From Acidobacteriota bacterium (GTDB taxonomy: Bacteria; Acidobacteriota; Terriglobia; Terriglobales; Acidobacteriaceae): a stretch of DNA of 64,000 bases. The position numbers and the translations under genes were made by a program. The stretch spans positions 1 through 64,000 of the forward strand of contig JAKAFB010000006.1 of NCBI GenBank assembly GCA_021818105.1. Direction: 5' to 3'. The notes beneath the pieces were generated by a model, which saw only the letters and a program-made list of their open reading frames with translations, did no database searches and was not told the origin of the DNA. Below are positions 1-64,000 of this stretch, piece after piece (within the stretch, counting starts at the first letter, position 1; every line of letters starts with the position of its first letter).

Positions 1-458
1 GAAAGCAGACGATTGCCCTGAAAGATGCCGTAGAAGATGCCCAGCTCGATGGTGCGGTGGCGGAAGGGGCCGGGTTCGGTGAGGTGAGTGAGCTCGAGCA
101 TGGCGGGGACGTCTGCCGGGGTCAGTCGGCGGAGTTCGAGGCTGGGCGGGAGCGGGTCGGGAATGGGAACGGGAACGGTTGGTTCGGCGCAGACCATTTG
201 GCTGAGGCTGCCGCCGCGGATGAGGGTCCAGCCGGGCGGGATTGCAGGCGGTTCGATGAGGAAGAGGACGACGGTGCCATCGGTACCAGCGAGGGTGCGG
301 AGGGCTTCGTAGCTGGCAGGAGATTGGCTGGGGATTGCGGAGAGTGGGCCGATTTCGGCGGGGTAGCGACGGGCCAATAGGCCGCCCAGGGATAAGCTAG
401 CTTGCTCTGTGGTAAGGGCAGTCCAAATGGGGTTGTCGAGCGGGTAAGGAGTGGGCAT
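1..458 (-). CDS. GNAT family N-acetyltransferase, C-terminal part cut by window edge
   Basis: An open frame runs on the minus strand from an ATG at 458 to the window edge, giving 152 visible residues (MPTPYPLDNPIW...). It has no stop in the window. The N-terminal ~110 residues resemble the variable leader of FR47/GNAT-like acetyltransferases. The visible end (LELTHLTEPGPFRHRTIELG then FYGIFQGNRLL) matches the part just before the acetyl-CoA fold, where a family member would continue into the A motif. The acetyl-CoA binding half lies outside the window, so substrate and completeness cannot be judged. The opposite strand has overlapping open frames, but these have no recognisable family features. 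Confidence 0.6.
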   Translation of the reverse strand, partial: MPTPYPLDNPIWTALTTEQASLSLGGLLARRYPAEIGPLSAIPSQSPASYEALRTLAGTDGTVVLFLIEPPAIPPGWTLIRGGSLSQMVCAEPTVPVPIPDPLPPSLELRRLTPADVPAMLELTHLTEPGPFRHRTIELGIFYGIFQGNRLL

Positions 459-762
459 CGGTATTGAGATGAGAGTAACAGTGGAGGGGATGCGGAGAAG
501 GCGAATTTGCGGGTTTCTGGATGAAAAATGTCGGCCTTCTAGATTCGATAAAGCTTCTTAAACGAACATGTTGAAACAAATAATGAATGTGAAACTTCGC
601 ATCACTTTGAGGAGTTAGTGAAGATCAATCCCGCACCTAAAACGATTGGCAAGATTGAGAAATTGCGGGGAGGCAGAAGGCGAGGATTCGCTCACGGCCC
701 TAAATGAATGTGTTACATGAGAATATTTATATAAAGTTAATAAAGAAAATATAGTTATCGAG
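459..762. other. Intergenic region, 304 bp, no gene seen
   Basis: This gap separates the GNAT gene start from the end of the APC permease gene. It is AT-rich compared with its surroundings, especially 715-765. It contains one 29-codon frame starting GTG at 618 behind a GAGGAG, which I do not support as a gene. No terminator hairpin with a U-tract was seen for the permease gene. Nothing else is recognisable. Confidence 0.5.
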
Positions 763-2181
763 TTAGAAATAACCGATATTCGGGTGGCTTTCTTCGATGG
801 GGATGGGGGAGCCATAGCGGCGGCGGACGAGCCAGAAGGCGGGCAGGCCGAGGAGGATGAGTCCGGTGCCGAGGAGGGAGCCGAGGATGTTGCCGGCGTA
901 GCTCCAGAGAAGGACGGCGACGGCGCAGAGGACGAACAGCGCGGGCAGGAGTGGGTATCCCCAGACGCGGTAGGGGCGGGCGGCGGTAGGCTGGCGTCGA
1001 CGGTAGACGAAGACGGTGGTGGCGGTGAGTGCGTAGAAGAGCCACTCGGCGAAGACGGCAAGCTCAAAGTGCTGCCGGAACTGGCTGAGGAAAAGCAGGA
1101 GGAAAGTGGCGAGCAGGCCCTGGACGACGAGCGAGGTGGAGGGGGACTGGAAGCGCGGGTGGATGTGGCCGAAGCGGGGGAAGAAGAGGCGGTCGCGGGC
1201 GGCGGCGAAGGGGACACGGGCGCCGGACATGATGGTTCCGTTGAGGGTGACGAAGATGCTGAGGGCCATGGCGGCGGCGACGAGTCCTGCGCCTCGGGAT
1301 CCGGCGACGACGGCGAGGGCGGCGACGGCGGGGCGCTCGCTGGCGGCGATATGGACGGCGGGGAGGATGTACTGGATGGCGGCGTTGGTAAGCATGAAGA
1401 GCGCGCTGACGATGAAGAGGCCGCCGATGAGGGCGATGGGGAGGCTGCGCTCGGGGCGGCGGACTTCGCCGGCGACCATGGTGAGGTCATTCCAGCCGTC
1501 GTAGGCCCAGAGGGTGGCGATGAGGGCGAGCATGAATCCGCTGAAGCCGCCGGTGGCGTGGGGGAGCCGGGTGGCGAAGTTGGCCCATGAGCCGGTGGCG
1601 GAGGCGAAGCAGAGGCCCGCGACGATGAGGATGAGTACACCCTTGAGGATGGTGAAGACGAGTTGGAAGTCGGCGGCTTTTTTGATGCCGAGGTAGTTGA
1701 GTCCGGTGATGAGCCAGGTGACGGCGATGGCGAAGAGCTGGGACCAGAGGATTAGGCCACCGGGCGCGGGGCGGTCGAGCCAAGCAAAGGCGGGGAAGAA
1801 CTCAAGGGTGCGGGCGAGGCCGATGGTTACGGCGGCGATGGAGGCGGGCTTGGCGACGGCGAACCAGGTCCACATGTAGAGGAAGGCGGTGGTGTCTCCG
1901 TAGGCGCCGCGGAGGAAGACGTACTCGCCGCCGGCGTAGGGCATCATGGCGCCGAGCTCAGCGTAGGTCATGGCGCCGAAGAGGGAGAGCAGGCCGCCGA
2001 CGATCCAGGCGAGATAGACGAGGGTGGAGGAGCCGGTGTCCTGCATCATTTCGCGAGGGACGAGGAAGATGCCGCTGCCGATGATGGTGCCGACGACGAT
2101 GGCGGTGGCCTGGCTGGCGCCGAGGACGCGGGGCAGGTCGGCGGGGGCCTGATGGGACTGCGCGGGGACGGGAGTGCTCAT
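763..2181 (-). CDS. APC-superfamily amino acid permease
   Basis: A 472-residue integral membrane protein with about 12 hydrophobic segments. It moves amino acids across the cytoplasmic membrane by antiport or proton symport. The helix-1 motif of the APC superfamily is clear near residues 32-40 (GTIIGSGIF), followed by the usual pattern of unwound first helix, second helix with Pro-Tyr-Ala-Gly-Gly (PYAGGEY) and long hydrophobic stretches to the C-terminus. Length and motifs fit the L-amino-acid transporter (LAT/SteT-like) branch. The frame is open further upstream, but the ATG at 2181 (MSTPVPAQ) is preferred; no strong ribosome-binding site precedes it. The start codon lies inside a short repeat that recurs at 2892 and 4005. 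The substrate cannot be told from sequence. Confidence 0.85.
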   Translation of the reverse strand: MSTPVPAQSHQAPADLPRVLGASQATAIVVGTIIGSGIFLVPREMMQDTGSSTLVYLAWIVGGLLSLFGAMTYAELGAMMPYAGGEYVFLRGAYGDTTAFLYMWTWFAVAKPASIAAVTIGLARTLEFFPAFAWLDRPAPGGLILWSQLFAIAVTWLITGLNYLGIKKAADFQLVFTILKGVLILIVAGLCFASATGSWANFATRLPHATGGFSGFMLALIATLWAYDGWNDLTMVAGEVRRPERSLPIALIGGLFIVSALFMLTNAAIQYILPAVHIAASERPAVAALAVVAGSRGAGLVAAAMALSIFVTLNGTIMSGARVPFAAARDRLFFPRFGHIHPRFQSPSTSLVVQGLLATFLLLFLSQFRQHFELAVFAEWLFYALTATTVFVYRRRQPTAARPYRVWGYPLLPALFVLCAVAVLLWSYAGNILGSLLGTGLILLGLPAFWLVRRRYGSPIPIEESHPNIGYF

Positions 2182-2229
2182 GCGGTGATGAGAGGGTAGC
2201 ATGCCACCTGCGGTGGGGCCAGCGGGTTG
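2177..2229. repeat. Short dispersed repeat, copy A
   Basis: A 53-bp segment starting ctcatgcggtgatg aligns without gaps to 2892-2944 (42 of 53 identical by eye). It overlaps the start codon of the permease gene. Together with copy B it brackets the HigBA-like pair. Confidence 0.6.
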
Positions 2230-2265
2230 CGGCTCATAGGCGCGTGCTCGCGGCGGTTGCCGGAC

Positions 2266-2550
2266 TTAAGCGGCGCGGGGTTTGATCTTGATGCCGAGAG
2301 CCTTCATCACGCCCAGAAACGTGGAGAGCCGCGGATCGCCGGTGGGCGAAAGAGCCTTGTAGAGCGCCTCGCGCGTCACGCCCGCGCGGCTGGCGAGGTC
2401 GGTCATGCCAATGGCCCGCGCAACGTCGCCGAGAGCGGCTGCGATGAGTGCCGGGTCGCCTTCGTCGAAGGCCGCTTCGAGATAGGCGGCGATGGCCTTG
2501 GGGCTGTCGAGATACTCGGCTGCATCCCACTGAGTTGTCTTAAGAGCCAT
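2266..2550 (-). CDS. HigA-like antitoxin, addiction module antidote protein
   Basis: A 94-residue DNA-binding antitoxin of the family usually named probable addiction module antidote protein (COG3636, HigA-like). Residues ~12-45 form the typical acidic N-terminus (EYLDSPKAIAAYLEAAFDEG), and residues ~48-66 are a helix-turn-helix (MTDLASRAGVTREALYKAL), followed by the family ending GDPRLSTFLGVMKALGIK. It would neutralise the upstream toxin and repress the shared promoter. Its ATG overlaps the last 11 bases of the toxin frame, so the pair is translationally linked in the order toxin then antitoxin, as usual for HigBA-type modules. Confidence 0.88.
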   Translation of the reverse strand: MALKTTQWDAAEYLDSPKAIAAYLEAAFDEGDPALIAAALGDVARAIGMTDLASRAGVTREALYKALSPTGDPRLSTFLGVMKALGIKIKPRAA

Positions 2551-2842
2551 TGGACCACTCCTTTGCCAGCGCTTTCGCTCTGGCGATGTCTGTCTGTTGC
2601 GTCTTCTTGGTCCCCCCGGCGAGCAGGAGGACCAGCAGATTTCCCTGCCGGTGGAGATAGACCCGGTAACCCGGCCCGTAATCGATCCGCAGCTCGCTGA
2701 CGCCTTCGCCGACAGGTTTTACATCTCCGAAGTTGCCTAGCGAAAGGCGGCGGATGCGGATTTGAATGCGAGCCCTTGCGTGTTCGTCGCGAAGTTTACG
2801 GAGCCAATGAGCGAAGATGTCGGTCTGGCGGACCTCGATCAG
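2540..2842 (-). CDS. RelE/ParE-superfamily (HigB-like) toxin, apparent CTG start
   Basis: A 100-residue frame not bounded by a normal start codon. It reads (L/M)IEVRQTDIFAHWLRKLRD at the N-terminus, has the family core VSELRIDYGPGYRVY (residues ~48-62) and ends LLAGGTKKTQQTDIARAK. These features are characteristic of phage-derived Gp49-like/HigB toxins, which act as ribosome-dependent mRNA interferases. The family's usual initiating Met aligns exactly with a CTG at 2842-2840. An in-frame TAA lies two codons upstream, and there is no ATG, GTG or TTG between them. A consensus promoter places transcription start at about this CTG. The toxin may therefore be made weakly from CTG or be a lost-start remnant; the rest of the frame is intact. 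Confidence 0.75.
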   Translation of the reverse strand: MIEVRQTDIFAHWLRKLRDEHARARIQIRIRRLSLGNFGDVKPVGEGVSELRIDYGPGYRVYLHRQGNLLVLLLAGGTKKTQQTDIARAKALAKEWSNGS

Positions 2843-2844
2843 GT

Positions 2845-2877
2845 GTTAACTATAGTTCACAGTAGGATTCAATTCAA
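2845..2877 (-). promoter_or_regulatory. HigBA promoter with overlapping palindromic operator
   Basis: Reading the minus strand, TTGAAT (2877-2872), a 17-bp spacer and TATAGT (2854-2849) form a near-consensus sigma-70 promoter. The predicted start of transcription is about 2842, the first base of the toxin frame. The -10 element lies within a 16-bp near-palindrome, 2845-2860 (gttaactatagttcac, one mismatched pair). This is a plausible binding site for the HigA-like antitoxin in autorepression. Confidence 0.6.
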
Positions 2878-2887
2878 GAGGGCACTG

Positions 2888-2944
2888 CCGACTCATGCAG
2901 TGATGTGAGGGTGTCACGTTACCTGTGGTGGGGTAAGCGGGCTG
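2888..2944. repeat. Short dispersed repeat, copy B
   Basis: Bases 2888-2911 (ccgactcatgcagtgatg...) are identical over 24 bp to 4002-4025 (copy C). Bases 2892-2944 also align to copy A at 2177-2229. This copy sits between the toxin-antitoxin promoter and the esterase gene. Confidence 0.65.
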
Positions 2945-2988
2945 AGAACCTCGAACTATTTGTTTTTATGTTTTAGGCTAGGGGAACT

Positions 2989-3966
2989 GTGTTGAAACCT
3001 TTGCTCTTTGCTCTCTGTATTGTGTTTGCGTCCGGCAGTCTGAGCGCACAGACGCCTGCCTGGCAACCCTATCTTGGACATACGCAACTGCCGATATGGC
3101 CGGGGGCGGCACCGGATGCGCAGCATGTTGCAGCGCCGGAGGCCGCCGAGACGACTGGGGAAAGGTCGCTGGTTGCCGGGAGGCCGTGGACTGCTGTGAG
3201 CAACGTCTCGCGGCCTACGATGACGATCTATTCGCCACAAGAAAAGAATACGGGCGCTGCGGTTGTCGTTTTTCCTGGTGGTGGCTACCAGATTCTGGCC
3301 ATCGATCTCGAAGGCACGGAGGTCTGCGACTGGCTGACCTCAAAGGGAATCACCTGTGTTTTGTTAAAGTACCGCGTGCCAGCTCCGAGATCTGCGCCGA
3401 ATTGGGGCGCATTTCCGCAATCACCGATGGCGTTGGAAGATGCACAGAGGACGGTTGGGCTGGTGCGCTTTCACGCCGCGGAGTGGCATATCGATCCGCA
3501 CAAGATTGGAGTGCTCGGATTTTCAGCGGGCGGGCATCTTGTGGCAGCAATAAGCGCACACTTTGAGCAGCGGCTGTATACGGCCGTCGATGCGGCCGAC
3601 CAGGAAAGCTGCCGCCCGGATTTCGCAGTGGCTCTTTATCCGGGGCATCTATGGCTTGACAAGAAAAAATTCGAGTTGAATCCGGATATTCGCACGCATA
3701 TTACCCGCCAGACGCCGCCTACCTTTCTGCTTCAGGACGAGGATGACCACGTGGACAACGTCAACGACTCGCTGGTTTACTACATTGCGCTGAAAAACGC
3801 CGGGGTGCCGGTGGAGATGCATTTGTATGCGCAGGGCGGGCACGCGTTTGGTTTGCGGCGTACGCGCTTCCCAGTAACGGCATGGCCTCAACTGGTGGAG
3901 ACTTGGCTGCAGACGATCGGGATGATATCGGAGTCGCAAGAATCCCGATCCGTCTCTGGAAACTGA
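2989..3966 (+). CDS. Secreted alpha/beta-hydrolase, acetyl-xylan-esterase-like
   Basis: A 325-residue exported serine hydrolase of the BD-FAE/Axe-type esterase group, which removes acetyl or similar groups from plant polysaccharides or related esters. An N-terminal signal peptide ends near SLSA-Q (residues 17-21). The oxyanion-hole segment is FPGGGY (95-100), the nucleophile elbow is GFSAGG with Ser179, and acid and histidine candidates are Asp252/253 (QDEDDH) and His285 (GGHAFG). The start is GTG at 2989 behind AGGGGA. It stands alone between two toxin-antitoxin pairs and between repeat copies B and C. The exact substrate is not determined. Confidence 0.82.
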   Translation: MLKPLLFALCIVFASGSLSAQTPAWQPYLGHTQLPIWPGAAPDAQHVAAPEAAETTGERSLVAGRPWTAVSNVSRPTMTIYSPQEKNTGAAVVVFPGGGYQILAIDLEGTEVCDWLTSKGITCVLLKYRVPAPRSAPNWGAFPQSPMALEDAQRTVGLVRFHAAEWHIDPHKIGVLGFSAGGHLVAAISAHFEQRLYTAVDAADQESCRPDFAVALYPGHLWLDKKKFELNPDIRTHITRQTPPTFLLQDEDDHVDNVNDSLVYYIALKNAGVPVEMHLYAQGGHAFGLRRTRFPVTAWPQLVETWLQTIGMISESQESRSVSGN

Positions 3967-4001
3967 AATCGAGCACAGACCTTCTCAGCCGGTGATCGAT
4001 T

Positions 4002-4025
4002 CCGACTCATGCAGTGATGTGAGGG
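4002..4025. repeat. Short dispersed repeat, copy C
   Basis: A 24-bp perfect direct repeat of 2888-2911. It lies just downstream of the esterase gene and before the end of the vapC frame. Beyond base 4025 the similarity to copies A and B is lost. Confidence 0.65.
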
Positions 4026-4046
4026 GCATGAGTGGGCGGGATGCTT

Positions 4047-4415
4047 TCAGGGTAGGTCTGCGTGAATTCCAAGAGCTTCGGCGACGGCACGGAGCCGCAT
4101 ATCGAGAGTCCACAGCAGGGTGGGGGGATTGAGGAAGACAGCTGCAATCAACTGCGCGTCGATCAGGCCAATTCCTCGGGCGTAGAGGGATCGGGCTTCA
4201 ATCATTTGCCTTACCTCGCCGATTTGCGCAGTTTGCACCTGAGGCAGCAAATCCAGATATCCAAGCGTCTTTGTGCGGTCCCGCAGCGACCCCAGGGCCA
4301 GTTCTCCAACGATCAACGGATGGATCACAATCTGCCCGCGCTCAAGCTGTTTTCGCAGTTGCTCATTGTCCGAGCGGAAATGGTCGATCCATACCGAGGT
4401 ATCTGCGAGGATCAC
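4047..4415 (-). CDS. vapC: VapC-type PIN-domain ribonuclease toxin
   Basis: A 122-residue PIN-domain protein that would cleave RNA when released from its antitoxin. The four conserved acidic positions are visible: Asp5 (MILADTSVWIDHF), Glu38 (VGELALGS), Asp86 (GIGLIDAQLIAA) and Asp105 (LLWTLDMRL). Length and order are normal for VapC, and the active site looks intact. Its ATG overlaps the vapB stop codon as ATGA (4412-4415), so the two are translationally coupled, antitoxin first. Substrate RNA cannot be predicted. Confidence 0.92.
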   Translation of the reverse strand: MILADTSVWIDHFRSDNEQLRKQLERGQIVIHPLIVGELALGSLRDRTKTLGYLDLLPQVQTAQIGEVRQMIEARSLYARGIGLIDAQLIAAVFLNPPTLLWTLDMRLRAVAEALGIHADLP

Positions 4416-4609
4416 TTTTCGCTCCCCCGTCGCCGTGGAATATCCTCCAGCTCCGGCATTGTGCCGCCCAGCGCCGCCAGCCTGCGGGCGCTTTCCCGCT
4501 CAATGAGAGCTTTCAGCGCTTCCTTGACCAACGCCGTTTTTTCGGCCAAGCCCGTGAACTCCTGAGCAATGCGTATCAGATCGTCATCGAGTGCGAGCGT
4601 TGTTCTCAT
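4412..4609 (-). CDS. vapB: VapB-type antitoxin
   Basis: A 65-residue antitoxin starting MRTTLALDDDLIRIAQEFTG, a ribbon-helix-helix type N-terminus found in the VapB family that pairs with PIN toxins. The C-terminal part (IERESARRLAALGGTMPELE) is the usual toxin-wrapping segment. The start at 4609 was chosen over a longer frame because GGAGAAC lies directly upstream with proper spacing. It is the first gene of the vapBC pair and should repress the promoter at 4627-4646. Confidence 0.9.
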   Translation of the reverse strand: MRTTLALDDDLIRIAQEFTGLAEKTALVKEALKALIERESARRLAALGGTMPELEDIPRRRGSEK

Positions 4610-4620
4610 AAGTTCTCCAT

Positions 4621-4646
4621 GCATCAATTATAGCATCGTTTGATGC
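4621..4646 (-). promoter_or_regulatory. vapBC promoter -10 and GATGC-type operator
   Basis: On the minus strand a perfect TATAAT (4632-4627) is flanked by half-sites. GCATC-N4-GATGC is a perfect inverted repeat at 4633-4646, and a third TGATGC follows the -10 element. The expected transcript starts near 4620, just before the vapB ribosome-binding site. A -35 match is poor, suggesting the half-sites are regulator-binding sequence, probably for VapB or the VapBC complex. Confidence 0.5.
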
Positions 4647-4714
4647 TTTAAATGCGTGCGTATCGGTCCAGAATTCTGCAATGGTTCGTCAATCGGCGTG
4701 TCGTGGTATGCGGG

Positions 4715-6694
4715 TTAGTCCACTGGCCGCTCCTGATGGAAGTGCCGCCAGATGGTTTCGGCGGTTTTGCGGGGGACTACGGCGGCGAGGGATTCGGCGG
4801 TGGCTTGCCGGACGTCGCGGAGGCTGCCGAAGTGGGTGATGAGGCGCTGGCGGGTTTGCGGGCCTACGCCGGGGATGTTGAGGAGTTCTGAATCGCGGTC
4901 GCGCATGGCGCGGCGCTGGCGGTGGTAGCCGATGGCGAAGCGGTGGCTTTCGTCGCGGATGAGCTGGACGAGATGCAGCACCGGCGAGCGCCGATCCAGC
5001 ACGACTGGCTCATCTTCATTGCCGTAGAGGTAGATGACTTCCTCTTTTTTGGCGATGGAGGCGAGGGGCTGCGAGGTGAAGCCGAGGGACTCCAGCGCAT
5101 CTGCCGCCGCGTGCAGTTGCCCCAGTCCGCCATCAATCAGCACCAGCGAAGGCATCGGCTGGTTCTCGTCCTTCAGCCGGCGATAGCGCCTCTCCACCAC
5201 CTCGCGCATTGACGCGAAATCGTCCACGCCTTGCACGGTCATGACCTTGAACTTGCGATAGGCGGACTTGTTCATCTTGCCGTCTTCCCAGACGACGAGG
5301 GAGGCAACGGTTTCAGCGCCCTGGATGTGGGAGATGTCGAAGCACTCGATGCGGTGGGGCAGCTCGGGGAGCATGAGGGCGTCGGCGAGGGCCTCCTGAA
5401 TGGCCTTGCGGGAGGGCTCGAGGACGCGGAAGCGCTGGGTGTGGGACTGGCGGGCGTTCTGGCCGGCGAGATCGACGAGGGAACGCTTTTCTCCGCGCTG
5501 GGGAACGGCGAGTTCGACGCGGTGGCCCGTGCGCTCGCTGAGCAAGGCGGCAAGAGTTTCGCGGTCGGCGAAGTCGACGGGCACGAGGATGGAGCGCGGG
5601 ACGTAGTGCTGGTCGATGTAGAGCTGCTTGAGCAGGGCTGAGAAGAATGAGCCGGGGTGGAAGACGGGCTCGACGGGTTGGCTTGACTGGTCTCCCACCC
5701 TTTCTGCGGAACGATGCGGAAAGGATGGGGCACCCGGTTGTGGTTGTGTCATCCCAGGTCTCAGAATCGAGACCTGGGGCACCCGGTCATCCCAGGTCTC
5801 AGAATCGAGATCTGGGGCACCCAGCAGCTCGGGCAGGTCTTCCCAGAAGAACTCGCGGCGGTCAACAATTTTGCCGGAACGCATGTGGAAGAGGTTGACG
5901 GCGAGGGCGCCGTCTTCGAAGTGATATCCGAAGACGTCAGTGTCGTCGCTGAGCTCGGCGGTGGCGATGCGCTGTTTCTCCTGGAGCTGGTGGACAGTGG
6001 AGATCTGGTCGCGGAGGCGGGCGGCGGCCTCGAACTGCTCGGCTTCGGCGGCGGCCATCATGCGCGCGGTGAGGGTGCGCTCGAGCTCGGAATGGCGGCC
6101 CTCAAGGAAGAGCTGCGCATCGCGCACGGCTTGCTTGTAGGCCTCGGGCGTGGTGAGACCTTCGACGCAGGGGCCCAGGCAGCGATGGATGTAGTACTGA
6201 AGGCATGCGCGGGGGTGGTAGCGGGAGAGATCAACCTTGCAACTGGGCAGCAGAAAGCTGCGGTGGATGAGTTCTACAACGCGATAGGCGAGATTGCCGG
6301 GGAAATAAGGGCCGTAGTAGGCGGAGCCGTCCTTGCGCAGGCGGCGGGTGACGAAGACTTTGGGGTAACGGTCGGCGAGGGTGAGCTTGACATAGGGGTA
6401 GGTTTTGTCGTCGCGGAGGAGGATGTTGAAGCGGGGCTTGCGTTGCTTGATGAGGTTGTTCTCTAAGGCGAGAGCCTCGTGCTCGTTGGCAACGAGGATG
6501 TAGTCGAGATCGACGGCCTCGCGCATGAGGGAGCCGGTTTTGGCATTGGCCTGCGAGGCCTCAAGCAGATAGGAACGAACGCGGGCGCGAAGGTTCTTGG
6601 CCTTGCCGACGTAGATGACCTGACCCTCAGCGTTCTTGTAGAGGTAGACGCCGGGCTGGGTGGGCAAGGCACGGATTTTCTCGTGGAGATCCAT
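4715..6694 (-). CDS. uvrC: UvrABC excinuclease subunit C
   Basis: A 659-residue dual-incision nuclease of nucleotide excision repair, which cuts 3' and 5' of DNA lesions marked by UvrA and UvrB. Visible domains are: N-terminal GIY-YIG nuclease (PGVYLYKNAEGQVIYVGKAK, ~14-33), UVR domain for UvrB contact (~200-235), RNase-H-like 5' nuclease (IECFDISHIQG and LVLIDGGLGQL) and C-terminal helix-hairpin-helix (LLNIPGVGPQTRQRLI). The start is placed at MDLHEKIRALP, the family N-terminus, 16 codons into the open frame. Residues ~290-335 are an in-frame insertion coded by palindromic repeats, in the linker before the second nuclease half. The frame stays open and the catalytic parts look intact. Confidence 0.95.
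   Translation of the reverse strand: MDLHEKIRALPTQPGVYLYKNAEGQVIYVGKAKNLRARVRSYLLEASQANAKTGSLMREAVDLDYILVANEHEALALENNLIKQRKPRFNILLRDDKTYPYVKLTLADRYPKVFVTRRLRKDGSAYYGPYFPGNLAYRVVELIHRSFLLPSCKVDLSRYHPRACLQYYIHRCLGPCVEGLTTPEAYKQAVRDAQLFLEGRHSELERTLTARMMAAAEAEQFEAAARLRDQISTVHQLQEKQRIATAELSDDTDVFGYHFEDGALAVNLFHMRSGKIVDRREFFWEDLPELLGAPDLDSETWDDRVPQVSILRPGMTQPQPGAPSFPHRSAERVGDQSSQPVEPVFHPGSFFSALLKQLYIDQHYVPRSILVPVDFADRETLAALLSERTGHRVELAVPQRGEKRSLVDLAGQNARQSHTQRFRVLEPSRKAIQEALADALMLPELPHRIECFDISHIQGAETVASLVVWEDGKMNKSAYRKFKVMTVQGVDDFASMREVVERRYRRLKDENQPMPSLVLIDGGLGQLHAAADALESLGFTSQPLASIAKKEEVIYLYGNEDEPVVLDRRSPVLHLVQLIRDESHRFAIGYHRQRRAMRDRDSELLNIPGVGPQTRQRLITHFGSLRDVRQATAESLAAVVPRKTAETIWRHFHQERPVD
5693..5826. 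repeat. Array of palindromic repeats inserted within uvrC
   Basis: Three hairpin-forming units lie in the uvrC reading frame. Unit 1: tcccaccctttc (5693-5704) pairs with gaaaggatgggg (5719-5730), 10 of 12 positions. Unit 2: cccaggtctc (5753-5762), loop agaatc, gagacctggg (5769-5778), a perfect 10-bp stem. Unit 3: the same at 5791-5816 with one wobble. Units 2 and 3 are 38-bp tandem copies. Every unit is followed by ggggcaccc or a close form. The structure resembles REP-type elements. Confidence 0.85.
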
Positions 6695-6888
6695 GGAGAT
6701 GGGTGCTGTTTCTAGGATAGCGGGTGCAGGCACTTGCGGCATGTGGCAGGAAGGCGGGGCGGCAATCCTTACCGGAAAGGGTAAAAATTACATGGCATTC
6801 GAAGGGGATTGAGTTAGGAGAATAGATGTATCACAATTATATTCAAGTAGATAGAGGAGATGTGTGTTTGGCACGACGCATGCGATAA

Positions 6889-6926
6889 AGGAGGACGAAC
6901 GACAAACGAATCGCTGCTCGCCTCCT
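6889..6926 (+). promoter_or_regulatory. Possible leader hairpin upstream of the OmpA lipoprotein gene
   Basis: Bases 6889-6898 (aggaggacga) can pair with 6918-6926 (tcgcctcct), apart from one bulged base. The left arm is a near-perfect anti-ribosome-binding sequence but has no start codon at usable distance. The hairpin lies about 50 bases before the chosen ATG at 6974. Function is speculative. Confidence 0.3.
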
Positions 6927-6973
6927 GTGCCCGTGGCCAGTTGCGGGACAGCAGAGATGAGACGGGGGAGAAA

Positions 6974-7699
6974 ATGATGAATCGCTATGGAATGTTGATG
7001 TTGGCTGCCCTGACTGCGGCGGGAGTTTCCGGTTGCGCGACGAAGAACTATGTGAAGAGCCAGACGGCTCCCATTATTGAGCACACAGGAAAGCTGGAGG
7101 ATCAGACGGCGGCGAATGGCCGGGCGATCCGCGATACGGATCAGCGCGCGCAGGCGGGCATTAAGCAGGCGCAGAGCAGTGCGGACGCAGCCACCCAGAA
7201 TGCGCAGAATGCGACCAAGGCTGCGGGCGACGCGGAGACGGCGGCAAACGATGTGGTGCACCGCGCGGATTCGCTGGACAGCGTGGTGAAGGGGTTGGAC
7301 AACTACAAGCAGATGGGCGATGTAACGGTAACGTTCGGCTTTGACAAGTCAGTGCTGACGCAGGACGCAAAGGAGCAACTGGACAGCTTTGCGGCGCAAC
7401 TGGGCTCGGCGAAGAGCTACATCCTGGAAGTGACAGGCGGAACGGATTCTACAGGCTCGGCGCAGTACAACTATGACCTGAGCCAGCGCCGCGCGGATGC
7501 GGTGGTGCAGTATCTGGCGTCGAAGTACAACATTCCCGCGCACCGCTTCTACCTGATCGGCATTGGCAAGGATAAGGAAGTGGCACCGAACGATACGCGA
7601 GAGGGTCGCCAGAAGAACCGCCGCGTGGAGGTGCAACTGCTGACGAACATGAGTGGCACGGGTACGGAGACCGCAGGTACACAGGGCTCAGGCAAGTAA
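6974..7699 (+). CDS. OmpA-family peptidoglycan-associated lipoprotein
   Basis: A 241-residue outer-membrane lipoprotein that would anchor the envelope to peptidoglycan. The signal sequence ends in a lipobox with Cys21 (AAGVSGC). Residues ~45-100 are an Ala/Gln-rich helical segment (QAQSSADAATQNAQNATKAA), probably coiled coil. The C-terminal OmpA-like domain (~115-230) contains VTVTFGFDKSVLTQDAKEQL, TGGTDSTGSAQYN, LSQRRADAVVQYL and NRRVEVQLL. The Asp and Arg expected to contact diaminopimelate appear present (TDSTG, NRRVEV). ATG at 6974, behind GGGGGAG, was preferred over an upstream frame lacking a signal peptide. It is monocistronic, closed by a strong terminator. Confidence 0.88.
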   Translation: MMNRYGMLMLAALTAAGVSGCATKNYVKSQTAPIIEHTGKLEDQTAANGRAIRDTDQRAQAGIKQAQSSADAATQNAQNATKAAGDAETAANDVVHRADSLDSVVKGLDNYKQMGDVTVTFGFDKSVLTQDAKEQLDSFAAQLGSAKSYILEVTGGTDSTGSAQYNYDLSQRRADAVVQYLASKYNIPAHRFYLIGIGKDKEVAPNDTREGRQKNRRVEVQLLTNMSGTGTETAGTQGSGK

Positions 7700-7729
7700 C
7701 TTTTCAAAACCCTGATTACGTATACGAAA

Positions 7730-7767
7730 GGCCATCCGGTGAGGAACCGGATGGCCTTATTTTTTTG
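7730..7767 (+). terminator. Rho-independent terminator after the OmpA lipoprotein gene
   Basis: A perfect 11-bp stem, ggccatccggt (7730-7740) with accggatggcc (7746-7756) and a 5-base loop, is followed by TTATTTTTTT. On the other strand the U-tract is short, so it acts mainly on the plus strand. Confidence 0.93.
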
Positions 7768-7779
7768 CGCGAAGAGCAA

Positions 7780-8394
7780 TCAGGCTTGGCCGGCTTCGAG
7801 CTGGCGAACGTGCTCGGCGCGGACTTGGGTTGCGGTGAAGAGACGCAGGAAGGGCGCGCCGGCCGCGGCGGACTCGACGGCGGGACGACCGTTGGCTTCT
7901 TCGCGCTCGACGATGCAGACAACAGCGGCGATGATCATGCCGGCTTCGCGTGCGGCCTCAATGGCGTTGATGGTGGAGGCGCCGGTGGTACAGACGTCAT
8001 CGACAATGACGACGCGTGCGCCTTCGCGGCAGAAGCCTTCGATGCGGCGTCCAGTGCCGTGGGTCTTTTCCGCCTTGCGCACGAGGAAGCCGTGGAGGAG
8101 CGGTGCGGAGGGGGTGGAGAGAGCGCGCCAGGCGCTGGCCGTGGCCACGTTGGAGACGATGGGGTCAGCGCCCATGGTTAGGCCGCCGACGGCTTCGGCA
8201 TCGATGTGGTTCTGCTCCAGCAAATCGAGGATGGCGTGGCCGGTGAGTCGGCCACCTTCGGCATGGAGCGTGGTGGTGCGGCAGTCGATGTAGTAATCGC
8301 TGGTGCCACCAGAAGAGAGCTTGAACTGGCCGAGGCGGAAGCTGGTGCGGGCCAGGAGCGAAAGCAGTTGCTGTGCGTAGGTTGGGGTGGTCAT
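7780..8394 (-). CDS. pyrE: Orotate phosphoribosyltransferase
   Basis: A 204-residue enzyme of de novo pyrimidine synthesis that joins orotate and PRPP to give OMP. Family signatures are LSSGGTSDYYIDCR near the N-terminus and the PRPP-binding loop VVIVDDVCTTGAST, followed by the Gly-rich end. The start is MTTPTYAQQLLSL at 8394, matching family length; the open frame continues upstream without homology. It ends 13 bases from the terminator of the convergent OmpA gene. The gap to the CPBP gene upstream is short, so it could be the last gene of the uvrA-CPBP-pyrE operon. Confidence 0.93.
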   Translation of the reverse strand: MTTPTYAQQLLSLLARTSFRLGQFKLSSGGTSDYYIDCRTTTLHAEGGRLTGHAILDLLEQNHIDAEAVGGLTMGADPIVSNVATASAWRALSTPSAPLLHGFLVRKAEKTHGTGRRIEGFCREGARVVIVDDVCTTGASTINAIEAAREAGMIIAAVVCIVEREEANGRPAVESAAAGAPFLRLFTATQVRAEHVRQLEAGQA

Positions 8395-8419
8395 CACCAG
8401 CGATTGTAAAGGGCAGGGC

Positions 8420-9375
8420 TCACATGCGCTCAAGGTGCCTGAATCCGCTGGTGCCGAAGAACATGAGGGAGAAGAGCAGGAAGTTGTAACTGGCGTGGAC
8501 GAAGACCGCGGCGGCGAGGGAGCGCGTGGCGATGCGGACCCAGCAAAGAACGAGGCTGACGCAGATAAGCAGTACAAACGGGCCGACGGAGTAGGCGGTC
8601 TGGTCTGCGTGGATGAGAGCGAAGAGGGAGCTGGTGATGATGGACGCGACGCTCATAGCAGGCAGCGACCACTGCGGGTGCCCGTTTTCGTCGAGGGGAT
8701 GGGGTGGCATGTTGTGAGCTCTCTCGGCCATCCAGTCAAAGGCTGTGCAGAGGGCGGGAAGGAGGAAGCCACGGAAGGCGATTTCCTCAAAGAACGGGGC
8801 CAGGGTGACGCCAAAGGCGAAGAGCATCCATGCGGCGCCGGGCATGCGGAAGATGCGGTCGATGGGGGCATCAGAGGGGCCGGGGATAAGGATGCTGTTG
8901 AACATGGCGAGAACGAAGCAGAGGACAGCGGCACCAAAGAGCCGGGAGCGTAGGCGGAGAGCTGTGGCTCCGCGCCAGTGCAGACCGGCGAAGAAGCTCT
9001 TGTGCCAGAACATTGGAAAGATGATCAGGCAACCGATGAAGGTGAGGATGTAGAAGATGCCCTCGCTGCCGAGGGTGTAGTGAATCTCCGTGGTGGCCTG
9101 TGCGAGGGTGGAGACGCCGAAGAGGCGGAAATGCAGGGCGATGCGTGCAGTGAGGCCAGCGCCAAAAAGTCCGATGAGCGCGATGAGGGCGAGGATGCCG
9201 AGGTGGCCGAAGTTGGGGATGCGCTCCTCATGGAAAGGTTCGTGCAAAAGATAGGGAAAGAAAGGCGGCGGGACGGCGGGGTCTTGGGCGGGCTCGAGCG
9301 GAGAGCTGCCGGCGCTGCTCTCTGGTTGTGCGCCGTCGGGCTCGGGTTGGAGGGGCGAAGGCTGGGGGAGATCGT

Positions 9376-9379
<4 letters not shown>
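8420..9379 (-). CDS. CPBP-family intramembrane metalloprotease
   Basis: A 319-residue membrane protein with about eight hydrophobic helices and a CPBP (CAAX protease and bacteriocin-processing, Abi) domain in the C-terminal half. Diagnostic motifs are EEIAFRGF (EExxxR), [10 protein letters not shown] (FxxxH) and [10 protein letters not shown] (HxxxN). Members are glutamic-type intramembrane endopeptidases that process prenylated or small signal proteins; bacterial substrates are rarely known. The N-terminal ~50 residues are Pro/Glu-rich and cytosolic. The ATG overlaps the uvrA stop codon (ATGA at 9376-9379), so it is translationally coupled to uvrA, which may be a chance of operon packing. 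Confidence 0.88.
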
Positions 9380-12402
<3,023 letters not shown>

Positions 12403-12478
12403 GGTCAGTCGCTGTGGGTGCAGTGGGCAATTCCGGGCCGCGCAGGATGCAGTTTTCCGATGAGAACCCCTATAGGGT

Positions 12479-12508
12479 ATTCTATTTGCCAATAGAAACA
12501 AGGGTCAA
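12479..12508 (-). promoter_or_regulatory. uvrA promoter overlapped by a palindromic operator candidate
   Basis: On the minus strand TTGACC (12508-12503), an 18-bp spacer and TAGAAT (12484-12479) form a good sigma-70 promoter. A perfect inverted repeat ttctatt-tgcc-aatagaa (12480-12497) covers the spacer and -10 element, the position expected for a repressor. A damage-response repressor such as LexA is a guess based on the gene controlled. Confidence 0.5.
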
Positions 12509-12625
12509 CGCAGCGGATTTCTCCGCCGCGATTGGTCGAATCGATTTACTCTTGCCTGAGAGTTCTCCTGGTTGCGGAAGATTCTGCAGCGTTTAACGCG
12601 GCGGGGAATGACTGAGGCGAAAGCG

Positions 12626-12793
12626 ATGGCGGATTTGCTGAACTTAACGATGTTGCTCTGCGCATCTCTGGGCTCAATGGCGTTTGGTGTACTAGTGGCT
12701 TATGGGATATTTCGCTTGGGCTTTGCGCTGATGCGTCCGCATAAGAGCCAGCCCGCAGTGAAAACGAGCACCGAGACGGCGAACGTCGTCTAG
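12626..12793 (+). CDS. Small single-pass membrane protein, function unknown
   Basis: A 55-residue protein (MADLLNLTMLLCASLGSMAF...) with one long hydrophobic helix, residues ~7-33, and a polar tail with Arg/Lys after the helix, so probably oriented with a cytoplasmic C-terminus. The ATG at 12626 has GAGG eight bases upstream; 12608 and 12572 are possible longer starts. It is transcribed away from uvrA, and the two genes share a ~220-bp region containing the palindrome. I do not recognise a family. Confidence that it is a gene is moderate, based on start, position and composition. Confidence 0.55.
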   Translation: MADLLNLTMLLCASLGSMAFGVLVAYGIFRLGFALMRPHKSQPAVKTSTETANVV

Positions 12794-12891
12794 CGGCGCA
12801 CCCTCTGAGCCGGCACGGTCTGCCGGAACTTCTTGTCACAATTCATTTCCATGGCGCGCTGCCTGGCGGGCACGGCTTATCGTGCGCAGTC

Positions 12892-13650
12892 CTAAATATT
12901 TGGCTGGCTCATACGCTGCTGCATCTGCTGCATCTGCTGAATGTTTGGCGGCACGGGCTGACCAGGAGTCCCCGGAGGAAAGCCGGGTCGGGCTGCAGGC
13001 GGCGGCACGGGCTGGACCGGCGTCTCTTCAGGCTCGGGCTCGGCAGGCTCTTCCTCGTGGGGTTCTTTCTGCGCAAAGGCGCTGGGGGGTGGTTGCTGGG
13101 CGGTGGAGCTGCGAGCGGTCAACTCAATGCGACTGGGTGTGCCGTTGCTACGGTCACCGATCATGAGCACGTTGTAGCCAGAGCCTTGCAGGAGCTGAAA
13201 GAGCACTTCGCGGGCAGGTCCGGGACCGTAAGTGCCAAAGACGCGCTGGTCCTGGACTGCGCCATCGACGGTGGTGCCGGTTGCCGTGGCAACGTCTTGA
13301 AGGATCTGCTGGAGGCTGGAGTTTGCAGCGTGGATGCGGAGGCCATGGCTGTCCCAGGAGATCGTGGCCGGCGCAGGGGCATTGTTGACGGGCCAGTTCG
13401 GTTTGGGCGGCTCAGGGGGCGTGGGCGGAATGGCCTGTGCGGCTTTCATCTTGCGATGCGTTTTTGCTGTGGAGGGTGCGTGGGATTTCGAGGATTTGGG
13501 GGTTGATCCCGGCTGGGCAGATGGCCTGGGCTGCTGTGCACAGAGAGTGCCGGTGGCGAAGAGGCCAGCGAGGATGAGGCTGGCGAGGCGCGTTGTGGGT
13601 GTTGCCGCAAGCGTGTGAGACAGGACGTGACGGACGATGTGTACACGCAT
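12892..13650 (-). CDS. Exported protein with STN/secretin-like domain
   Basis: A 252-residue exported protein. After a signal peptide (ending near TLCAQ, residue ~39) there is a Pro/Lys-rich linker to residue ~90. A compact domain follows at ~95-175 (ISWDSHGLRIHAANSSLQQI, VDGAVQDQRVFGTYGPGPAR, VLFQLLQGSGYNVLM), which has the pattern of the secretin/TonB short N-terminal (STN) domain. The C-terminal third is Pro/Glu-rich and ends in a Gln-Met repeat (QQMQQMQQRM) coded by a near-perfect CTGCAT triplet array. No secretin barrel follows, so the domain stands alone. It may bind a partner envelope complex; this is inference. Confidence 0.6.
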   Translation of the reverse strand: MRVHIVRHVLSHTLAATPTTRLASLILAGLFATGTLCAQQPRPSAQPGSTPKSSKSHAPSTAKTHRKMKAAQAIPPTPPEPPKPNWPVNNAPAPATISWDSHGLRIHAANSSLQQILQDVATATGTTVDGAVQDQRVFGTYGPGPAREVLFQLLQGSGYNVLMIGDRSNGTPSRIELTARSSTAQQPPPSAFAQKEPHEEEPAEPEPEETPVQPVPPPAARPGFPPGTPGQPVPPNIQQMQQMQQRMSQPNI

Positions 13651-13778
13651 GGAGAACGGCTCCCCGATGACGATGGAGGCGCGGGTGCGGCGCTTCCGAG
13701 GACTCTACTGTACTAGACTAACAGTGGCCCTTGGGCGCTCACGCAGAGTGTTTGGGGGCAGAGAGGGAAACGCAACCG

Positions 13779-14768
13779 ATGCGCGTCTGCTGGAAGTGTT
13801 GGATGGTAGCGCTGCTGCTGGCGGTGCCGATGGCAGGGCGGGCCGCCACGTGCACCACACAAGCGGAAATGACAACGCAGGACCGGGATGCCATTGCCGC
13901 AGCGGGACAGGGAATTGCACTGGCCGTGTTGCAGCAGGACTATGCAACGCTGCAAGGGGCGCTGCTGCCAGCGGTTGCGCAGGACTGGGATGGGATGCGC
14001 GCGGCGGTGGAGAATGCCGCTCCGCTGATGCAGGGCGGGCAGGCACAGTTGCGCTCCATCTATCTGCTGGACTCGAGCGCCAACGGGGCACCGGCAACCA
14101 CGCAGTTTTTTTGCTCGAATGCGAGCGGGTCACTGACGGTGACGATTACGATGCGTTCCCTGCCGCCGGGGCGGTATGCAATGGTTCTGGCGGATGCGGC
14201 CGGAGCGCCGATGGGCGGGCAGATGGGGCTGGTGCTTGTGTGGGACCAGACGAGCTCTGTCCCGCGGTGGCGACTGGGCGGTTTGTCGCTGCGGCAAGGC
14301 ATCGTCGATGGGCATGATGGTGTGTGGTACTGGACCCGGGCGCGAGCGCTGGCCGCGTCCAAAGCGCCGTGGAGTGCGTGGTACACGTATGAACTGGCAA
14401 AGTACCTGCTGCTGCCTGTGGACTACATTTCTTCGCCGAACCTGGAAAAACTGGAGCAAGAGCAGGCGCAGATTGAAGGCGGGCCTGCCGGGGCGTTTCC
14501 TTATTCGCTACAAGATGGCGACCGGACGTGGAAGATTGATGCAATCCATGTAGACACGCGGCTGCACCAGGCTGATTTGGGCGTGACGTATGAATCGATT
14601 GGCGTGTCAGACCCCTCGGCGCTGCGCACGGAGGCGGTGGCCGTGCTGAGCGCGCTGGTGAGGGCGCATCCGCAGCTCAAGGAGAATTTTCATGGGCTGT
14701 GGGCTTATGCATCACGCGACGGCAAGGTGACGACGGTGATCGAATTGCCGATGGCGCAGATTCCTTAG
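13779..14768 (+). CDS. Secreted protein of unknown function
   Basis: A 329-residue protein with a signal peptide (MRVCWKCWMVALLLAVPMAG, cleavage near GRAA-TC). The mature part carries two regions: ~25-175 with an Ig-like or beta-rich pattern (AQLRSIYLLDSSA, FFCSNASGSLTVTI, PPGRYAMVLADAAG) and ~200-325 with mixed helices (WYTYELAKYLLLPVDYIS, YESIGVSDPSALRTEAV). I recognise no catalytic motif. The ATG at 13779, after GAGAGGG, gives a proper signal peptide and was chosen over 13731. It is followed after 28 bp by the threonine aldolase gene on the same strand, so the two may be cotranscribed. Confidence 0.7.
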   Translation: MRVCWKCWMVALLLAVPMAGRAATCTTQAEMTTQDRDAIAAAGQGIALAVLQQDYATLQGALLPAVAQDWDGMRAAVENAAPLMQGGQAQLRSIYLLDSSANGAPATTQFFCSNASGSLTVTITMRSLPPGRYAMVLADAAGAPMGGQMGLVLVWDQTSSVPRWRLGGLSLRQGIVDGHDGVWYWTRARALAASKAPWSAWYTYELAKYLLLPVDYISSPNLEKLEQEQAQIEGGPAGAFPYSLQDGDRTWKIDAIHVDTRLHQADLGVTYESIGVSDPSALRTEAVAVLSALVRAHPQLKENFHGLWAYASRDGKVTTVIELPMAQIP

Positions 14769-14796
14769 GCATATTTTCTGAGAGAGGTTGATAGCT

Positions 14797-15831
14797 TTGG
14801 CGGAACTGATCGATTTGCGCTCTGACACGGTGACGCGTCCGACGCCGGAGATGCGGGCGGCAATGGCTGCCGCCGAGGTGGGGGACGATGTGTATGGCGA
14901 AGACCCCACGGTGAACCTGCTGGAGCGGCGCGCAGCGGAGATTTTTGGGCGCGAGGCGGCGCTGTTTGTGCCCACCGGCACGATGGGCAACCAGATTGCG
15001 ATTCGCGTGAACACGCAGCCGGGGCAGGAGATTATCTGCGAGGCACGCTCGCACATCCTGGACTGGGAGATGGCGACGGCGGCAACGTTTTCCGGCTGCC
15101 TGATTCGCACGGTGGCGACGGAGAGCGGCACGCTGACATGGAAGGATATTGAACCGGCGATTCATGAGCGCAGCACCTTTCGCGCGGCGACGGGGCTGAT
15201 TGAAATCGAAAATACTGCGAACATGGCGGGTGGACGGGTTACGCCATTGGCTGCGATGGAGGAGATTTGGACGGGCGCGAAGGAACGCAATCTTCCGTTG
15301 CACCTGGACGGGGCGCGCATTTTTAATGCCGCGACGGCGCTGGATGTTGATGTAAAGACGCTGACGCGCGGCTTCGATACGGTGATGTTCTGTTTGTCGA
15401 AGGCGCTGTGCGCGCCGGTGGGGTCGATGCTGGTGGGTTCTGCGGAGCTGATGGAACGCGCGCGGATTTATCGCAAGGCGCTGGGCGGCGGCATGCGGCA
15501 GGCAGGCGTGCTGGCGGCTGCGGGGCTGATTGCGCTGGAACAGATGCCCAAGAGACTGCACGAGGACCACGCCAATGCGAGGATGCTTGCTGAAGCGCTG
15601 GCGAATATGGATGGCGTTGAGCTGAATCCGGAGACCGTGGAGACGAATATCGTGATCTTCAGGCTGACAGGGAGCCTGAGTGCGGCGGAGCTTGTTGCGC
15701 GGCTGAAGGCGAAGGGAGTGCTGTCGAGCGCCGTGGGACCGCAGGCAATCCGGCTGGTGACGCACTATGACGTGGACCGGGCAGCATGTGTACGTGCGGT
15801 CGATGTGCTTGCTGAGGAGATCCACGCGTAG
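14797..15831 (+). CDS. PLP-dependent threonine aldolase family protein
   Basis: A 344-residue pyridoxal-phosphate enzyme of the fold-type I beta-eliminating lyase/threonine aldolase family, cleaving L-threonine or L-allo-threonine to glycine and acetaldehyde. Signatures are [17 protein letters not shown] at the N-terminus, [12 protein letters not shown], the cofactor Asp in [10 protein letters not shown], and the Schiff-base Lys in [14 protein letters not shown]. The frame opens with a TTG. TTG at 14797 has AGAGAGG at 14781-14787 with suitable spacing and gives the family start [14 protein letters not shown] at 14788 is the alternative. It is intact. It lies directly behind the secreted protein gene. 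Confidence 0.9.
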
Positions 15832-16023
15832 TGGGCGGCGTTTCGCAATACAGCATGTGAAGTGCGTTCTTCGCTGTCGGGGCTTGCCGTTTTTGAACCC
15901 AACAAAAACACTCATCCGCGCCCTAGCATGCAGTAGTGTAGGATGCCGTGAGGGCAGGCGAGCGCCTTTGCGCGTGCCGTTACAGGCTGCCGCTGCGCAG
16001 CCGGTGGGTCTGGAGGATGAAGA

Positions 16024-17250
16024 TTGCGAGTTGGCCTATTTACACGCGAGTATCCCCCGCAGGTGTATGGCGGCGCAGGGGTGCATGTTGACTACCTGAG
16101 CCGTGAACTGGCGAAAGAGATCGAGGTGGAGGTGCACTGCTGGGGCCCGCAGTATGAGGACCGCGGCAACCTGCATGTGCGCGGCGCGGAACCGTGGGAT
16201 GAAATCAGCCTCGGCACGGAGGGCAAGTTCAAGGGCGCCCTGGAGGCGTTCAGCCTGAACCTTACGCAGGTGAAGGCACTGGCGGGCGTGGACGTGGTGC
16301 ATACGCACACGTGGTATGTGTCGATGGCAGGTTTTCTGGCAAAGAAGCTCTATGGCGTGCCGTTTGTGCTGACGACGCACTCTCTGGAACCGCTGCGGGC
16401 ATGGAAGGCGGAGCAATTAGGCAGCGGCTACGCGATGAGCTCGTGGATGGAGCGGACGGCGATTCTGGATGCGGACGCAATAGTGGCCGTGTCGCAGGGG
16501 ACAAAGGCGGACATCCTTCGCGCGTATCCTGACGTGGACCCAAACCGCATTCACGTGATCTACAACGGCATCGATCTGACCGAGTACCAGAAGACAACAG
16601 AGACAAGGGCACTGACGGACCATGGGGTTGACCCGTCAGAGCCATACATTCTGTTTGTGGGGCGAATCACACGGCAGAAGGGAGTAACGCACCTGATGGA
16701 TGCCGTGCGCTATCTTCCGCCGGGAACGCAGGTGGTGCTGTGCGCAGGCGCGCCGGATACGCCGGAGATTGCCGCGGAACTGCGCAGCAAGGTGGAGGAG
16801 GCGCGAAAGGATCATCCGCGAATTGTGTGGATTGAAAAGATGGTGACGAAGCAGGAGGCGATTCAGCTATACAGCAATGCGCGCGTATTCTGCTGCCCGT
16901 CTGTGTACGAACCGTTCGGGATTATCAACCTTGAGGCTATGGCCTGCCGCGCGCCAGTGGTGGCAAGCGCAACAGGAGGCATCAAGGAAGTAGTGGTGGA
17001 AGGTGAGACGGGGCATTTGGTGCCGTTTGAGCAGGACCCGGTGACGAGCTTTCCGCGCGACCCGGAGCGGTTTGCACGTGACTTGGGAGAGCGTTTGACG
17101 GAGATGATGGCGGACCCGGAGAAGTGCAGGCGCATGGGGGATGCGGGGCGGCGGCGCGTGGAAGACACGTTTAGCTGGACGGCGATTGCGCACCAGACGA
17201 TTCGCCTGTATGAGCAGTTGATGGAAGAGCGCAAGCGTGGAACAAAGTGA
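16024..17250 (+). CDS. glgM: GT4 glycogen synthase/maltose-1-phosphate synthase
   Basis: A 408-residue GT-B glycosyltransferase of the actinobacterial-type glycogen synthase family (GlgA of Corynebacterium/Mycobacterium, now GlgM). The family joins ADP-glucose and glucose-1-phosphate to alpha-maltose-1-phosphate. Clear elements are the N-terminal acceptor segment MRVGLFTREYPPQVYGGAGV, the hinge and nucleotide-binding region FVGRITRQKGVTHLMDAVR, and the GT4 donor motif EPFGIINLEAMACRAPVVAS. The TTG start at 16024 has GGAGG seven bases upstream. It runs into glgE, with which it forms the GlgE pathway. A role as ordinary glycogen synthase cannot be ruled out by sequence. Confidence 0.88.
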   Translation: MRVGLFTREYPPQVYGGAGVHVDYLSRELAKEIEVEVHCWGPQYEDRGNLHVRGAEPWDEISLGTEGKFKGALEAFSLNLTQVKALAGVDVVHTHTWYVSMAGFLAKKLYGVPFVLTTHSLEPLRAWKAEQLGSGYAMSSWMERTAILDADAIVAVSQGTKADILRAYPDVDPNRIHVIYNGIDLTEYQKTTETRALTDHGVDPSEPYILFVGRITRQKGVTHLMDAVRYLPPGTQVVLCAGAPDTPEIAAELRSKVEEARKDHPRIVWIEKMVTKQEAIQLYSNARVFCCPSVYEPFGIINLEAMACRAPVVASATGGIKEVVVEGETGHLVPFEQDPVTSFPRDPERFARDLGERLTEMMADPEKCRRMGDAGRRRVEDTFSWTAIAHQTIRLYEQLMEERKRGTK

Positions 17251-17260
17251 CAGGACTGCT

Positions 17261-19318
17261 ATGAGCACACGACAGACACAGCGGAAGAGCAAAGACAAAG
17301 GCGCGGGAAGCAAGGTGACGATGACGGTTCCCGCGGCAGATGGGCGCAGGCGCGTGGTGATAGAGGCGGTGACGCCGTGCGTGGATGACGGGCGTTTTCC
17401 GGCTAAGCGCACGGTAGGCGACCAGGTGCAGGTGGAAGCGGATATCTTCACCGATGGGCACGACTCCATTGCAGCATCCGTGCTGGCGCATCGCGAGGGC
17501 TCGGATGAATGGGTCGAGATTCGCATGCGGCAGCTGGTGAATGACAGGTGGACGGCGGCTTTCCGGGTGAGCGAACTGGGCGTGTATGGCTTCAAGGTGC
17601 AGGGATGGATTGACCACTTTGAAACGTGGCGCGCTGCTCTGCTGAAGCGCATCAAAGCGGAGAGCGATGCGGAAGTTGATTACCTGATTGGCGCAGATCT
17701 GATTGACGAGGCGGCAGGGCGCGCCATGGGTGCCGATGCCGTCTGGCTGCGCGAGCGCGCGCAGGTGCTGCGCTCGAACAAGGCGCCGAAGGAGTTGCGC
17801 ATCCATGCAACGGATCCGACATTGCACGAATTAGTAATGCGCTATCCGGACAAGCGCTTTGCTACGGAATCAGACAGGGAACTGAAGGTTGTTGTGGAAC
17901 CGGTGTGGGCGCGCTTCAGCAGCTGGTATGAGTTTTTTCCGCGTTCAACTGCAGAGGAACCGGGCCAGCACGGCACATTTGCAGATAGCGAGAAGCGGCT
18001 TGAGTACGTGGCAGAGATGGGCTTCAACGTGGTGTATCTACCGCCGATTCATCCTATCGGGCGCTCATTTCGCAAGGGGCGCAACAACAATCCTGAGAGC
18101 CAGCCTGGCGACCATGGAAGCCCGTGGGCGATTGGCGCGGCGGAGGGCGGACACAAGGCTATCCTGCCGGAACTGGGCACGCTGGAGGACTTCCGGCGCT
18201 TTGTGAAAAAGGCCGGCGATCTTGGGATGCAGGTGGCGATGGATATTGCGTTTCAGGCGGCGCCGGATCACCCGTATGTGCGGGAACACGAAAACTGGTT
18301 CCGCAAGCGGCCGGATGGAACGATACAGTATGCGGAGAATCCGCCCAAGAAGTACCAGGACATTTATCCCTTCGACTTTGAGAGCGAAGATTGGGCAGGG
18401 ATGTGGGAGGAACTGAAAAGTGTCTTCCTCTACTGGATTGAGCAGGGCGTGACGATTTTCCGCGTGGACAACCCGCATACGAAGGCGTTTCCCTTCTGGG
18501 AGTGGTGCATTGCAGGGATCAAGACCGATCATCCGGAGGTGATGTTCCTCTCAGAGGCGTTTACGCGGCCTAAGATTATGTACCGGCTGGCGAAGATAGG
18601 CTTCAGCCAGTCGTATACGTACTTCCCGTGGCGCAATGCGAAGTGGGAGCTTCAGACGTACCTTACTGAGCTGACGCAGACACCGGTGCGGGAGTTCTTC
18701 CGGCCGAACCAGTGGCCGAATACGCCGGACATTCTGACGGAGTTTCTGCAGATTGGCGGGCGAGCGGCGTTCTCGATTCGCCTGCTGCTGGCGGCCACGC
18801 TGGGCGCGAACTACGGAATCTATGGGCCTGCATTTGAGCTGATGGAGCACAGGCCGGTCCGGCATGGGAGCGAAGAGTATCTCGACTCTGAGAAGTATGA
18901 GATTCGCCACTGGAAGCTGGACAAGCCGGAGAGCCTGCGGCCGCTGATCGCGCGGGTGAATGCGATTCGCAGCAGTAACCCGGCGTTGCAGAGTGACTGG
19001 TCACTGAAGTTTCACCAGATTGAGAACGATCAGTTGATCTGCTACACGAAGGAGTCGGAGGACAGGTCGAATCTGCTGTTGGTGGTGGTGAATCTGGATC
19101 CGCATTACACGCAGTCGGGCTTTGTGACGCTGCCGCTGGACGATCTGAAGATACCGCACGACCGTGGGTATGAGGCAGAAGATTTGCTCAATGGCAATCG
19201 CTACATGTGGCACGGGCCGCGCAATTATGTGGAGTTGAATCCAGCGCAGCAGTCAGGGCACATCTTTAAGTTGCATCGGCATCTGAAGGTGGAGACGGAC
19301 TTCGAATACTTCCTGTGA
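17261..19318 (+). CDS. glgE: Alpha-1,4-glucan:maltose-1-phosphate maltosyltransferase
   Basis: A 685-residue GH13_3 enzyme that adds maltosyl units from maltose-1-phosphate to alpha-1,4-glucan. An N-terminal beta domain (RRRVVIEAVTPCVDDGRFPA, ~27-46) precedes the (beta/alpha)8 barrel. The catalytic nucleophile is Asp403 (FRVDNPHTKAFPFWEW) and the acid/base is Glu432 (FLSEAFTRPKIM). Their spacing of 29 equals that of the characterised Streptomyces enzyme. ATG at 17261 has AGGA upstream and gives the family size; GTG at 17237 is possible and would overlap glgM. It is closed by the terminator at 19358. The branching enzyme and AMP-supply genes are not in the window. Confidence 0.93.
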   Translation: MSTRQTQRKSKDKGAGSKVTMTVPAADGRRRVVIEAVTPCVDDGRFPAKRTVGDQVQVEADIFTDGHDSIAASVLAHREGSDEWVEIRMRQLVNDRWTAAFRVSELGVYGFKVQGWIDHFETWRAALLKRIKAESDAEVDYLIGADLIDEAAGRAMGADAVWLRERAQVLRSNKAPKELRIHATDPTLHELVMRYPDKRFATESDRELKVVVEPVWARFSSWYEFFPRSTAEEPGQHGTFADSEKRLEYVAEMGFNVVYLPPIHPIGRSFRKGRNNNPESQPGDHGSPWAIGAAEGGHKAILPELGTLEDFRRFVKKAGDLGMQVAMDIAFQAAPDHPYVREHENWFRKRPDGTIQYAENPPKKYQDIYPFDFESEDWAGMWEELKSVFLYWIEQGVTIFRVDNPHTKAFPFWEWCIAGIKTDHPEVMFLSEAFTRPKIMYRLAKIGFSQSYTYFPWRNAKWELQTYLTELTQTPVREFFRPNQWPNTPDILTEFLQIGGRAAFSIRLLLAATLGANYGIYGPAFELMEHRPVRHGSEEYLDSEKYEIRHWKLDKPESLRPLIARVNAIRSSNPALQSDWSLKFHQIENDQLICYTKESEDRSNLLLVVVNLDPHYTQSGFVTLPLDDLKIPHDRGYEAEDLLNGNRYMWHGPRNYVELNPAQQSGHIFKLHRHLKVETDFEYFL

Positions 19319-19357
19319 TGCGCAATCGCAAGGCCGGACATGAGCAGGGCAGAGTAA

Positions 19358-19401
19358 AGGGCCAGCCTTCAAGTGGGCTGAGGGCTGGCCCTGCGTTTTT
19401 T
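19358..19401 (+). terminator. Terminator after glgE
   Basis: A perfect 10-bp stem (agggccagcc 19358-19367, ggctggccct 19383-19392) with a 15-base loop is followed by GCGTTTTTTG. It lies between the convergent glgE and mrp genes and may serve both. Confidence 0.85.
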
Positions 19402-19423
19402 GCGATGCAACAGGTAGGCTGAC

Positions 19424-20254
19424 CTAGCTGATTTCGAGCACGTCAGAGGCCGCCGCTGCCGCGGCTTCGGCGCGTTCCATCAGCTTTTGCGCCACGGCAT
19501 AGAACTCGGCCGCTTGCGGGCTTTTGGGACCGGCCAGCGTCACCGGCAGGCCGCGGTCGCCGCCCTCGCGAATGGCGGGAATGAGCTCGATGGAGCCGAG
19601 GAAGGGAATGTTGAACTGCTGCGCGGTGCGCTCGGCTCCGCCCTTGGAAAAGATGTCAATCTGCTGGTGGCAGTGCGGGCAGGTGAAGTGGCTCATGTTC
19701 TCGACGATGCCGAGAACCTCCACATTGACCTGCGCGAACATCTCGAGGGCCTTGCGCGCGTCCTGCAGGCTGACGTCGCTGGGCGTGGAGACGACGACGG
19801 CGCCGGTGAGAGGAACAGTCTGCACGAGTGAGATGACAACGTCGCCGGTGCCGGGCGGCAGATCGACGATGAGGTAGTCGAGCTGGCCCCAATCCACCTG
19901 CTGCAGGAACTGGCGAATGATTTGGTGGAGCATGGGTCCGCGCATGACCAGCGGCTTGTCACCGGGCGAGATGTAGCCGATGGAGATGGTCTTGATGCCG
20001 TGGGTGTCGTTGGGCTGGATCTGGTTCTCCGCGCTGATGCGGGGCTGCTGCGTTGAGCCCATCATGAGCGGCACGTTGGGGCCGTAGATGTCTGCGTCTA
20101 TGAGGCCAACGCGCTGGCCGAGTCGCGAAAGTGCGATGGCGAGGTTGACGGCGACGGTGGTTTTGCCGACTCCGCCTTTGCCGGAGCCTACAGCGATGAT
20201 TTTGGAAACGCCCGGCAGCGCTACGGGGGCGGGCATGGCAGGTGAATGACCCAT
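19424..20254 (-). CDS. Mrp/NBP35-family Fe-S carrier ATPase
   Basis: A 276-residue deviant-Walker ATPase of the Mrp/ApbC/NBP35 family, thought to carry and deliver iron-sulfur clusters in the cytosol. The P-loop GSGKGGVGKTT occupies residues ~23-33, the Walker B-like LIDADIYGPN follows, then VDLPPGTGD. Near residue 175 the paired cysteines (FTCPHCHQ) that bind the bridging cluster are present. The N-terminal MIP18 (DUF59) domain common in other Mrp proteins is absent, leaving a short 15-residue leader. It is transcribed in the same direction as the thioesterase gene upstream, with a 54-bp gap, but the two need not be functionally related. Confidence 0.92.
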   Translation of the reverse strand: MGHSPAMPAPVALPGVSKIIAVGSGKGGVGKTTVAVNLAIALSRLGQRVGLIDADIYGPNVPLMMGSTQQPRISAENQIQPNDTHGIKTISIGYISPGDKPLVMRGPMLHQIIRQFLQQVDWGQLDYLIVDLPPGTGDVVISLVQTVPLTGAVVVSTPSDVSLQDARKALEMFAQVNVEVLGIVENMSHFTCPHCHQQIDIFSKGGAERTAQQFNIPFLGSIELIPAIREGGDRGLPVTLAGPKSPQAAEFYAVAQKLMERAEAAAAAASDVLEIS

Positions 20255-20308
20255 TGTGTCTGCTTACTCCTTTTGCATCCTTCTCGTTCTGAATCCTGTA
20301 TTGCCCGC

Positions 20309-20851
20309 CTATGGTGCGGCCGGCGCGGCCTTCTGGCTGGCGTGCTGGTGGCGCTCCTGTTTGCGGCGAGCGGCCTCAGCCTCGCGATGTTCGCGGCGGA
20401 GGAGCGCATCGTTGAAGCGGCGAATTTCGTCGGGCGTCTCGGGCACGAGAGCGGGAACCTTAAGGCGATTGCCCTGCTTGTCAACGGCGACAAAGACCAG
20501 GTAAGCACTGGCGACGTGGAGCAAGACGCCAGTGAGCGGGTGCTCCACCCAGACCTTGACGCCGACTTCAAGCGACGTGTTGAAGGCGCGGTTAACGCTG
20601 GACTTGAGGATGAGCAGATCGCCTACGTGTACCGGCTGGATAAAGTCGATGTGATCCATGGCGGCGGTGACGACGTGGGTGCGCGTGTGGCGATAGGCTG
20701 CAATAGCACCAGTGAGGTCAATGAAGTGCATGAGGCGGCCGCCGAGCAGGTTGCCGAGGGTGTTGGCGTCATTGGGGAGAATGACTTCAGTCATTTCTGA
20801 CTGCGTGCTGGCGACGGTGCGTGCAACCGGGTTGGTCTCAGTGGAACTCAT
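20309..20851 (-). CDS. Acyl-CoA thioesterase, hot-dog fold (YciA-like)
   Basis: A 180-residue cytosolic thioesterase of the YciA/acyl-CoA hydrolase family, cutting acyl-CoA to free acid and CoA. The core is EVILPNDANTLGNLLGGRLM (~20-40) with the catalytic Asp of the NDANTLG motif, then AAMDHIDFIQPVHVGDLL and VASAYLVFVAVD. The last ~35 residues (RREHREAEAARRKQERHQ) are a charged helical tail, longer than in Proteobacterial YciA. The ATG start at 20851 fits the family. The next gene is divergent (TPR protein). Confidence 0.88.
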   Translation of the reverse strand: MSSTETNPVARTVASTQSEMTEVILPNDANTLGNLLGGRLMHFIDLTGAIAAYRHTRTHVVTAAMDHIDFIQPVHVGDLLILKSSVNRAFNTSLEVGVKVWVEHPLTGVLLHVASAYLVFVAVDKQGNRLKVPALVPETPDEIRRFNDALLRREHREAEAARRKQERHQHASQKAAPAAP

Positions 20852-21007
20852 GTGGGGCTGCTCCAGTCATCGTGGTGCATTTGCTGTGCGTGGGTCCCCG
20901 CTAGAATGGGAATGGAGGACGCGCGAAAAGAAGCACAGTTCCAGTTTCGGCAATCACCGCCGATTTCGCAAATGCTTCCTGAAGAGATTCCGCACAGAGT
21001 GAGACAG

Positions 21008-21319
21008 ATGGACAAAATTGCAGGACTGAGAGAGATTCTGGCGCTGGACCCGGAGAACAGCTTTGCACGCTATGGAGTTGCGATGGAGCTGGTGGGGCGC
21101 GGTGAGACGGCGGAGGCGATGCAGGAGTTTGACGCGCTGCTGGCGAATGACCCGGATTACACGGCGGCATATTTCATGGCTGCGCAGACGCTGGCGAAGA
21201 CAGGGCAAACCCAGGAGGCCATTCAGCGACTGAAGGAGGGTATCGAGTGTGCCCGGCGCACTGGCAACCAGCATGCGCTCAGTGAGATGCAGCAGATGCT
21301 GGATGAATTGGACCGGTAG
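21008..21319 (+). CDS. Small TPR-repeat protein
   Basis: A 103-residue protein made of tetratricopeptide repeats (ILALDPENSFARYGVAMELV, LANDPDYTAAYFMAAQTLAK, AIQRLKEGIECARRTGNQHA). It has three repeats with the expected Gly/Ala/Tyr/Pro pattern and no membrane segment. TPR proteins usually act as scaffolds for protein contacts. The ATG at 21008 was chosen because the repeats begin immediately after it; upstream residues lack structure. It stands just before the GT2 gene on the same strand (108-bp gap). Partner unknown. Confidence 0.8.
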   Translation: MDKIAGLREILALDPENSFARYGVAMELVGRGETAEAMQEFDALLANDPDYTAAYFMAAQTLAKTGQTQEAIQRLKEGIECARRTGNQHALSEMQQMLDELDR

Positions 21320-21427
21320 CTGGTCAGTGCTGCCTGCATCCTTTTGTTTCGCAACTCGCGTAACCGGCTGCATTCCAGCAGAATGTTTTGCTTCGGATGC
21401 AGCTTAAGCGCATCTATACTGATTGAT

Positions 21428-22429
21428 ATGCCAAAGTATTCGATCGTTGTTCCGTTTCACAACGAAGAGGAAAACGTAACGGTTCTCTACGCGCGCCTGA
21501 AGCAGGTGATGGAGCAGGTGGGCGACTCATTCGAGCTGGTACTGGTGGACGATGGCTCCAGTGACCGCACGTTCAAGCTGCTGGAGGAGATAGCCGCGGT
21601 GGACAGCCGCGTGCTGGTGGTGAAGCTGCGCCGCAACTTTGGGCAGACATCGGCGCTCGCGGCAGGGTTTGACCATACTTCAGGCGACTTTATTTTTGCG
21701 ATGGATGGCGACCTGCAGCACGATCCGAATGAGATTCCAAATTTCATTGAGAAGCTCGAAGAGGGGTATGACGTCGTTTCGGGCTGGCGCAAGGAGCGCA
21801 TTGATAACTTCGTGATGCGGCGCATCCCTTCGCGCTGTGCGAACTGGCTGATGGCGAAGCTTTCGGGTGTGGACATTCACGACTTTGGCACGACGTTCAA
21901 GGGCTATCGGCGCGAGGTGATCACGAACATTCCGTTGTATGGCGAGATGCATCGCTTCATCCCGGCGCTGGCGAGCTGGTATGGTGCGTCCATCTGCGAG
22001 ATTCCCATCAAGAACGTTCACCGCGAGCGGGGCAAGAGCCACTACGGTATTGGTCGCACCTTCCGCGTGTTCTTTGATCTGCTGACAATTCGGTTTTTGC
22101 TGAAGTACATGAGCAGGCCGCTGCACTTCTTCGGGAGTTTTGGCGCGCTGAGCATTCTGCTGGGCACATTTTTTTCAGCAATGCTGCTGGGCATGAAGAT
22201 CATGCATCCGGCGCAGAACGTGATGGACCAGCATGGGCCCATGTTTGTGATTGCAGGCGTGCTGATAGTGGCTGGCATCCAACTGCTGGCGATTGGACTG
22301 CTGGGCGAGCTGCAGGTGCGGCACTACCACACGAGCCAGCACCGCGCGCCGTATGCGATTGAGCGCATGCTGCGGTTGCGCGCTCCGGATGAGCCGAGCA
22401 TTCTTTCAGACGGACGCGACGGCTACTGA
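21428..22429 (+). CDS. GT2 glycosyltransferase, polyprenol-phosphate type
   Basis: A 333-residue membrane glycosyltransferase of the DPM1/GtrB/ArnC type. The GT-A domain covers residues 1-230 with the donor motifs VPFHNEEENV, VDDGSSDRT and FAMDGDLQHDP. Two C-terminal hydrophobic helices (~235-255, ~270-295) place the enzyme at the membrane. Such enzymes transfer a sugar from a nucleotide donor to undecaprenyl phosphate for export or protein and lipid modification. The ATG at 21428 fits the family start. The downstream hairpin at 22455 may end the transcript. Confidence 0.88.
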   Translation: MPKYSIVVPFHNEEENVTVLYARLKQVMEQVGDSFELVLVDDGSSDRTFKLLEEIAAVDSRVLVVKLRRNFGQTSALAAGFDHTSGDFIFAMDGDLQHDPNEIPNFIEKLEEGYDVVSGWRKERIDNFVMRRIPSRCANWLMAKLSGVDIHDFGTTFKGYRREVITNIPLYGEMHRFIPALASWYGASICEIPIKNVHRERGKSHYGIGRTFRVFFDLLTIRFLLKYMSRPLHFFGSFGALSILLGTFFSAMLLGMKIMHPAQNVMDQHGPMFVIAGVLIVAGIQLLAIGLLGELQVRHYHTSQHRAPYAIERMLRLRAPDEPSILSDGRDGY

Positions 22430-22454
22430 GCCCAGCGAGACATGAAAAAGAGAT

Positions 22455-22487
22455 AAGCCCCGCCGGGTGGATGCCCGCGCGGGGCTT
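22455..22487 (+). terminator. Possible terminator after the GT2 gene
   Basis: aagccccgc (22455-22463) and gcggggctt (22479-22487) form a 9-bp GC-rich stem that can extend by CGGG/CCCG inside. The U-tract afterwards is weak (GGTGCTTTCTG), so function is uncertain. Confidence 0.5.
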
Positions 22488-22568
22488 GGTGCTTTCTGTG
22501 GGAGTGCGGAGCGCCCAGCGAGGCGGGCCCTTGCAGCGCACAGCCTTCTAGGTGCATTCTTGGCTGTT

Positions 22569-23537
22569 ATGAAGGCTATACAGATTCAAGCCACGGGCGG
22601 AGCAGAGGTGCTGCAACTGGTCGAGCTGCCGATTCCCGAGCCAGGACCAGGTCAGGTACTCATCCGAGTGGAAACGGTGGGAGTGAACTTTATTGAGATT
22701 TACTTCCGCAAGGGCATTTACAAGGCGACGATGCCGCTGGTGCCGGGCAGCGAGGCCGCGGGCACAGTGGAGGAACTGGGCCCGGGCGTGACGGGATTCA
22801 AGCCGGGAGATGCAGTGGCCTCAGTCAGCGTGCTAGGAAGCTATGCGGAGTATGCGCTGGTGCCCGCTGCGCAACTGGTGAAGGTGCCGGAAGGGCTGAG
22901 CCCGGAGAAGGCTGCCGCGGCAATGCTGCAGGGGATGACTGCGCACTACCTGGCGTATTCGACATATCCGCTGAAGGCCGGGGACACCGCACTGGTGCAT
23001 GCGGGTGCGGGCGGCGTGGGATTGCTGCTTACACAGATTGCGGCGAAGATTGGTGCGCGGGTGATCACGACGGTTTCGACAAAGGAGAAGGCGGAGCTGT
23101 CGCGCGAGGCCGGCGCGGCAGAAGTGATTCTGTATACAGAGAAGGATTTTGAAGCGGAAGTGAAGCGAATCACCGGGGGCAAAGGCGTGGACGTGGTGTA
23201 TGACTCGGTGGGCAGGACAACGTTTGACAAGAGCCTGAATTGCCTGCGTCCGCGCGGGCTGTTGGCTCTGTTTGGCGCGTCGAGCGGGCCAGTGCCGCCG
23301 TTTGACCTGATCCAGCTGAGCAGCAAGGGATCGCTGTATATTACGCGGCCCACGCTGTGGCACTATGTGGCCACACGCGCAGAGCTGGAGAAACGCGCGG
23401 GCGACGTGCTGGGCTGGGCCGCGAACGGTGAGCTGAAGCTGCGCACGGAATTCATCTATCCGTTGGCCGATGCGGCGCAGGCGCAGACCGACATGGAGAA
23501 CCGGCGGACGACGGGCAAGATTCTGCTGGAGCCGTGA
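22569..23537 (+). CDS. Quinone oxidoreductase, zinc-independent MDR family
   Basis: A 322-residue NADPH-dependent oxidoreductase of the medium-chain dehydrogenase/reductase family (quinone oxidoreductase/QorA type). Features are MKAIQIQATGGAEVLQLVEL at the N-terminus, GSEAAGTVEELGPGV, and the NADPH Rossmann fold with ALVHAGAGGVGLLLTQ near residue 145. Zinc-ligand Cys/His sites of alcohol dehydrogenases are missing. It likely reduces quinones or enones. ATG at 22569 gives the family N-terminus. The sirtuin gene follows after 61 bp on the same strand. Confidence 0.93.
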   Translation: MKAIQIQATGGAEVLQLVELPIPEPGPGQVLIRVETVGVNFIEIYFRKGIYKATMPLVPGSEAAGTVEELGPGVTGFKPGDAVASVSVLGSYAEYALVPAAQLVKVPEGLSPEKAAAAMLQGMTAHYLAYSTYPLKAGDTALVHAGAGGVGLLLTQIAAKIGARVITTVSTKEKAELSREAGAAEVILYTEKDFEAEVKRITGGKGVDVVYDSVGRTTFDKSLNCLRPRGLLALFGASSGPVPPFDLIQLSSKGSLYITRPTLWHYVATRAELEKRAGDVLGWAANGELKLRTEFIYPLADAAQAQTDMENRRTTGKILLEP

Positions 23538-23598
23538 AGGTCGAGCGACGATTTTGGTTTCCCGCAATAAGGGATAGAACAAAGGGAGTAAGGGGAAT

Positions 23599-24318
23599 GT
23601 GTTGGAGACGATAGCCATCGGCTCAAAGGACCGGGTGTTTGTGCTGACGGGCGCGGGCATCAGCGCGGAGAGCGGGCTGCCGACGTTTCGCGCAGAGGAC
23701 GGGCTGTGGGCCGGATACAACGTAGAAGATGTGTGCACGCCGGAGGCCTGGCAGCGCAATCCGGCAGGGGTGTGGGCGTTCTATTCCGCGCGGCGCGAGG
23801 CGGGCTTCAAGGCGGAGCCGAATACGGGGCATGTGGCTCTGGCGGAGTTGGAGCAGCGGTTGGGCGATCGTTTCTTCTTGTGCACACAGAACGTGGATGA
23901 CCTGCACGAGCGAGCGGGATCGGTGCGTCTGGTGCATATGCATGGGGAACTGGCGAAGTCGCGCTGCGAAAGGCAGTGCGGACGGCCGCCGGTGGAGGAT
24001 CGGCACCTGTATAGCAGCCTGGAAGAGGTGGGCCGGTGTGCCTGCGGAGGAAGACTGCGGCCGCACATTGTGTTTTTTGGTGAGATACCGCTGGAGTTGG
24101 GACGCATTGAGCGCGAGATTGCAAAGGCCACGCTGATGCTGGTGATCGGCACTTCAGGATCGGTGTACCCGGCGGCGAGCTTTGTGCGCTGGGCGCGGCA
24201 GGGCGGCGCGCGCACGGTGTACGTGGGGCTGGAGGAGCCGCTGAACGCGACGGCATTTACACAGATTGTGACGGGCAAGGCCGGAGAGACACTCCCCGGC
24301 CTGTTTCAGGTGGAATAA
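23599..24318 (+). CDS. cobB: NAD-dependent protein deacylase (sirtuin, class III/SIRT5-like)
   Basis: A 239-residue Sir2 enzyme that removes acyl groups from lysines using NAD+. Motifs in order: GAGISAESGLPTFR (~20-31), TQNVDDLHERAG with the NAD site (~96-107), and the catalytic His115 (HMHGEL). Zinc cysteines are C123, C127, C147 and C149. Tyr62 and Arg65 (FYSARREAG) are the pair that marks class III (SIRT5/CobB) sirtuins, which prefer succinyl or malonyl lysine. The start is GTG at 23599. It is intact and ends 6 bp before the end of the convergent TonB receptor gene. Confidence 0.93.
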   Translation: MLETIAIGSKDRVFVLTGAGISAESGLPTFRAEDGLWAGYNVEDVCTPEAWQRNPAGVWAFYSARREAGFKAEPNTGHVALAELEQRLGDRFFLCTQNVDDLHERAGSVRLVHMHGELAKSRCERQCGRPPVEDRHLYSSLEEVGRCACGGRLRPHIVFFGEIPLELGRIEREIAKATLMLVIGTSGSVYPAASFVRWARQGGARTVYVGLEEPLNATAFTQIVTGKAGETLPGLFQVE

Positions 24319-24324
24319 AGCAAG

Positions 24325-26628
24325 CTAAAAGCGGAAGCGATAGCGAAGCTGTGCCTGGAACATGCGCGGATCGTTGTAGTGGAAGCCGCCTACGGTAATC
24401 GAGTTATCCAGCAAGACACGGTGGTTGGTGACGTTGAGAACTCCGCCGGAGAGCTTCCAATTTTCGCCGAGGCTGCGGCCGGCTGATACATCAAATGTGG
24501 TGTGAACGGGCAGGTAGGGCCCATTGTAGGGGCCAACGCCAGCGCCCTCCAGCCCATTTGTAAATCCTGAGCCGTAGTAGACGTTTGTGGCGAACCATGT
24601 GCGCAGAGGCAGGTGCGTGGTGAAGCCTGCGTTGAGGGTGTGGCGCTGGTCGTGGTCTACGGGCACGTAGTCAGGGCCAAGGCTGCAAGCGGGATCCGCG
24701 AGATTGCTGCAAGCGAAGCCGCCAATCACGTCACCGCGTTGCTCAGCTATCTGGTTGGAGTATGCGAGGTGGAACTGGCCGAGGCGTGCCAGTTCCGGCG
24801 ATCGGATGGTCAGCTCCCATGCGCGGATGAGCGCGCCATCGACGGCGATGGGGAAGTAGATGTTGGACTCGCCGACGTTGGCGTGGTCAAGGAAGTTGTT
24901 GACGCGGGTCTTGAAGTTGTCCACGCCGATTGCCCAGCCTTTCCAAGGAATCTGCACACCGAACTGATGTTCTTCATCGCGCTCGGAGGGCAGGGGAACG
25001 AAGGCGTTCTGGCCGGGCTGACTGGAGACGTAGTTGAGGAAAGCACTGGAGACCGTCTGCACGGGAGCGGGCTGGAAGAAGTGGCCGTAGAAGCCGCGGA
25101 AGACCCAATGGAGGCGGGGCAACTCCAGCGTTGCGCCGATGCGCGGATAGGCTGCGTTCTCGGTGTATCCGCCGTGATAGTTGGAGATGCGCATGCCGCC
25201 GAGTAGGGTGAAGTAGCGATTGACGCGCAGATGATCAGAAAAGTGGAATTCAAGCAGGCCGGCATTGGCGCCGGCTGTGGTGTTGGGAATGCTTTTTGCG
25301 GCGTAGCTTTGATCGTTGATGATGAGGCCGAATAGATCGCTTTCTCTTTGATAGAAGGAGTAGACGCCGGCGGAAAAGCTGTTGGGACCGATGTCTGCGC
25401 GTACATCAGCCTGCGTGCCGAAATAGTTCGAAGTCTGGTGCCATGTGGTGGCGACGGGGATATCGGAGGCAGGGGAGTCGTAGCTGGCCTGGTTGAAGTG
25501 ATAGAAGGGCGCAACCTCAAACAGCACCTTCTCTGAGAGGGTGTGCACCCAATTCGCGATGAGGAAAGAGTCGCGTTCGGTCTGGTCATCACGCAGGCCG
25601 GAGGAGTTGTAGTAGTCCGAGGCCTGCTCCCAGTCATTGGGGTTAGGGTCGTAGGGAATCTGGAAAAAGTCCTGGCGATATTGCGCGTCGAAGCGAAGTT
25701 GATCCTTCTCTGTCTGGTTACGGAGCAGAGAAATGAAGGCGCTTTGCGAGTTGGTGGCGTCGTGATGGATGGCAGGAATGGGTGTGGCGAGGCCGTAGTT
25801 GGCACGTGATCCTGTGACGCTGGCGTACCAGGCGTTCCTGGCGGAGTGGTCGCCGAAGGAGAGCTGCGACTCGGCGGTGTAGAGGTTGCCCAGCATGAGC
25901 AGCAGATCGGCGTCGCGGTTGCGCTCGAAGCCATTGCGAGGGAGGACGTTGAAGGCGCCGTAGGTGCGGTCACCAATGTCTGCGGAATAACTTCCGCGCT
26001 GCACTTCGATCTGGTCGATGTCCTTGGGATCAATCTGCGGACCGATGTTGGCTCCAATTTTGGTATTGGGAATGGCGATGCCGTCGATGAGCCAGGTGGT
26101 TTGATGTCCACCGCGTATGTGCAGCTGGTCATGGGTCATGTATGCGCCGGGGACGTAGTCGGTAATCATCTCCATGCCGATGGTGCGGCTGGCGCCGGGG
26201 GTCTGGTCAATCTGCTGGCGCGTGATGAGCGTGGTGGGCGTGACAGTGTCAGTGGCGATGGCGGTGTCTGCGGTGCCTTGTACGACGACGGACTGCTGGG
26301 CCGTATCCAGCGCGAGGGGGATGTGCAGAACGGGATTGGTGCCTGAGGCAATGGTGAGCGGCTGGGTGACAGAGGCAAAGCCGGGCGCTGCAACACTGAG
26401 GCGATAAACGCCGATAGGTGCCGGGGGCAGTTCGAACTCGCCTTCCGCGTCAGTGACGGCGTGGAGGACGAAGGCGGAGTCGGCGGCCTGAAGCGTAATT
26501 TGCGCGCCGGCGATGGGACGATGGTCGGGGTCGTGCACGACGCCGCGGAGCGTAGCAAAGACCGTTGCCCAGGCTGGGAAGGACATGACCACCAGCAGGG
26601 CGAGAATCCATGAATATGAGGAACGCAT
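24325..26628 (-). CDS. TonB-dependent receptor with N-terminal carboxypeptidase-like domain
   Basis: A 767-residue outer-membrane transporter. A signal peptide (MRSSYSWILALLVVMSFPAW) is followed by a CarboxypepD-regulatory-like Ig fold (~26-100), a plug domain (~125-235; GMEMITDYVPGAYM, LHIRGGHQTTWLID, EVQRGSYSADIGDR) and a ~500-residue beta-barrel ending in Phe (FQAQLRYRFRF). The final Phe is typical of barrel proteins inserted by BAM. The class imports chelated metals, cobalamin or carbohydrates; the substrate is not evident. The small Cys/His-rich exported gene upstream suggests a metal, such as copper; this is inferred from position only. Confidence 0.88.
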   Translation of the reverse strand: MRSSYSWILALLVVMSFPAWATVFATLRGVVHDPDHRPIAGAQITLQAADSAFVLHAVTDAEGEFELPPAPIGVYRLSVAAPGFASVTQPLTIASGTNPVLHIPLALDTAQQSVVVQGTADTAIATDTVTPTTLITRQQIDQTPGASRTIGMEMITDYVPGAYMTHDQLHIRGGHQTTWLIDGIAIPNTKIGANIGPQIDPKDIDQIEVQRGSYSADIGDRTYGAFNVLPRNGFERNRDADLLLMLGNLYTAESQLSFGDHSARNAWYASVTGSRANYGLATPIPAIHHDATNSQSAFISLLRNQTEKDQLRFDAQYRQDFFQIPYDPNPNDWEQASDYYNSSGLRDDQTERDSFLIANWVHTLSEKVLFEVAPFYHFNQASYDSPASDIPVATTWHQTSNYFGTQADVRADIGPNSFSAGVYSFYQRESDLFGLIINDQSYAAKSIPNTTAGANAGLLEFHFSDHLRVNRYFTLLGGMRISNYHGGYTENAAYPRIGATLELPRLHWVFRGFYGHFFQPAPVQTVSSAFLNYVSSQPGQNAFVPLPSERDEEHQFGVQIPWKGWAIGVDNFKTRVNNFLDHANVGESNIYFPIAVDGALIRAWELTIRSPELARLGQFHLAYSNQIAEQRGDVIGGFACSNLADPACSLGPDYVPVDHDQRHTLNAGFTTHLPLRTWFATNVYYGSGFTNGLEGAGVGPYNGPYLPVHTTFDVSAGRSLGENWKLSGGVLNVTNHRVLLDNSITVGGFHYNDPRMFQAQLRYRFRF

Positions 26629-26769
26629 ATGCAGTACACAATCTCCAGAAATGGCGCGCGGATGCGCAGCCGGTCACCGCGCACTGTATGTGCGCACGAT
26701 GACAACCCCGCGAGCAGGGGAACAAGCCGAAGCCGATGGAGACCGGAGTCAGCCGGGGTATGGACTTCG

Positions 26770-27159
26770 TTAATCGAAGGCGGGAGATGGGGGACTGCGG
26801 CCAGCATGGGCCTGCAGCATATGCAGTTGCACAGATTGTGAGCCGCTGATGAGGATGCGTGTTCGGGCAGGCCCGCAGAGCGCGTAAGAACCGGATGCGA
26901 CCATTGCCTGATCAAGTCGCACGGCTGCGTGCAAGGAGCCGGGATAGTAAGGACAATGTGACGGGGTAGTGAATGCAGGCCGGGGATCGCCCGTGGCATG
27001 CGCCATGCGTGCCATGAGGGCATCGGACATGGCGCAGTGATGTGCGCCGTTCCGTCGGCAGCAGGGTGGCAGACGCACTTCATCGCTGGCCTGGAGCGTG
27101 GACGTAAGCGGTCCAAGCACAAAGAACAGGACTAGAAGGATGGAAAGCCAGCGGCGCAT
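26770..27159 (-). CDS. Small exported Cys/His-rich protein
   Basis: A 129-residue protein with a signal peptide (MRRWLSILLVLFFVLGPLTS, cleavage near LQAS). The mature N-terminus carries CCRRNGAHHCAM (Cys33, Cys34, His40, His41, Cys42) and Met-containing residues, and there is a further Cys69 (PSHCPYYPG). The rest is poorly structured. The ligand-rich segment could bind a metal ion in the periplasm. The gene precedes the TonB receptor on the same strand with a 141-bp gap, so they may share an operon. No enzyme motif was seen. I have seen similar proteins in related genomes beside metal-type receptors, but cannot verify this here. Confidence 0.65.
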   Translation of the reverse strand: MRRWLSILLVLFFVLGPLTSTLQASDEVRLPPCCRRNGAHHCAMSDALMARMAHATGDPRPAFTTPSHCPYYPGSLHAAVRLDQAMVASGSYALCGPARTRILISGSQSVQLHMLQAHAGRSPPSPAFD

Positions 27160-27261
27160 CTGCTTTCCATGCTACATGAGTAGCCGCTGGGGCATGCGGC
27201 GCGGCGGCTCAGGTATCATCGAACTGTCACACTTCCCACGATTTCACGCAAGGAATTGTCC

Positions 27262-28557
27262 GTGTCACAAGAGAACGCATCGTTGTCATCTACGCCGTTT
27301 TCCACGCAGGCTACAGGTACACGCCCATTACGCATTGCCCTGTTCGGCTTTGGAACGGTGGGCAGTTCGGTTGCCCGCATTTTGGTGGAGTCCAGGCCGG
27401 AGGGTCTGGAACTTACGCATGTGTTCAATCGCAATGTGGACCGCAAGCGTGTGGAGTGGACTCCGACGGGCGTGGTGTGGAGTGAGGACGCGGATGCGGT
27501 GCTGGCGTCAGACGTGGACGTGATTGTGGAACTGGCCGGCGGGTTGGACCCCGCGGGCACATGGGTGCGCCACGCACTGGAAGCCGGCAAAAGCGTGGTG
27601 ACGGCGAACAAGAAGCTGATTGCCTATCACGGCGTGGAACTAGAGCGACTGGCTGCGGCGAAGGGCGGACATCTGAAGTATGGCGCAGCGGTTGCAGGCG
27701 GCATCCCGGTGATTCCCGGTATTGAACAGGGGCTGGCGGGCGACCGCATCGAGCGCATGCAGGGCATTTTGAACGGCACGTGCAACTTCATCCTGAGCAA
27801 GATGGAGACTGGAGCTGAGTATGCCAACGTTCTGGCGACGGCGCAGGCAAAGGGGTACGCGGAAGCCGATCCGACGGAGGACGTGGGCGGGTTTGACGCG
27901 CGGGCAAAGCTGGCAATTCTGATGCGGCTGGCCCTGCGCGTGATTGTGGATCCAGAAGAGATTGTGCCGCAGCCCATTACGGCCGTGACGGCGGTGGACT
28001 TCAGCTATGCGCACGACTTGGGCTGCACAATTCGCCAGGTGGCTCGCGCTGAGGATGTGCGCGGCACGGTGGCGGCGACGGTTGGGCCCATGCTGGTGGA
28101 CAAGAATTCGCCGCTGGCGTGGTCGCGCGGCACGGAGAACATGGTGATCCTGACGGGACGCTATGGTGGCGACGTGGTATTCTCCGGTCACGGCGCGGGC
28201 GGACATCCGACGGCGGTGGCTGTGGTGAGCGATCTGTTGGCGCTTGCGCATGGCTCGCGGCGGGTGGCGATTCCGTCGCTTCCGGCCAAGATTGGTGCGG
28301 AGTTTGAGGTGCCGCACTATATTCGTTTCTTTGTGAAGGACCGGCCGGGCATTGTGGCGGAGATAACCGGAGCATTGGCACGGGAGCAAATCAATATCCG
28401 CGCCATCGTGCAAAAACCCGGCTACCCCGCGGACCGGCTCCCGTTTGTGGTGACAGTAGAGCCGTGCAAGACCTCGGCACTGAAGCGCGCGCTGGCCAGC
28501 ATCAGCCAGATGGATTGCCTGCTGGAGCACCCGTTGGACTTGCAGATGCTGGAGTAG
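27262..28557 (+). CDS. hom: Homoserine dehydrogenase
   Basis: A 431-residue enzyme reducing aspartate semialdehyde to homoserine, the branch leading to threonine and methionine. It has an NAD(P) Rossmann site (ALFGFGTVGSSVARIL), the catalytic segment (GGIPVIPGIEQGLAGDRIER, GTCNFILSKMETGAEYANVL, TEDVGGFDARAKLAILMRLA), and a C-terminal ACT regulatory domain (IRFFVKDRPGIVAEITGALA) for feedback by threonine. GTG at 27262 has AAGGA upstream with normal spacing; TTG at 27256 is a possible alternative. No attenuator was recognised upstream. Confidence 0.95.
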   Translation: MSQENASLSSTPFSTQATGTRPLRIALFGFGTVGSSVARILVESRPEGLELTHVFNRNVDRKRVEWTPTGVVWSEDADAVLASDVDVIVELAGGLDPAGTWVRHALEAGKSVVTANKKLIAYHGVELERLAAAKGGHLKYGAAVAGGIPVIPGIEQGLAGDRIERMQGILNGTCNFILSKMETGAEYANVLATAQAKGYAEADPTEDVGGFDARAKLAILMRLALRVIVDPEEIVPQPITAVTAVDFSYAHDLGCTIRQVARAEDVRGTVAATVGPMLVDKNSPLAWSRGTENMVILTGRYGGDVVFSGHGAGGHPTAVAVVSDLLALAHGSRRVAIPSLPAKIGAEFEVPHYIRFFVKDRPGIVAEITGALAREQINIRAIVQKPGYPADRLPFVVTVEPCKTSALKRALASISQMDCLLEHPLDLQMLE

Positions 28558-28613
28558 GCAATAAACGGGCGGGACGGAGCCGCGACAGGTTCGGAGTGGC
28601 TGAGAGGCTGAGG

Positions 28614-28820
28614 ATGATCGATACGGTTTATCGGTGTGAGATTTGCGGCGCAGAGAGTGACAATCCTGTGCGTTGGATTGTCATCCATTGCAGCGATACG
28701 CAGCTGACGGTCTACAAGTGGACACGTGAGGTCGCGGATGCCCCGCATGCTCGGCACTACTGCGGCGAGGCTCACGCGCAGGTTTACATCAGCCGGTGGT
28801 TTCGGTCCTACTGCGGCTAG
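28614..28820 (+). CDS. Small zinc-ribbon-like protein, function unknown
   Basis: A 68-residue protein with Cys8, Cys11 (YRCEICGAE), Cys26 (VIHCSD), Cys50 and His54 (HYCGEAHA), the pattern of a single zinc-ribbon domain. There is no membrane segment or signal. ATG at 28614 has an AG-rich stretch upstream and the Cys pair follows directly. It is 56 bp after hom on the same strand, so it may be cotranscribed. A longer frame upstream overlaps hom and has no support. It probably binds nucleic acid or a protein; which one is not known. Confidence 0.65.
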   Translation: MIDTVYRCEICGAESDNPVRWIVIHCSDTQLTVYKWTREVADAPHARHYCGEAHAQVYISRWFRSYCG

Positions 28821-28827
28821 GCGAGGC

Positions 28828-29904
28828 TCAGGCCGTGCGCGCCGGCGCGGGCCCAGTGGATTCGCGCACGAGGAACTCTGGCTCCATGACAATTTCGGAC
28901 GGATATTCCTTGTCGCGATTTGCGATGCGGTCGAGCAGCACCTGCGCGCCTCGTTGGCCCATTTCAAAGAGGGGCTGGCGCACGGTGGTGAGCGAGGGCG
29001 AGTAGTAGGCCGCAGAGAGAATATCGTCGAAGCCCACTACGGAGACATCCTTGGGCACGGAGAGGCCAGCGTCCTTGAGCGCGCGGATGGCACCGATGGC
29101 TGCAATGTCGTTGAAGCAGAAGACGGCCGTGAAGTCGCGTGATTTTTCCAGCAATGCCTGCATGGGCTTGTAGCCGATTTCTGGCGCCATGGGATGATAG
29201 CCGGTCTTCATGGACCACCCGGAGGTGTCGATGCGCGTGATGTGCGCTGGGTCAATGCGCAGCCCCATCTCCTTCGCCACCTGTTGAATGCTTTCCCAGC
29301 GGTATTCGGAGTCGGGAATCACGCGCGGGCCGCGGATGAAGGCGATGCGGCGGTGGCCGAGTTCATAAAGATGCCTGAGGGCCTTTTCGACGGCGCTGTG
29401 GTGATCGAGGACAATGTTTGTGACGTTCTGTGCTGCGCTGTGGGATGAGATGGCAACGACGGGAACGGGCACGTCAATCTGGTCAGCCGGAGTGTTGAGC
29501 AGCAGAAAGCCATCCACTGCACGCTCGACCAGTAAGCGCGGATATTGCTCGATCATTTCCTTCTTCCAGTCGTGGCAGGCGGTGAAGTAGAAGTAGCGGG
29601 CGAGGGTTAGCTCCTGCACCACGCCGCTCATCACGCGGGTAAAATAACCTTCGCTGAGATCCGGGGCGAGCACGCCCACGCTCATGGAGCGGCTCTGGCG
29701 GAGGGAGCGGGCAAAGTAGTTGGGCCGATAATTGAGCCGTCGCGCCGCTTCAATGACGCGATCGCGCGTCTCCTGCGGAATGGAGCGTGCTGAGGGCGAA
29801 TTGTTCAGGACAAGAGAAACGGTGGTCTGTGAGAGCTCAAGATGCTCGGCCAACATTCTCAGGTTGACGTGTCCTGAGGGTGTGGAAGGCTTTCCCTTTA
29901 CCAT
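28828..29904 (-). CDS. LacI-family transcriptional regulator
   Basis: A 358-residue regulator of sugar metabolism. A helix-turn-helix (NLRMLAEHLELSQTTVSLVL, residues ~13-32) is followed by the hinge (RSIPQETRDRVIEAARRLNY, PNYFARSLRQSRS) and a periplasmic-binding-protein-like sensor domain (VGVLAPDLSEGYFTRVM to FDDILSAAYYSPSLTTVRQP). It is intact. It lies 93 bp downstream of the GH78 rhamnosidase gene, both on the minus strand, which suggests it regulates that gene or a sugar set nearby, perhaps through an imperfect inverted repeat between them (around 29917-29947). The effector sugar cannot be read from sequence. Confidence 0.92.
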   Translation of the reverse strand: MVKGKPSTPSGHVNLRMLAEHLELSQTTVSLVLNNSPSARSIPQETRDRVIEAARRLNYRPNYFARSLRQSRSMSVGVLAPDLSEGYFTRVMSGVVQELTLARYFYFTACHDWKKEMIEQYPRLLVERAVDGFLLLNTPADQIDVPVPVVAISSHSAAQNVTNIVLDHHSAVEKALRHLYELGHRRIAFIRGPRVIPDSEYRWESIQQVAKEMGLRIDPAHITRIDTSGWSMKTGYHPMAPEIGYKPMQALLEKSRDFTAVFCFNDIAAIGAIRALKDAGLSVPKDVSVVGFDDILSAAYYSPSLTTVRQPLFEMGQRGAQVLLDRIANRDKEYPSEIVMEPEFLVRESTGPAPARTA

Positions 29905-29997
29905 GCTGGAGTTGTAACACGTTTGCCATGAATCGGGAAACGGTGTTTCTCTTGAAGTATAACGATTTGGCGCGGGTTACCTGCCGCGCCAATGTGG

Positions 29998-32388
29998 CTA
30001 CCGGGCTGCAATGTGATTAGTTCCGGGCCTGAGGGACCAGGTTTTGTCGTGGAAGACGAAGTTGCCCGCGAGGTTGCCGGGCAGAGAGACAGTAGCATCC
30101 AAGCCCGCGGCCGTCCGCTCATAGTCTACGGTGATGGTTCCCTGCGGGTGCGGAAAGCTGGCCTTGACGGAGTGCAGCGAGCCAAGATGCGGGGCTATGC
30201 GGACCGTTGTAAAGCCCGGGCTGGCGGGCTCAATACCAGCCACGAGCGTGAGCATGTCATAGATAGGATGAGCAGACCATGCGTGTGAGTCAGAGCGCGT
30301 CTTGCCGGGCGTCTCAGGCCACGTGCTGAAGTGCAGCGGCAGAAGCTTGCGCCATGGATCGAGCGACTGCAGGTAGTCATCAGCCATGCCGGCGTGATCG
30401 AGGGCGCGGCCGAGGTAGAAGCGGAAGTAGTAGGAGGCGCTCATCACGCCATCGGGTGTGGTGCCGGGCTCTATGGCGAGCAACTTGCGCAGGACGGCCT
30501 GTTGCTGATCTTTGGGTACAACGTCATAGAGGACGGCCATGATGTTGGACTGCTGACTGAAGACCTTGCGCTCGGAGTTGTCTGCGAGCAGGCCACGCTC
30601 CGGGCTCCAGCACTTGCTGTAGATGGCGGAGCGGACGTGCGCAGCCCTGGACGCATAACCGTCGGCCCGCTGTTGGCTGCCGAGGATCTTCTCCATATCA
30701 GCGGCAGCGTCCAGCGCACCGAGGTACTGGAGGGTGGTGACGCAGGACTCACCCTGCGCGTCGTAGGTGGGGATTTCGCCCTTGGATACCCAGTCAATGA
30801 AGCTCCACCAGGGCAGCTTTTCCAGTAGGCCGTCAGCGCGTTCGTGCGTGCTGAACCAGTCCAGCACGCCGCGGGTGCCGGGCAACAGACTCCGGACAAA
30901 GCCGGCGTCGGGACGGTACATCCAGTAGTCATGCAGCATGCCCACGTAGAGCAGCGAGAAGGGCGGAATGGTCTGCGGCAGAGAACTGGGATAGCGGCTT
31001 CGGGTGAGGCCGTCGGGCGAGCGCGAATCGTCAAAGGCGGCGAGTGCCTGGCGGGCGAGTCGGTCGTCGCCTGCCACGGTGTAGGAGATGAGCGCCTGGA
31101 TGCGGGTGTCGCCCACGTATTGAAGCTGCTCGTAGTAGGGCGTGTCCATGTACGTTTCATGGGCATCGAGGCGGGCGGTACGCCAGCTGATGTCCCAGAT
31201 TTCGGCGAGGTCGGGGTCGCCGGACTTGAACGAGGCACGCTCCTCAAAGGGATATGCGGTGAAGTCGGCCGTAAGAGCGTCAAGCGTGAGGGGTTCGACG
31301 CTGGTTTGGATGTCGAGGTCGAGGTAGCGCCAGGTGCGCCACCAGAGAGGCTCGAAGATACGATGCTGGCTGCCATCGGGCAGGAAGCTATCCCTGAGAC
31401 CACGGGCAACCCGGTCGCCAACATCGTCGCGGTCGCCTTTTTGTTCCTGCTGGTCATACAGCGCCTCAGAGTAGGTGAGCCAGATGTGCGTACCCTTGCC
31501 GCCAGAGACAGACAATTGCGGATAGGCCGTGGTCAGCGCCTTGCGGTCCAGCAGGATGTGGACGTGTGTGTTGGCTGGGACAGTGACAGCTGTGTCAGGA
31601 AAAGTCTTCAGGGAGGCGAGATCCGCCCGGACGGTTTTTCCTACACTTACGGATTTGAACTCCATGTGGGGCAGCATGTCTGGGACGAGGCCCCAGAAGT
31701 TGTCGCCGGTCGTGTCAAAGGAGTGGGCGTGGTTCACGCCGGGGAAGACACTGTCGCGCATGGGCGAGGCGGCGGCAACCCAATTCGTACTGGGGTCGGA
31801 GGGCGAGTTCCAGTTCCAGTCATAGTTGGCGGCATCGAGTTCTTCGCCGGGACCGGCGGCCATGTAGGTGCGCAAACTGACGGAGTGGCGATCAAGCGCT
31901 TTCTGGCCGGCCTCAATCTCAACCTGCCAGTCTTTGGGCGTGCTGATCGAGTCCGCGCCAGCGGCTTCGCTCTCCAGCAGGAAGGCTGTACGGTCGCTCA
32001 TCTGGGCGACGGGGGCGTAGATGCCGAAGTTCCATACGGTGGCGGCGATGAGGTTCGAGCCGGACTTAAGGTACGGGGCAAGGTCAAAGCGCTCATAACG
32101 CCAGTGAGGCAGTTCTCCACGCGCCGGGCCTTCTCCCACGCGCTGGCCGTTAACGAACAGGACAAAGCGATTGTCTGCACTGACGCGCACGGGATAGCTG
32201 GCGGGTGCGGCGGCGAGTTCCAGCGTGCGGCGGAAGTGGAGGACCAGTGGTTCGCGCAGAGGAGCACTAGGATGCGTAATCCAGGCGGCATGCCAGTCCC
32301 GATGAATCGGTTCAGGCTGCGAGGGGCTTTGCGCGTGAAGGACGAGGGGAGCCAGGGCGAGAACGAGCAGAAGGGACGTTGGGCGCAT
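29998..32388 (-). CDS. Exported GH78 alpha-L-rhamnosidase-like glycoside hydrolase
   Basis: A 796-residue secreted enzyme that would cleave terminal alpha-L-rhamnose from plant or bacterial glycans. After a signal peptide (ending LVLHAQ, residue ~20) are the beta-sandwich carbohydrate-binding region (WHAAWITHPSAPLREPLVL, LFVNGQRVGEGPARGELPHW) and the (alpha/alpha)6 barrel from ~390 (DLAEIWDISWRTARLDAHET, DTPYYEQLQYVGDTRIQALI, LPWWSFIDWVSKGEIPTYDA). The C-terminal beta domain ends at ~796. I did not assign the catalytic acids individually. It is linked to the downstream LacI gene and is transcribed away from the pst operon. Confidence 0.9.
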   Translation of the reverse strand: MRPTSLLLVLALAPLVLHAQSPSQPEPIHRDWHAAWITHPSAPLREPLVLHFRRTLELAAAPASYPVRVSADNRFVLFVNGQRVGEGPARGELPHWRYERFDLAPYLKSGSNLIAATVWNFGIYAPVAQMSDRTAFLLESEAAGADSISTPKDWQVEIEAGQKALDRHSVSLRTYMAAGPGEELDAANYDWNWNSPSDPSTNWVAAASPMRDSVFPGVNHAHSFDTTGDNFWGLVPDMLPHMEFKSVSVGKTVRADLASLKTFPDTAVTVPANTHVHILLDRKALTTAYPQLSVSGGKGTHIWLTYSEALYDQQEQKGDRDDVGDRVARGLRDSFLPDGSQHRIFEPLWWRTWRYLDLDIQTSVEPLTLDALTADFTAYPFEERASFKSGDPDLAEIWDISWRTARLDAHETYMDTPYYEQLQYVGDTRIQALISYTVAGDDRLARQALAAFDDSRSPDGLTRSRYPSSLPQTIPPFSLLYVGMLHDYWMYRPDAGFVRSLLPGTRGVLDWFSTHERADGLLEKLPWWSFIDWVSKGEIPTYDAQGESCVTTLQYLGALDAAADMEKILGSQQRADGYASRAAHVRSAIYSKCWSPERGLLADNSERKVFSQQSNIMAVLYDVVPKDQQQAVLRKLLAIEPGTTPDGVMSASYYFRFYLGRALDHAGMADDYLQSLDPWRKLLPLHFSTWPETPGKTRSDSHAWSAHPIYDMLTLVAGIEPASPGFTTVRIAPHLGSLHSVKASFPHPQGTITVDYERTAAGLDATVSLPGNLAGNFVFHDKTWSLRPGTNHIAAR

Positions 32389-32565
32389 GGGTGAGGACCT
32401 GAGATTTCTCGTTCCACAGCTTACCGGAAAGCGATGCCAATGGGGAAATAATTTCTATAACGATCATCGGCCGCTGAGTTTACGCACGGGTTGTCTTGCG
32501 TCGGGACTTAGGTGATGGCACGGATTGACGGGAATTTTGCACTGTATTCCCTTGTTCTTGCAACG

Positions 32566-32583
32566 TTGTAACCTTCTATTCAC
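32566..32583 (+). promoter_or_regulatory. Candidate PHO box upstream of pstC
   Basis: ttgtaac (32566-32572), four bases, tattcac (32577-32583) has the 7+4+7 direct-repeat geometry of a PhoB-binding site, with partial match to the CTGTCAT half-site consensus. It sits 24 bases before the pstC start. The match is weak in the first half, and a clear -10 was not found, so this is a tentative call based on the operon's known control in other bacteria. Confidence 0.3.
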
Positions 32584-32606
32584 ATTTCCCGGTTAGCCTG
32601 TGGAGG

Positions 32607-33698
32607 GTGAGTGTTCCCGTGCCGGAAATTCATATTTCTCAGCCGCAGGTTCAACACAATCCGGTCTCTGCAGAGAATCCGCCAGCATCCGCTGCGGAAG
32701 CGGCTCATATTTCAGAGGTAAGAAGGTTCCTTCTTTCACGTGGCAATTCAGTTATTGTGGATCGGATATTCCACTGGCTTATGGCGCTATGCGCGCTGAG
32801 CCTTTTTGGTATTGTTGCGCTGATTGCCTGGCGGCTTGTGGTGAGCTCGCATCTGACGTGGAGCAAGTTCGGGCTGGGCTTCTTCTACAGGAGCTTTACC
32901 GACCCTGACACGCAACAAACGATGTACTGGGATCCGGTCAACGGGCTCTTCAGCGCGCTGCCATTTTTGTATGGCACGCTGGTATCCTCGATTCTTGCCC
33001 TTCTGATGGCTGTGCCGCTGGCAATTGGCCTTGCAATTTTTCTGACAGAGATGTGCCCCCGAGCGCTGCGCGGCCCGCTAGCCTTCATCACGGAACTGCT
33101 GGCGGCGATTCCCAGTGTGATTTATGGGCTTTGGGCTGTGTTTGTGCTGGTGCCCATCATGCGTGCGCATGTGAATCCGCTGCTCATTCATGCTCTTGGC
33201 TGGACAGGGCTGTTGAATGACCAGAATCCAACGGGACTGGGCTTTCTGACGGCAGGCGTAATTCTGGCCATTATGATTCTGCCCATCATTTCATCGCTGA
33301 CGCGCGAAGTGATGACGGCGGTGCCGCAATCGCAGCGTGAGGCGGTGCTTGCGCTGGGAGCTACGCGGTGGGAGATGGTTCGCATGGGCGTGCTGCGCAA
33401 TGCCCGCATTGGTATTGTGGGCAGCATCATGCTTGGCCTGGGGCGAGCTCTGGGCGAAACCATGGCCGTGACCATGGTGATTGGCAATACGCCGGAGATT
33501 ACGCGTTCCTTGCTTGCGAATGGAAGCTCAATGGCGTCTGTAATTGCGAATGAGTTTACCGAGGCCGTGGGTGACCTGCACGTGAGCGCACTAATCGAAA
33601 TAGCTCTGGCGCTTTTTGTCGTGACGATTATCGTAAATGCGCTGGCCCGTTTGCTGGTGTGGGTGGTTACGCGGGGAGAGCCGTCGCAGGCGCATTGA
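32607..33698 (+). CDS. pstC: Phosphate ABC transporter permease PstC
   Basis: A 363-residue inner-membrane permease of the high-affinity phosphate transporter. A ~50-residue cytosolic leader precedes the first helix (VDRIFHWLMALCALSLFGIV), and a ~50-residue extracytoplasmic segment follows it. The ABC-permease fold ends with the EAA loop contacting PstB (QREAVLALGATRWEMVRMGV). The GTG at 32607 follows GGAGGG very closely; GTG at 32619 in the same frame has better spacing and may be the real start. It heads the operon pstC-pstA-pstB-phoU; no PstS-type phosphate-binding gene is present upstream or downstream in the window. Confidence 0.92.
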   Translation: MSVPVPEIHISQPQVQHNPVSAENPPASAAEAAHISEVRRFLLSRGNSVIVDRIFHWLMALCALSLFGIVALIAWRLVVSSHLTWSKFGLGFFYRSFTDPDTQQTMYWDPVNGLFSALPFLYGTLVSSILALLMAVPLAIGLAIFLTEMCPRALRGPLAFITELLAAIPSVIYGLWAVFVLVPIMRAHVNPLLIHALGWTGLLNDQNPTGLGFLTAGVILAIMILPIISSLTREVMTAVPQSQREAVLALGATRWEMVRMGVLRNARIGIVGSIMLGLGRALGETMAVTMVIGNTPEITRSLLANGSSMASVIANEFTEAVGDLHVSALIEIALALFVVTIIVNALARLLVWVVTRGEPSQAH

Positions 33699-33708
33699 GG
33701 AGACACGT

Positions 33709-34578
33709 GTGAGCGGGGATGCCTTCAAATTCCGGTTCCGAATGCGGGTGATTACCGATGGCGCAGTGACAATACTGGCCTTGCTGGCGACCTTGCTGGT
33801 GGTAGCGCCGCTGGTGGCCATCTTCAGCTACCTGGTGTTCAAGGGCGCAAGCTCGCTGAATCTCGCATTTTTCACGCAGATGCCGAAGCCGCCGGGTGAA
33901 GTCGGCGGAGGCATGGCAAACGCTATTCTTGGCTCCGCCATTCTGCTAGCTGTGGCAAGCGTGATTGGCGTGCCGCTTGGCATAGGCGGCGGAATATATC
34001 TTGCAGAGTTTGGACGCGGGACGAAGCTGGCGAATGCGGTGCGTTTTACTGCAGACGTGCTGAACGGCGTTCCGTCGATTGTAATGGGATTGGCAATCTA
34101 CTCACTGATTGTGGTTCCGCAGAAGCACTTTTCGGCACTTTCGGGCGGTGTGGCGCTGGGCATCATGATGATTCCCACGGTGTGCCGTACCTCGGAGGAG
34201 ATGCTGCTGATGGTGCCGTATGCAGTGCGGGAAGCCGCGATGGGAATTGGCGTGCCGAACTGGCGTTCGGTGCTTTCGATTACGGTACGGACAGCATCGC
34301 CGGGTATCATTACCGGGTGCATGCTGGCATTTGCACGCGTGGCGGGTGAAACCGCTCCACTGATCTTTACTGCCTTGGGCAATCAGTTCTGGAGCGCAAG
34401 CCTGAATCAGCCGATTGCTGCGCTTCCGCTGCAGATTTATGTGTATGCGATTTCACCGTATGACGACTGGCACAGGCTGGCCTGGGGCGGAGCTCTGGTA
34501 TTGATTGCGCTGATTGTACTGGCGGTATCGCTGGTTCGCTACGTGACGAGTCGCGGCGTGTTGAAAGGGGCAAGCTAA
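33709..34578 (+). CDS. pstA: Phosphate ABC transporter permease PstA
   Basis: A 289-residue membrane permease partnering PstC. It has six helices, with the first at ~15-45 ([20 protein letters not shown]), and an EAA loop ([20 protein letters not shown]) contacting PstB. The GTG at 33709 is preceded by GAGGAGA, five bases away, and begins ten bases after the pstC stop codon. A longer frame upstream would overlap pstC and is not supported. Together with PstC it forms the channel. Confidence 0.94.
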
Positions 34579-34579
34579 A

Positions 34580-35338
34580 GTGGGTGTAGGTATCGAGGTA
34601 ATCAGCCTGAATGCGTGGTACGGTGCTAATCACACGCTGCAGGACATCAACTTGCATATTCCCGCTAATCATGCCACAGCGCTCATTGGCCCCTCCGGCT
34701 GCGGCAAAAGCACATTTGTGCGCTGCCTGAACCGCATGCATGAAACCAACCCCGTTGCCCGCGTAACAGGCACGGTGCGCATTGGCGACCTTGACATTTA
34801 CAACGATGCGAAGCCGGTGGAGATTCGCCGGCGCGTGGGCATGGTATTTCAGCGGCCTAACCCATTCCCCACCATGTCAATTTATGACAATGTAGCATCT
34901 GGACTGAAGCTGAATGGCTATACCAACAAGCGCGTGCTGGATGAAATTGTTGAGCGGTCACTGGTGAATTCCGCCTTGTGGGACGAGGTGAAGGACGATT
35001 TGAAGAAGAAGTCGGGAGCAAGCCTCTCTGGCGGGCAGCAGCAGCGACTATGCATCGCGCGGGCCCTTGCCGTGGACCCGGAAGTCCTGCTGATGGATGA
35101 GCCGGCCTCGGCGCTTGACCCCATCTCCACCGCGAAGATTGAGGACCTTATCTTTCAGCTGAAATCGCAGTACACAATCGTGATTGTGACGCATAACATG
35201 CAACAGGCGGCGCGTGTTGCGGAGACAACTGGGTTCTTCCTGAACGGGCGGCTGGTGGAATTTGACTCTACGCACAAGATCTTTACCAATCCCAGCGACA
35301 AGCGGACGGAAGACTACATCACTGGCAGGTTTGGATGA
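34580..35338 (+). CDS. pstB: Phosphate ABC transporter ATP-binding protein PstB
   Basis: A 252-residue ABC ATPase driving phosphate import. Walker [10 protein letters not shown] lies near residue 38-46, Q-loop region [20 protein letters not shown] follows, then signature [20 protein letters not shown] and Walker [13 protein letters not shown]. The end ([10 protein letters not shown]) is the typical PstB C-terminus. The GTG start at 34580 follows the pstA stop by one base, with AAAGGGG upstream. The phoU start overlaps its stop (ATGA). Confidence 0.96.
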
Positions 35339-36036
35339 CGCGGATTCGGTTTCAACAAAGTCTCGAAGAACTGAAGGAGAACCTGCTGGTGATGGCGGGC
35401 TTGGCCGAGCAGGCCATTCAACGCGCCATTGAGGCATACCGTGTGCGTGACCTCTCAATTTGCGACCTGGTGAACCGCAGCGAAAATGCAATCAATCGGA
35501 TGGAGCGCGACATTGACCAGGCGGCGCTGGATATGCTGGCGATGGAGCAGCCCATGGCAAGCGACCTGCGCTTCATCCTAAGTGTCATCAAGATCAACGC
35601 CGACCTGGAGCGTGTGGGCGACGCAGCAAAGAGCATCAGTGACCGTGTGCGCAATATGCAGCAGATGGCAGTGGCGGAGTTGCCGGTGGATATTCCGCGT
35701 ATGTCCACGATGGCCGCAGCAATGGTGCGCAGGAGCCTGCAGGCCTTTATTGAAGGCGATGCCGAGGTGGCCCGCTCGGTGCTCACCATGGACGATGCCG
35801 TGGATGCGATGAATCGCACAGCATACAAGGCGCTGACGAAGATGATGGAGAAACAGAGCCACCTTGCTCCGCAGGCACTGAATGCACTGATGATTAGCCG
35901 TTCGCTGGAGCGCGTCGCAGACCATGCAACCAACATCGCCGAGGATGTAATCTTCTGGGTGCAGGGCGCGGACGTGCGGCACTCAAAAGGCCTGAAGGCA
36001 AACAAGGAAACCAGCGATACGGACGAGGGCAGTTAA
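35335..36036 (+). CDS. phoU: Phosphate signalling protein PhoU
   Basis: A 233-residue cytosolic regulator linking the Pst transporter to the PhoR/PhoB system. It contains two three-helix PhoU bundles: [20 protein letters not shown] / [20 protein letters not shown] and [20 protein letters not shown] / [20 protein letters not shown], with the conserved metal-site acidic/Asn patterns. The ATG overlaps the pstB stop. It ends at 36036, overlapping the end of the convergent addA-like gene by 4 bp. No PhoR/PhoB pair is present nearby. Confidence 0.94.
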
Positions 36037-39000
36037 TCCTCAACAGCCCACCAGTCCAGCAGCGCCATGCGTGGATAGTAGAGTCCCGCGTTTAGCCGAG
36101 CAACATCCCCATGCAGGCTGCGCAGAATGCCAGCATAGATGGCAAGCTGAGGTGCGAAGAGTTTTCGTAGAGTAAGCAGGGCTTCTGCGGTCGACATATT
36201 CTCGGCATATGCGGTCTTGTAGTCGATAATCCACCAGGTATTGTCCCCCTCAATCAGTGGCGCGGCTCCTGCGCGGAAGACGCGGTCGGCGCGCACCGAG
36301 TGCAAGGCGCCCGCAATGAGTCCAGTCCATGCCACTTCCTGCTCAGCGTAGATGTGCGGTGAAAGAATCCATTGGCCGAGCGCATCCTCAGTGGCGCTGA
36401 GCGCGCATGCAAACGCACTTTCCGCGATCTGCGCTGCCACTGAATGAGGAAAGCCTACAGCCCGTATATTTGCGATGGTGCGCGTCTTTATCAGTAGCAA
36501 TGAGGCACGGGTTGCATCCCAGTCATGATGCTTCCGCAAACGCGCAGTTTCTTCAAGCAACTTGTGTGTGGCGCTACCTAGAACTCGTGAGATCAGGCCG
36601 CCGTGATGCCGCTCGTATAGCTGCATCGCCGCGCCGACATCGCGCGCGCGTGGTGCTTCATAGTGAAGCGAGGCAGGAGTAAAATCTGCCGGCAGACGAT
36701 ATACGATGTTGGGCCTTGCTGGAGCCGGCATGCTGATCAAGTTGTCTTCACTTGCTGCGAGTGTTTCGACCTCATATGCGGGAGCGTCTTTCCCATCGGA
36801 CCTTGAGTTCTTCCAGTCTTCAAACTGCCTCTGCACCTCGCCTTGAAGAGCCGGCCATGCAGTTGCAAGAAGCGAGTTGCTCGGTTCAACAAGCTGAACC
36901 GAGCCATCAGCCTGCCGATATGAAGGACGCATGAAGAGGTGAAGCTCATCCCGCGCTCGTGTTGCTGCCACGTACAGGATACGTCGCATTTCCTGCCTTT
37001 CGCGCTCACGATAAACACGGTCGACCCACTTTTTTGCATTGCCTCGATCTTCGCGCTTGGGCTGGATTGGCGCGATGAGAAATTCGGTGATGTCGTGTGA
37101 ATTCTCGGCTTTCTCCACCCCACGCTCTAGCCACGAAAGGAGTTTCATAGAATGTTGGTGGTTTTTTGCTTGCAAATCCGGCACGATCACGACTTCAAAT
37201 TCAAGGCCCTTCGACTTGTGGATGGTCATCAGCTGCACGCCGCAGGCAGTGCTGGCAGCGGGGTCAGGCTGTGCCGTCAATTTCTCAAGAGCGAGGTCAA
37301 GCACCGGGCCAAGGAAGTCGGCCTCGCGCGCAGGTAGAGCATCAAGGCTTTGCCAAAGCAGTTCAAGATTGGCACGCCCTGTTGCATCAACGCAATGCGC
37401 GCCACCAAGTTGCATCCATGCCTGCTCGAGCCAGGTTCCAAGTGTGGCGGTGGGCAGAGAAGAATGCAGACGGGGTATGGAGTCGAGTGCGCTTAATAAG
37501 CGAGTAATGCTTGAACGGCCTTCGTCGCTAAGCAGTGGAACACGTTCACGCAGGAGATTCGTGATAGGAGTGAGGAGCATACGAGGATCGTCTGCACTCG
37601 TTAGCAGATGCAGATCCGCGAGACTAAGTCCGCACCATGGAGCGCGTAGTACACCGAGCCATGCAACACGATCATGTGCATTCAACAAGGCGCGGCCCAA
37701 AGCAAGGGCATCCTGGACTTCCATTCTGTCGCGTAGCTTTTCAAGCTCAACGGCGCGGAAAGGTATTGCTGCCTCGCGCAGTGCCTTGGCAATGGGCACT
37801 AGCGAGGCACGGGTGCGACCCAGCACGGCAATGCGATAAGTGCGCTGCTCTGCACTCGCTTGATCCACATTCTCCATGTGGCTCTGAATCAAGTCGACGA
37901 TGCGGCATGTCTGTGCATGCAGTGACGACTCTCGCTCCCGTGCGGCTGATATTCGGTCTGCCGGTGAGGCTCCTCGACCGTTTGTAACAGGCATGAAATC
38001 TGCATGCACGGATAAGAATGGAGAAGCAGAGGGAGACTGCTTTCGAACTGCTTCCGCGCGTGTGAAAGTAAGACCGCTCCCATCATCTGATGCAAAGATG
38101 CGGGTAAAAAATTCGTTAAGTCTGTTGACAAGCGTGGGATCGCTGCGGAAGTTTGCTGTAAGTGAAATTGGAACAAAAGGGATAGCCGTGCCTTCAGGCA
38201 ATTCGAGGCCAGCTTGTCGCACGCGTGGAAAGAGTTCGGCATCGGCGTCGCGAAAGAAGTAAATAGACTGCATAGGATCGCCGACAACGAAGAGAGTTCG
38301 GCCGACTGAATCAGGCCATGCAGAGGCCAGGCTTGCGAGCAACTGATGCTGGCGCCTGCTTGTGTCCTGAAATTCATCGACGAGCAAATGATGGATGCCG
38401 TCTGCAACATGGATCGCGGCGTCACTGGGCATGCCATCATCTCCACTAAGAATACGATTTGCGATTTGAGCCACCTCAATAAAATCAACAGCTCCAGCTT
38501 CAGCAAAGGCTATATGCAGCTCTGCAACAGCATGGCGCAGTAAGAGGAAGCAAGCCCGCACAATCTCCCATTCGTCATCTGTGTAGTGGGCAGACGGCAA
38601 CTCACGAATAGAAGCAAGTTGGCTTTTGAACCCATCCAGGCGTGAAAGCTCGTCAATCAGGGCTATCAGGCGCGACTTCTGCTCTTTGTTTTCGGCGGGG
38701 AATCCCTGTGCTTTATTGACTTGCTTGCGAAATTCTCCTTCGCGGGTGAGCAGCATTTCGCTCAGGTCGCGCCATGCCTGAAGCTGGGCTTCGAGGTTTA
38801 CGTTGTCAGTGAATTCTAGAGGGCCAAAGTCGTCGATTGTGGCAAGGGATGGGTAGAGCGCCCCATCGCTCTGCATGCAGGCAAACCGCGCCAGAGCCAT
38901 TGCTTCGTGCTTAGCTTTGGGCACTTCATTCAATATGCGGCTTACCGTGCTAAGGCCCACGCGAATGGCTGTGGCAAACGGATGTTCCAGCTGTGAGCGC

Positions 39001-39659
39001 AACGAATGCCAATCGACGTCTCGCTGGAGTACGAAGTCCTGCATCCAGCGATCGCGAGTTTCCAGCATCTCCACAAGTTGTTCTTCGATTTCGTTCCAGC
39101 TGTTATCGCGCCACAGTAAGAGATGTTCAATAGCAGCACAGAGCGCTTCATCGTTGCCTTCCAGTTGTTCCAGTGTTCTTCGTGCCGCGACGCGATAGAG
39201 CTGTGCTGGCTGTTCTGCGATGTTGAGCTCTCCGCCGAACCGTGTGAGGAGCGGCTGTTGGAGTGCCAGCTCGCGGCAGAAGGAATCAATCGTTGTGATG
39301 CGGAGTTGCGCTGGCAGATCGATCAGTTGCCAGCCGCGCTTGCGGGAGCGCTCCAGAGCTTTCGCAGCCAGCGCTTGCACGGAAAAATCATCTTGTGTCA
39401 AGGATGCTGGTACGGCAGACTGCGCATTCTCAAGCTCAGATAGGATGCGATGACGCATCTCCGCTGCTGCAGCACGGGTGAATGTGATGGCCACAATCTG
39501 GGTGGGATCGTCGACCTCGCTCAGCAGCCGGAGGAATCGGCGCGTGAGTAGATCCGTCTTCCCCGATCCGGCTGGCGCCTGCACGAGAACGCTGCGCGAG
39601 GGATTGAGCGCACTCGTTCGCTGCGATTGGTCGGGAGGATCAGCTTGACTTCTACTCAT
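36033..39659 (-). CDS. AddA/RecB-like ATP-dependent helicase-nuclease
   Basis: A 1208-residue UvrD/Rep-type helicase with nuclease tail. The Walker A is VLVQAPAGSGKTDLLTRRFL near residue 24-43, and motifs Ia (QIVAITFTRAAAAEMR), II (HHLLVDEFQDTSRRQHQLLA), IV (PMQSIYFFRDAD), V (QLMTIHKSKGLEFEVVIVPD) and VI (RRILYVAATRARDELHLFM) follow. The last ~100 residues hold a PD-(D/E)XK nuclease core (NTWWIIDYKTA). Such proteins process double-strand breaks for recombination. Start at ATG 39659 is chosen, as it places MSRSQADPPDQ before the helicase; it overlaps the addB-like stop by 8 bases, and 39686 is possible. It pairs with the upstream gene. Confidence 0.87.
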   Translation of the reverse strand: MSRSQADPPDQSQRTSALNPSRSVLVQAPAGSGKTDLLTRRFLRLLSEVDDPTQIVAITFTRAAAAEMRHRILSELENAQSAVPASLTQDDFSVQALAAKALERSRKRGWQLIDLPAQLRITTIDSFCRELALQQPLLTRFGGELNIAEQPAQLYRVAARRTLEQLEGNDEALCAAIEHLLLWRDNSWNEIEEQLVEMLETRDRWMQDFVLQRDVDWHSLRSQLEHPFATAIRVGLSTVSRILNEVPKAKHEAMALARFACMQSDGALYPSLATIDDFGPLEFTDNVNLEAQLQAWRDLSEMLLTREGEFRKQVNKAQGFPAENKEQKSRLIALIDELSRLDGFKSQLASIRELPSAHYTDDEWEIVRACFLLLRHAVAELHIAFAEAGAVDFIEVAQIANRILSGDDGMPSDAAIHVADGIHHLLVDEFQDTSRRQHQLLASLASAWPDSVGRTLFVVGDPMQSIYFFRDADAELFPRVRQAGLELPEGTAIPFVPISLTANFRSDPTLVNRLNEFFTRIFASDDGSGLTFTRAEAVRKQSPSASPFLSVHADFMPVTNGRGASPADRISAARERESSLHAQTCRIVDLIQSHMENVDQASAEQRTYRIAVLGRTRASLVPIAKALREAAIPFRAVELEKLRDRMEVQDALALGRALLNAHDRVAWLGVLRAPWCGLSLADLHLLTSADDPRMLLTPITNLLRERVPLLSDEGRSSITRLLSALDSIPRLHSSLPTATLGTWLEQAWMQLGGAHCVDATGRANLELLWQSLDALPAREADFLGPVLDLALEKLTAQPDPAASTACGVQLMTIHKSKGLEFEVVIVPDLQAKNHQHSMKLLSWLERGVEKAENSHDITEFLIAPIQPKREDRGNAKKWVDRVYRERERQEMRRILYVAATRARDELHLFMRPSYRQADGSVQLVEPSNSLLATAWPALQGEVQRQFEDWKNSRSDGKDAPAYEVETLAASEDNLISMPAPARPNIVYRLPADFTPASLHYEAPRARDVGAAMQLYERHHGGLISRVLGSATHKLLEETARLRKHHDWDATRASLLLIKTRTIANIRAVGFPHSVAAQIAESAFACALSATEDALGQWILSPHIYAEQEVAWTGLIAGALHSVRADRVFRAGAAPLIEGDNTWWIIDYKTAYAENMSTAEALLTLRKLFAPQLAIYAGILRSLHGDVARLNAGLYYPRMALLDWWAVED

Positions 39660-42339
39660 CGTTTGAATCCTCAATTCCAGCATCACTGTAGTTATTTCTG
39701 GCCACGCGACTCAAGTTTTCTTCTTCGCGAATACGGCAGACTGTATGCAGTCTGCAGTTGTCGCAGGTGGACGGATACTCTCGCGGATCGACTTCCGCAT
39801 GTCCATCGATAAAGTACTGGGCAAGTTGCTCGATGTACTTTCGCCATTCGCTCAAGTGCTCACTCGTGAGTGGCGTCCTTACCAGCGCATCCCGGCCGCT
39901 CAGGTGGCTGTTGAGCGTCAATTTTGCATGACGCATATAACCGCTGAAACAGACATCACGCGTTCGCACCTTGGCGAAGACAAGGCCGCCCACTTCGCCT
40001 TGCAGGGCAAAGCCTGCATAGAGAGGCAACTGCACGTCGTCGGGTCGCGGAAGGTCCCAGGCTCTCGGTGAGACCTCACCAGTCTTATAGTCGACGACGA
40101 GGAGCGTGCCATCAGCGAGTTGGTCAATTCGGTCCAGGCGCAGCTTCAGCGTGAGACCTCTGAGGGCTACAGTGTGCTTCGCCTCCGTTTCTGCCACGCT
40201 AAACTCTTCCCTAGCTATTTCATACTGGAGCCACTCTGTGACCAACTGAGTTAGGCGCGTCGATTCTAGCTCTAGGTAGCGTTGTGGCATACGCTCCAGA
40301 ACACCGGCGGGCATTTTATCCCGGAGAACAATGCGGACGATGGTGGCGACAAATGAAGGGATATCGGGAAGCATCTTGAGTTCAGCTTGCGCGCGGATTC
40401 CGTGAGGTGCTCCACCCCAAATCATGTGAAGCACCTCGTGGAGCAGTTGTCCACGCTCTGCGGCTGAGAGCCCTGCTTGCGCAGCATCCCATGCCTGCGC
40501 ACCGAGGCGCACAGTGGCAAAGGCTTTGAAGGGGCACTGAGACTGTGCTGTAAGCAGGCTCGATCCACCGTGCGCAAGATCGGGGGGGAACGGGATGAGG
40601 CCGGCATCCTCAAAGGGAACGGTGATCGGAGGCCGATGCACGGGAGAAGTAAAGTGATTGGGCAATGACTGAGGCGGTCCCGCGACTTGTGTGATCAGGC
40701 GTGAGGGTCTTGCTTCAAGATCACTTTTCTGCGCCGCATAGCTGAAATGAACCATTGGCGCAGAGGCTAGCAATCGCTTGGTGATGGCTTGTGCCACATC
40801 CCAATCGTGCTGCGGCGTTGCATGCGGCATGTCTGCCTCACATTGCACATGCAGTGGAAGCAGGGGATGTGCAGAGCCGGTGAGAGGCCACATATCCTCA
40901 TCCGCGCCAAGAAACCAGGCCGCGTCAGCACTGAGGCCTGCAGACTCGGCAGGCCCCGTGATTTGGATGGGAGCGTCACTCGACTCAGGGGTAAAGAGCG
41001 TTTCATTCAAGACACGCTGCAGCGTAGAAAGAAAGCTGTCCCAAGGCACGCGACGGCCGTCGAAACCGAGTGCCGCGCACGTGCCCACGGCTTGCTCCCA
41101 GCGCTGGAGGGCTTGAAAGTCCGCGCTGGAGAACGATCGGTTGCCCGGTATTCCTAGCTGACGCAAGAGCTCTGGGACTAGACCAGCCCAGTCGATGGCG
41201 CTTTGGTGTCGTCCTTGTGCTTCGCGCAATCGCTTGCGAGCATTGAGCATCCGCTCGGCCCATGCAGAGGGCAACTCATGCCCCTTGGTTCGCTGGCGGA
41301 CAAATGCCTCGAGTGTCCATTCTGTTCGTTGCAGCCCACTGCGGCGTAGAGCCAGCATGAACGCCTGTAAGCCAATTCTTTCTTCGGCGCTGCTGGAGGC
41401 AAGGTTTGTTGAGAAGAGCCAGTCAATTTCATTTTCAGCGAGTGCGCCTTCCAGCCAATGCAGCAACTGGAAAGCAGCCCGAGCAACCTCATTCTGGATT
41501 AGTGGAATACCCAGTGAGAATTCAAAGGGTGACGTTGCGCCTGTTGCACAATGCCGCAGGAATGCGCGCTCAATTTCACCACGGCGTGCACTGATCTCCT
41601 GTGTAATCACAAGAAGGCGGGCTTGCGGATTGGCGGCCAATTGTTGCGTGCACCATAAGGCACATGCATCCAGCTCTGTCACGCTGTCGCGCGCAGAGTA
41701 ATAGTGGATCTCGGTGGCTGGCTCGCCCAACGCAAGCGCCTTCCATGGGCCCCACGCGTCGAAGAGCGCGCGCTGCGAAGGCAGGATATGGTCAAAGCCG
41801 GCAGCAAGCAGCAGCTGAGGGTTGGGACGTGTGGTGTGCAATTGTGCTGTGAGTTCGAGTAACGCCCGCGAGGGACTCACAACATTGTTTGCCTGGCATA
41901 ACGCATCGAAGCCGGACAGCCACCCGCTGAAGGCGGCGGCATCCTGTGTCCAATCACGGCGCGCGGCCGGAACAAGATAATACGGCGCATAGGAGCAAAG
42001 GAGCTCATGGGCCCCCATGGCCATCTGGGCCAAGCGTTGACGTGGGCCATCGAGAAGCGTTGCAAGGTGCGAGTCGTTGCTAATGACATCGGCCCAAAGA
42101 GCCTGCTCCTGCACGCCATTCAACAACATGCGGCCGCCGGGAGAGCTCGACTCCCAAGTTGCAAGCGCAAAGCTCTGCCAGTCCTGGATTGCAGGGGCGG
42201 GCCAGGCGGTGAGTCCTTCGGCGCGACGGCGGCGATGGAACGCGGCTGTGAGCGCACGCGCGGCTCTTTCGCTAGCCGTGACTACGAGGCCACCATCGTG
42301 AAGCCAACTGTCAACTTGTGATCCCTGCTGAAGACCCAT
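39652..42339 (-). CDS. AddB-like PD-(D/E)XK nuclease with Fe-S cluster motif
   Basis: An 895-residue partner of the helicase-nuclease, of the 'probable DNA repair protein' (AddB-like) family. Its N-terminal helicase-like domain lacks a Walker A lysine (ASERAARALTAAFHRRRR). The C-terminal ~280 residues are a PD-(D/E)XK nuclease (LTLKLRLDRIDQLADGTLLV, VVDYKTGEVSPR). A Cys near residue 620 (QSQCPFKAFA) and three Cys near residue ~870 (STCDNCRLHTVC) are the four ligands of a 4Fe-4S cluster, as in AddB. It heads a two-gene operon with the AddA-like gene, which probably together form the break-processing enzyme. Confidence 0.85.
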   Translation of the reverse strand: MGLQQGSQVDSWLHDGGLVVTASERAARALTAAFHRRRRAEGLTAWPAPAIQDWQSFALATWESSSPGGRMLLNGVQEQALWADVISNDSHLATLLDGPRQRLAQMAMGAHELLCSYAPYYLVPAARRDWTQDAAAFSGWLSGFDALCQANNVVSPSRALLELTAQLHTTRPNPQLLLAAGFDHILPSQRALFDAWGPWKALALGEPATEIHYYSARDSVTELDACALWCTQQLAANPQARLLVITQEISARRGEIERAFLRHCATGATSPFEFSLGIPLIQNEVARAAFQLLHWLEGALAENEIDWLFSTNLASSSAEERIGLQAFMLALRRSGLQRTEWTLEAFVRQRTKGHELPSAWAERMLNARKRLREAQGRHQSAIDWAGLVPELLRQLGIPGNRSFSSADFQALQRWEQAVGTCAALGFDGRRVPWDSFLSTLQRVLNETLFTPESSDAPIQITGPAESAGLSADAAWFLGADEDMWPLTGSAHPLLPLHVQCEADMPHATPQHDWDVAQAITKRLLASAPMVHFSYAAQKSDLEARPSRLITQVAGPPQSLPNHFTSPVHRPPITVPFEDAGLIPFPPDLAHGGSSLLTAQSQCPFKAFATVRLGAQAWDAAQAGLSAAERGQLLHEVLHMIWGGAPHGIRAQAELKMLPDIPSFVATIVRIVLRDKMPAGVLERMPQRYLELESTRLTQLVTEWLQYEIAREEFSVAETEAKHTVALRGLTLKLRLDRIDQLADGTLLVVDYKTGEVSPRAWDLPRPDDVQLPLYAGFALQGEVGGLVFAKVRTRDVCFSGYMRHAKLTLNSHLSGRDALVRTPLTSEHLSEWRKYIEQLAQYFIDGHAEVDPREYPSTCDNCRLHTVCRIREEENLSRVARNNYSDAGIEDSNDE

Positions 42340-42423
42340 TTCTGCGTTATACCCTGTTGTGCCGGTCGGGCGCCACGGATGGGTGGATGCGTAGCGTACA
42401 GGCGGTTGTACACTGAGGATGTG

Positions 42424-43323
42424 ATGCGCCGTTTGCTTGCCTGCTCGCTTCTCGCTGTAGTTGCGCTTGCCGGGTGCCGCTCTGGCCGGGAGACCCCGAC
42501 ACAGACCACCTCAAGCCCGAACTTCAAGGTCTATCATCTACGCGGCAAAGTCGTTGCAACCAATGCCGCTACAGGCGAGGTGACCGTGGACCATGAAGCC
42601 ATTCCGGGCTTTATGGATGCGATGACCATGCCGTACAAGCTTAAAGACCCCGGCATCCTCAGTGAATTGCATCCCGGCGATGTAATTACAGCTGATGTAC
42701 TCGTGTCGCAGGATGAGGATGCGAGTGTGCTGCTCGACCACATTGTAGTGGTGGCGCAGGGTAAGCCAGACTACAAGCCAACTTCCATCTACCATGTGCC
42801 TGCGGCGGGTGATGCGGTGCCGGACTTCAAACTGCGTAATCAGGATGGCCGCTCGATTCATCTGCGGCAGTTTCGCGGCAAAGAGCTGTTGATCACCTTT
42901 ATCTACACGCGCTGCCCGCTGCCCAATTTCTGTCCGCTGGTGACGCACAACTTTGCCGTCATTGAAAAGCAATTGGCGGCGGATCCCGCGCTCTATGCCA
43001 GGACGCATCTGCTGTGTGTAAGTTTTGATCCCGAACACGACACCCCCGAACGCCTGCGCGCCTACGGAGCTCAATACATTGGGAGCGATGCAAAGAATGC
43101 CTTTGCCCACTGGGACTTTGCGGTGCCGGAAAAGCCGGCGTTGGTGGAGATGGCAAAGTGGTTTGATGTGGGCATTACCGTTGGAGCCGACAGATCAATC
43201 ACTCATACCCTCTCCACAACTCTGGTGGGACGCGACGGCAAGGTGGTCAACTTTTATCACGGGAATGAGTGGACGCCGGATCAGGTGATGGCAGATGTAA
43301 AGCAGGCCGCGACTGGAGCCTGA
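42424..43323 (+). CDS. CusF-SCO fusion lipoprotein
   Basis: A 299-residue lipoprotein with signal and lipobox (VVALAGC, Cys18). Residues ~36-110 form a CusF-like copper-binding domain, with His57, Met67 and Met69 (IPGFMDAMTMPYKL) resembling the Cu(I) ligands of CusF. Residues ~122-295 are an SCO/SenC domain for copper insertion or reduction in cytochrome oxidase: FIYTRCPLPNFCPLVTHNF (Cys164, Cys170) and His261 (SITHTLSTT). The Cys spacing is CX5C rather than the usual CX3C, although both Cys and the His are present. ATG at 42424 gives a proper signal; GTG at 42421 is possible. A cytochrome oxidase gene is not in the window. Confidence 0.85.
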   Translation: MRRLLACSLLAVVALAGCRSGRETPTQTTSSPNFKVYHLRGKVVATNAATGEVTVDHEAIPGFMDAMTMPYKLKDPGILSELHPGDVITADVLVSQDEDASVLLDHIVVVAQGKPDYKPTSIYHVPAAGDAVPDFKLRNQDGRSIHLRQFRGKELLITFIYTRCPLPNFCPLVTHNFAVIEKQLAADPALYARTHLLCVSFDPEHDTPERLRAYGAQYIGSDAKNAFAHWDFAVPEKPALVEMAKWFDVGITVGADRSITHTLSTTLVGRDGKVVNFYHGNEWTPDQVMADVKQAATGA

Positions 43324-43446
43324 CCAAGAACCTTTGCGTCGCTGATTTGCCGAGATGCAGCGGGTTGTTTATCCGTCTGTACGCACAATGAGAATTTCAA
43401 AATCCTGCAACGGGTATTCTTTCCCTGCATCCAAGAGAGGTCGGTT

Positions 43447-43827
43447 ATGGCGAAAATCACATTATTGTTTGCGATTCTCCTGATCGTGCTGGGTCTGGCC
43501 GGTTATTTTGGCACGGGCAGCCTGCACCCCACAGCGCTGATTCCTACATGGTTTGGCGTGGCACTGGGCCTCTTCGGCCTGCTGGCCATAAGTCCCAGTG
43601 AGGCGAGGCGCAAGCTGTTCATGCACATCAACGTGACCATCGGCTTGGTGGGCTTTCTGGGAGCCACCATTGAGGCTATTCGCGGCTACGGCGCGGCGCG
43701 CACGGCGGGCGTGGACCCGGACATGATTGCGCTGGGTTCCAAGCTGACAATGGCGGGGCTCCTGCTGTTCTATGTGCTGCTGTGCGTTCGCTCGTTTATT
43801 GATGCCCGGCGAACCAACAGGATCTAG
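43447..43827 (+). CDS. Four-helix membrane protein, function unknown
   Basis: A 126-residue integral membrane protein with four hydrophobic segments: residues ~4-18, ~30-50, ~60-80 and ~100-120. The first cytosolic or periplasmic loop begins GYFGTGSLHPTALIPTWFGV, resembling small conserved membrane proteins in Acidobacteria and Planctomycetes. Polar loops contain SPSEARRKLFMHI. The ATG at 43447 has GAGAGG upstream. It lies 123 bp after the SCO gene and 3 bp before the ABC exporter gene, so it may be in the same transcript as the exporter. No catalytic motif was recognised. Confidence 0.7.
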   Translation: MAKITLLFAILLIVLGLAGYFGTGSLHPTALIPTWFGVALGLFGLLAISPSEARRKLFMHINVTIGLVGFLGATIEAIRGYGAARTAGVDPDMIALGSKLTMAGLLLFYVLLCVRSFIDARRTNRI

Positions 43828-43830
43828 CGC

Positions 43831-45717
<1,887 letters not shown>

Positions 45718-45888
45718 AGCAGCCTCGCAGTATTGCGGCTCGTTTGGTTCCTTACGGAGGCGCGAGCCTGGCTCTGCGCTGAGCCTCCATGCGCATCTTA
45801 CTGAGAGAAATATGCGTATCACGCCTTGACGGACGTTTCATATCTTGAGAAACTTAACCGTGTTCAGACCGCGGAATCGAGGACCGCA

Positions 45889-46701
45889 ATGCGAGACGGA
45901 GCGCCGCAAGGTATTTATAAGGTCCAAGCGTTAGACCGGGCCTTTGCTGTGTTGGATTTGCTGGGTGAAAGCGAAGCCCCACTGGGGTTGGCCCAGGTGG
46001 CGTCTTCACTGCAGTTGCACAAGAGCACTGCGCATCGCTTCCTGATGGTGCTGGAGCGGCATCGCATGGTGGAGCGAACGAGCAGCGGCAAGTTCCGGCT
46101 CGGCCTGCGGCTCTTCGATTTTGGCAATCGTGCGATAGAGCAGTATGACCTGCGCGAGCGCGCGCAGCCCCACCTGCGCCGGCTAGTGGCGGAGACGGAA
46201 GAGACGGCTCACTTGTGCATCCTTGAGGGCGCGCATGTGATTTACATCGACAAGATTGAGCCTGCGCGCTCAGTGCGCATGATTACGCGCATAGGAGCGA
46301 GCAACCCGGTGCACTGCACGTCAGTCGGCAAGGCGATTCTCGCATTTCTGCCGGAGGATCGCGTGGCAGACATCATCCGCCGCACGCGTTTTGAGCGCTT
46401 TACGCACCGCACGATTGCCACGCCGGAGGCTTTACGCGCGGAAATTGAAAAGACTCATCGCCGCGGATACGCCGTGGATGATGAGGAATTTGAAGAAGGC
46501 CTGCGCTGCATTGCCGTTCCGCTGCTGGACGCACAGCGCCAGCCAGTGGCGGCTATCAGCGTTTCGGGGCCGTCCTTCCGGGTGACGGCGCACAAGCTGC
46601 CTTCAATTGCCAACCACCTGCTGCATTGCGTGCGTGGCATCGCAATGGATATGGGCTTTACATCGGCAAGTCGAGGACATAGAGCCGCCTGGACGGCGTA
46701 G
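45889..46701 (+). CDS. IclR-family transcriptional regulator
   Basis: A 270-residue regulator. The N-terminal winged helix is at ~10-75 (VQALDRAFAVLDLLGESEAP, SLQLHKSTAHRFLMVLERHR) and the effector-binding GAF-like domain at ~90-265 (LVAETEETAHLCILEGAHVI, GASNPVHCTSVGKAILAFLP). Such proteins control aromatic, glyoxylate or sugar catabolism. ATG at 45889 has GAGGA at 45879-45883 with a 5-base spacer; a TTG at 45826 in frame is an alternative with a longer leader. It ends 18 bp before the end of the convergent gpsA gene. No regulated operon stands beside it. Confidence 0.9.
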   Translation: MRDGAPQGIYKVQALDRAFAVLDLLGESEAPLGLAQVASSLQLHKSTAHRFLMVLERHRMVERTSSGKFRLGLRLFDFGNRAIEQYDLRERAQPHLRRLVAETEETAHLCILEGAHVIYIDKIEPARSVRMITRIGASNPVHCTSVGKAILAFLPEDRVADIIRRTRFERFTHRTIATPEALRAEIEKTHRRGYAVDDEEFEEGLRCIAVPLLDAQRQPVAAISVSGPSFRVTAHKLPSIANHLLHCVRGIAMDMGFTSASRGHRAAWTA

Positions 46702-46719
46702 CCCAGCATTGGTTGGGAG

Positions 46720-47727
46720 CTAGTGTTCGTCGCGTCCTGGGCGGAGCATCAGATTCTTGATGGCTTCATGGGGATCTTTGCCCTCGTCGAGGATGCGCTC
46801 CATTTGCTCGGTGATGGGCATCTCAATGCCGTGCCTGCGTGCCAGCCCGAGCGCGGCACGGGTGGTGCGCACGCCCTCAGCAACCTTTCCACCTAAGCTC
46901 TCAAGAATATCGGGCAGCCTACGACCGTGACCCAACTCTTCACCGACGGTGCGGTTGCGGCTGAGCGAACCGGTGCAGGTGAGCACGAGGTCGCCCACGC
47001 CGGAGAGGCCGGCGAGCGTTTCGCGACGGCCTCCGCAGGCGACGGCGAGACGGGTGATTTCGGCAATGCCGCGAGTGATGAGCCCGGCGGCGGAGTTGTA
47101 ACCGAGGCCAACGCCGGCAGCCACGCCGGCGGCAATGGCGATGACGTTTTTCAGCGCTCCGCCCAGTTCCACACCAATCACATCAGTGGATGTGTAGAGG
47201 CGCAGAGACTCGGAAGAGAACTCCTTTTGAATGCGGGCGGCGATGGCCGGGTCACTGAAGGCGACTGTGACGGCGGTGGGTTGGCCTTGAGCCACCTCAA
47301 GGGCAAAACTGGGGCCGCTGAGGGCACCGATGGGCAAGGCAAGGCCGGTGGGAGCGAGCGTCTGGGAGATAACCTCCGTCATGCGCAGGCTGGTCTGGTC
47401 CTCAATGCCTTTGGTGGCGCTGACGATAATCTGGCCGGGACGCAGATGCGGGGCCAGACGTGCAAATGTGGCGCGCAGAAATTCGGATGGGATGACGGAC
47501 ACGATGATTTCAGCGTTGCTGATGGTGGTGTCGTCGCCGGTGATGTGAATTTCAGGAGGCAGAGGGAAGCCGGGGAAGAACTGCTTATTTTCGCCGGCGG
47601 CAATGATGTCCTGGGCCATCTGTGGGCTATGTGCCCAGAGGGTGAGATCGTGACCGCCGCGGCGGTGAAGCGAGAGGGCAATTGCAGTTCCCCAGGCACC
47701 GCAACCAAGAATGACAATACGGCTCAT
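46720..47727 (-). CDS. gpsA: Glycerol-3-phosphate dehydrogenase [NAD(P)+]
   Basis: A 335-residue cytosolic enzyme reducing dihydroxyacetone phosphate to sn-glycerol-3-phosphate for phospholipid synthesis. The NAD site is IVILGCGAWGTAIALSLHRR; the catalytic Lys lies in GVELGGALKNVIAIAAGVAA; the substrate-binding region is SAAGLITRGIAEITRLAVA and GVGDLVLTCTGSLSRNRTVG. Length and motifs are normal. Its ATG overlaps the stop of plsY (ATGA at 47724-47727). Transcribed after plsY in a two-gene operon, so precursor supply and the first acylation step are made together. Confidence 0.96.
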   Translation of the reverse strand: MSRIVILGCGAWGTAIALSLHRRGGHDLTLWAHSPQMAQDIIAAGENKQFFPGFPLPPEIHITGDDTTISNAEIIVSVIPSEFLRATFARLAPHLRPGQIIVSATKGIEDQTSLRMTEVISQTLAPTGLALPIGALSGPSFALEVAQGQPTAVTVAFSDPAIAARIQKEFSSESLRLYTSTDVIGVELGGALKNVIAIAAGVAAGVGLGYNSAAGLITRGIAEITRLAVACGGRRETLAGLSGVGDLVLTCTGSLSRNRTVGEELGHGRRLPDILESLGGKVAEGVRTTRAALGLARRHGIEMPITEQMERILDEGKDPHEAIKNLMLRPGRDEH

Positions 47728-48356
47728 GCAGTTTTCCTTTGGCCGAAGCGGCTCTCAGTGCCGCTGAAGAGGCGGCGAATGTTCTGGTGGTGTTTGAGTA
47801 TGACGAGCAGGGCAACGATGATTTGCACGGCGATAAAAAAGGCGGGCCGGTCACCTTTGACGAGGAGCCAAGCAAAGAAGGGAAAGCTGGCTGAGCCGAG
47901 TATCGATGCGAGCGAAACATAGCGGCTTAGCGCAAGCACGATGAAGAAGACGGTGATGGCAGCCAGGGCCGCGGAAGGCGCGGCGACGAGGAAGACGCCG
48001 AAGCCTGTGGCAACGCCTTTGCCGCCGCGGAACCCGAGCCATACGGGCAGCATGTGTCCAAGAACGGCGAATAGGGCGGCGAGCGCCTCAAAGTTGCGCA
48101 CATGTGCAGTTGGCGCCATCTGCGTGGCGAAGATTGCGCCGAGCCAGACGGCGGCGCAGCCCTTGAGCATGTCCAGGAAGAAGGTTGCGGCGCCGAGACC
48201 CTTGGAACCGGAGCGGAGGACGTTGGTGGCCCCGATGTTGCCACTGCCGATGGAGCGGATGTCCTGCTTGCGGAAGACGCGGATGAGCAGGTAGCCAAAG
48301 GGAATGGACCCGAGCAGATAGGAGACGGCCGCGACCAGGAGACTTGCAAGGACCAT
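47724..48356 (-). CDS. plsY: Acyl-phosphate glycerol-3-phosphate acyltransferase
   Basis: A 210-residue integral membrane enzyme that transfers acyl from acyl phosphate to glycerol-3-phosphate. Three conserved motifs are visible: motif 1 GSGNIGATNVLRSGSKG, motif 2 GFRGGKGVATGFG, and motif 3 near the C-terminus (SLASILGSASFPFF region). GSIPFGYLL near the N-terminus is also characteristic. About five to seven hydrophobic helices. The ATG at 48356 fits the family. First gene of plsY-gpsA operon. Confidence 0.95.
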   Translation of the reverse strand: MVLASLLVAAVSYLLGSIPFGYLLIRVFRKQDIRSIGSGNIGATNVLRSGSKGLGAATFFLDMLKGCAAVWLGAIFATQMAPTAHVRNFEALAALFAVLGHMLPVWLGFRGGKGVATGFGVFLVAAPSAALAAITVFFIVLALSRYVSLASILGSASFPFFAWLLVKGDRPAFFIAVQIIVALLVILKHHQNIRRLFSGTESRFGQRKTA

Positions 48357-48420
48357 AACGAGTGAGAGTTTAGCAGGTGAGGCGGCGGGATGACGGTGCG
48401 CGAGGGTGGAGCGCGGCGGC

Positions 48421-49131
48421 TCAGTCGACCATGACTTCGCCGGGCAGGATGGGACGCGTGCGCGGGAGTGCGCCGGCGTAAGCGAAGAGGCTCATTCCGA
48501 GCAGGACACAACAGAAGATGGTGAGCTTGACGATGCTGGCGAGGCGAGTCTCCGGCAGTGTCTTCCAAAGGATGAGGAGAGTGGTTTGCGCGGCTGTGAC
48601 GGCCCAGACAGCGCCGTAGAAGTAGCGGCGCTCAATGCCCTCGTTGCGCGTGGACCGGCCGACGCGGGGGAGGTTTTCGAGCAGGCCGCACATGAGGATG
48701 GCAACAAGGATGGGGAAGTAGCCGTAATGATAGATCTGCTTGAGCTTCCAGACGCCCGAGTACGTGGCGTAGACGAGGCCGGCGAGGTTGAGCAGGGCGA
48801 AGTTGATGATGGCGTTCCAAGCGAAGGTGTAGCAGACCTTGCGGTAGAGCGGATTTGGGCGGTCCTCATCAAAGCGAAGGATGTAGGGGCGCGGCTCGAC
48901 GCCGGGCAACTGGGCGAAGAGGCCGGCGATGCCGGTGCCAATGAGCACGATGCAGAGCCATGCGAAGTTGGCGCGGCTGAAGCCGTGTGCAAAGAGGCTG
49001 AAGGTGAGCGGGCCGGGCGCGAGGAAGAAGACCCAGATCCAGATGGGCCAGTGAGCCAGGCGATAGAGACGCGTGTTACTCTGGCGAATTTTACGCTCGT
49101 GCGCGTACTCGACCCTGCCACTGTAAGCCAT
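48421..49131 (-). CDS. Multi-pass membrane protein of unknown function
   Basis: A 236-residue protein with about six hydrophobic helices (WPIWIWVFFLAPGPLTFSLF, FAWLCIVLIGTGIAGLF, YGYFPILVAILMCGLL, AVWAVTAAQTTLLILW, LTIFCCVLLGMSLFAY). The N-terminal ~25 residues are charged (HERKIRQSNTRLYRL). A loop with ILRFDEDRPNPLYRKVCYTF is notable but unassigned. The ATG at 49131 is preceded by no clear ribosome-binding site. It lies 64 bp upstream of plsY on the same strand, so it may belong to the same operon. No family assigned. Confidence 0.7.
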   Translation of the reverse strand: MAYSGRVEYAHERKIRQSNTRLYRLAHWPIWIWVFFLAPGPLTFSLFAHGFSRANFAWLCIVLIGTGIAGLFAQLPGVEPRPYILRFDEDRPNPLYRKVCYTFAWNAIINFALLNLAGLVYATYSGVWKLKQIYHYGYFPILVAILMCGLLENLPRVGRSTRNEGIERRYFYGAVWAVTAAQTTLLILWKTLPETRLASIVKLTIFCCVLLGMSLFAYAGALPRTRPILPGEVMVD

Positions 49132-49595
49132 CGGCGCAAGTGTTGCAGATGACGGAGAGCGGCGTCAAATGGCACGCACGGTGCGATGGGTGTTTCGCAG
49201 AGGCGCGAAATTTTCGGCAAGCGCTCTGTGGAAAACTGCAAATAAAAAAGGGGGGGTGGGGGTACCTACCCTATACCCTCAGCCCTCAACTTTGCGGTGC
49301 AGACGCAGGCTGGATTGGAACTATGTCCATTGTGCGATCAACGGGGGAAATAATCGGCAAAGCTGAAGGGAGAATTTTTTTGCGGCTTGAGCGGAGTGGG
49401 TTCCCATCCATGCGTATCGCTGCGCGGCCGCCCTGGATGGGTCACCATTTGGGTAGATGATTGGGACTTACCAGTCAACGCTTTTGACTGGGGAAAGAAG
49501 GCTGGGACGGAAGTCCACCCAAGTCTTGCTGGATGTAACTCATGTACCACAATCGTGTAGCAGCAGACTCTGTACATTGCGCGCGGTGCTGAGAC
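49132..49595. other. Gene-free region with G-tract and hairpins
   Basis: No supported gene. It contains a poly-G/poly-A element near 49244-49280 (aaaaaaggggggg, then gtgggggtacctaccctat) with a possible quadruplex-forming tract. Two hairpins follow: cccatcca (49403-49410) with tggatggg (49434-49441), and ccagtcaa (49471-49478) with ttgactgg (49484-49491), loop cgctt. The open frames here are short and without homology. A small RNA or a degenerate repeat element is possible but not shown. Confidence 0.45.
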
Positions 49596-49838
49596 TTACA
49601 CTCTTCGTGCCCTGTGCACTGCGGCCCAGAACAGAGAGGCCAGACAGGAAAAGAGGGCGGCGTTGAGGACTCCACCAATGGGCGACAGAGCCAGCCAGAC
49701 GATGAGGAACACCATCAAGGCCCAACCGATTGTGTGCTCGCGGTTCGCATAGCTTTCACTGATTGCCTTGCGAAACGCACGTCTCTGTGCTTCACGGACT
49801 TCAATCACTCTGGGGTCAAGGTGCTGCGTATCGGCCAT
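49596..49838 (-). CDS. Small membrane protein, function unknown
   Basis: An 80-residue protein (MADTQHLDPRVIEVREAQRR start) with a basic/acidic cytosolic N-terminus followed by two hydrophobic helices, at ~38-56 (GWALMVFLIVWLALSP) and ~58-75 (GVLNAALFSCLASLFWAAV). ATG at 49838 was taken over 49847. The front half may form an amphipathic helix. It sits alone with no close neighbours on the same strand. No family recognised; presence as a gene is likely from the composition and length. Confidence 0.55.
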   Translation of the reverse strand: MADTQHLDPRVIEVREAQRRAFRKAISESYANREHTIGWALMVFLIVWLALSPIGGVLNAALFSCLASLFWAAVHRARRV

Positions 49839-50099
49839 AGGAATCATGGTCCTCCAACTTCTGTTTTTTGTGGGTTGCCCAGAAACTGGATCAACTGTTT
49901 ATTACTGTTAACGAAACTATGGTTCATACTCAATCCGTCCTTCAGGGGATAGCTATGGCGGAAATGTAATTAAGAGAAACTAATCCATAAGTCTTCTTAC
50001 TTAGAGCTATCTTGTGCATTGCGCAGGATGCAGTGATGCCTGGATGTGGCCGCACAAAAAGCTATTGCAAACATCGTAAGCAGGCGTAGAATGTGCCGC

Positions 50100-50465
50100 A
50101 TGCTTTTGACCACAAACATTGAGAAGCTAAAGGCAGAGACAGCGGTGGTGACCTTTGCGGGCGCTATGACTCTGGGGACCTCGCTGAAGATGGCCGACGC
50201 GCAGGTGCAGTCCGCCATAGCAGAAGGAGTAACTAGCCTGGTGTTTGACCTGTCTGACGTGGATTATGTGGACAGCGCCGGTTTGGGGATGATTGTGTAC
50301 ACATACGGGACACTCAGCGAGAAGAAGGGCAATCTTCGGCTGTGCGGAGTTAGCGCACGTGTCATGGATTTGCTGAAGATGACAAAGACTGACACGTTCA
50401 TGACCATCGACGGTAGCCGTGCAGACAGTCTGACCGCGCTGATGAAGGGCACGGCGGAGGCGTAG
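50100..50465 (+). CDS. STAS-domain anti-sigma factor antagonist-like protein
   Basis: A 121-residue single STAS domain of the SpoIIAA/RsbV type, which in partner-switching systems binds an anti-sigma factor when unphosphorylated. The phosphorylatable Ser59 lies in YVDSAGLGMIVYTYG, and the N-terminus LTTNIEKLKAETAVVTFAGA is typical. ATG at 50100 places the fold at residue ~1; upstream frame has no pattern. No anti-sigma kinase (RsbW-like) gene or phosphatase is next to it, so its partner is elsewhere. Intact and probably active. Confidence 0.88.
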   Translation: MLLTTNIEKLKAETAVVTFAGAMTLGTSLKMADAQVQSAIAEGVTSLVFDLSDVDYVDSAGLGMIVYTYGTLSEKKGNLRLCGVSARVMDLLKMTKTDTFMTIDGSRADSLTALMKGTAEA

Positions 50466-50573
50466 GTTGCACTTTGGAATTAGCACCTTGCGCCCATGCG
50501 ATAGGCAGGACACGGACACAGAAATCCTGAAAAAATTTCATCTCTGGGATGACAGGGAAGAGCTTAGCGGCGG

Positions 50574-51938
50574 CTAGATGCCTTTAGGTTTGGCGGCGCG
50601 GATGCGGCGGATTTCTTCCATGCGCTGGGCGAGTTGTTTTTCGCGGCCTTCCTGTGTGGGGTGATAGTACGTGCGGCCCATGAGGGAATCGGGGAGGCAG
50701 TTCATGTCTGCAACGCGGCCTTCTTCGTCGTGGGCGTAGCGGTAGCCTTTGCCGTAGTCCAACTCCTTCATGAGGCGCGTGGGTGCGTTGCGGAGATGGA
50801 GAGGGACGGGCTCCTGGCGGGTGTGCTCGACCTCGTCGAGGACGGCGCCGTAGGCGGTGTAGACGGAGTTGGACTTGGGTGCGAGGCAAAGGTAGACGAC
50901 GGCTTCGGCGAGGGCGAGGTCGCCTTCGGGTGAGCCGAGGAACTCTATCGCTTGCTTGGCGGAGAGGCAGAGGTTGAGCGCCTCGGGAGCGGCGAGGCCG
51001 ATGTCTTCAACGGCCATGCGGACGACGCGGCGGGCGAGGTAGAGCGGGTCTTCTCCGGCGGCGAACATGCGGGCGAGCCAGTAGAGCGCGGCGTCGGGGT
51101 CGCTGTTGCGCACGCTTTTGTGGAGCGCGGAGATGAGGTTGTAGTGCTCCTCGCCGGACTTGTCATACATCAGGACGCGCTGCTGAACCGCATCCGCCGC
51201 AGTGGATTTGGAGATGTGATCGCCGTTGTTGAGAGCGAGCTGGGCGGCGACTTCTAGGGTGTTGTAGGCGTTGCGGCAGTCGCCGGAGGAGTAGGCGGCG
51301 ATGAGGGCGAGGGCATCGTCGTCGGCGGTGAGGTTGAGGGCGCCGAGGCCGCGGTCTTTGTCTTCGACGGCGCGGCGCAGGAGGGCGACGATGCGGTCTT
51401 CACTGAGAGGCTGGAGGACGTAGACGCGGCAGCGAGAGAGCAGCGAGGAGATGATCTCGAAGGATGGATTCTCTGTGGTGGCTCCGATGAGGCAGATGGT
51501 GCCGCGTTCAACGTAGGGGAGGAATGCATCCTGCTGGGCCTTGTTGAAGCGATGGATTTCATCGACAAAGAGGATGGTGCGGGCGTGCATTTCCGCAGCG
51601 CGCTCGGCGGCGGCCATGACCTGCTTGATCTCCTTGATGCCGCTGGTGACGGCTGAGAACTCAATGAAGTTGGCGTGGGTGGCCTCAGCAATGATTTTGG
51701 CGAGGGTGGTTTTGCCGACGCCGGGCGGGCCCCAGAAGATCATGGAACCGGGGTCATTGCGCTCGATCTGGACACGGAGTGGCTTGCCGGGCCCGAGGAG
51801 ATGATCCTGGCCGGAGTATTCGCTGAGGGTGCGGGGGCGCATGCGCTCGGCCAGCGGCGCCCCTGCTGCTGCCACTGCGTGGGGCAGGGTTTTGGAGGGG
51901 CTTGATTGGCCCGAAGGCATGTTGTCAAAGAGGCTCAT
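50574..51938 (-). CDS. rarA: Replication-associated recombination protein A (MgsA/RarA)
   Basis: A 454-residue AAA+ ATPase acting at stalled replication forks. Walker A is [14 protein letters not shown] near residue 69-82, Walker [15 protein letters not shown], sensor 1 [12 protein letters not shown], and an RFC-like C-terminal oligomerisation region with [15 protein letters not shown] and the C-terminal motif [19 protein letters not shown]. The N-terminus [21 protein letters not shown] is typical. It is coupled by ATGA with the methyltransferase gene upstream. Intact. Confidence 0.95.
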
Positions 51939-52738
51939 AGGCGGGCCTTTCGCTGGCAGGAGGCCTCGTAGAGAAGGATGGAGGCGGCGACGGAGGCGTT
52001 GAGGCTCTCAACGGGGCCTGGGCAAGGGATGGTGATGGCGGAGTCGGCGAGGGTGGCTATCTCAGAGGGTACACCGTTGCCTTCGTTGCCGATGATGATG
52101 GCGACGGGGGCGTGGAGGTGCGCGAGATTGGCGAACTGGGCGCCGTGGACGGCGGTAGTGAGGACGCGGATGCCTGCCTGACGAAGACGGAGGAAGCACT
52201 CGTCGGCGGAGGCGGTAAGGAGCGGCAGGCGGAAGAGGCTGCCGGCGGAGGCGCGGACGGCCTTAGGGTTCCAGGGGCTGACGGTGCCGGGGAGGCAGAC
52301 GACGCCGTGGGCGGCGAAGGCCTCAGCGGAGCGCAAGATGGTGCCGAGATTGCCGGGGTCCTGCAGGCCGGCAAGGATAACGAGAAGGGTGGGGGTGGCG
52401 CGAGACGTGTCGAGGAGAAGGGGCCAGTCCCAGTGGGGAGGCTGGAGGAGGGCGGCGATGGGCTGAGGTGCCTCCGTGGTGAGGGCGGAGGCGAGAAGCG
52501 TGCGGGGCATGAGGAGGATTTCGGTCTCGGGCGGTAGCTGGAAATCGTCGAGGAGATGCCGGGCGTCGTCGGCGGCGAAGACGCAGTGGATGAGCAGGCC
52601 CGCGCGGAGGGCTTCATGGAGCAGGTTTGGGCCCTCGATGCCGGCGAGACCGCGAGGATCACGGCCGGGCATGGAAAGGGCGCGTCGCAACTGCTTGAGG
52701 CGCTCGTTGTGCTTACTCTGTACAATGTGAACAGGCAT
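51935..52738 (-). CDS. SpoU/TrmH-family RNA 2'-O-methyltransferase
   Basis: A 267-residue SPOUT methyltransferase. The substrate-binding N-terminus (IVQSKHNERLKQLRRALSMP, residues ~4-23; GIEGPNLLHEALRAGLL) precedes the trefoil-knot SAM domain: motif 1 LQDPGNLGTILRSAEAFAAH, motif 2 IIIGNEGNGVPSEI, motif 3 VESLNASVAASILLYEASCQ. It methylates ribose in rRNA or tRNA; which RNA cannot be told (RlmB/TrmH-like). The start at 52738 matches the family start, and the frame upstream is open without homology. Its stop overlaps the rarA start. Confidence 0.9.
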   Translation of the reverse strand: MPVHIVQSKHNERLKQLRRALSMPGRDPRGLAGIEGPNLLHEALRAGLLIHCVFAADDARHLLDDFQLPPETEILLMPRTLLASALTTEAPQPIAALLQPPHWDWPLLLDTSRATPTLLVILAGLQDPGNLGTILRSAEAFAAHGVVCLPGTVSPWNPKAVRASAGSLFRLPLLTASADECFLRLRQAGIRVLTTAVHGAQFANLAHLHAPVAIIIGNEGNGVPSEIATLADSAITIPCPGPVESLNASVAASILLYEASCQRKARL

Positions 52739-52934
52739 CTGATTGAGTTGTTTGCATCTCCAAGGCGATTCTAAGCCGTTTTGCAGCCGTGAGCTGTGAA
52801 CTTGCAGCGCTGCGGGTGCTGTGGTAACGTCCGGCTTTGTGGCGTTTGCTCCATGCGGTGTGCCAGCAGCGGCTTGCGGATAAGGGAGACGCCGAGGAAG
52901 TTGCAAACGCTCGAGGGAACCGAGGTAGACCTGC

Positions 52935-53579
52935 TTGTCGGCGGAAATTTTGCGCGTTCATCCCGACGAACCACAACCTGACCGGATTGATTACATTGTG
53001 TCCTGTCTGCAGAAGGGGGATGTTGTTGCCCTACCTACGGACACGTTTTATGGGCTTGCAGTGGACCCGGTGAACCTGCAAGCGGTGGAGCGGATTTACC
53101 AGATCAAGAGCCGGCAGAAGCACAAGCCATTGTCGCTGTTGATTGCCTCATTGGCTCAGGTGTATGAGCTGGCGCGGGATACGGACTCGATGCTGGACCG
53201 GCTGGCGGACAAGTTCTGGCCGGGGCCTCTGACGCTAATTGTGCGGGCGGGGACAAAGCTGCCGCTGCGCTCGACGGCGAATACGGGAAACGTTGCTCTG
53301 CGCGTGCCGGATGCGGCGATTCCGCGGGCGGTGGTGGAGAAGCTGGGGCTGCCGATTACGGCGACGTCGGCAAATCTGCAGGGGGCCTCGGAGTGTACGC
53401 ATGCCGCGTGCGTGCGTGACCAGATTGGCGACCGGATTCCGCTGATCGTGGACGGCGGGCCGACGGGTCGGTCGCTGCCGACGACGATTGTGGACCTATC
53501 TCTGGGTCCGGGGCGATGGGAGATTCTTCGCGAGGGCGCGATCCCAACGCACGAAATCGTGATGGTGCTGCAGCGCTGA
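52935..53579 (+). CDS. L-threonylcarbamoyladenylate synthase (Sua5/YrdC-like)
   Basis: A 214-residue enzyme that makes threonylcarbamoyl-AMP for the t6A modification of tRNA. Key elements are GDVVALPTDTFYGLAVDPVN (~28-47), YQIKSRQKHKPLSLLIASL, KFWPGPLTLIVRAGTKLP and GLPITATSANLQGA. The C-terminal Sua5 domain is absent, which fits the single-domain form. The start is TTG at 52935 with GAGGT eight bases upstream. Followed by the YdcF-like gene with a 9-bp gap, same strand. Confidence 0.92.
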   Translation: MSAEILRVHPDEPQPDRIDYIVSCLQKGDVVALPTDTFYGLAVDPVNLQAVERIYQIKSRQKHKPLSLLIASLAQVYELARDTDSMLDRLADKFWPGPLTLIVRAGTKLPLRSTANTGNVALRVPDAAIPRAVVEKLGLPITATSANLQGASECTHAACVRDQIGDRIPLIVDGGPTGRSLPTTIVDLSLGPGRWEILREGAIPTHEIVMVLQR

Positions 53580-53588
53580 GATGTGCGC

Positions 53589-54209
53589 ATGAACAAGAAA
53601 TTCAGCCCGGAACCAGGGAGGGGGAAGCTGCGCTTTTTCCTCGCAGTGGTGTTTCTGCTTTTGGCGGGAACATTGGGCTGGTCATGCTGGGTGTATGTGC
53701 AGATTGAGCACTATGCGAAGCAGGACCAGGCAGCTCCGGCGGACGCGATCGCTGTGTTTGGTGCGGCGGAGTATGCAGGGCATCCCTCGCCGGTGTACAG
53801 GGCACGGCTGGACCATGCGGAGATGCTCTATGAGCATGGGATTGCACCGCTGATGATTACGCTGGGAGGGGATGGCGGCGACCATTACTCCGAGGGCGGG
53901 GTGGGGCGGCAGTATCTGATGGGCGAGGGCGTGCCGGAGCAAGCGATTATTGCCGAGACACACAGCGAGGATACGGTGGAGTCAGCACGGCGGGTTGCAG
54001 CGATTGCGCGGGCGAACGGGCTGCGGCGCATTGTGGTGGTGAGCGATGGGACGCACATGTTTCGCATCCACGAGATTTGCGCGGCGAACGGGCTGAACGT
54101 GCTGACGTCACCACGGCCGCGAGTGCCCGTGGAGAGCAATCCATCTGCGCTGGGGCCTATTCTGCACGAGATCCTAAGCTACACGGCGTGGAGGCTGCAC
54201 CTGGAATAG
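53589..54209 (+). CDS. YdcF-like DUF218 membrane-anchored protein
   Basis: A 206-residue protein with one N-terminal hydrophobic anchor (~17-38, FFLAVVFLLLAGTLGWSCWV) and a DUF218 (ElyC/SanA/YdcF) domain in the periplasm or membrane face: ADAIAVFGAAEYAGHPSPVY, RLDHAEMLYEHGIAPLMITL, THSEDTVESARRVAAIARAN, IVVVSDGTHMFR. DUF218 proteins are associated with envelope polysaccharide and vancomycin tolerance in other bacteria; the reaction is unknown. ATG at 53589 is chosen over the nearby GTG at 53583. Confidence 0.85.
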   Translation: MNKKFSPEPGRGKLRFFLAVVFLLLAGTLGWSCWVYVQIEHYAKQDQAAPADAIAVFGAAEYAGHPSPVYRARLDHAEMLYEHGIAPLMITLGGDGGDHYSEGGVGRQYLMGEGVPEQAIIAETHSEDTVESARRVAAIARANGLRRIVVVSDGTHMFRIHEICAANGLNVLTSPRPRVPVESNPSALGPILHEILSYTAWRLHLE

Positions 54210-54220
54210 CTGGAGCGGTC

Positions 54221-55111
54221 TCAGGCGTTACGTGTGTACGCGAGGAGCGCGAGCAGGACAAGCGCAAAGGCGGAAGCAGCGACGGTGGAGAGGAAGTTGA
54301 CTGCGTCGTTGTTGAGCCAGCCGGGACGCTCGAGGGTTGCGCCGAGCAGACTATCGAAGAACAATCCAAAAATTGCGCCGGACCAACTGACGGCGAACAT
54401 GATGAGCCCGCCATGGAGCGTGGCGGCTCCTGTGGCGGCGATGAGGGCGGCAGCGCAGATGCCGGCGGTGGTGCCGCCGAGGCTGATGGCTCCGTCGGTG
54501 CCGGGTGCGACGGGGCGGAGGGTGGTGAGCAGGCGGGGCTGGGCGCTGAGCAACTGACCGAGTTCGGAGGAGACGGTGTCAGCGGCAGCCTCAGCGAGCG
54601 CGGCGAGGCCGACTGTGAGGGGGAGCATGGGCGCTTGGGCCGCGTCCGGAAGCCAGCCTGAAGTGGAGAGCAGGGACTGTGCGGCCTCACTGGAGGCCAG
54701 GGCGGCGAAGCCGAGATTGGAAGCGACCTGTGCGGCGGTGCGGCCGCTGCGGTCTTCCGCAGTACCGAGTTGCTGCTTGCGCTGACGGCCTGCGCTTGTG
54801 GATAGGGCAGTGAGGACCATGAGCACAAGTACAGGGATGAGGGCGGTTCGCCAAGGCAGGTAGGGGAGGGTTGCTGTGGAGAACATGAGGCTGGCGGTGA
54901 TGACGGCGCCGGTGGCGGCCGCGGCGAGCGTGGCGGAGCGCAGCTTGAAGGCGACGAGGCCGAGAACGGCGCTGATGCCGAGGGTCCAGAGCGCGACGGG
55001 CGCGTCGGCGTAGGCCCACCAGTGGGTTTGCAGGACGACGCCTGCGGCCACGTAGGGGACGACGAGCAGAAGCACGAGCTTGGACTGCCAGAAGAGCTGA
55101 TTGCGGGCCAC
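54221..55111 (-). CDS. DUF92 family membrane protein
   Basis: A 296-residue integral membrane protein of the DUF92 family (TIGR00297), with about eight hydrophobic segments. Family signatures include RTAAQVASNLGFAALAS, LAALAEAAADTVSSELGQLL and LRPVAPGTDGAISLGGTTAG. A plant homologue phosphorylates phytyl phosphate in tocopherol synthesis, and a prenyl-phosphate kinase role is possible in bacteria, but no activity has been shown here. ATG at 55111 fits the family start. It is convergent with the YdcF gene and divergent from the GH31 gene. Confidence 0.85.
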   Translation of the reverse strand: MARNQLFWQSKLVLLLVVPYVAAGVVLQTHWWAYADAPVALWTLGISAVLGLVAFKLRSATLAAAATGAVITASLMFSTATLPYLPWRTALIPVLVLMVLTALSTSAGRQRKQQLGTAEDRSGRTAAQVASNLGFAALASSEAAQSLLSTSGWLPDAAQAPMLPLTVGLAALAEAAADTVSSELGQLLSAQPRLLTTLRPVAPGTDGAISLGGTTAGICAAALIAATGAATLHGGLIMFAVSWSGAIFGLFFDSLLGATLERPGWLNNDAVNFLSTVAASAFALVLLALLAYTRNA

Positions 55112-55215
55112 GCATTCATCGTACAGTGCCTGCGGGTGGTGCGGCTGTTCCTGCTCTAGTGAATCGGTTTACACTCAAGTGCGCGACGCTTTGCCGCGTG
55201 GGCAAGGGGTGAACG

Positions 55216-57606
55216 ATGAAGAGATGGGCTGCGGTTGCAGGACTGGTGAGTGCGGTGGTTCTTTCAGCGGGTGTGTGCGGGGCGCAAGGCGCGGGGCACG
55301 GGCTGGAACTGGATCGCAAGGGCGAGACGATTGTGCTGGAGCCGTATGCGCCGAATATTGTGCGCGTGACGCTGAGCCTGAAGCGTGAGCCGGCCGTGGC
55401 TGCGCCGGGATATGGCTTTGTGGCGTCGCCGAATGCCCTCGGCTGGACGGCGACGCAGACAGAGCAGACGGATGTCTACCAGTCGTCGCGGATGATGGTG
55501 ACGGTGGACCGGCCGCGACCTGCAGGGCCTCCGCCGCTGAAGACGATGAGCGACATTGGCAAGTACTTTGGCGGATCGACGCCGGGCGCTCACATTGTCT
55601 TCAAGTCGCCGGACGGAAAGAAGCTGCTGGAGATGACGGGCTGGGCGCAGGCGGTGCCGAATCACAAGGATGGCACGGCGAATCTGGCGTATGACCGGCG
55701 GCCGACGGACGATGAGTTTTACACGGTGGGCGCGTGGTTTGCGTCGCCGGACGATGAGCATTATTACGGGCTGGGACAGAATCAGGAGGGATTCCTGGAC
55801 CACCGCGGGCATACGGTGCGCTGCTGGAACGATTACAACGCGCCGGCGGGACAGAGCACGTGCGTGCCGTTCCTGGTGACGAACAAGGGCTACGGGCTGG
55901 TGTGGGACAACCCGTCGAAGACGACGATTGAGCCGGGCTTCAACGAGCAAACCCGGTGGTCGAGCGATGTGGGGAGCCGGGTTTCATTCTTTGTGATTGC
56001 GGGCGCGACGGCGGATGAGATCTATGCCGGGTACAAGCTGCTGACGGGGCCGACGCCGATGTTGCCGAAGGCGGCGTATGGGTACATCCAGTGCAAGCAG
56101 CGCTACGCGAGCCAGGATGAGCTGCTTGGGGTGGCGAAGGGCTATCGCGACCGGCATTTGCCGGCGGATGTGCTGGTGGTGGACTGGTTCTACTACACGA
56201 AGATGGGGCAGATGGACTTTGACCCGCAACACTGGCCTGACCCGGCGGCGATGAACAAGCAGCTCCACGACATGGGATTTGAAACCATGATCAGCGTGTG
56301 GCCGCGGTTTGTGCCGGAGAGCCGCTACTACGGCGAGCTGCGGAAGAACGGGTGGCTGATTCACCTGGCGGACGGGACACCGATTGACGGGCTGCCATAT
56401 GACCGGGCGGGATCGGATATAGACACGACGAATCCCGAGGCGGCGTCGTGGTACTGGAAGACGATTCGCGTGAACATTCTGAGCAAGGGTTTCGATTCGC
56501 TCTGGGCGGATGAGACGGAGCCGGATTTGCCGCCGAACGGGGCGTATCTTCACGCCGGGCCGGGGACGCAGTACTTCAACATCTATCCGCTGTTGCATAC
56601 GGGGGCGTTGTACGACGGCTTTCGCAAGGACGAGCCGGGGCGTCGGGCGCTGATTCTGTCTCGCGATGCGTACCTGGGGGTGCAGCGGAACGGGACGATT
56701 GTGTGGTCGTCGGATATTGCGCCGACCTGGGATACGTTCCGGCGGCAGATCCCGACGGGGCTGGACTTTGCGGCTTCGGGAATCACGTACTGGTCGAACG
56801 ACACGGGCGGGTGGCAGTATCTGCCCGGCGTACACCATCCGGCGCATGCGCCGCTGCTGGACCCCTCGGACGCGCGGGATAATGTGGGCGGCTATGACGA
56901 CTACCCGGAGCTCTATACGCGGTGGTTTGAGTATGCGACCTTCCTGCCTATCTTCAGGACGCACGGGAGTCGACGGTACAACGAGGTGTGGTCGTATGGG
57001 AGGCAGGCGGAGCCGATTCTGGAAAAGTATCTGCGGCTGCGGTATGCGCTGATGCCATATATCTACTCGCTGGGCTATCACACGTGGATGACGGGGGCGC
57101 CTTTCCTGCGGGCGCTGCCGCTGGACTTCCCGAACGACCCGAAGGTGGCGGACCTGCGCGACGAGTACATGTTCGGGCCGGCGTTTCTGGTGGCTCCGGT
57201 GACGGAGCAGGGAGCGACGAGCCGGAAGGTGTATCTGCCTGCAGGGACGGACTGGTACAACTACTGGACGAACGAGCGCGTGAAGGGCGGGCAGACGATT
57301 ACGGTGGCGGCGCCAATCGACGCGATTCCGGTGTTTGTGCGAGCGGGGTCGATTGTGCCGTTGGGCACGCCGGTGGAAAGCACGCATGAGCACCAGATGA
57401 TTGCGAAGGTGCGGGTGTTTCCGGGGGCGGACGGGGACTTTACGCTGTTTTCAGATGACGGGACGAGCTATGGGTATGAGAAGGGGGCTGGCGCGGTGAC
57501 GAAGCTGCGCTGGGACGATGCGAAGCGGCAATTTACGCATGAAGGCGCAGCGGCATGGAGCGGGCCGGATGGCGCGATTGTGGAGGTGGTGGGGCGCGCG
57601 CGCTGA
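55216..57606 (+). CDS. Exported GH31 alpha-glycosidase
   Basis: A 796-residue secreted enzyme of glycoside hydrolase family 31 (alpha-glucosidase/alpha-xylosidase). After a signal peptide (ending VCGAQG, ~27) come the N-terminal beta domain (~30-260), the (beta/alpha)8 barrel, and C-terminal beta domains. The nucleophile is Asp432 (FDSLWADETEPDLPP) and the acid/base Asp500 (TIVWSSDIAPTWDTF). The barrel start ADVLVVDWFYYTKMGQMDFD is typical. It probably acts on alpha-glucans or xyloglucan oligosaccharides in the periplasm; the exact linkage is not known. Downstream beta-propeller lipoprotein gene is 180 bp away. Confidence 0.9.
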   Translation: MKRWAAVAGLVSAVVLSAGVCGAQGAGHGLELDRKGETIVLEPYAPNIVRVTLSLKREPAVAAPGYGFVASPNALGWTATQTEQTDVYQSSRMMVTVDRPRPAGPPPLKTMSDIGKYFGGSTPGAHIVFKSPDGKKLLEMTGWAQAVPNHKDGTANLAYDRRPTDDEFYTVGAWFASPDDEHYYGLGQNQEGFLDHRGHTVRCWNDYNAPAGQSTCVPFLVTNKGYGLVWDNPSKTTIEPGFNEQTRWSSDVGSRVSFFVIAGATADEIYAGYKLLTGPTPMLPKAAYGYIQCKQRYASQDELLGVAKGYRDRHLPADVLVVDWFYYTKMGQMDFDPQHWPDPAAMNKQLHDMGFETMISVWPRFVPESRYYGELRKNGWLIHLADGTPIDGLPYDRAGSDIDTTNPEAASWYWKTIRVNILSKGFDSLWADETEPDLPPNGAYLHAGPGTQYFNIYPLLHTGALYDGFRKDEPGRRALILSRDAYLGVQRNGTIVWSSDIAPTWDTFRRQIPTGLDFAASGITYWSNDTGGWQYLPGVHHPAHAPLLDPSDARDNVGGYDDYPELYTRWFEYATFLPIFRTHGSRRYNEVWSYGRQAEPILEKYLRLRYALMPYIYSLGYHTWMTGAPFLRALPLDFPNDPKVADLRDEYMFGPAFLVAPVTEQGATSRKVYLPAGTDWYNYWTNERVKGGQTITVAAPIDAIPVFVRAGSIVPLGTPVESTHEHQMIAKVRVFPGADGDFTLFSDDGTSYGYEKGAGAVTKLRWDDAKRQFTHEGAAAWSGPDGAIVEVVGRAR

Positions 57607-57786
57607 TGCGTGCCTGTTTGCAGACGTGGTTTGCAAGGCGCACACGCGTGGAGCTTTAGACGCGGGATGGAGTGTGCGCAGCGGGGGTGTTCCCATGGGG
57701 ATTCCTGCAGCGCCGGCGGTGTCCGATGGCATGCCGGAGAACCGGCTCGCTGATTTACAATCACGAGGTAAGCAGGACAGAACTGA

Positions 57787-59322
57787 ATGAGTCTTTTTCC
57801 CATGATTTCAGGCCAGGCGCGTCCGCGGTTGGTACAGGCGGGTGCGGCCTTTGCGGCTGTGGCCCTGATTGCCGGTTGTGGCAACAACTACAGGCCGGTT
57901 GTAACGCCCATTAACCCCAGCGGTCCGCCGGCGCAGCCGACGTCGCTGGCGGTGGTTGTGTCGTCTCCGTCGCCCACGTCGCCGGGCATTGCGACGGTGA
58001 TCGATTACTCGGGCGACACGGTGATGGCGACGGCGCCGATTGGCCCGAACCCGCAGGCGTTCTCAGTGGACGAGAGCGGCAGCACGGGCTACACGGTGAA
58101 CAGCGACGGGACTCTGACGAACTTTCCTGTTTCGACGCAGTTGCAGCAGAAGTTTGTGAACTACAGCACGCTTCCAACAACTTCCGTTCCGACGAACATT
58201 TACTCGCCGTCGGCGGGATTATGGATTCCGGACCAGGACGGGGACATTGTGGATGTGCTGACAGGCAGCCCGGCGACCTTCAAGCTGGCGGTGCCGGTGG
58301 CGCCGACACCAATCTTTACGGTGGGTCCGATGCTGATTGGCCAGCGCAACTACACGATTAGCTCGAACAGCACGAACACCGCGACCGCAAACGTGATTCC
58401 GTATGGTGTGGCCTGCAATATTTCTCCCACGACGGTGACGGAGAACGGCGAAGCGGACGCGATTGAGGTGGCGAGCTACACGGTATCCGCGCGCATCCCG
58501 GTGGGTAAGTGTCCGGTGTACGCGGTGGAGAGCCAGGACAACCAGCGGGTGTTTGTGTTGAATCGCGGAAGCGACACGATTACGGTAATCAACAGCCAGA
58601 ACAACACGCTGGACGCCTGCACTCCGTTCCTCAACCAGAACGGGCAGCTGGTGACGTGCCATCCTACTCTGCCGCTTTCGACGACGGCCGTGGCAGCAAC
58701 GGGCATTACGCCTCCGAATGGGACGGCGGGCATGCCGGCGGTGGCAGGGCCAGTGCATGCAGAGTACAATGCGGCAACGCAGCAACTGATTGTGGCGGAC
58801 TATGACGGCGGTACGATCAGCGTGATCGACGTGAGCCTGGACATCTACGGCAACGACAGCCCGACGTTTGGAACGACGTTCACGATTCCGGTGGGGAAGT
58901 ATCCGGCAAGCGTGACTGCGCTGTACGACGGGAGCCGGGCCTACACGGCAAACCAGGGAGACGAGACGGTAACCATCGTGAATCTAGGCAGCCACACGGT
59001 GGAAAAGACGCTGGCAGTGGTGGGGCATCCACGCACGGTGGTTTCAACAATGAACTCGCTTTACGGCAAGGTGTATGTCGCTTCGCCGGACAGCCCGTAC
59101 CTGACCATCATCCGCACAGATCAGGACGTGGTGGGTACTACAGTGCTGGTGCAGGGCAACATTGTGGACGTGCGGGTGAGCACACAGAATGCGAGTAGCG
59201 GCAACAGCAATATTACGAGCCGGAGACCGGGAGGTGGGCAGCCTTGCTATCTATCGCCGGATCTGATGGCGTCAACGTACGGCGCGAACTATACGCTGGC
59301 GCAATGCCAGACACTGCCGTAA
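57787..59322 (+). CDS. YncE-like beta-propeller lipoprotein
   Basis: A 511-residue lipoprotein. Signal and lipobox end at Cys35 (AAVALIAGCGNN). A Pro-rich stretch (NPSGPPAQPTSLAVVVSSPS) leads to a seven-bladed propeller of the YncE/YVTN type. Repeats such as VYAVESQDNQRVFVLNRGSD TITVINS and ALYDGSRAYTANQGDETVTI show the pattern V(F/Y)VxN(R/Q)xxD(T/E)xTVIN. Such proteins bind ligand or nucleic acids in other species; the function here is unknown. ATG 57787 fits the signal peptide. A terminator follows. Confidence 0.8.
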   Translation: MSLFPMISGQARPRLVQAGAAFAAVALIAGCGNNYRPVVTPINPSGPPAQPTSLAVVVSSPSPTSPGIATVIDYSGDTVMATAPIGPNPQAFSVDESGSTGYTVNSDGTLTNFPVSTQLQQKFVNYSTLPTTSVPTNIYSPSAGLWIPDQDGDIVDVLTGSPATFKLAVPVAPTPIFTVGPMLIGQRNYTISSNSTNTATANVIPYGVACNISPTTVTENGEADAIEVASYTVSARIPVGKCPVYAVESQDNQRVFVLNRGSDTITVINSQNNTLDACTPFLNQNGQLVTCHPTLPLSTTAVAATGITPPNGTAGMPAVAGPVHAEYNAATQQLIVADYDGGTISVIDVSLDIYGNDSPTFGTTFTIPVGKYPASVTALYDGSRAYTANQGDETVTIVNLGSHTVEKTLAVVGHPRTVVSTMNSLYGKVYVASPDSPYLTIIRTDQDVVGTTVLVQGNIVDVRVSTQNASSGNSNITSRRPGGGQPCYLSPDLMASTYGANYTLAQCQTLP

Positions 59323-59344
59323 CGAACGTCCGACTGGATGTAGA

Positions 59345-59388
59345 CAAAGGGTCATTCCTCTGGTGGGGAGTGGCCCTTTGCTTGTTAG
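59345..59388 (+). terminator. Terminator-like hairpin after the propeller gene
   Basis: caaagggtcattcc (59345-59358) pairs with ggagtggccctttg (59367-59380) along 14 bp with two G-U pairs, loop tctggtgg. It is followed by CTTGTTAG, a modest U-rich stretch. It lies in the short gap between the lipoprotein and tlyA genes. Confidence 0.65.
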
Positions 59389-59407
59389 AGCAGGAAAAGG
59401 GCGGCTG

Positions 59408-60181
59408 ATGGAGAAACCGGCGGGCAAGGGGAAAGTACGCGTGGATGTGCTGCTGGTGGAGCGCGGACTTGTGCCGAGCCGTGAGCGTGCGCAGGCGCTG
59501 ATACTGGCGGGCCGGGTGTTGGTGAGCGAACAGAAGGTGGACAAGCCGGGGGCGACGGTGGTGGCAGATGCGCCGGTGAGGTTGCTGGGCGAGGACCTGC
59601 GCTATGTGAGCCGGGGTGGCCTGAAGCTGGAAGGCGCACTGGAGCAGTGGAAGATCGACGTAGCGGGCCGGGCGTGCGTGGATGTGGGCACGTCGACGGG
59701 AGGATTCACGGACTGCCTGTTGCAACACGGCGCGGCGCACGTGACGGCGGTGGATACAGGCTTTGGGCAGATTGCGATAAAGCTGCGAAACGACCCGCGG
59801 GTGCGGTTGCTGGAGCGGACGAATGCACGGCTTCTGGAGCCGGACGAGTTGGTGGAGAAAGGCGCGCCGGAGTTGACGCTGCTGGTGATGGATGTGTCGT
59901 TTATCTCAGCGACGCTGGTACTGGGGCCGGTGCTAAGCGCGGCTCCCGCGCTGCGCGAGATGGTGATCCTGGTGAAGCCGCAGTTTGAAGCGGGGCGCGG
60001 GCATGTGGGCAAGGGAGGGATTGTGCGCGATACGGAGGCGCACAGGCAGGCGATTGAACGAGTGGCCGCGTGCGTGGAGTCACTGGGGTGGCGTGTGGTG
60101 GAGACGATCCCCTCGCCGCTCAAGGGCGCAGAGGGGAATGTGGAGTTTTTGCTGTATGCGCGGAAGGGCGAGGCGCGGTGA
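59408..60181 (+). CDS. tlyA: TlyA-family S4-domain rRNA methyltransferase
   Basis: A 257-residue protein with an N-terminal S4 RNA-binding domain (VRVDVLLVERGLVPSRERAQ, ALILAGRVLVSEQKVDKPGA; ~9-65) and an FtsJ-like methyltransferase domain (DVGTSTGGFTDCLLQHGAAH, VTAVDTGFGQIAIKLRNDP, LVMDVSFISATLVL, KPQFEAGRGHVGKGG). The group methylates 16S/23S rRNA (2'-O) in mycobacteria and may act as haemolysin in others. Start at ATG 59408 is followed by the S4 fold. The NAD kinase gene follows with a 66-bp gap on the same strand; a tlyA-nadK order is common in bacteria. Confidence 0.93.
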   Translation: MEKPAGKGKVRVDVLLVERGLVPSRERAQALILAGRVLVSEQKVDKPGATVVADAPVRLLGEDLRYVSRGGLKLEGALEQWKIDVAGRACVDVGTSTGGFTDCLLQHGAAHVTAVDTGFGQIAIKLRNDPRVRLLERTNARLLEPDELVEKGAPELTLLVMDVSFISATLVLGPVLSAAPALREMVILVKPQFEAGRGHVGKGGIVRDTEAHRQAIERVAACVESLGWRVVETIPSPLKGAEGNVEFLLYARKGEAR

Positions 60182-60247
60182 TGATATGAGGAAATGGCGG
60201 CGGTACACGGGAGCATCGGGTGCGCGCATCCGGTACACTGAGACGGC

Positions 60248-61105
60248 ATGATTCGCGTTGCGATTGTCTGCAAGCCGCAAAAGGAAGAGCTGGCCCGCAT
60301 TCTGCCGGAGCTGATTGACTGGCTGCGGAAGCGGGGTTACGAGCCGCTGCTGGATTGTGAGGGCGGGGCGTACTGCTCTGACGCGCCGATTGTGGAGCGC
60401 GCGGAGATGCCGGCGTATGGGCCAGGACTGGTGATTGTGCTGGGCGGCGACGGGACGCTGCTCTCAGTGGCGCGGATTTTTGCGTCGACGGGTACCCCCA
60501 TCCTGAGCGTCAACCTGGGCTTTCTGGGGTTCCTGACGGAGATCAGGCTGGCGGATCTTTATACAACGCTGGAGGGGTGGTGCGCGAACTGCCACTCACT
60601 GGACGCGCGCGCGATGCTGCAGGCTGGGCTGTGGCGCGATGGGGTGCTGATTTCCACGCATGAGGCGCTGAACGAAGTTGTGGTGTCAAAGGGTGACATT
60701 GCGCGCATGGGCGACTTTGCAGTGGAACTGGACGGCAAGAGCGTGGCGCGGTTCCGAGCGGATGGCGTGATTGTGTCAACGCCGACGGGATCAACGGCGT
60801 ATACGCTGGCGGCGAACGGACCTATTCTCACGCCGGATGTGGACGCAATGGTGGTGACGCCGATTTGTCCGCATCTGCTGACGCTGCGGCCGATTGTGGT
60901 GCGCGGAGATTCGGAGCTGATGGTGCGCGTGGAGGGAGTGCCGTATCACGCGCTGTTGACGGTGGATGGGCAGAAGGCCGTGGAACTGCAGGTTGGCGAT
61001 GAGGTGCACTGCCAGCGGTCCACGCACACGGTGAACCTGGTGCGGCTGAGCGAGAGCGGATTTTTTGAAGCGCTGCGCAGCAAGCTGAGCTGGGGCGAGC
61101 GGTAG
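60248..61105 (+). CDS. nadK: NAD kinase
   Basis: A 285-residue enzyme phosphorylating NAD+ to NADP+. The GGDGT motif occupies residues 66-70 (VIVLGGDGTLLSVARIF), then LGFLGFLTEI, EALNEVVVSKGD, ADGVIVSTPTGSTAYTLAA and the C-terminal beta domain (LTLRPIVVRGDSELMVRVEG). The ATG at 60248 matches the family. Downstream genes are on the other strand (convergent with the lipoprotein at 61121). Confidence 0.95.
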   Translation: MIRVAIVCKPQKEELARILPELIDWLRKRGYEPLLDCEGGAYCSDAPIVERAEMPAYGPGLVIVLGGDGTLLSVARIFASTGTPILSVNLGFLGFLTEIRLADLYTTLEGWCANCHSLDARAMLQAGLWRDGVLISTHEALNEVVVSKGDIARMGDFAVELDGKSVARFRADGVIVSTPTGSTAYTLAANGPILTPDVDAMVVTPICPHLLTLRPIVVRGDSELMVRVEGVPYHALLTVDGQKAVELQVGDEVHCQRSTHTVNLVRLSESGFFEALRSKLSWGER

Positions 61106-61120
61106 AGCCGCGCGCAAGCG

Positions 61121-61696
61121 TCAATGAACGAGTTCGCTGAGGAGCACCTTGGCCTTGAGGGCGAGGGTGTGGGCGCCGTCGATGTCTCCGGAGCCCAAGG
61201 CTGAGCGGGCTTGCTTGAGAAACTCGGTAATCTGCAGGGCGGTTTTCCGCTCTTGAGCGCTGAGGGCGCGATTGATGCTCTTGAGGCCGCGATCCGTGGA
61301 GTTGATCAGGTCCTCTGTATCCTGACGCGAGGTGGAGGAGTCGCCAGCGGAGAGATTGCCGATGGCGCTGACACCGCTTGCAGGTTGCTCTGGCGCCGCA
61401 GCTTCCTGCTGCTGTGGCGGTTCAGCGGGCTTGGCAGCGCGCTTCTTGTGATGCTCGGGTGTCTTGGTTTGCTCTTCCGACGGCTTGGCCTCAGTGGCAG
61501 GGGGTGTTGACGGCTCGGGCGTGGTCTGCGCGGGAGGCGTGGTCTGTGCTGGAGGCGGCTGGGGCGTGGTCACAGGCTTTGTGGGCAACTCGATGGGCGG
61601 CGCAGTGGGGGGATTCTGGGCCGGACGGGAACGGTGAAAGCATGCTGACAGCATGAGCGGCAGCAAACATGCCAAGGCCCTAGCAAACATCTTCAT
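61121..61696 (-). CDS. Proline-rich lipoprotein of unknown function
   Basis: A 191-residue lipoprotein with a signal and lipobox at Cys19 (CLLPLMLSACFHRS). Residues ~25-105 are rich in Pro, Thr, Gln and Glu (PAQTTPPAQTTPEPSTPPAT), a likely extended periplasmic linker, and residues ~115-190 fold as helices (STDRGLKSINRALSAQERKT, ITEFLKQARSALGSGDIDGA, TLALKAKVLLSELV) resembling a helical bundle. The ATG at 61696 overlaps the kinase stop (ATGA), so translation is coupled to the kinase. It may be a periplasmic partner or target of the regulatory system, by inference from position. No enzyme motif. Confidence 0.7.
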   Translation of the reverse strand: MKMFARALACLLPLMLSACFHRSRPAQNPPTAPPIELPTKPVTTPQPPPAQTTPPAQTTPEPSTPPATEAKPSEEQTKTPEHHKKRAAKPAEPPQQQEAAAPEQPASGVSAIGNLSAGDSSTSRQDTEDLINSTDRGLKSINRALSAQERKTALQITEFLKQARSALGSGDIDGAHTLALKAKVLLSELVH

Positions 61697-63597
61697 TCTG
61701 CAAACCCTTCCGTTCTTTCAATCCCCGCCTGCTGCGGATGCCGGCGTCCCCATTCAGTGGCGGTGAGAGGAATGCGCAACTGGAATTCCGTGCCACGTCC
61801 TAATTCTGATTGTACTTCCACACTGCCGTGGTGCATCTGAAGGATGCGGTAAGTCATGGCGAGGCCGATTCCGCTGCCCTCGCTTTTGGTGGTGAAGTAG
61901 AGGTCAAAGATCTTCTCGCGGATGTCGTCGGGGATGCCGGGGCCCTGGTCGGCGATGCGCAGGACGGCGGACTTGCGATCTTCTTCGAGGACAACACGCA
62001 GTTTGCCGCCTTCCGGCATGGCCTGTGCGCCGTTCTGGATGATGTTGATGACGGCCTGTTTGATGAGATCGGCGTCAATGTTGACGAGGAGGGGATTGGG
62101 CGGCAGGGAACTCTCCAACTGGACGTTGCGGGTGGAGAGCTCTTCAGAGGAGAGGGTGAGGACGTCGGCGATGACCTGGCGGAGGTCCTGCTCGCGGAGC
62201 TGGAGTTCGACGGGGCGGGAGAAATCGACGAGGGTCTGCACGACGCGATCGAGGCGGTGGATTTCAGCGTCGATGACTTCTAGGTGGCGGAGAGCGGGCG
62301 CATTGTCTTCGCCGAGCTTGTTTTTGAGGAGCTCGAGGTGGACGACGATGGCGTTGATGGGGTTCTTGACCTCATGGCCGACGCCGGAGGTGAGGCGGCC
62401 GATGGCGGCCATTCGGCGGGAGACTTCGAGTTCGGATTCGATTTCTTCGACGGACTCGAGGTCATGGAGTGTGACGAGGGCACCGAGGCCGTGCGGCGAA
62501 CGCTCGTCGCGGATGAAGTTGACAGAGGCCTGGATGCGGCGGCCGGACTCAGTGAACACGACTTCGTTTTCGAGATCAGAGCCGTCTTCAAAGGCTTGGG
62601 CAAGTGCGCGGCCGAGCACAGTGGCGGAATCAAAGATCTCGAGCGCATGGAGGCCAAGGATGCGGTCACGGTCAATCTGGAGGAAGCGGCGGGCGGCCTC
62701 GGAGACGAGCACGGCGCGGCCTTCGCCGGTGAAGAGCAGGATGCCGTCCTGGAGGTTGCTGAGGATCTGGTCGAGATTCTCCTTGAGCGCGGAGAAGACC
62801 TCCTCGACGTTGCGCATGCGCTGGCCGATCTTCTCGATTTTGGTGGAGACGCGCTCTGGGGTGTCCTGTGTAGGCGCGGGGTCACTATCAGAAGGCTGTT
62901 CGCCGGTAGCTAGGGTGAGGCGGTCGAGCTGGAGGCTGATCTGCTCCATGGGCTGCAAGGCGAGATTGCTGAGCAGGAAGGCAGCCAGGAGCGCCGCGCC
63001 AAAGGCAAAGCCCATAAGGGTGATGGCCTCCGCGAGCCATGGCGCGTAGAAGGCCTGGAGGAGCGTGGTGCGCGTACCAACGTGGACGCTGGCGAAGAGC
63101 TCGCCGTTGCGCTCGATGGGGAGAGCGATGTCGTAGACGCGCGGCGGGCCGAAGACCTCGCGCATGAGGCGTAGCGGGTTGGCCTTGAGGAACTGGCCGT
63201 AGTCGGGCCGGATGGGGAGCGGCTTGTCCTGGTTGTTGGGGTTGGTGCTGACCAGGGTGAGGGATTGGCTGTCACCGATATTGATGTCGTAAACGGTGAG
63301 GGAATAGCGGTTGACGGAGTCCATAACCACCTTGAGGGCGGCGCCATCGCGGATAGCGGAGGCCTCAAGTGCACGCAGCTCAGCAGGGTTGTTGGGGTCA
63401 ACCTGACGACCTTGCAGGCCGGTTTCCAGCGCCTGAATGAGAGCGAGGCGGACCTGGTTGGCGACCATCTTGTTGGTGTCATAGGACTGCTGGACCGCAG
63501 CGTGGAGCAACTGGGTTACATAGACAAGCGAGAGCGCACCGGCGATGAGAAAGACGAGGCCGGTAATAGCCAGAACGAGTTTGGTTTTCAGGCGCAT
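61693..63597 (-). CDS. Sensor histidine kinase (NtrB/AtoS-like)
   Basis: A 634-residue membrane sensor kinase. Two transmembrane helices (~7-27 and ~190-210) bound a periplasmic sensor of ~160 residues (QQSYDTNKMVANQVRLALIQ...), followed by a HAMP-like region, a PAS domain (~275-375; LSNLQDGILLFTGEGRAVLV), a HisKA domain with His408 (LTSGVGHEVKNPINAIVVHL) and HATPase_c with the N/G1/G2 boxes (QAVINIIQNGAQAMPEGGKL, RIADQGPGIPDDI, GSGIGLAMTYRIL). Its partner is the sigma-54 activator three bases upstream. It would phosphorylate that regulator; the signal is unknown. ATG at 63597 fits the first helix. Confidence 0.93.
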   Translation of the reverse strand: MRLKTKLVLAITGLVFLIAGALSLVYVTQLLHAAVQQSYDTNKMVANQVRLALIQALETGLQGRQVDPNNPAELRALEASAIRDGAALKVVMDSVNRYSLTVYDINIGDSQSLTLVSTNPNNQDKPLPIRPDYGQFLKANPLRLMREVFGPPRVYDIALPIERNGELFASVHVGTRTTLLQAFYAPWLAEAITLMGFAFGAALLAAFLLSNLALQPMEQISLQLDRLTLATGEQPSDSDPAPTQDTPERVSTKIEKIGQRMRNVEEVFSALKENLDQILSNLQDGILLFTGEGRAVLVSEAARRFLQIDRDRILGLHALEIFDSATVLGRALAQAFEDGSDLENEVVFTESGRRIQASVNFIRDERSPHGLGALVTLHDLESVEEIESELEVSRRMAAIGRLTSGVGHEVKNPINAIVVHLELLKNKLGEDNAPALRHLEVIDAEIHRLDRVVQTLVDFSRPVELQLREQDLRQVIADVLTLSSEELSTRNVQLESSLPPNPLLVNIDADLIKQAVINIIQNGAQAMPEGGKLRVVLEEDRKSAVLRIADQGPGIPDDIREKIFDLYFTTKSEGSGIGLAMTYRILQMHHGSVEVQSELGRGTEFQLRIPLTATEWGRRHPQQAGIERTEGFAE

Positions 63598-63600
63598 GTG

Positions 63601-64000
63601 TCAGGCTGGCAGGTCATCGCGGGTCTGGCTGTACTCCTTGAGCTTGTTGTGCAGAGTTTTGAGGCTGACGCCGAGAATCTCAGCTGCGCGGGTCTTGTTC
63701 TGGCCGGTGGACTCGAGAGTGTGGAGGATGAGCTGCTTTTCGGCTTCATCGACGGTGGTGCCCACGGGTATGGAGATGGAGCCGGCGTCGGCGACGGGGT
63801 GCAAGGTGGCGTGGTCCTTGCCGAAGGCCGGCGGCAGGTGGCCTGCGTCGAGAGGCGCGCCGTCCGGGCATAGGATGACAGCACGCTCGACGGTGTTGCG
63901 GAGCTCGCGGGCGTTGCCGGGCCAGCTGTAGGCCATCATGCGATCGAGGATGGACTGGCTGACGCCGGAGACGTGGCGGCCGTGCTTCTGGTTCATTTCG
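63601..64000 (-). CDS. Sigma-54-dependent response regulator (NtrC family), partial
   Basis: The last ~132 residues of an activator, continuing past the window edge, so its receiver and most of the AAA+ domain are missing here. The AAA+ end SWPGNARELRNTVERAVILC (the conserved motif near sensor II) is followed by a linker and a Fis-type HTH (EAEKQLILHTLESTGQNKTR AAEILGVSLKTLHNKLKEYS). Together these identify an NtrC-type regulator of sigma-54 promoters. It is transcribed first in the unit regulator-kinase-lipoprotein. Its 5' end lies beyond 64000. Confidence 0.93.
   Translation of the reverse strand, partial: EMNQKHGRHVSGVSQSILDRMMAYSWPGNARELRNTVERAVILCPDGAPLDAGHLPPAFGKDHATLHPVADAGSISIPVGTTVDEAEKQLILHTLESTGQNKTRAAEILGVSLKTLHNKLKEYSQTRDDLPA

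Follow-up and report, generated by a model that had tools for sequence, protein, structure and literature searches.

The uvrC gene in the window (i.e., the whole 64-kb stretch of DNA analyzed here) carries an in-frame array of three palindromic units, which very probably are RAYT-linked REP units that entered a tolerant, disordered loop of UvrC and whose added residues are passive padding. The preliminary description of this DNA, made from its letters, had recognized three such units, including two tandem 38-bp copies, and both observations were reproduced (Table 1). Its statement that the units share an ending holds, since all three hairpins terminate in TGGGGCACCC on the plus strand; by its stem, however, unit 3 is a member of a sister family and not of the 38-bp family. 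The array codes for 44 residues (307 to 350, numbered from the ATG at nt 6742; 291 to 334 if translation starts at M17), in agreement with the approximately 45 residues at about 290 to 335 described earlier. The encoded protein contains the Pfam domains GIY-YIG, UVR, UvrC_RNaseH (two stretches), UvrC_RNaseH_dom, and HHH and scores above the cutoffs for NCBIfam TIGR00194 and PRK14669, the match to the latter beginning at residue 17 (M17, MDLHEK, nt 6694). The gene had been called essential in the preliminary description; uvrC is usually dispensable for viability.

TABLE 1 Coordinates of uvrC, its hairpin units, and its second variable loop in the window
Feature	Positions	Strand	Description
uvrC, excinuclease ABC subunit C	4715..6742	-	675 aa (codons) from the first ATG (nt 6742), longest ORF; probable start M17, nt 6694
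REP unit 1	5791..5822	-	AGGTCTC stem, one stem mismatch; in-frame reading GAPDLDSETWDD
REP unit 2	5753..5784	-	Perfect 10-bp AGGTCTC stem; reading VPQVSILRPGMT, frame differs from that of unit 1
REP unit 3	5694..5735	-	CCTTTC stem family, same TGGGGCACCC end; reading GAPSFPHRSAERVGD
Head-to-tail 38-bp pair, units 2 and 1	5748..5822	.	Tandem Repeats Finder: period 38, 97% match
Second variable UvrC loop	5150..5176	-	Residues 523 to 531; empty here, repeat-filled in some relatives

The TGGGGCACCC sequence occurs 3 times in the window compared with 0.28 expected occurrences, a count reached in none of 100 shuffles; this excess and the genome repeat counts given below rule out a chance origin of the array. 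No Rfam match at gathering thresholds was found in the window, and a generic hairpin pattern (opposite spelling), which is ill-suited to these units, gave no window matches. Two further hairpins in the window have a perfect stem of at least 10 bp and a loop of at most 10. One of them (7728 to 7758), with a 13-bp perfect stem followed by T's, is probably an intrinsic terminator 3' of an OmpA-family gene, and the other (36879 to 36904) has a perfect 10-bp stem without the TGGGGCACCC end. A VapBC toxin-antitoxin pair (PIN and VapB_antitoxin; 4047 to 4612, minus strand) lies directly downstream of uvrC.

Both stem families of the array are dispersed repeats. Searching the window's genome (3.6 Mb in 136 contigs) with the 38-bp pattern led to the identification of 29 copies at up to three mismatches, with none for a reversed-pattern control, and the bare TGGGGCACCC end had 42 genome matches versus 6 for its control. 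The unit is therefore, as expected of a REP element, a short palindrome found at many dispersed sites of a single genome. When the 29 copies are compared, their consensus is sharp between the base preceding CCCAGGTCTC and the end of GCACCC, two loop positions excepted, and decays on both sides. The unit end is TGGGGCACCC, which on the other strand is seen as a 5' foot, GTGC. The canonical GT[AG]G foot is absent: the consensus does not spell GTGG at this position, and GTAG is found at none of the 29 copies (its complement, CTAC, is found at one, near the tail end). Likewise, CGTC and GACG, which would mark the ends of CGTC REPs or Rickettsia palindromic elements (RPE), are found at none of the 29 copies. 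At up to two mismatches, the 38-bp unit was present in 17 of 396 genomes of the phylum, i.e., in 17 of the 44 genomes searched from the window's family and in none of 352 elsewhere, so that the search of the genome and its relatives proposed in the preliminary description returned a dispersed unit. The CCTTTC stem family of unit 3 was detected in 14 of 41 genomes and has three copies in the window's genome, including that in uvrC (control, 0). Terracidiphilus and Occallatibacter are among the close UvrC relatives, and the relatives' records are from Acidobacteria, many of them Acidobacteriaceae.

A RAYT-type transposase, which had also been proposed as a check, was found. The window's genome has four PF01797 (Y1_Tnp) matches, corresponding to three RAYTs and one IS200 transposase, and the three RAYTs pass NCBIfam NF047646 (REP_Tyr_transpos) with 108.7, 107.9, and 90.6 bits (cutoff, 80). 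The RAYT on C95 (L197:1337-1888) is associated with inverted 38-bp copies at 1362 to 1393 (minus strand), overlapping its 3' end, and at 1961 to 1992 (plus strand), and the RAYT on C103 sits between two units of the CATGTCG (sister) type. Both genes are thus flanked by inverted copies, as is characteristic of REPs. On C5 and C82, decayed remnants of RAYTs are close to additional TGGGGCACCC sites. An alignment by eye on the WQ pair suggests that the C95 RAYT departs from some of the guide-binding residues of the Escherichia coli protein (PMC6006769), which would fit a different foot.

Homologs of the C95 RAYT were detected in 34 of the 44 family genomes, and we examined 31 RAYT loci (the best locus of each of 30 genomes and the C103 locus). 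At 23 of these, a TGGGGCACC hairpin overlapped the RAYT end or lay no more than 300 bp away. At the 30 loci L241 to L270, hairpin density was 2131 per Mb at distances of up to 300 bp from the RAYT versus 119 per Mb farther out, and it was 53 per Mb at 84 control loci of mnmG, hemC, uvrD, and prmC from the window's genus. Outward-facing hairpin pairs were found at 10 of the 30 RAYT loci versus none of these 84 same-genus controls; a first control with 116 loci from four genes (27 to 55 per Mb depending on the gene; no pairs) included another family without the unit. Similarity of the RAYTs was weakly correlated with similarity of the stems (Mantel r = 0.21, p = 0.0045, n = 23). Eight of the 31 loci had no such hairpin; at two of these (L247 and L248), there is a CCCACCC...GGGTGGGG hairpin that lacks the full tail. 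When loci were picked by PF01797 score, irrespective of transposase type, a hairpin was present at only 3 of 30. The presence of a RAYT homolog does not predict that of the 38-bp unit among the 44 genomes (12 of 17 genomes with the unit versus 22 of 27 without it), and an association of unit and RAYT by co-occurrence across genomes was accordingly rejected. Genome G437 has 11 unit copies and no RAYT match.

The UvrC alignment suggested in the preliminary description revealed an insertion-prone linker. This alignment comprised 92 distinct UvrCs, including that of the window (obtained from 110 loci by merging identical frames; a few are incomplete at contig ends). The linker (alignment positions 304 to 358) ranges from 6 to 145 residues (median, 35.5), and a second loop near residue 527 ranges from 0 to 88 residues (median, 9; values of 0 come from fragments). 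The tag GGTGCCCC/GGGGCACC was counted 29 times in the 15.7 kb of both loops versus 4 times in the remaining 170 kb of these genes and is patchy, being present in 18 of the 92 linkers. Stems of at least 9 bp were found in 22 of the 92 linkers versus 12 of 1593 control tiles; four of the 22 (in L092, L161, L163, and L165) are outside the TGGGGCACCC hairpin family. Six repeat motif types were defined by eye (REP peptides, KGxxFS/ALAPE, SAVAF/HPERSA, PALSLSKG, YQGTT, and DQG), with palindromes checked for the REP-peptide type and the KGxxFS type (one sequence inspected), and 34 of the 92 UvrC proteins contain at least one of them. The situation opposite to that of inserted repeats, i.e., the same linker in most relatives and no DNA-level repeats elsewhere in the genome, was not observed.

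Repeat elements appear to nest in one another, since PALSLSKG (L099, L111, and L115) and HPERSA (L091) lie inside REP peptides of UvrC. A CCTTCGACAAGCTCAGG-type repeat, which encodes PALSLSKG, is located inside an arm of the TGGGGCACCC hairpin in L099, L111, and L115 as well as in L036 and L044 of the window's own genome. In the second UvrC loop of L091, a HPERSAAESKDL peptide (HPERSA) is enclosed by a GAPS...ARVGD REP peptide. L100 has this REP peptide without a break, which suggests a nested insertion. DQGSGIRDQG-like repeats in the linkers of L058, L078, L117, L123, and others are possibly a simple tandem DNA repeat and not a palindrome.

An AlphaFold2 model of UvrC (36 sequences) had a mean pLDDT of 75.5 and a pTM of 0.36, so its domain packing is unreliable. 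Residues 308 to 357 are modeled as coil with pLDDT of <50 between a strand (291 to 300) and a helix (363 to 375), inside the UvrC_RNaseH domain of Pfam, and the second loop is placed between a helix (508 to 525) and a strand (533 to 537). Of the two readings offered in the preliminary description, namely, a tolerated protein linker and an element encoding a readable peptide, these data support the former.

Insertion is not confined to uvrC. In the window's genome, the 38-bp unit also lies inside ORFs with the Pfam domains of MnmG, PrmC, UvrD, GcvPB, and HemC, and in-frame insertion was found in all five of these genes as in uvrC. At least 7 of the 29 copies (gene calls covering part of the sites) are intragenic, in genes whose aligned relatives partly lack the insert. 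The alignments of these other genes with relatives were judged by eye. In hemC, the REP peptide is present here only and in none of 29 other aligned sequences. In prmC, several units add 67 residues beyond the commonest short loop; 26 of 28 relatives have short loops, and L362 and L372 have REP-like inserts. REP-like peptides occupy the same loop of mnmG in 5 of 29 relatives, and VPQVSxLRPG is found at the same loop of uvrD in 4 of 29, with similar peptides in others; for both genes, some relatives may share one inherited insertion. The unit in gcvPB is in the opposite orientation. At this loop, G004 (L405) has a CCTTTC unit and L416 and L418 have other inserts; in many relatives the loop is short. 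Copies L024 and L025 are also within ORFs, and copies L017, L018, L021, and L027 are near ORF starts, the true positions of which are uncertain. Two uvrD-like stretches at contig ends (G000:C43:1-1710 and G000:C114:2-1177), with 89% protein identity, represent either a paralogous gene or an assembly that mixes strains.

If the linker peptide were functional, for example in a protein contact, the units would be kept for their protein sequence, and GAP-type peptides do recur in 20 of the 92 UvrC linkers (by a loose motif), as does VPQVSxLRPG in the uvrD loop (counted by eye). We regard this explanation as very improbable. In L087, a close UvrC relative with flanking coding DNA 90% and 89% identical to that of the window, there are also three units, of which the first and third are apparently decayed; the GAP frame is used for all three. 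Unit 2 has identical DNA in the two genes, yet it is read as VPQVSILRPGMT in the window and as GAPGLDSETWET in L087, and the spacings of the units (38 and 49 bp in the window versus 42 and 45 bp in L087, by hand count) both sum to 87. Thus, the frame of UvrC has been kept and the peptide of the unit has not. Across genes, the peptides GAPGLDSETWD, VPQVSPLRPGN or VPQVSNLRPGN, and SQVSESRPGAPG represent three frames over both strands, so that no peptide is conserved. The wide range of linker lengths and the reversed gcvPB copy likewise argue against selection for a peptide, as does the lack of stop avoidance. The 38-bp unit itself is open in five of six frames, and 20 hand-picked hairpins had 5.25 open frames of six versus 4.65 in arm-shuffled palindromes (P = 0.0035). 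In 27 automatically collected clusters, the corresponding values were 5.00 and 4.98 (P = 0.50), and a stop-free design of the element was rejected on this automatic set in preference to the hand-picked one. The readable-peptide alternative of the preliminary description is therefore not sustained.

The stems covary, which could point to a role in DNA or RNA (e.g., protein binding or mRNA structure) for which the repeats are kept and not as parasites. In 50 of the 55 two-mismatch matches listed, the two changes fall on the partners of a single stem pair, and 45 remain Watson-Crick, compared with 3% and 1%, respectively, for random mismatch pairs, so that it is the hairpin structure that is maintained. 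These matches are not independent, since they come from related genomes (at most 10 listed per genome), comprise five kinds of Watson-Crick change, and include one palindrome entered on both strands; constancy of the tail among them proves little, as the search pattern itself fixed the tail. REPs elsewhere are protein-binding sites (PMC2817692). Covariation would be predicted equally by recognition by a transposase, however, and the patchiness of the tag in uvrC and the differences in sites and copy numbers among relatives make a maintained DNA- or RNA-level role highly unlikely. Also very improbable is an origin of the array by local slippage or duplication of hairpin-prone sequence without mobile elements. 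This would suit the two 97% identical head-to-tail copies, but as an account of the entire array it conflicts with the dispersed repeats: the 38-bp unit lies at 27 other genome sites, beside a RAYT and in unrelated genes, and unit 3 is a member of another dispersed family.

We therefore favor insertion of RAYT-linked REP units, for which the following course can be proposed. RAYT (Y1/HUH) transposases would spread short single hairpins with a fixed foot, 5'-GTGC, presumably as single-stranded DNA, and most intragenic insertions would be removed by selection. Insertions could survive in the UvrC segment between the strand at 291 to 300 and the helix at 363 to 375 of the N-terminal RNase H-like domain, because this segment is a disordered loop, if their total length is a multiple of three. 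At least two REP families would have entered the array, in part earlier than the divergence from the closest relative studied. The second 38-bp copy may be a local duplication and not a second insertion. The translated hairpin residues are probably harmless padding. From the anatomy of the loci, we infer movement of the unit by the RAYT, with GTGC as the guide, and UvrC presumably works normally.

More broadly, it seems more likely than not that the Acidobacteriaceae have a REP/RAYT superfamily, distinguished by a GTGC foot, which along with other repeat families has time and again colonized the same few loops of housekeeping and repair proteins (two in UvrC and others in UvrD, MnmG, GcvPB, PrmC, and HemC), sometimes in nested form, making such insertions a main way for these loops to lengthen and diverge in this family. 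Such loops represent a natural experiment in which parasitic hairpins shape proteins, since different elements have entered the same loops, in both orientations and more than one reading frame, and relatives have empty sites. The GTGC foot also suggests a class of REPs with a foot other than GTAG or CGTC and thereby offers a natural variant for testing the rule of guide recognition by RAYTs. For annotation, these elements account for odd variable stretches (e.g., GAPGLDSETW and VPQVSxLRPG) in acidobacterial proteins.

The type of event is already known. In-frame GTAG and CGTC REPs have been described in genes, many of them for DNA repair, including those for excinuclease ABC proteins and UvrD (PMC3733652); uvrC is not named in the main text of that paper, which cites Koribacter in connection with RAYTs that have terminal inverted repeats. 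Feet of the GT[AG]G type have also been reported, as have loops with in-frame REPs and, for RAYT subclass 2.6 and class 3, atypical hairpins (PMC6006769). No description of acidobacterial REPs was found among the matches listed from the open-license PMC literature, and the GTGC/TGGGGCACCC hairpin family and its entry into the same protein loops seem to be undescribed. The elements resemble GTAG or GT[AG]G REPs and their RAYTs (TnpA-REP) in being short hairpins in many copies with a tetranucleotide 5' foot and inverted copies flanking their own RAYT, in the pairing of RAYTs with stem types of their own, and in their in-frame copies in repair genes (PMC3733652 and PMC6006769); they differ in the GTGC foot within the TGGGGCACCC end. 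Unlike a REPIN, which requires an inverted pair, the uvrC units share one orientation and lie head to tail. CGTC REPs and RPE are likewise in-frame palindromes, single or grouped, that add tens of residues (PMC3733652), whereas the present units have no CGTC tag, are RAYT linked, and come from a soil lineage, RPE being set apart by their description. RAYT subclass 2.4 shares in-frame REPs in flexible loops and has REPs in its own coding sequence, and class 3 has been reported from Acidobacteria among others; atypical feet are also known (PMC6006769). Compared by description, the REPs of subclass 2.6 and class 3 are weaker and have no consensus (PMC6006769), whereas those described here form a strong hairpin with a fixed end.
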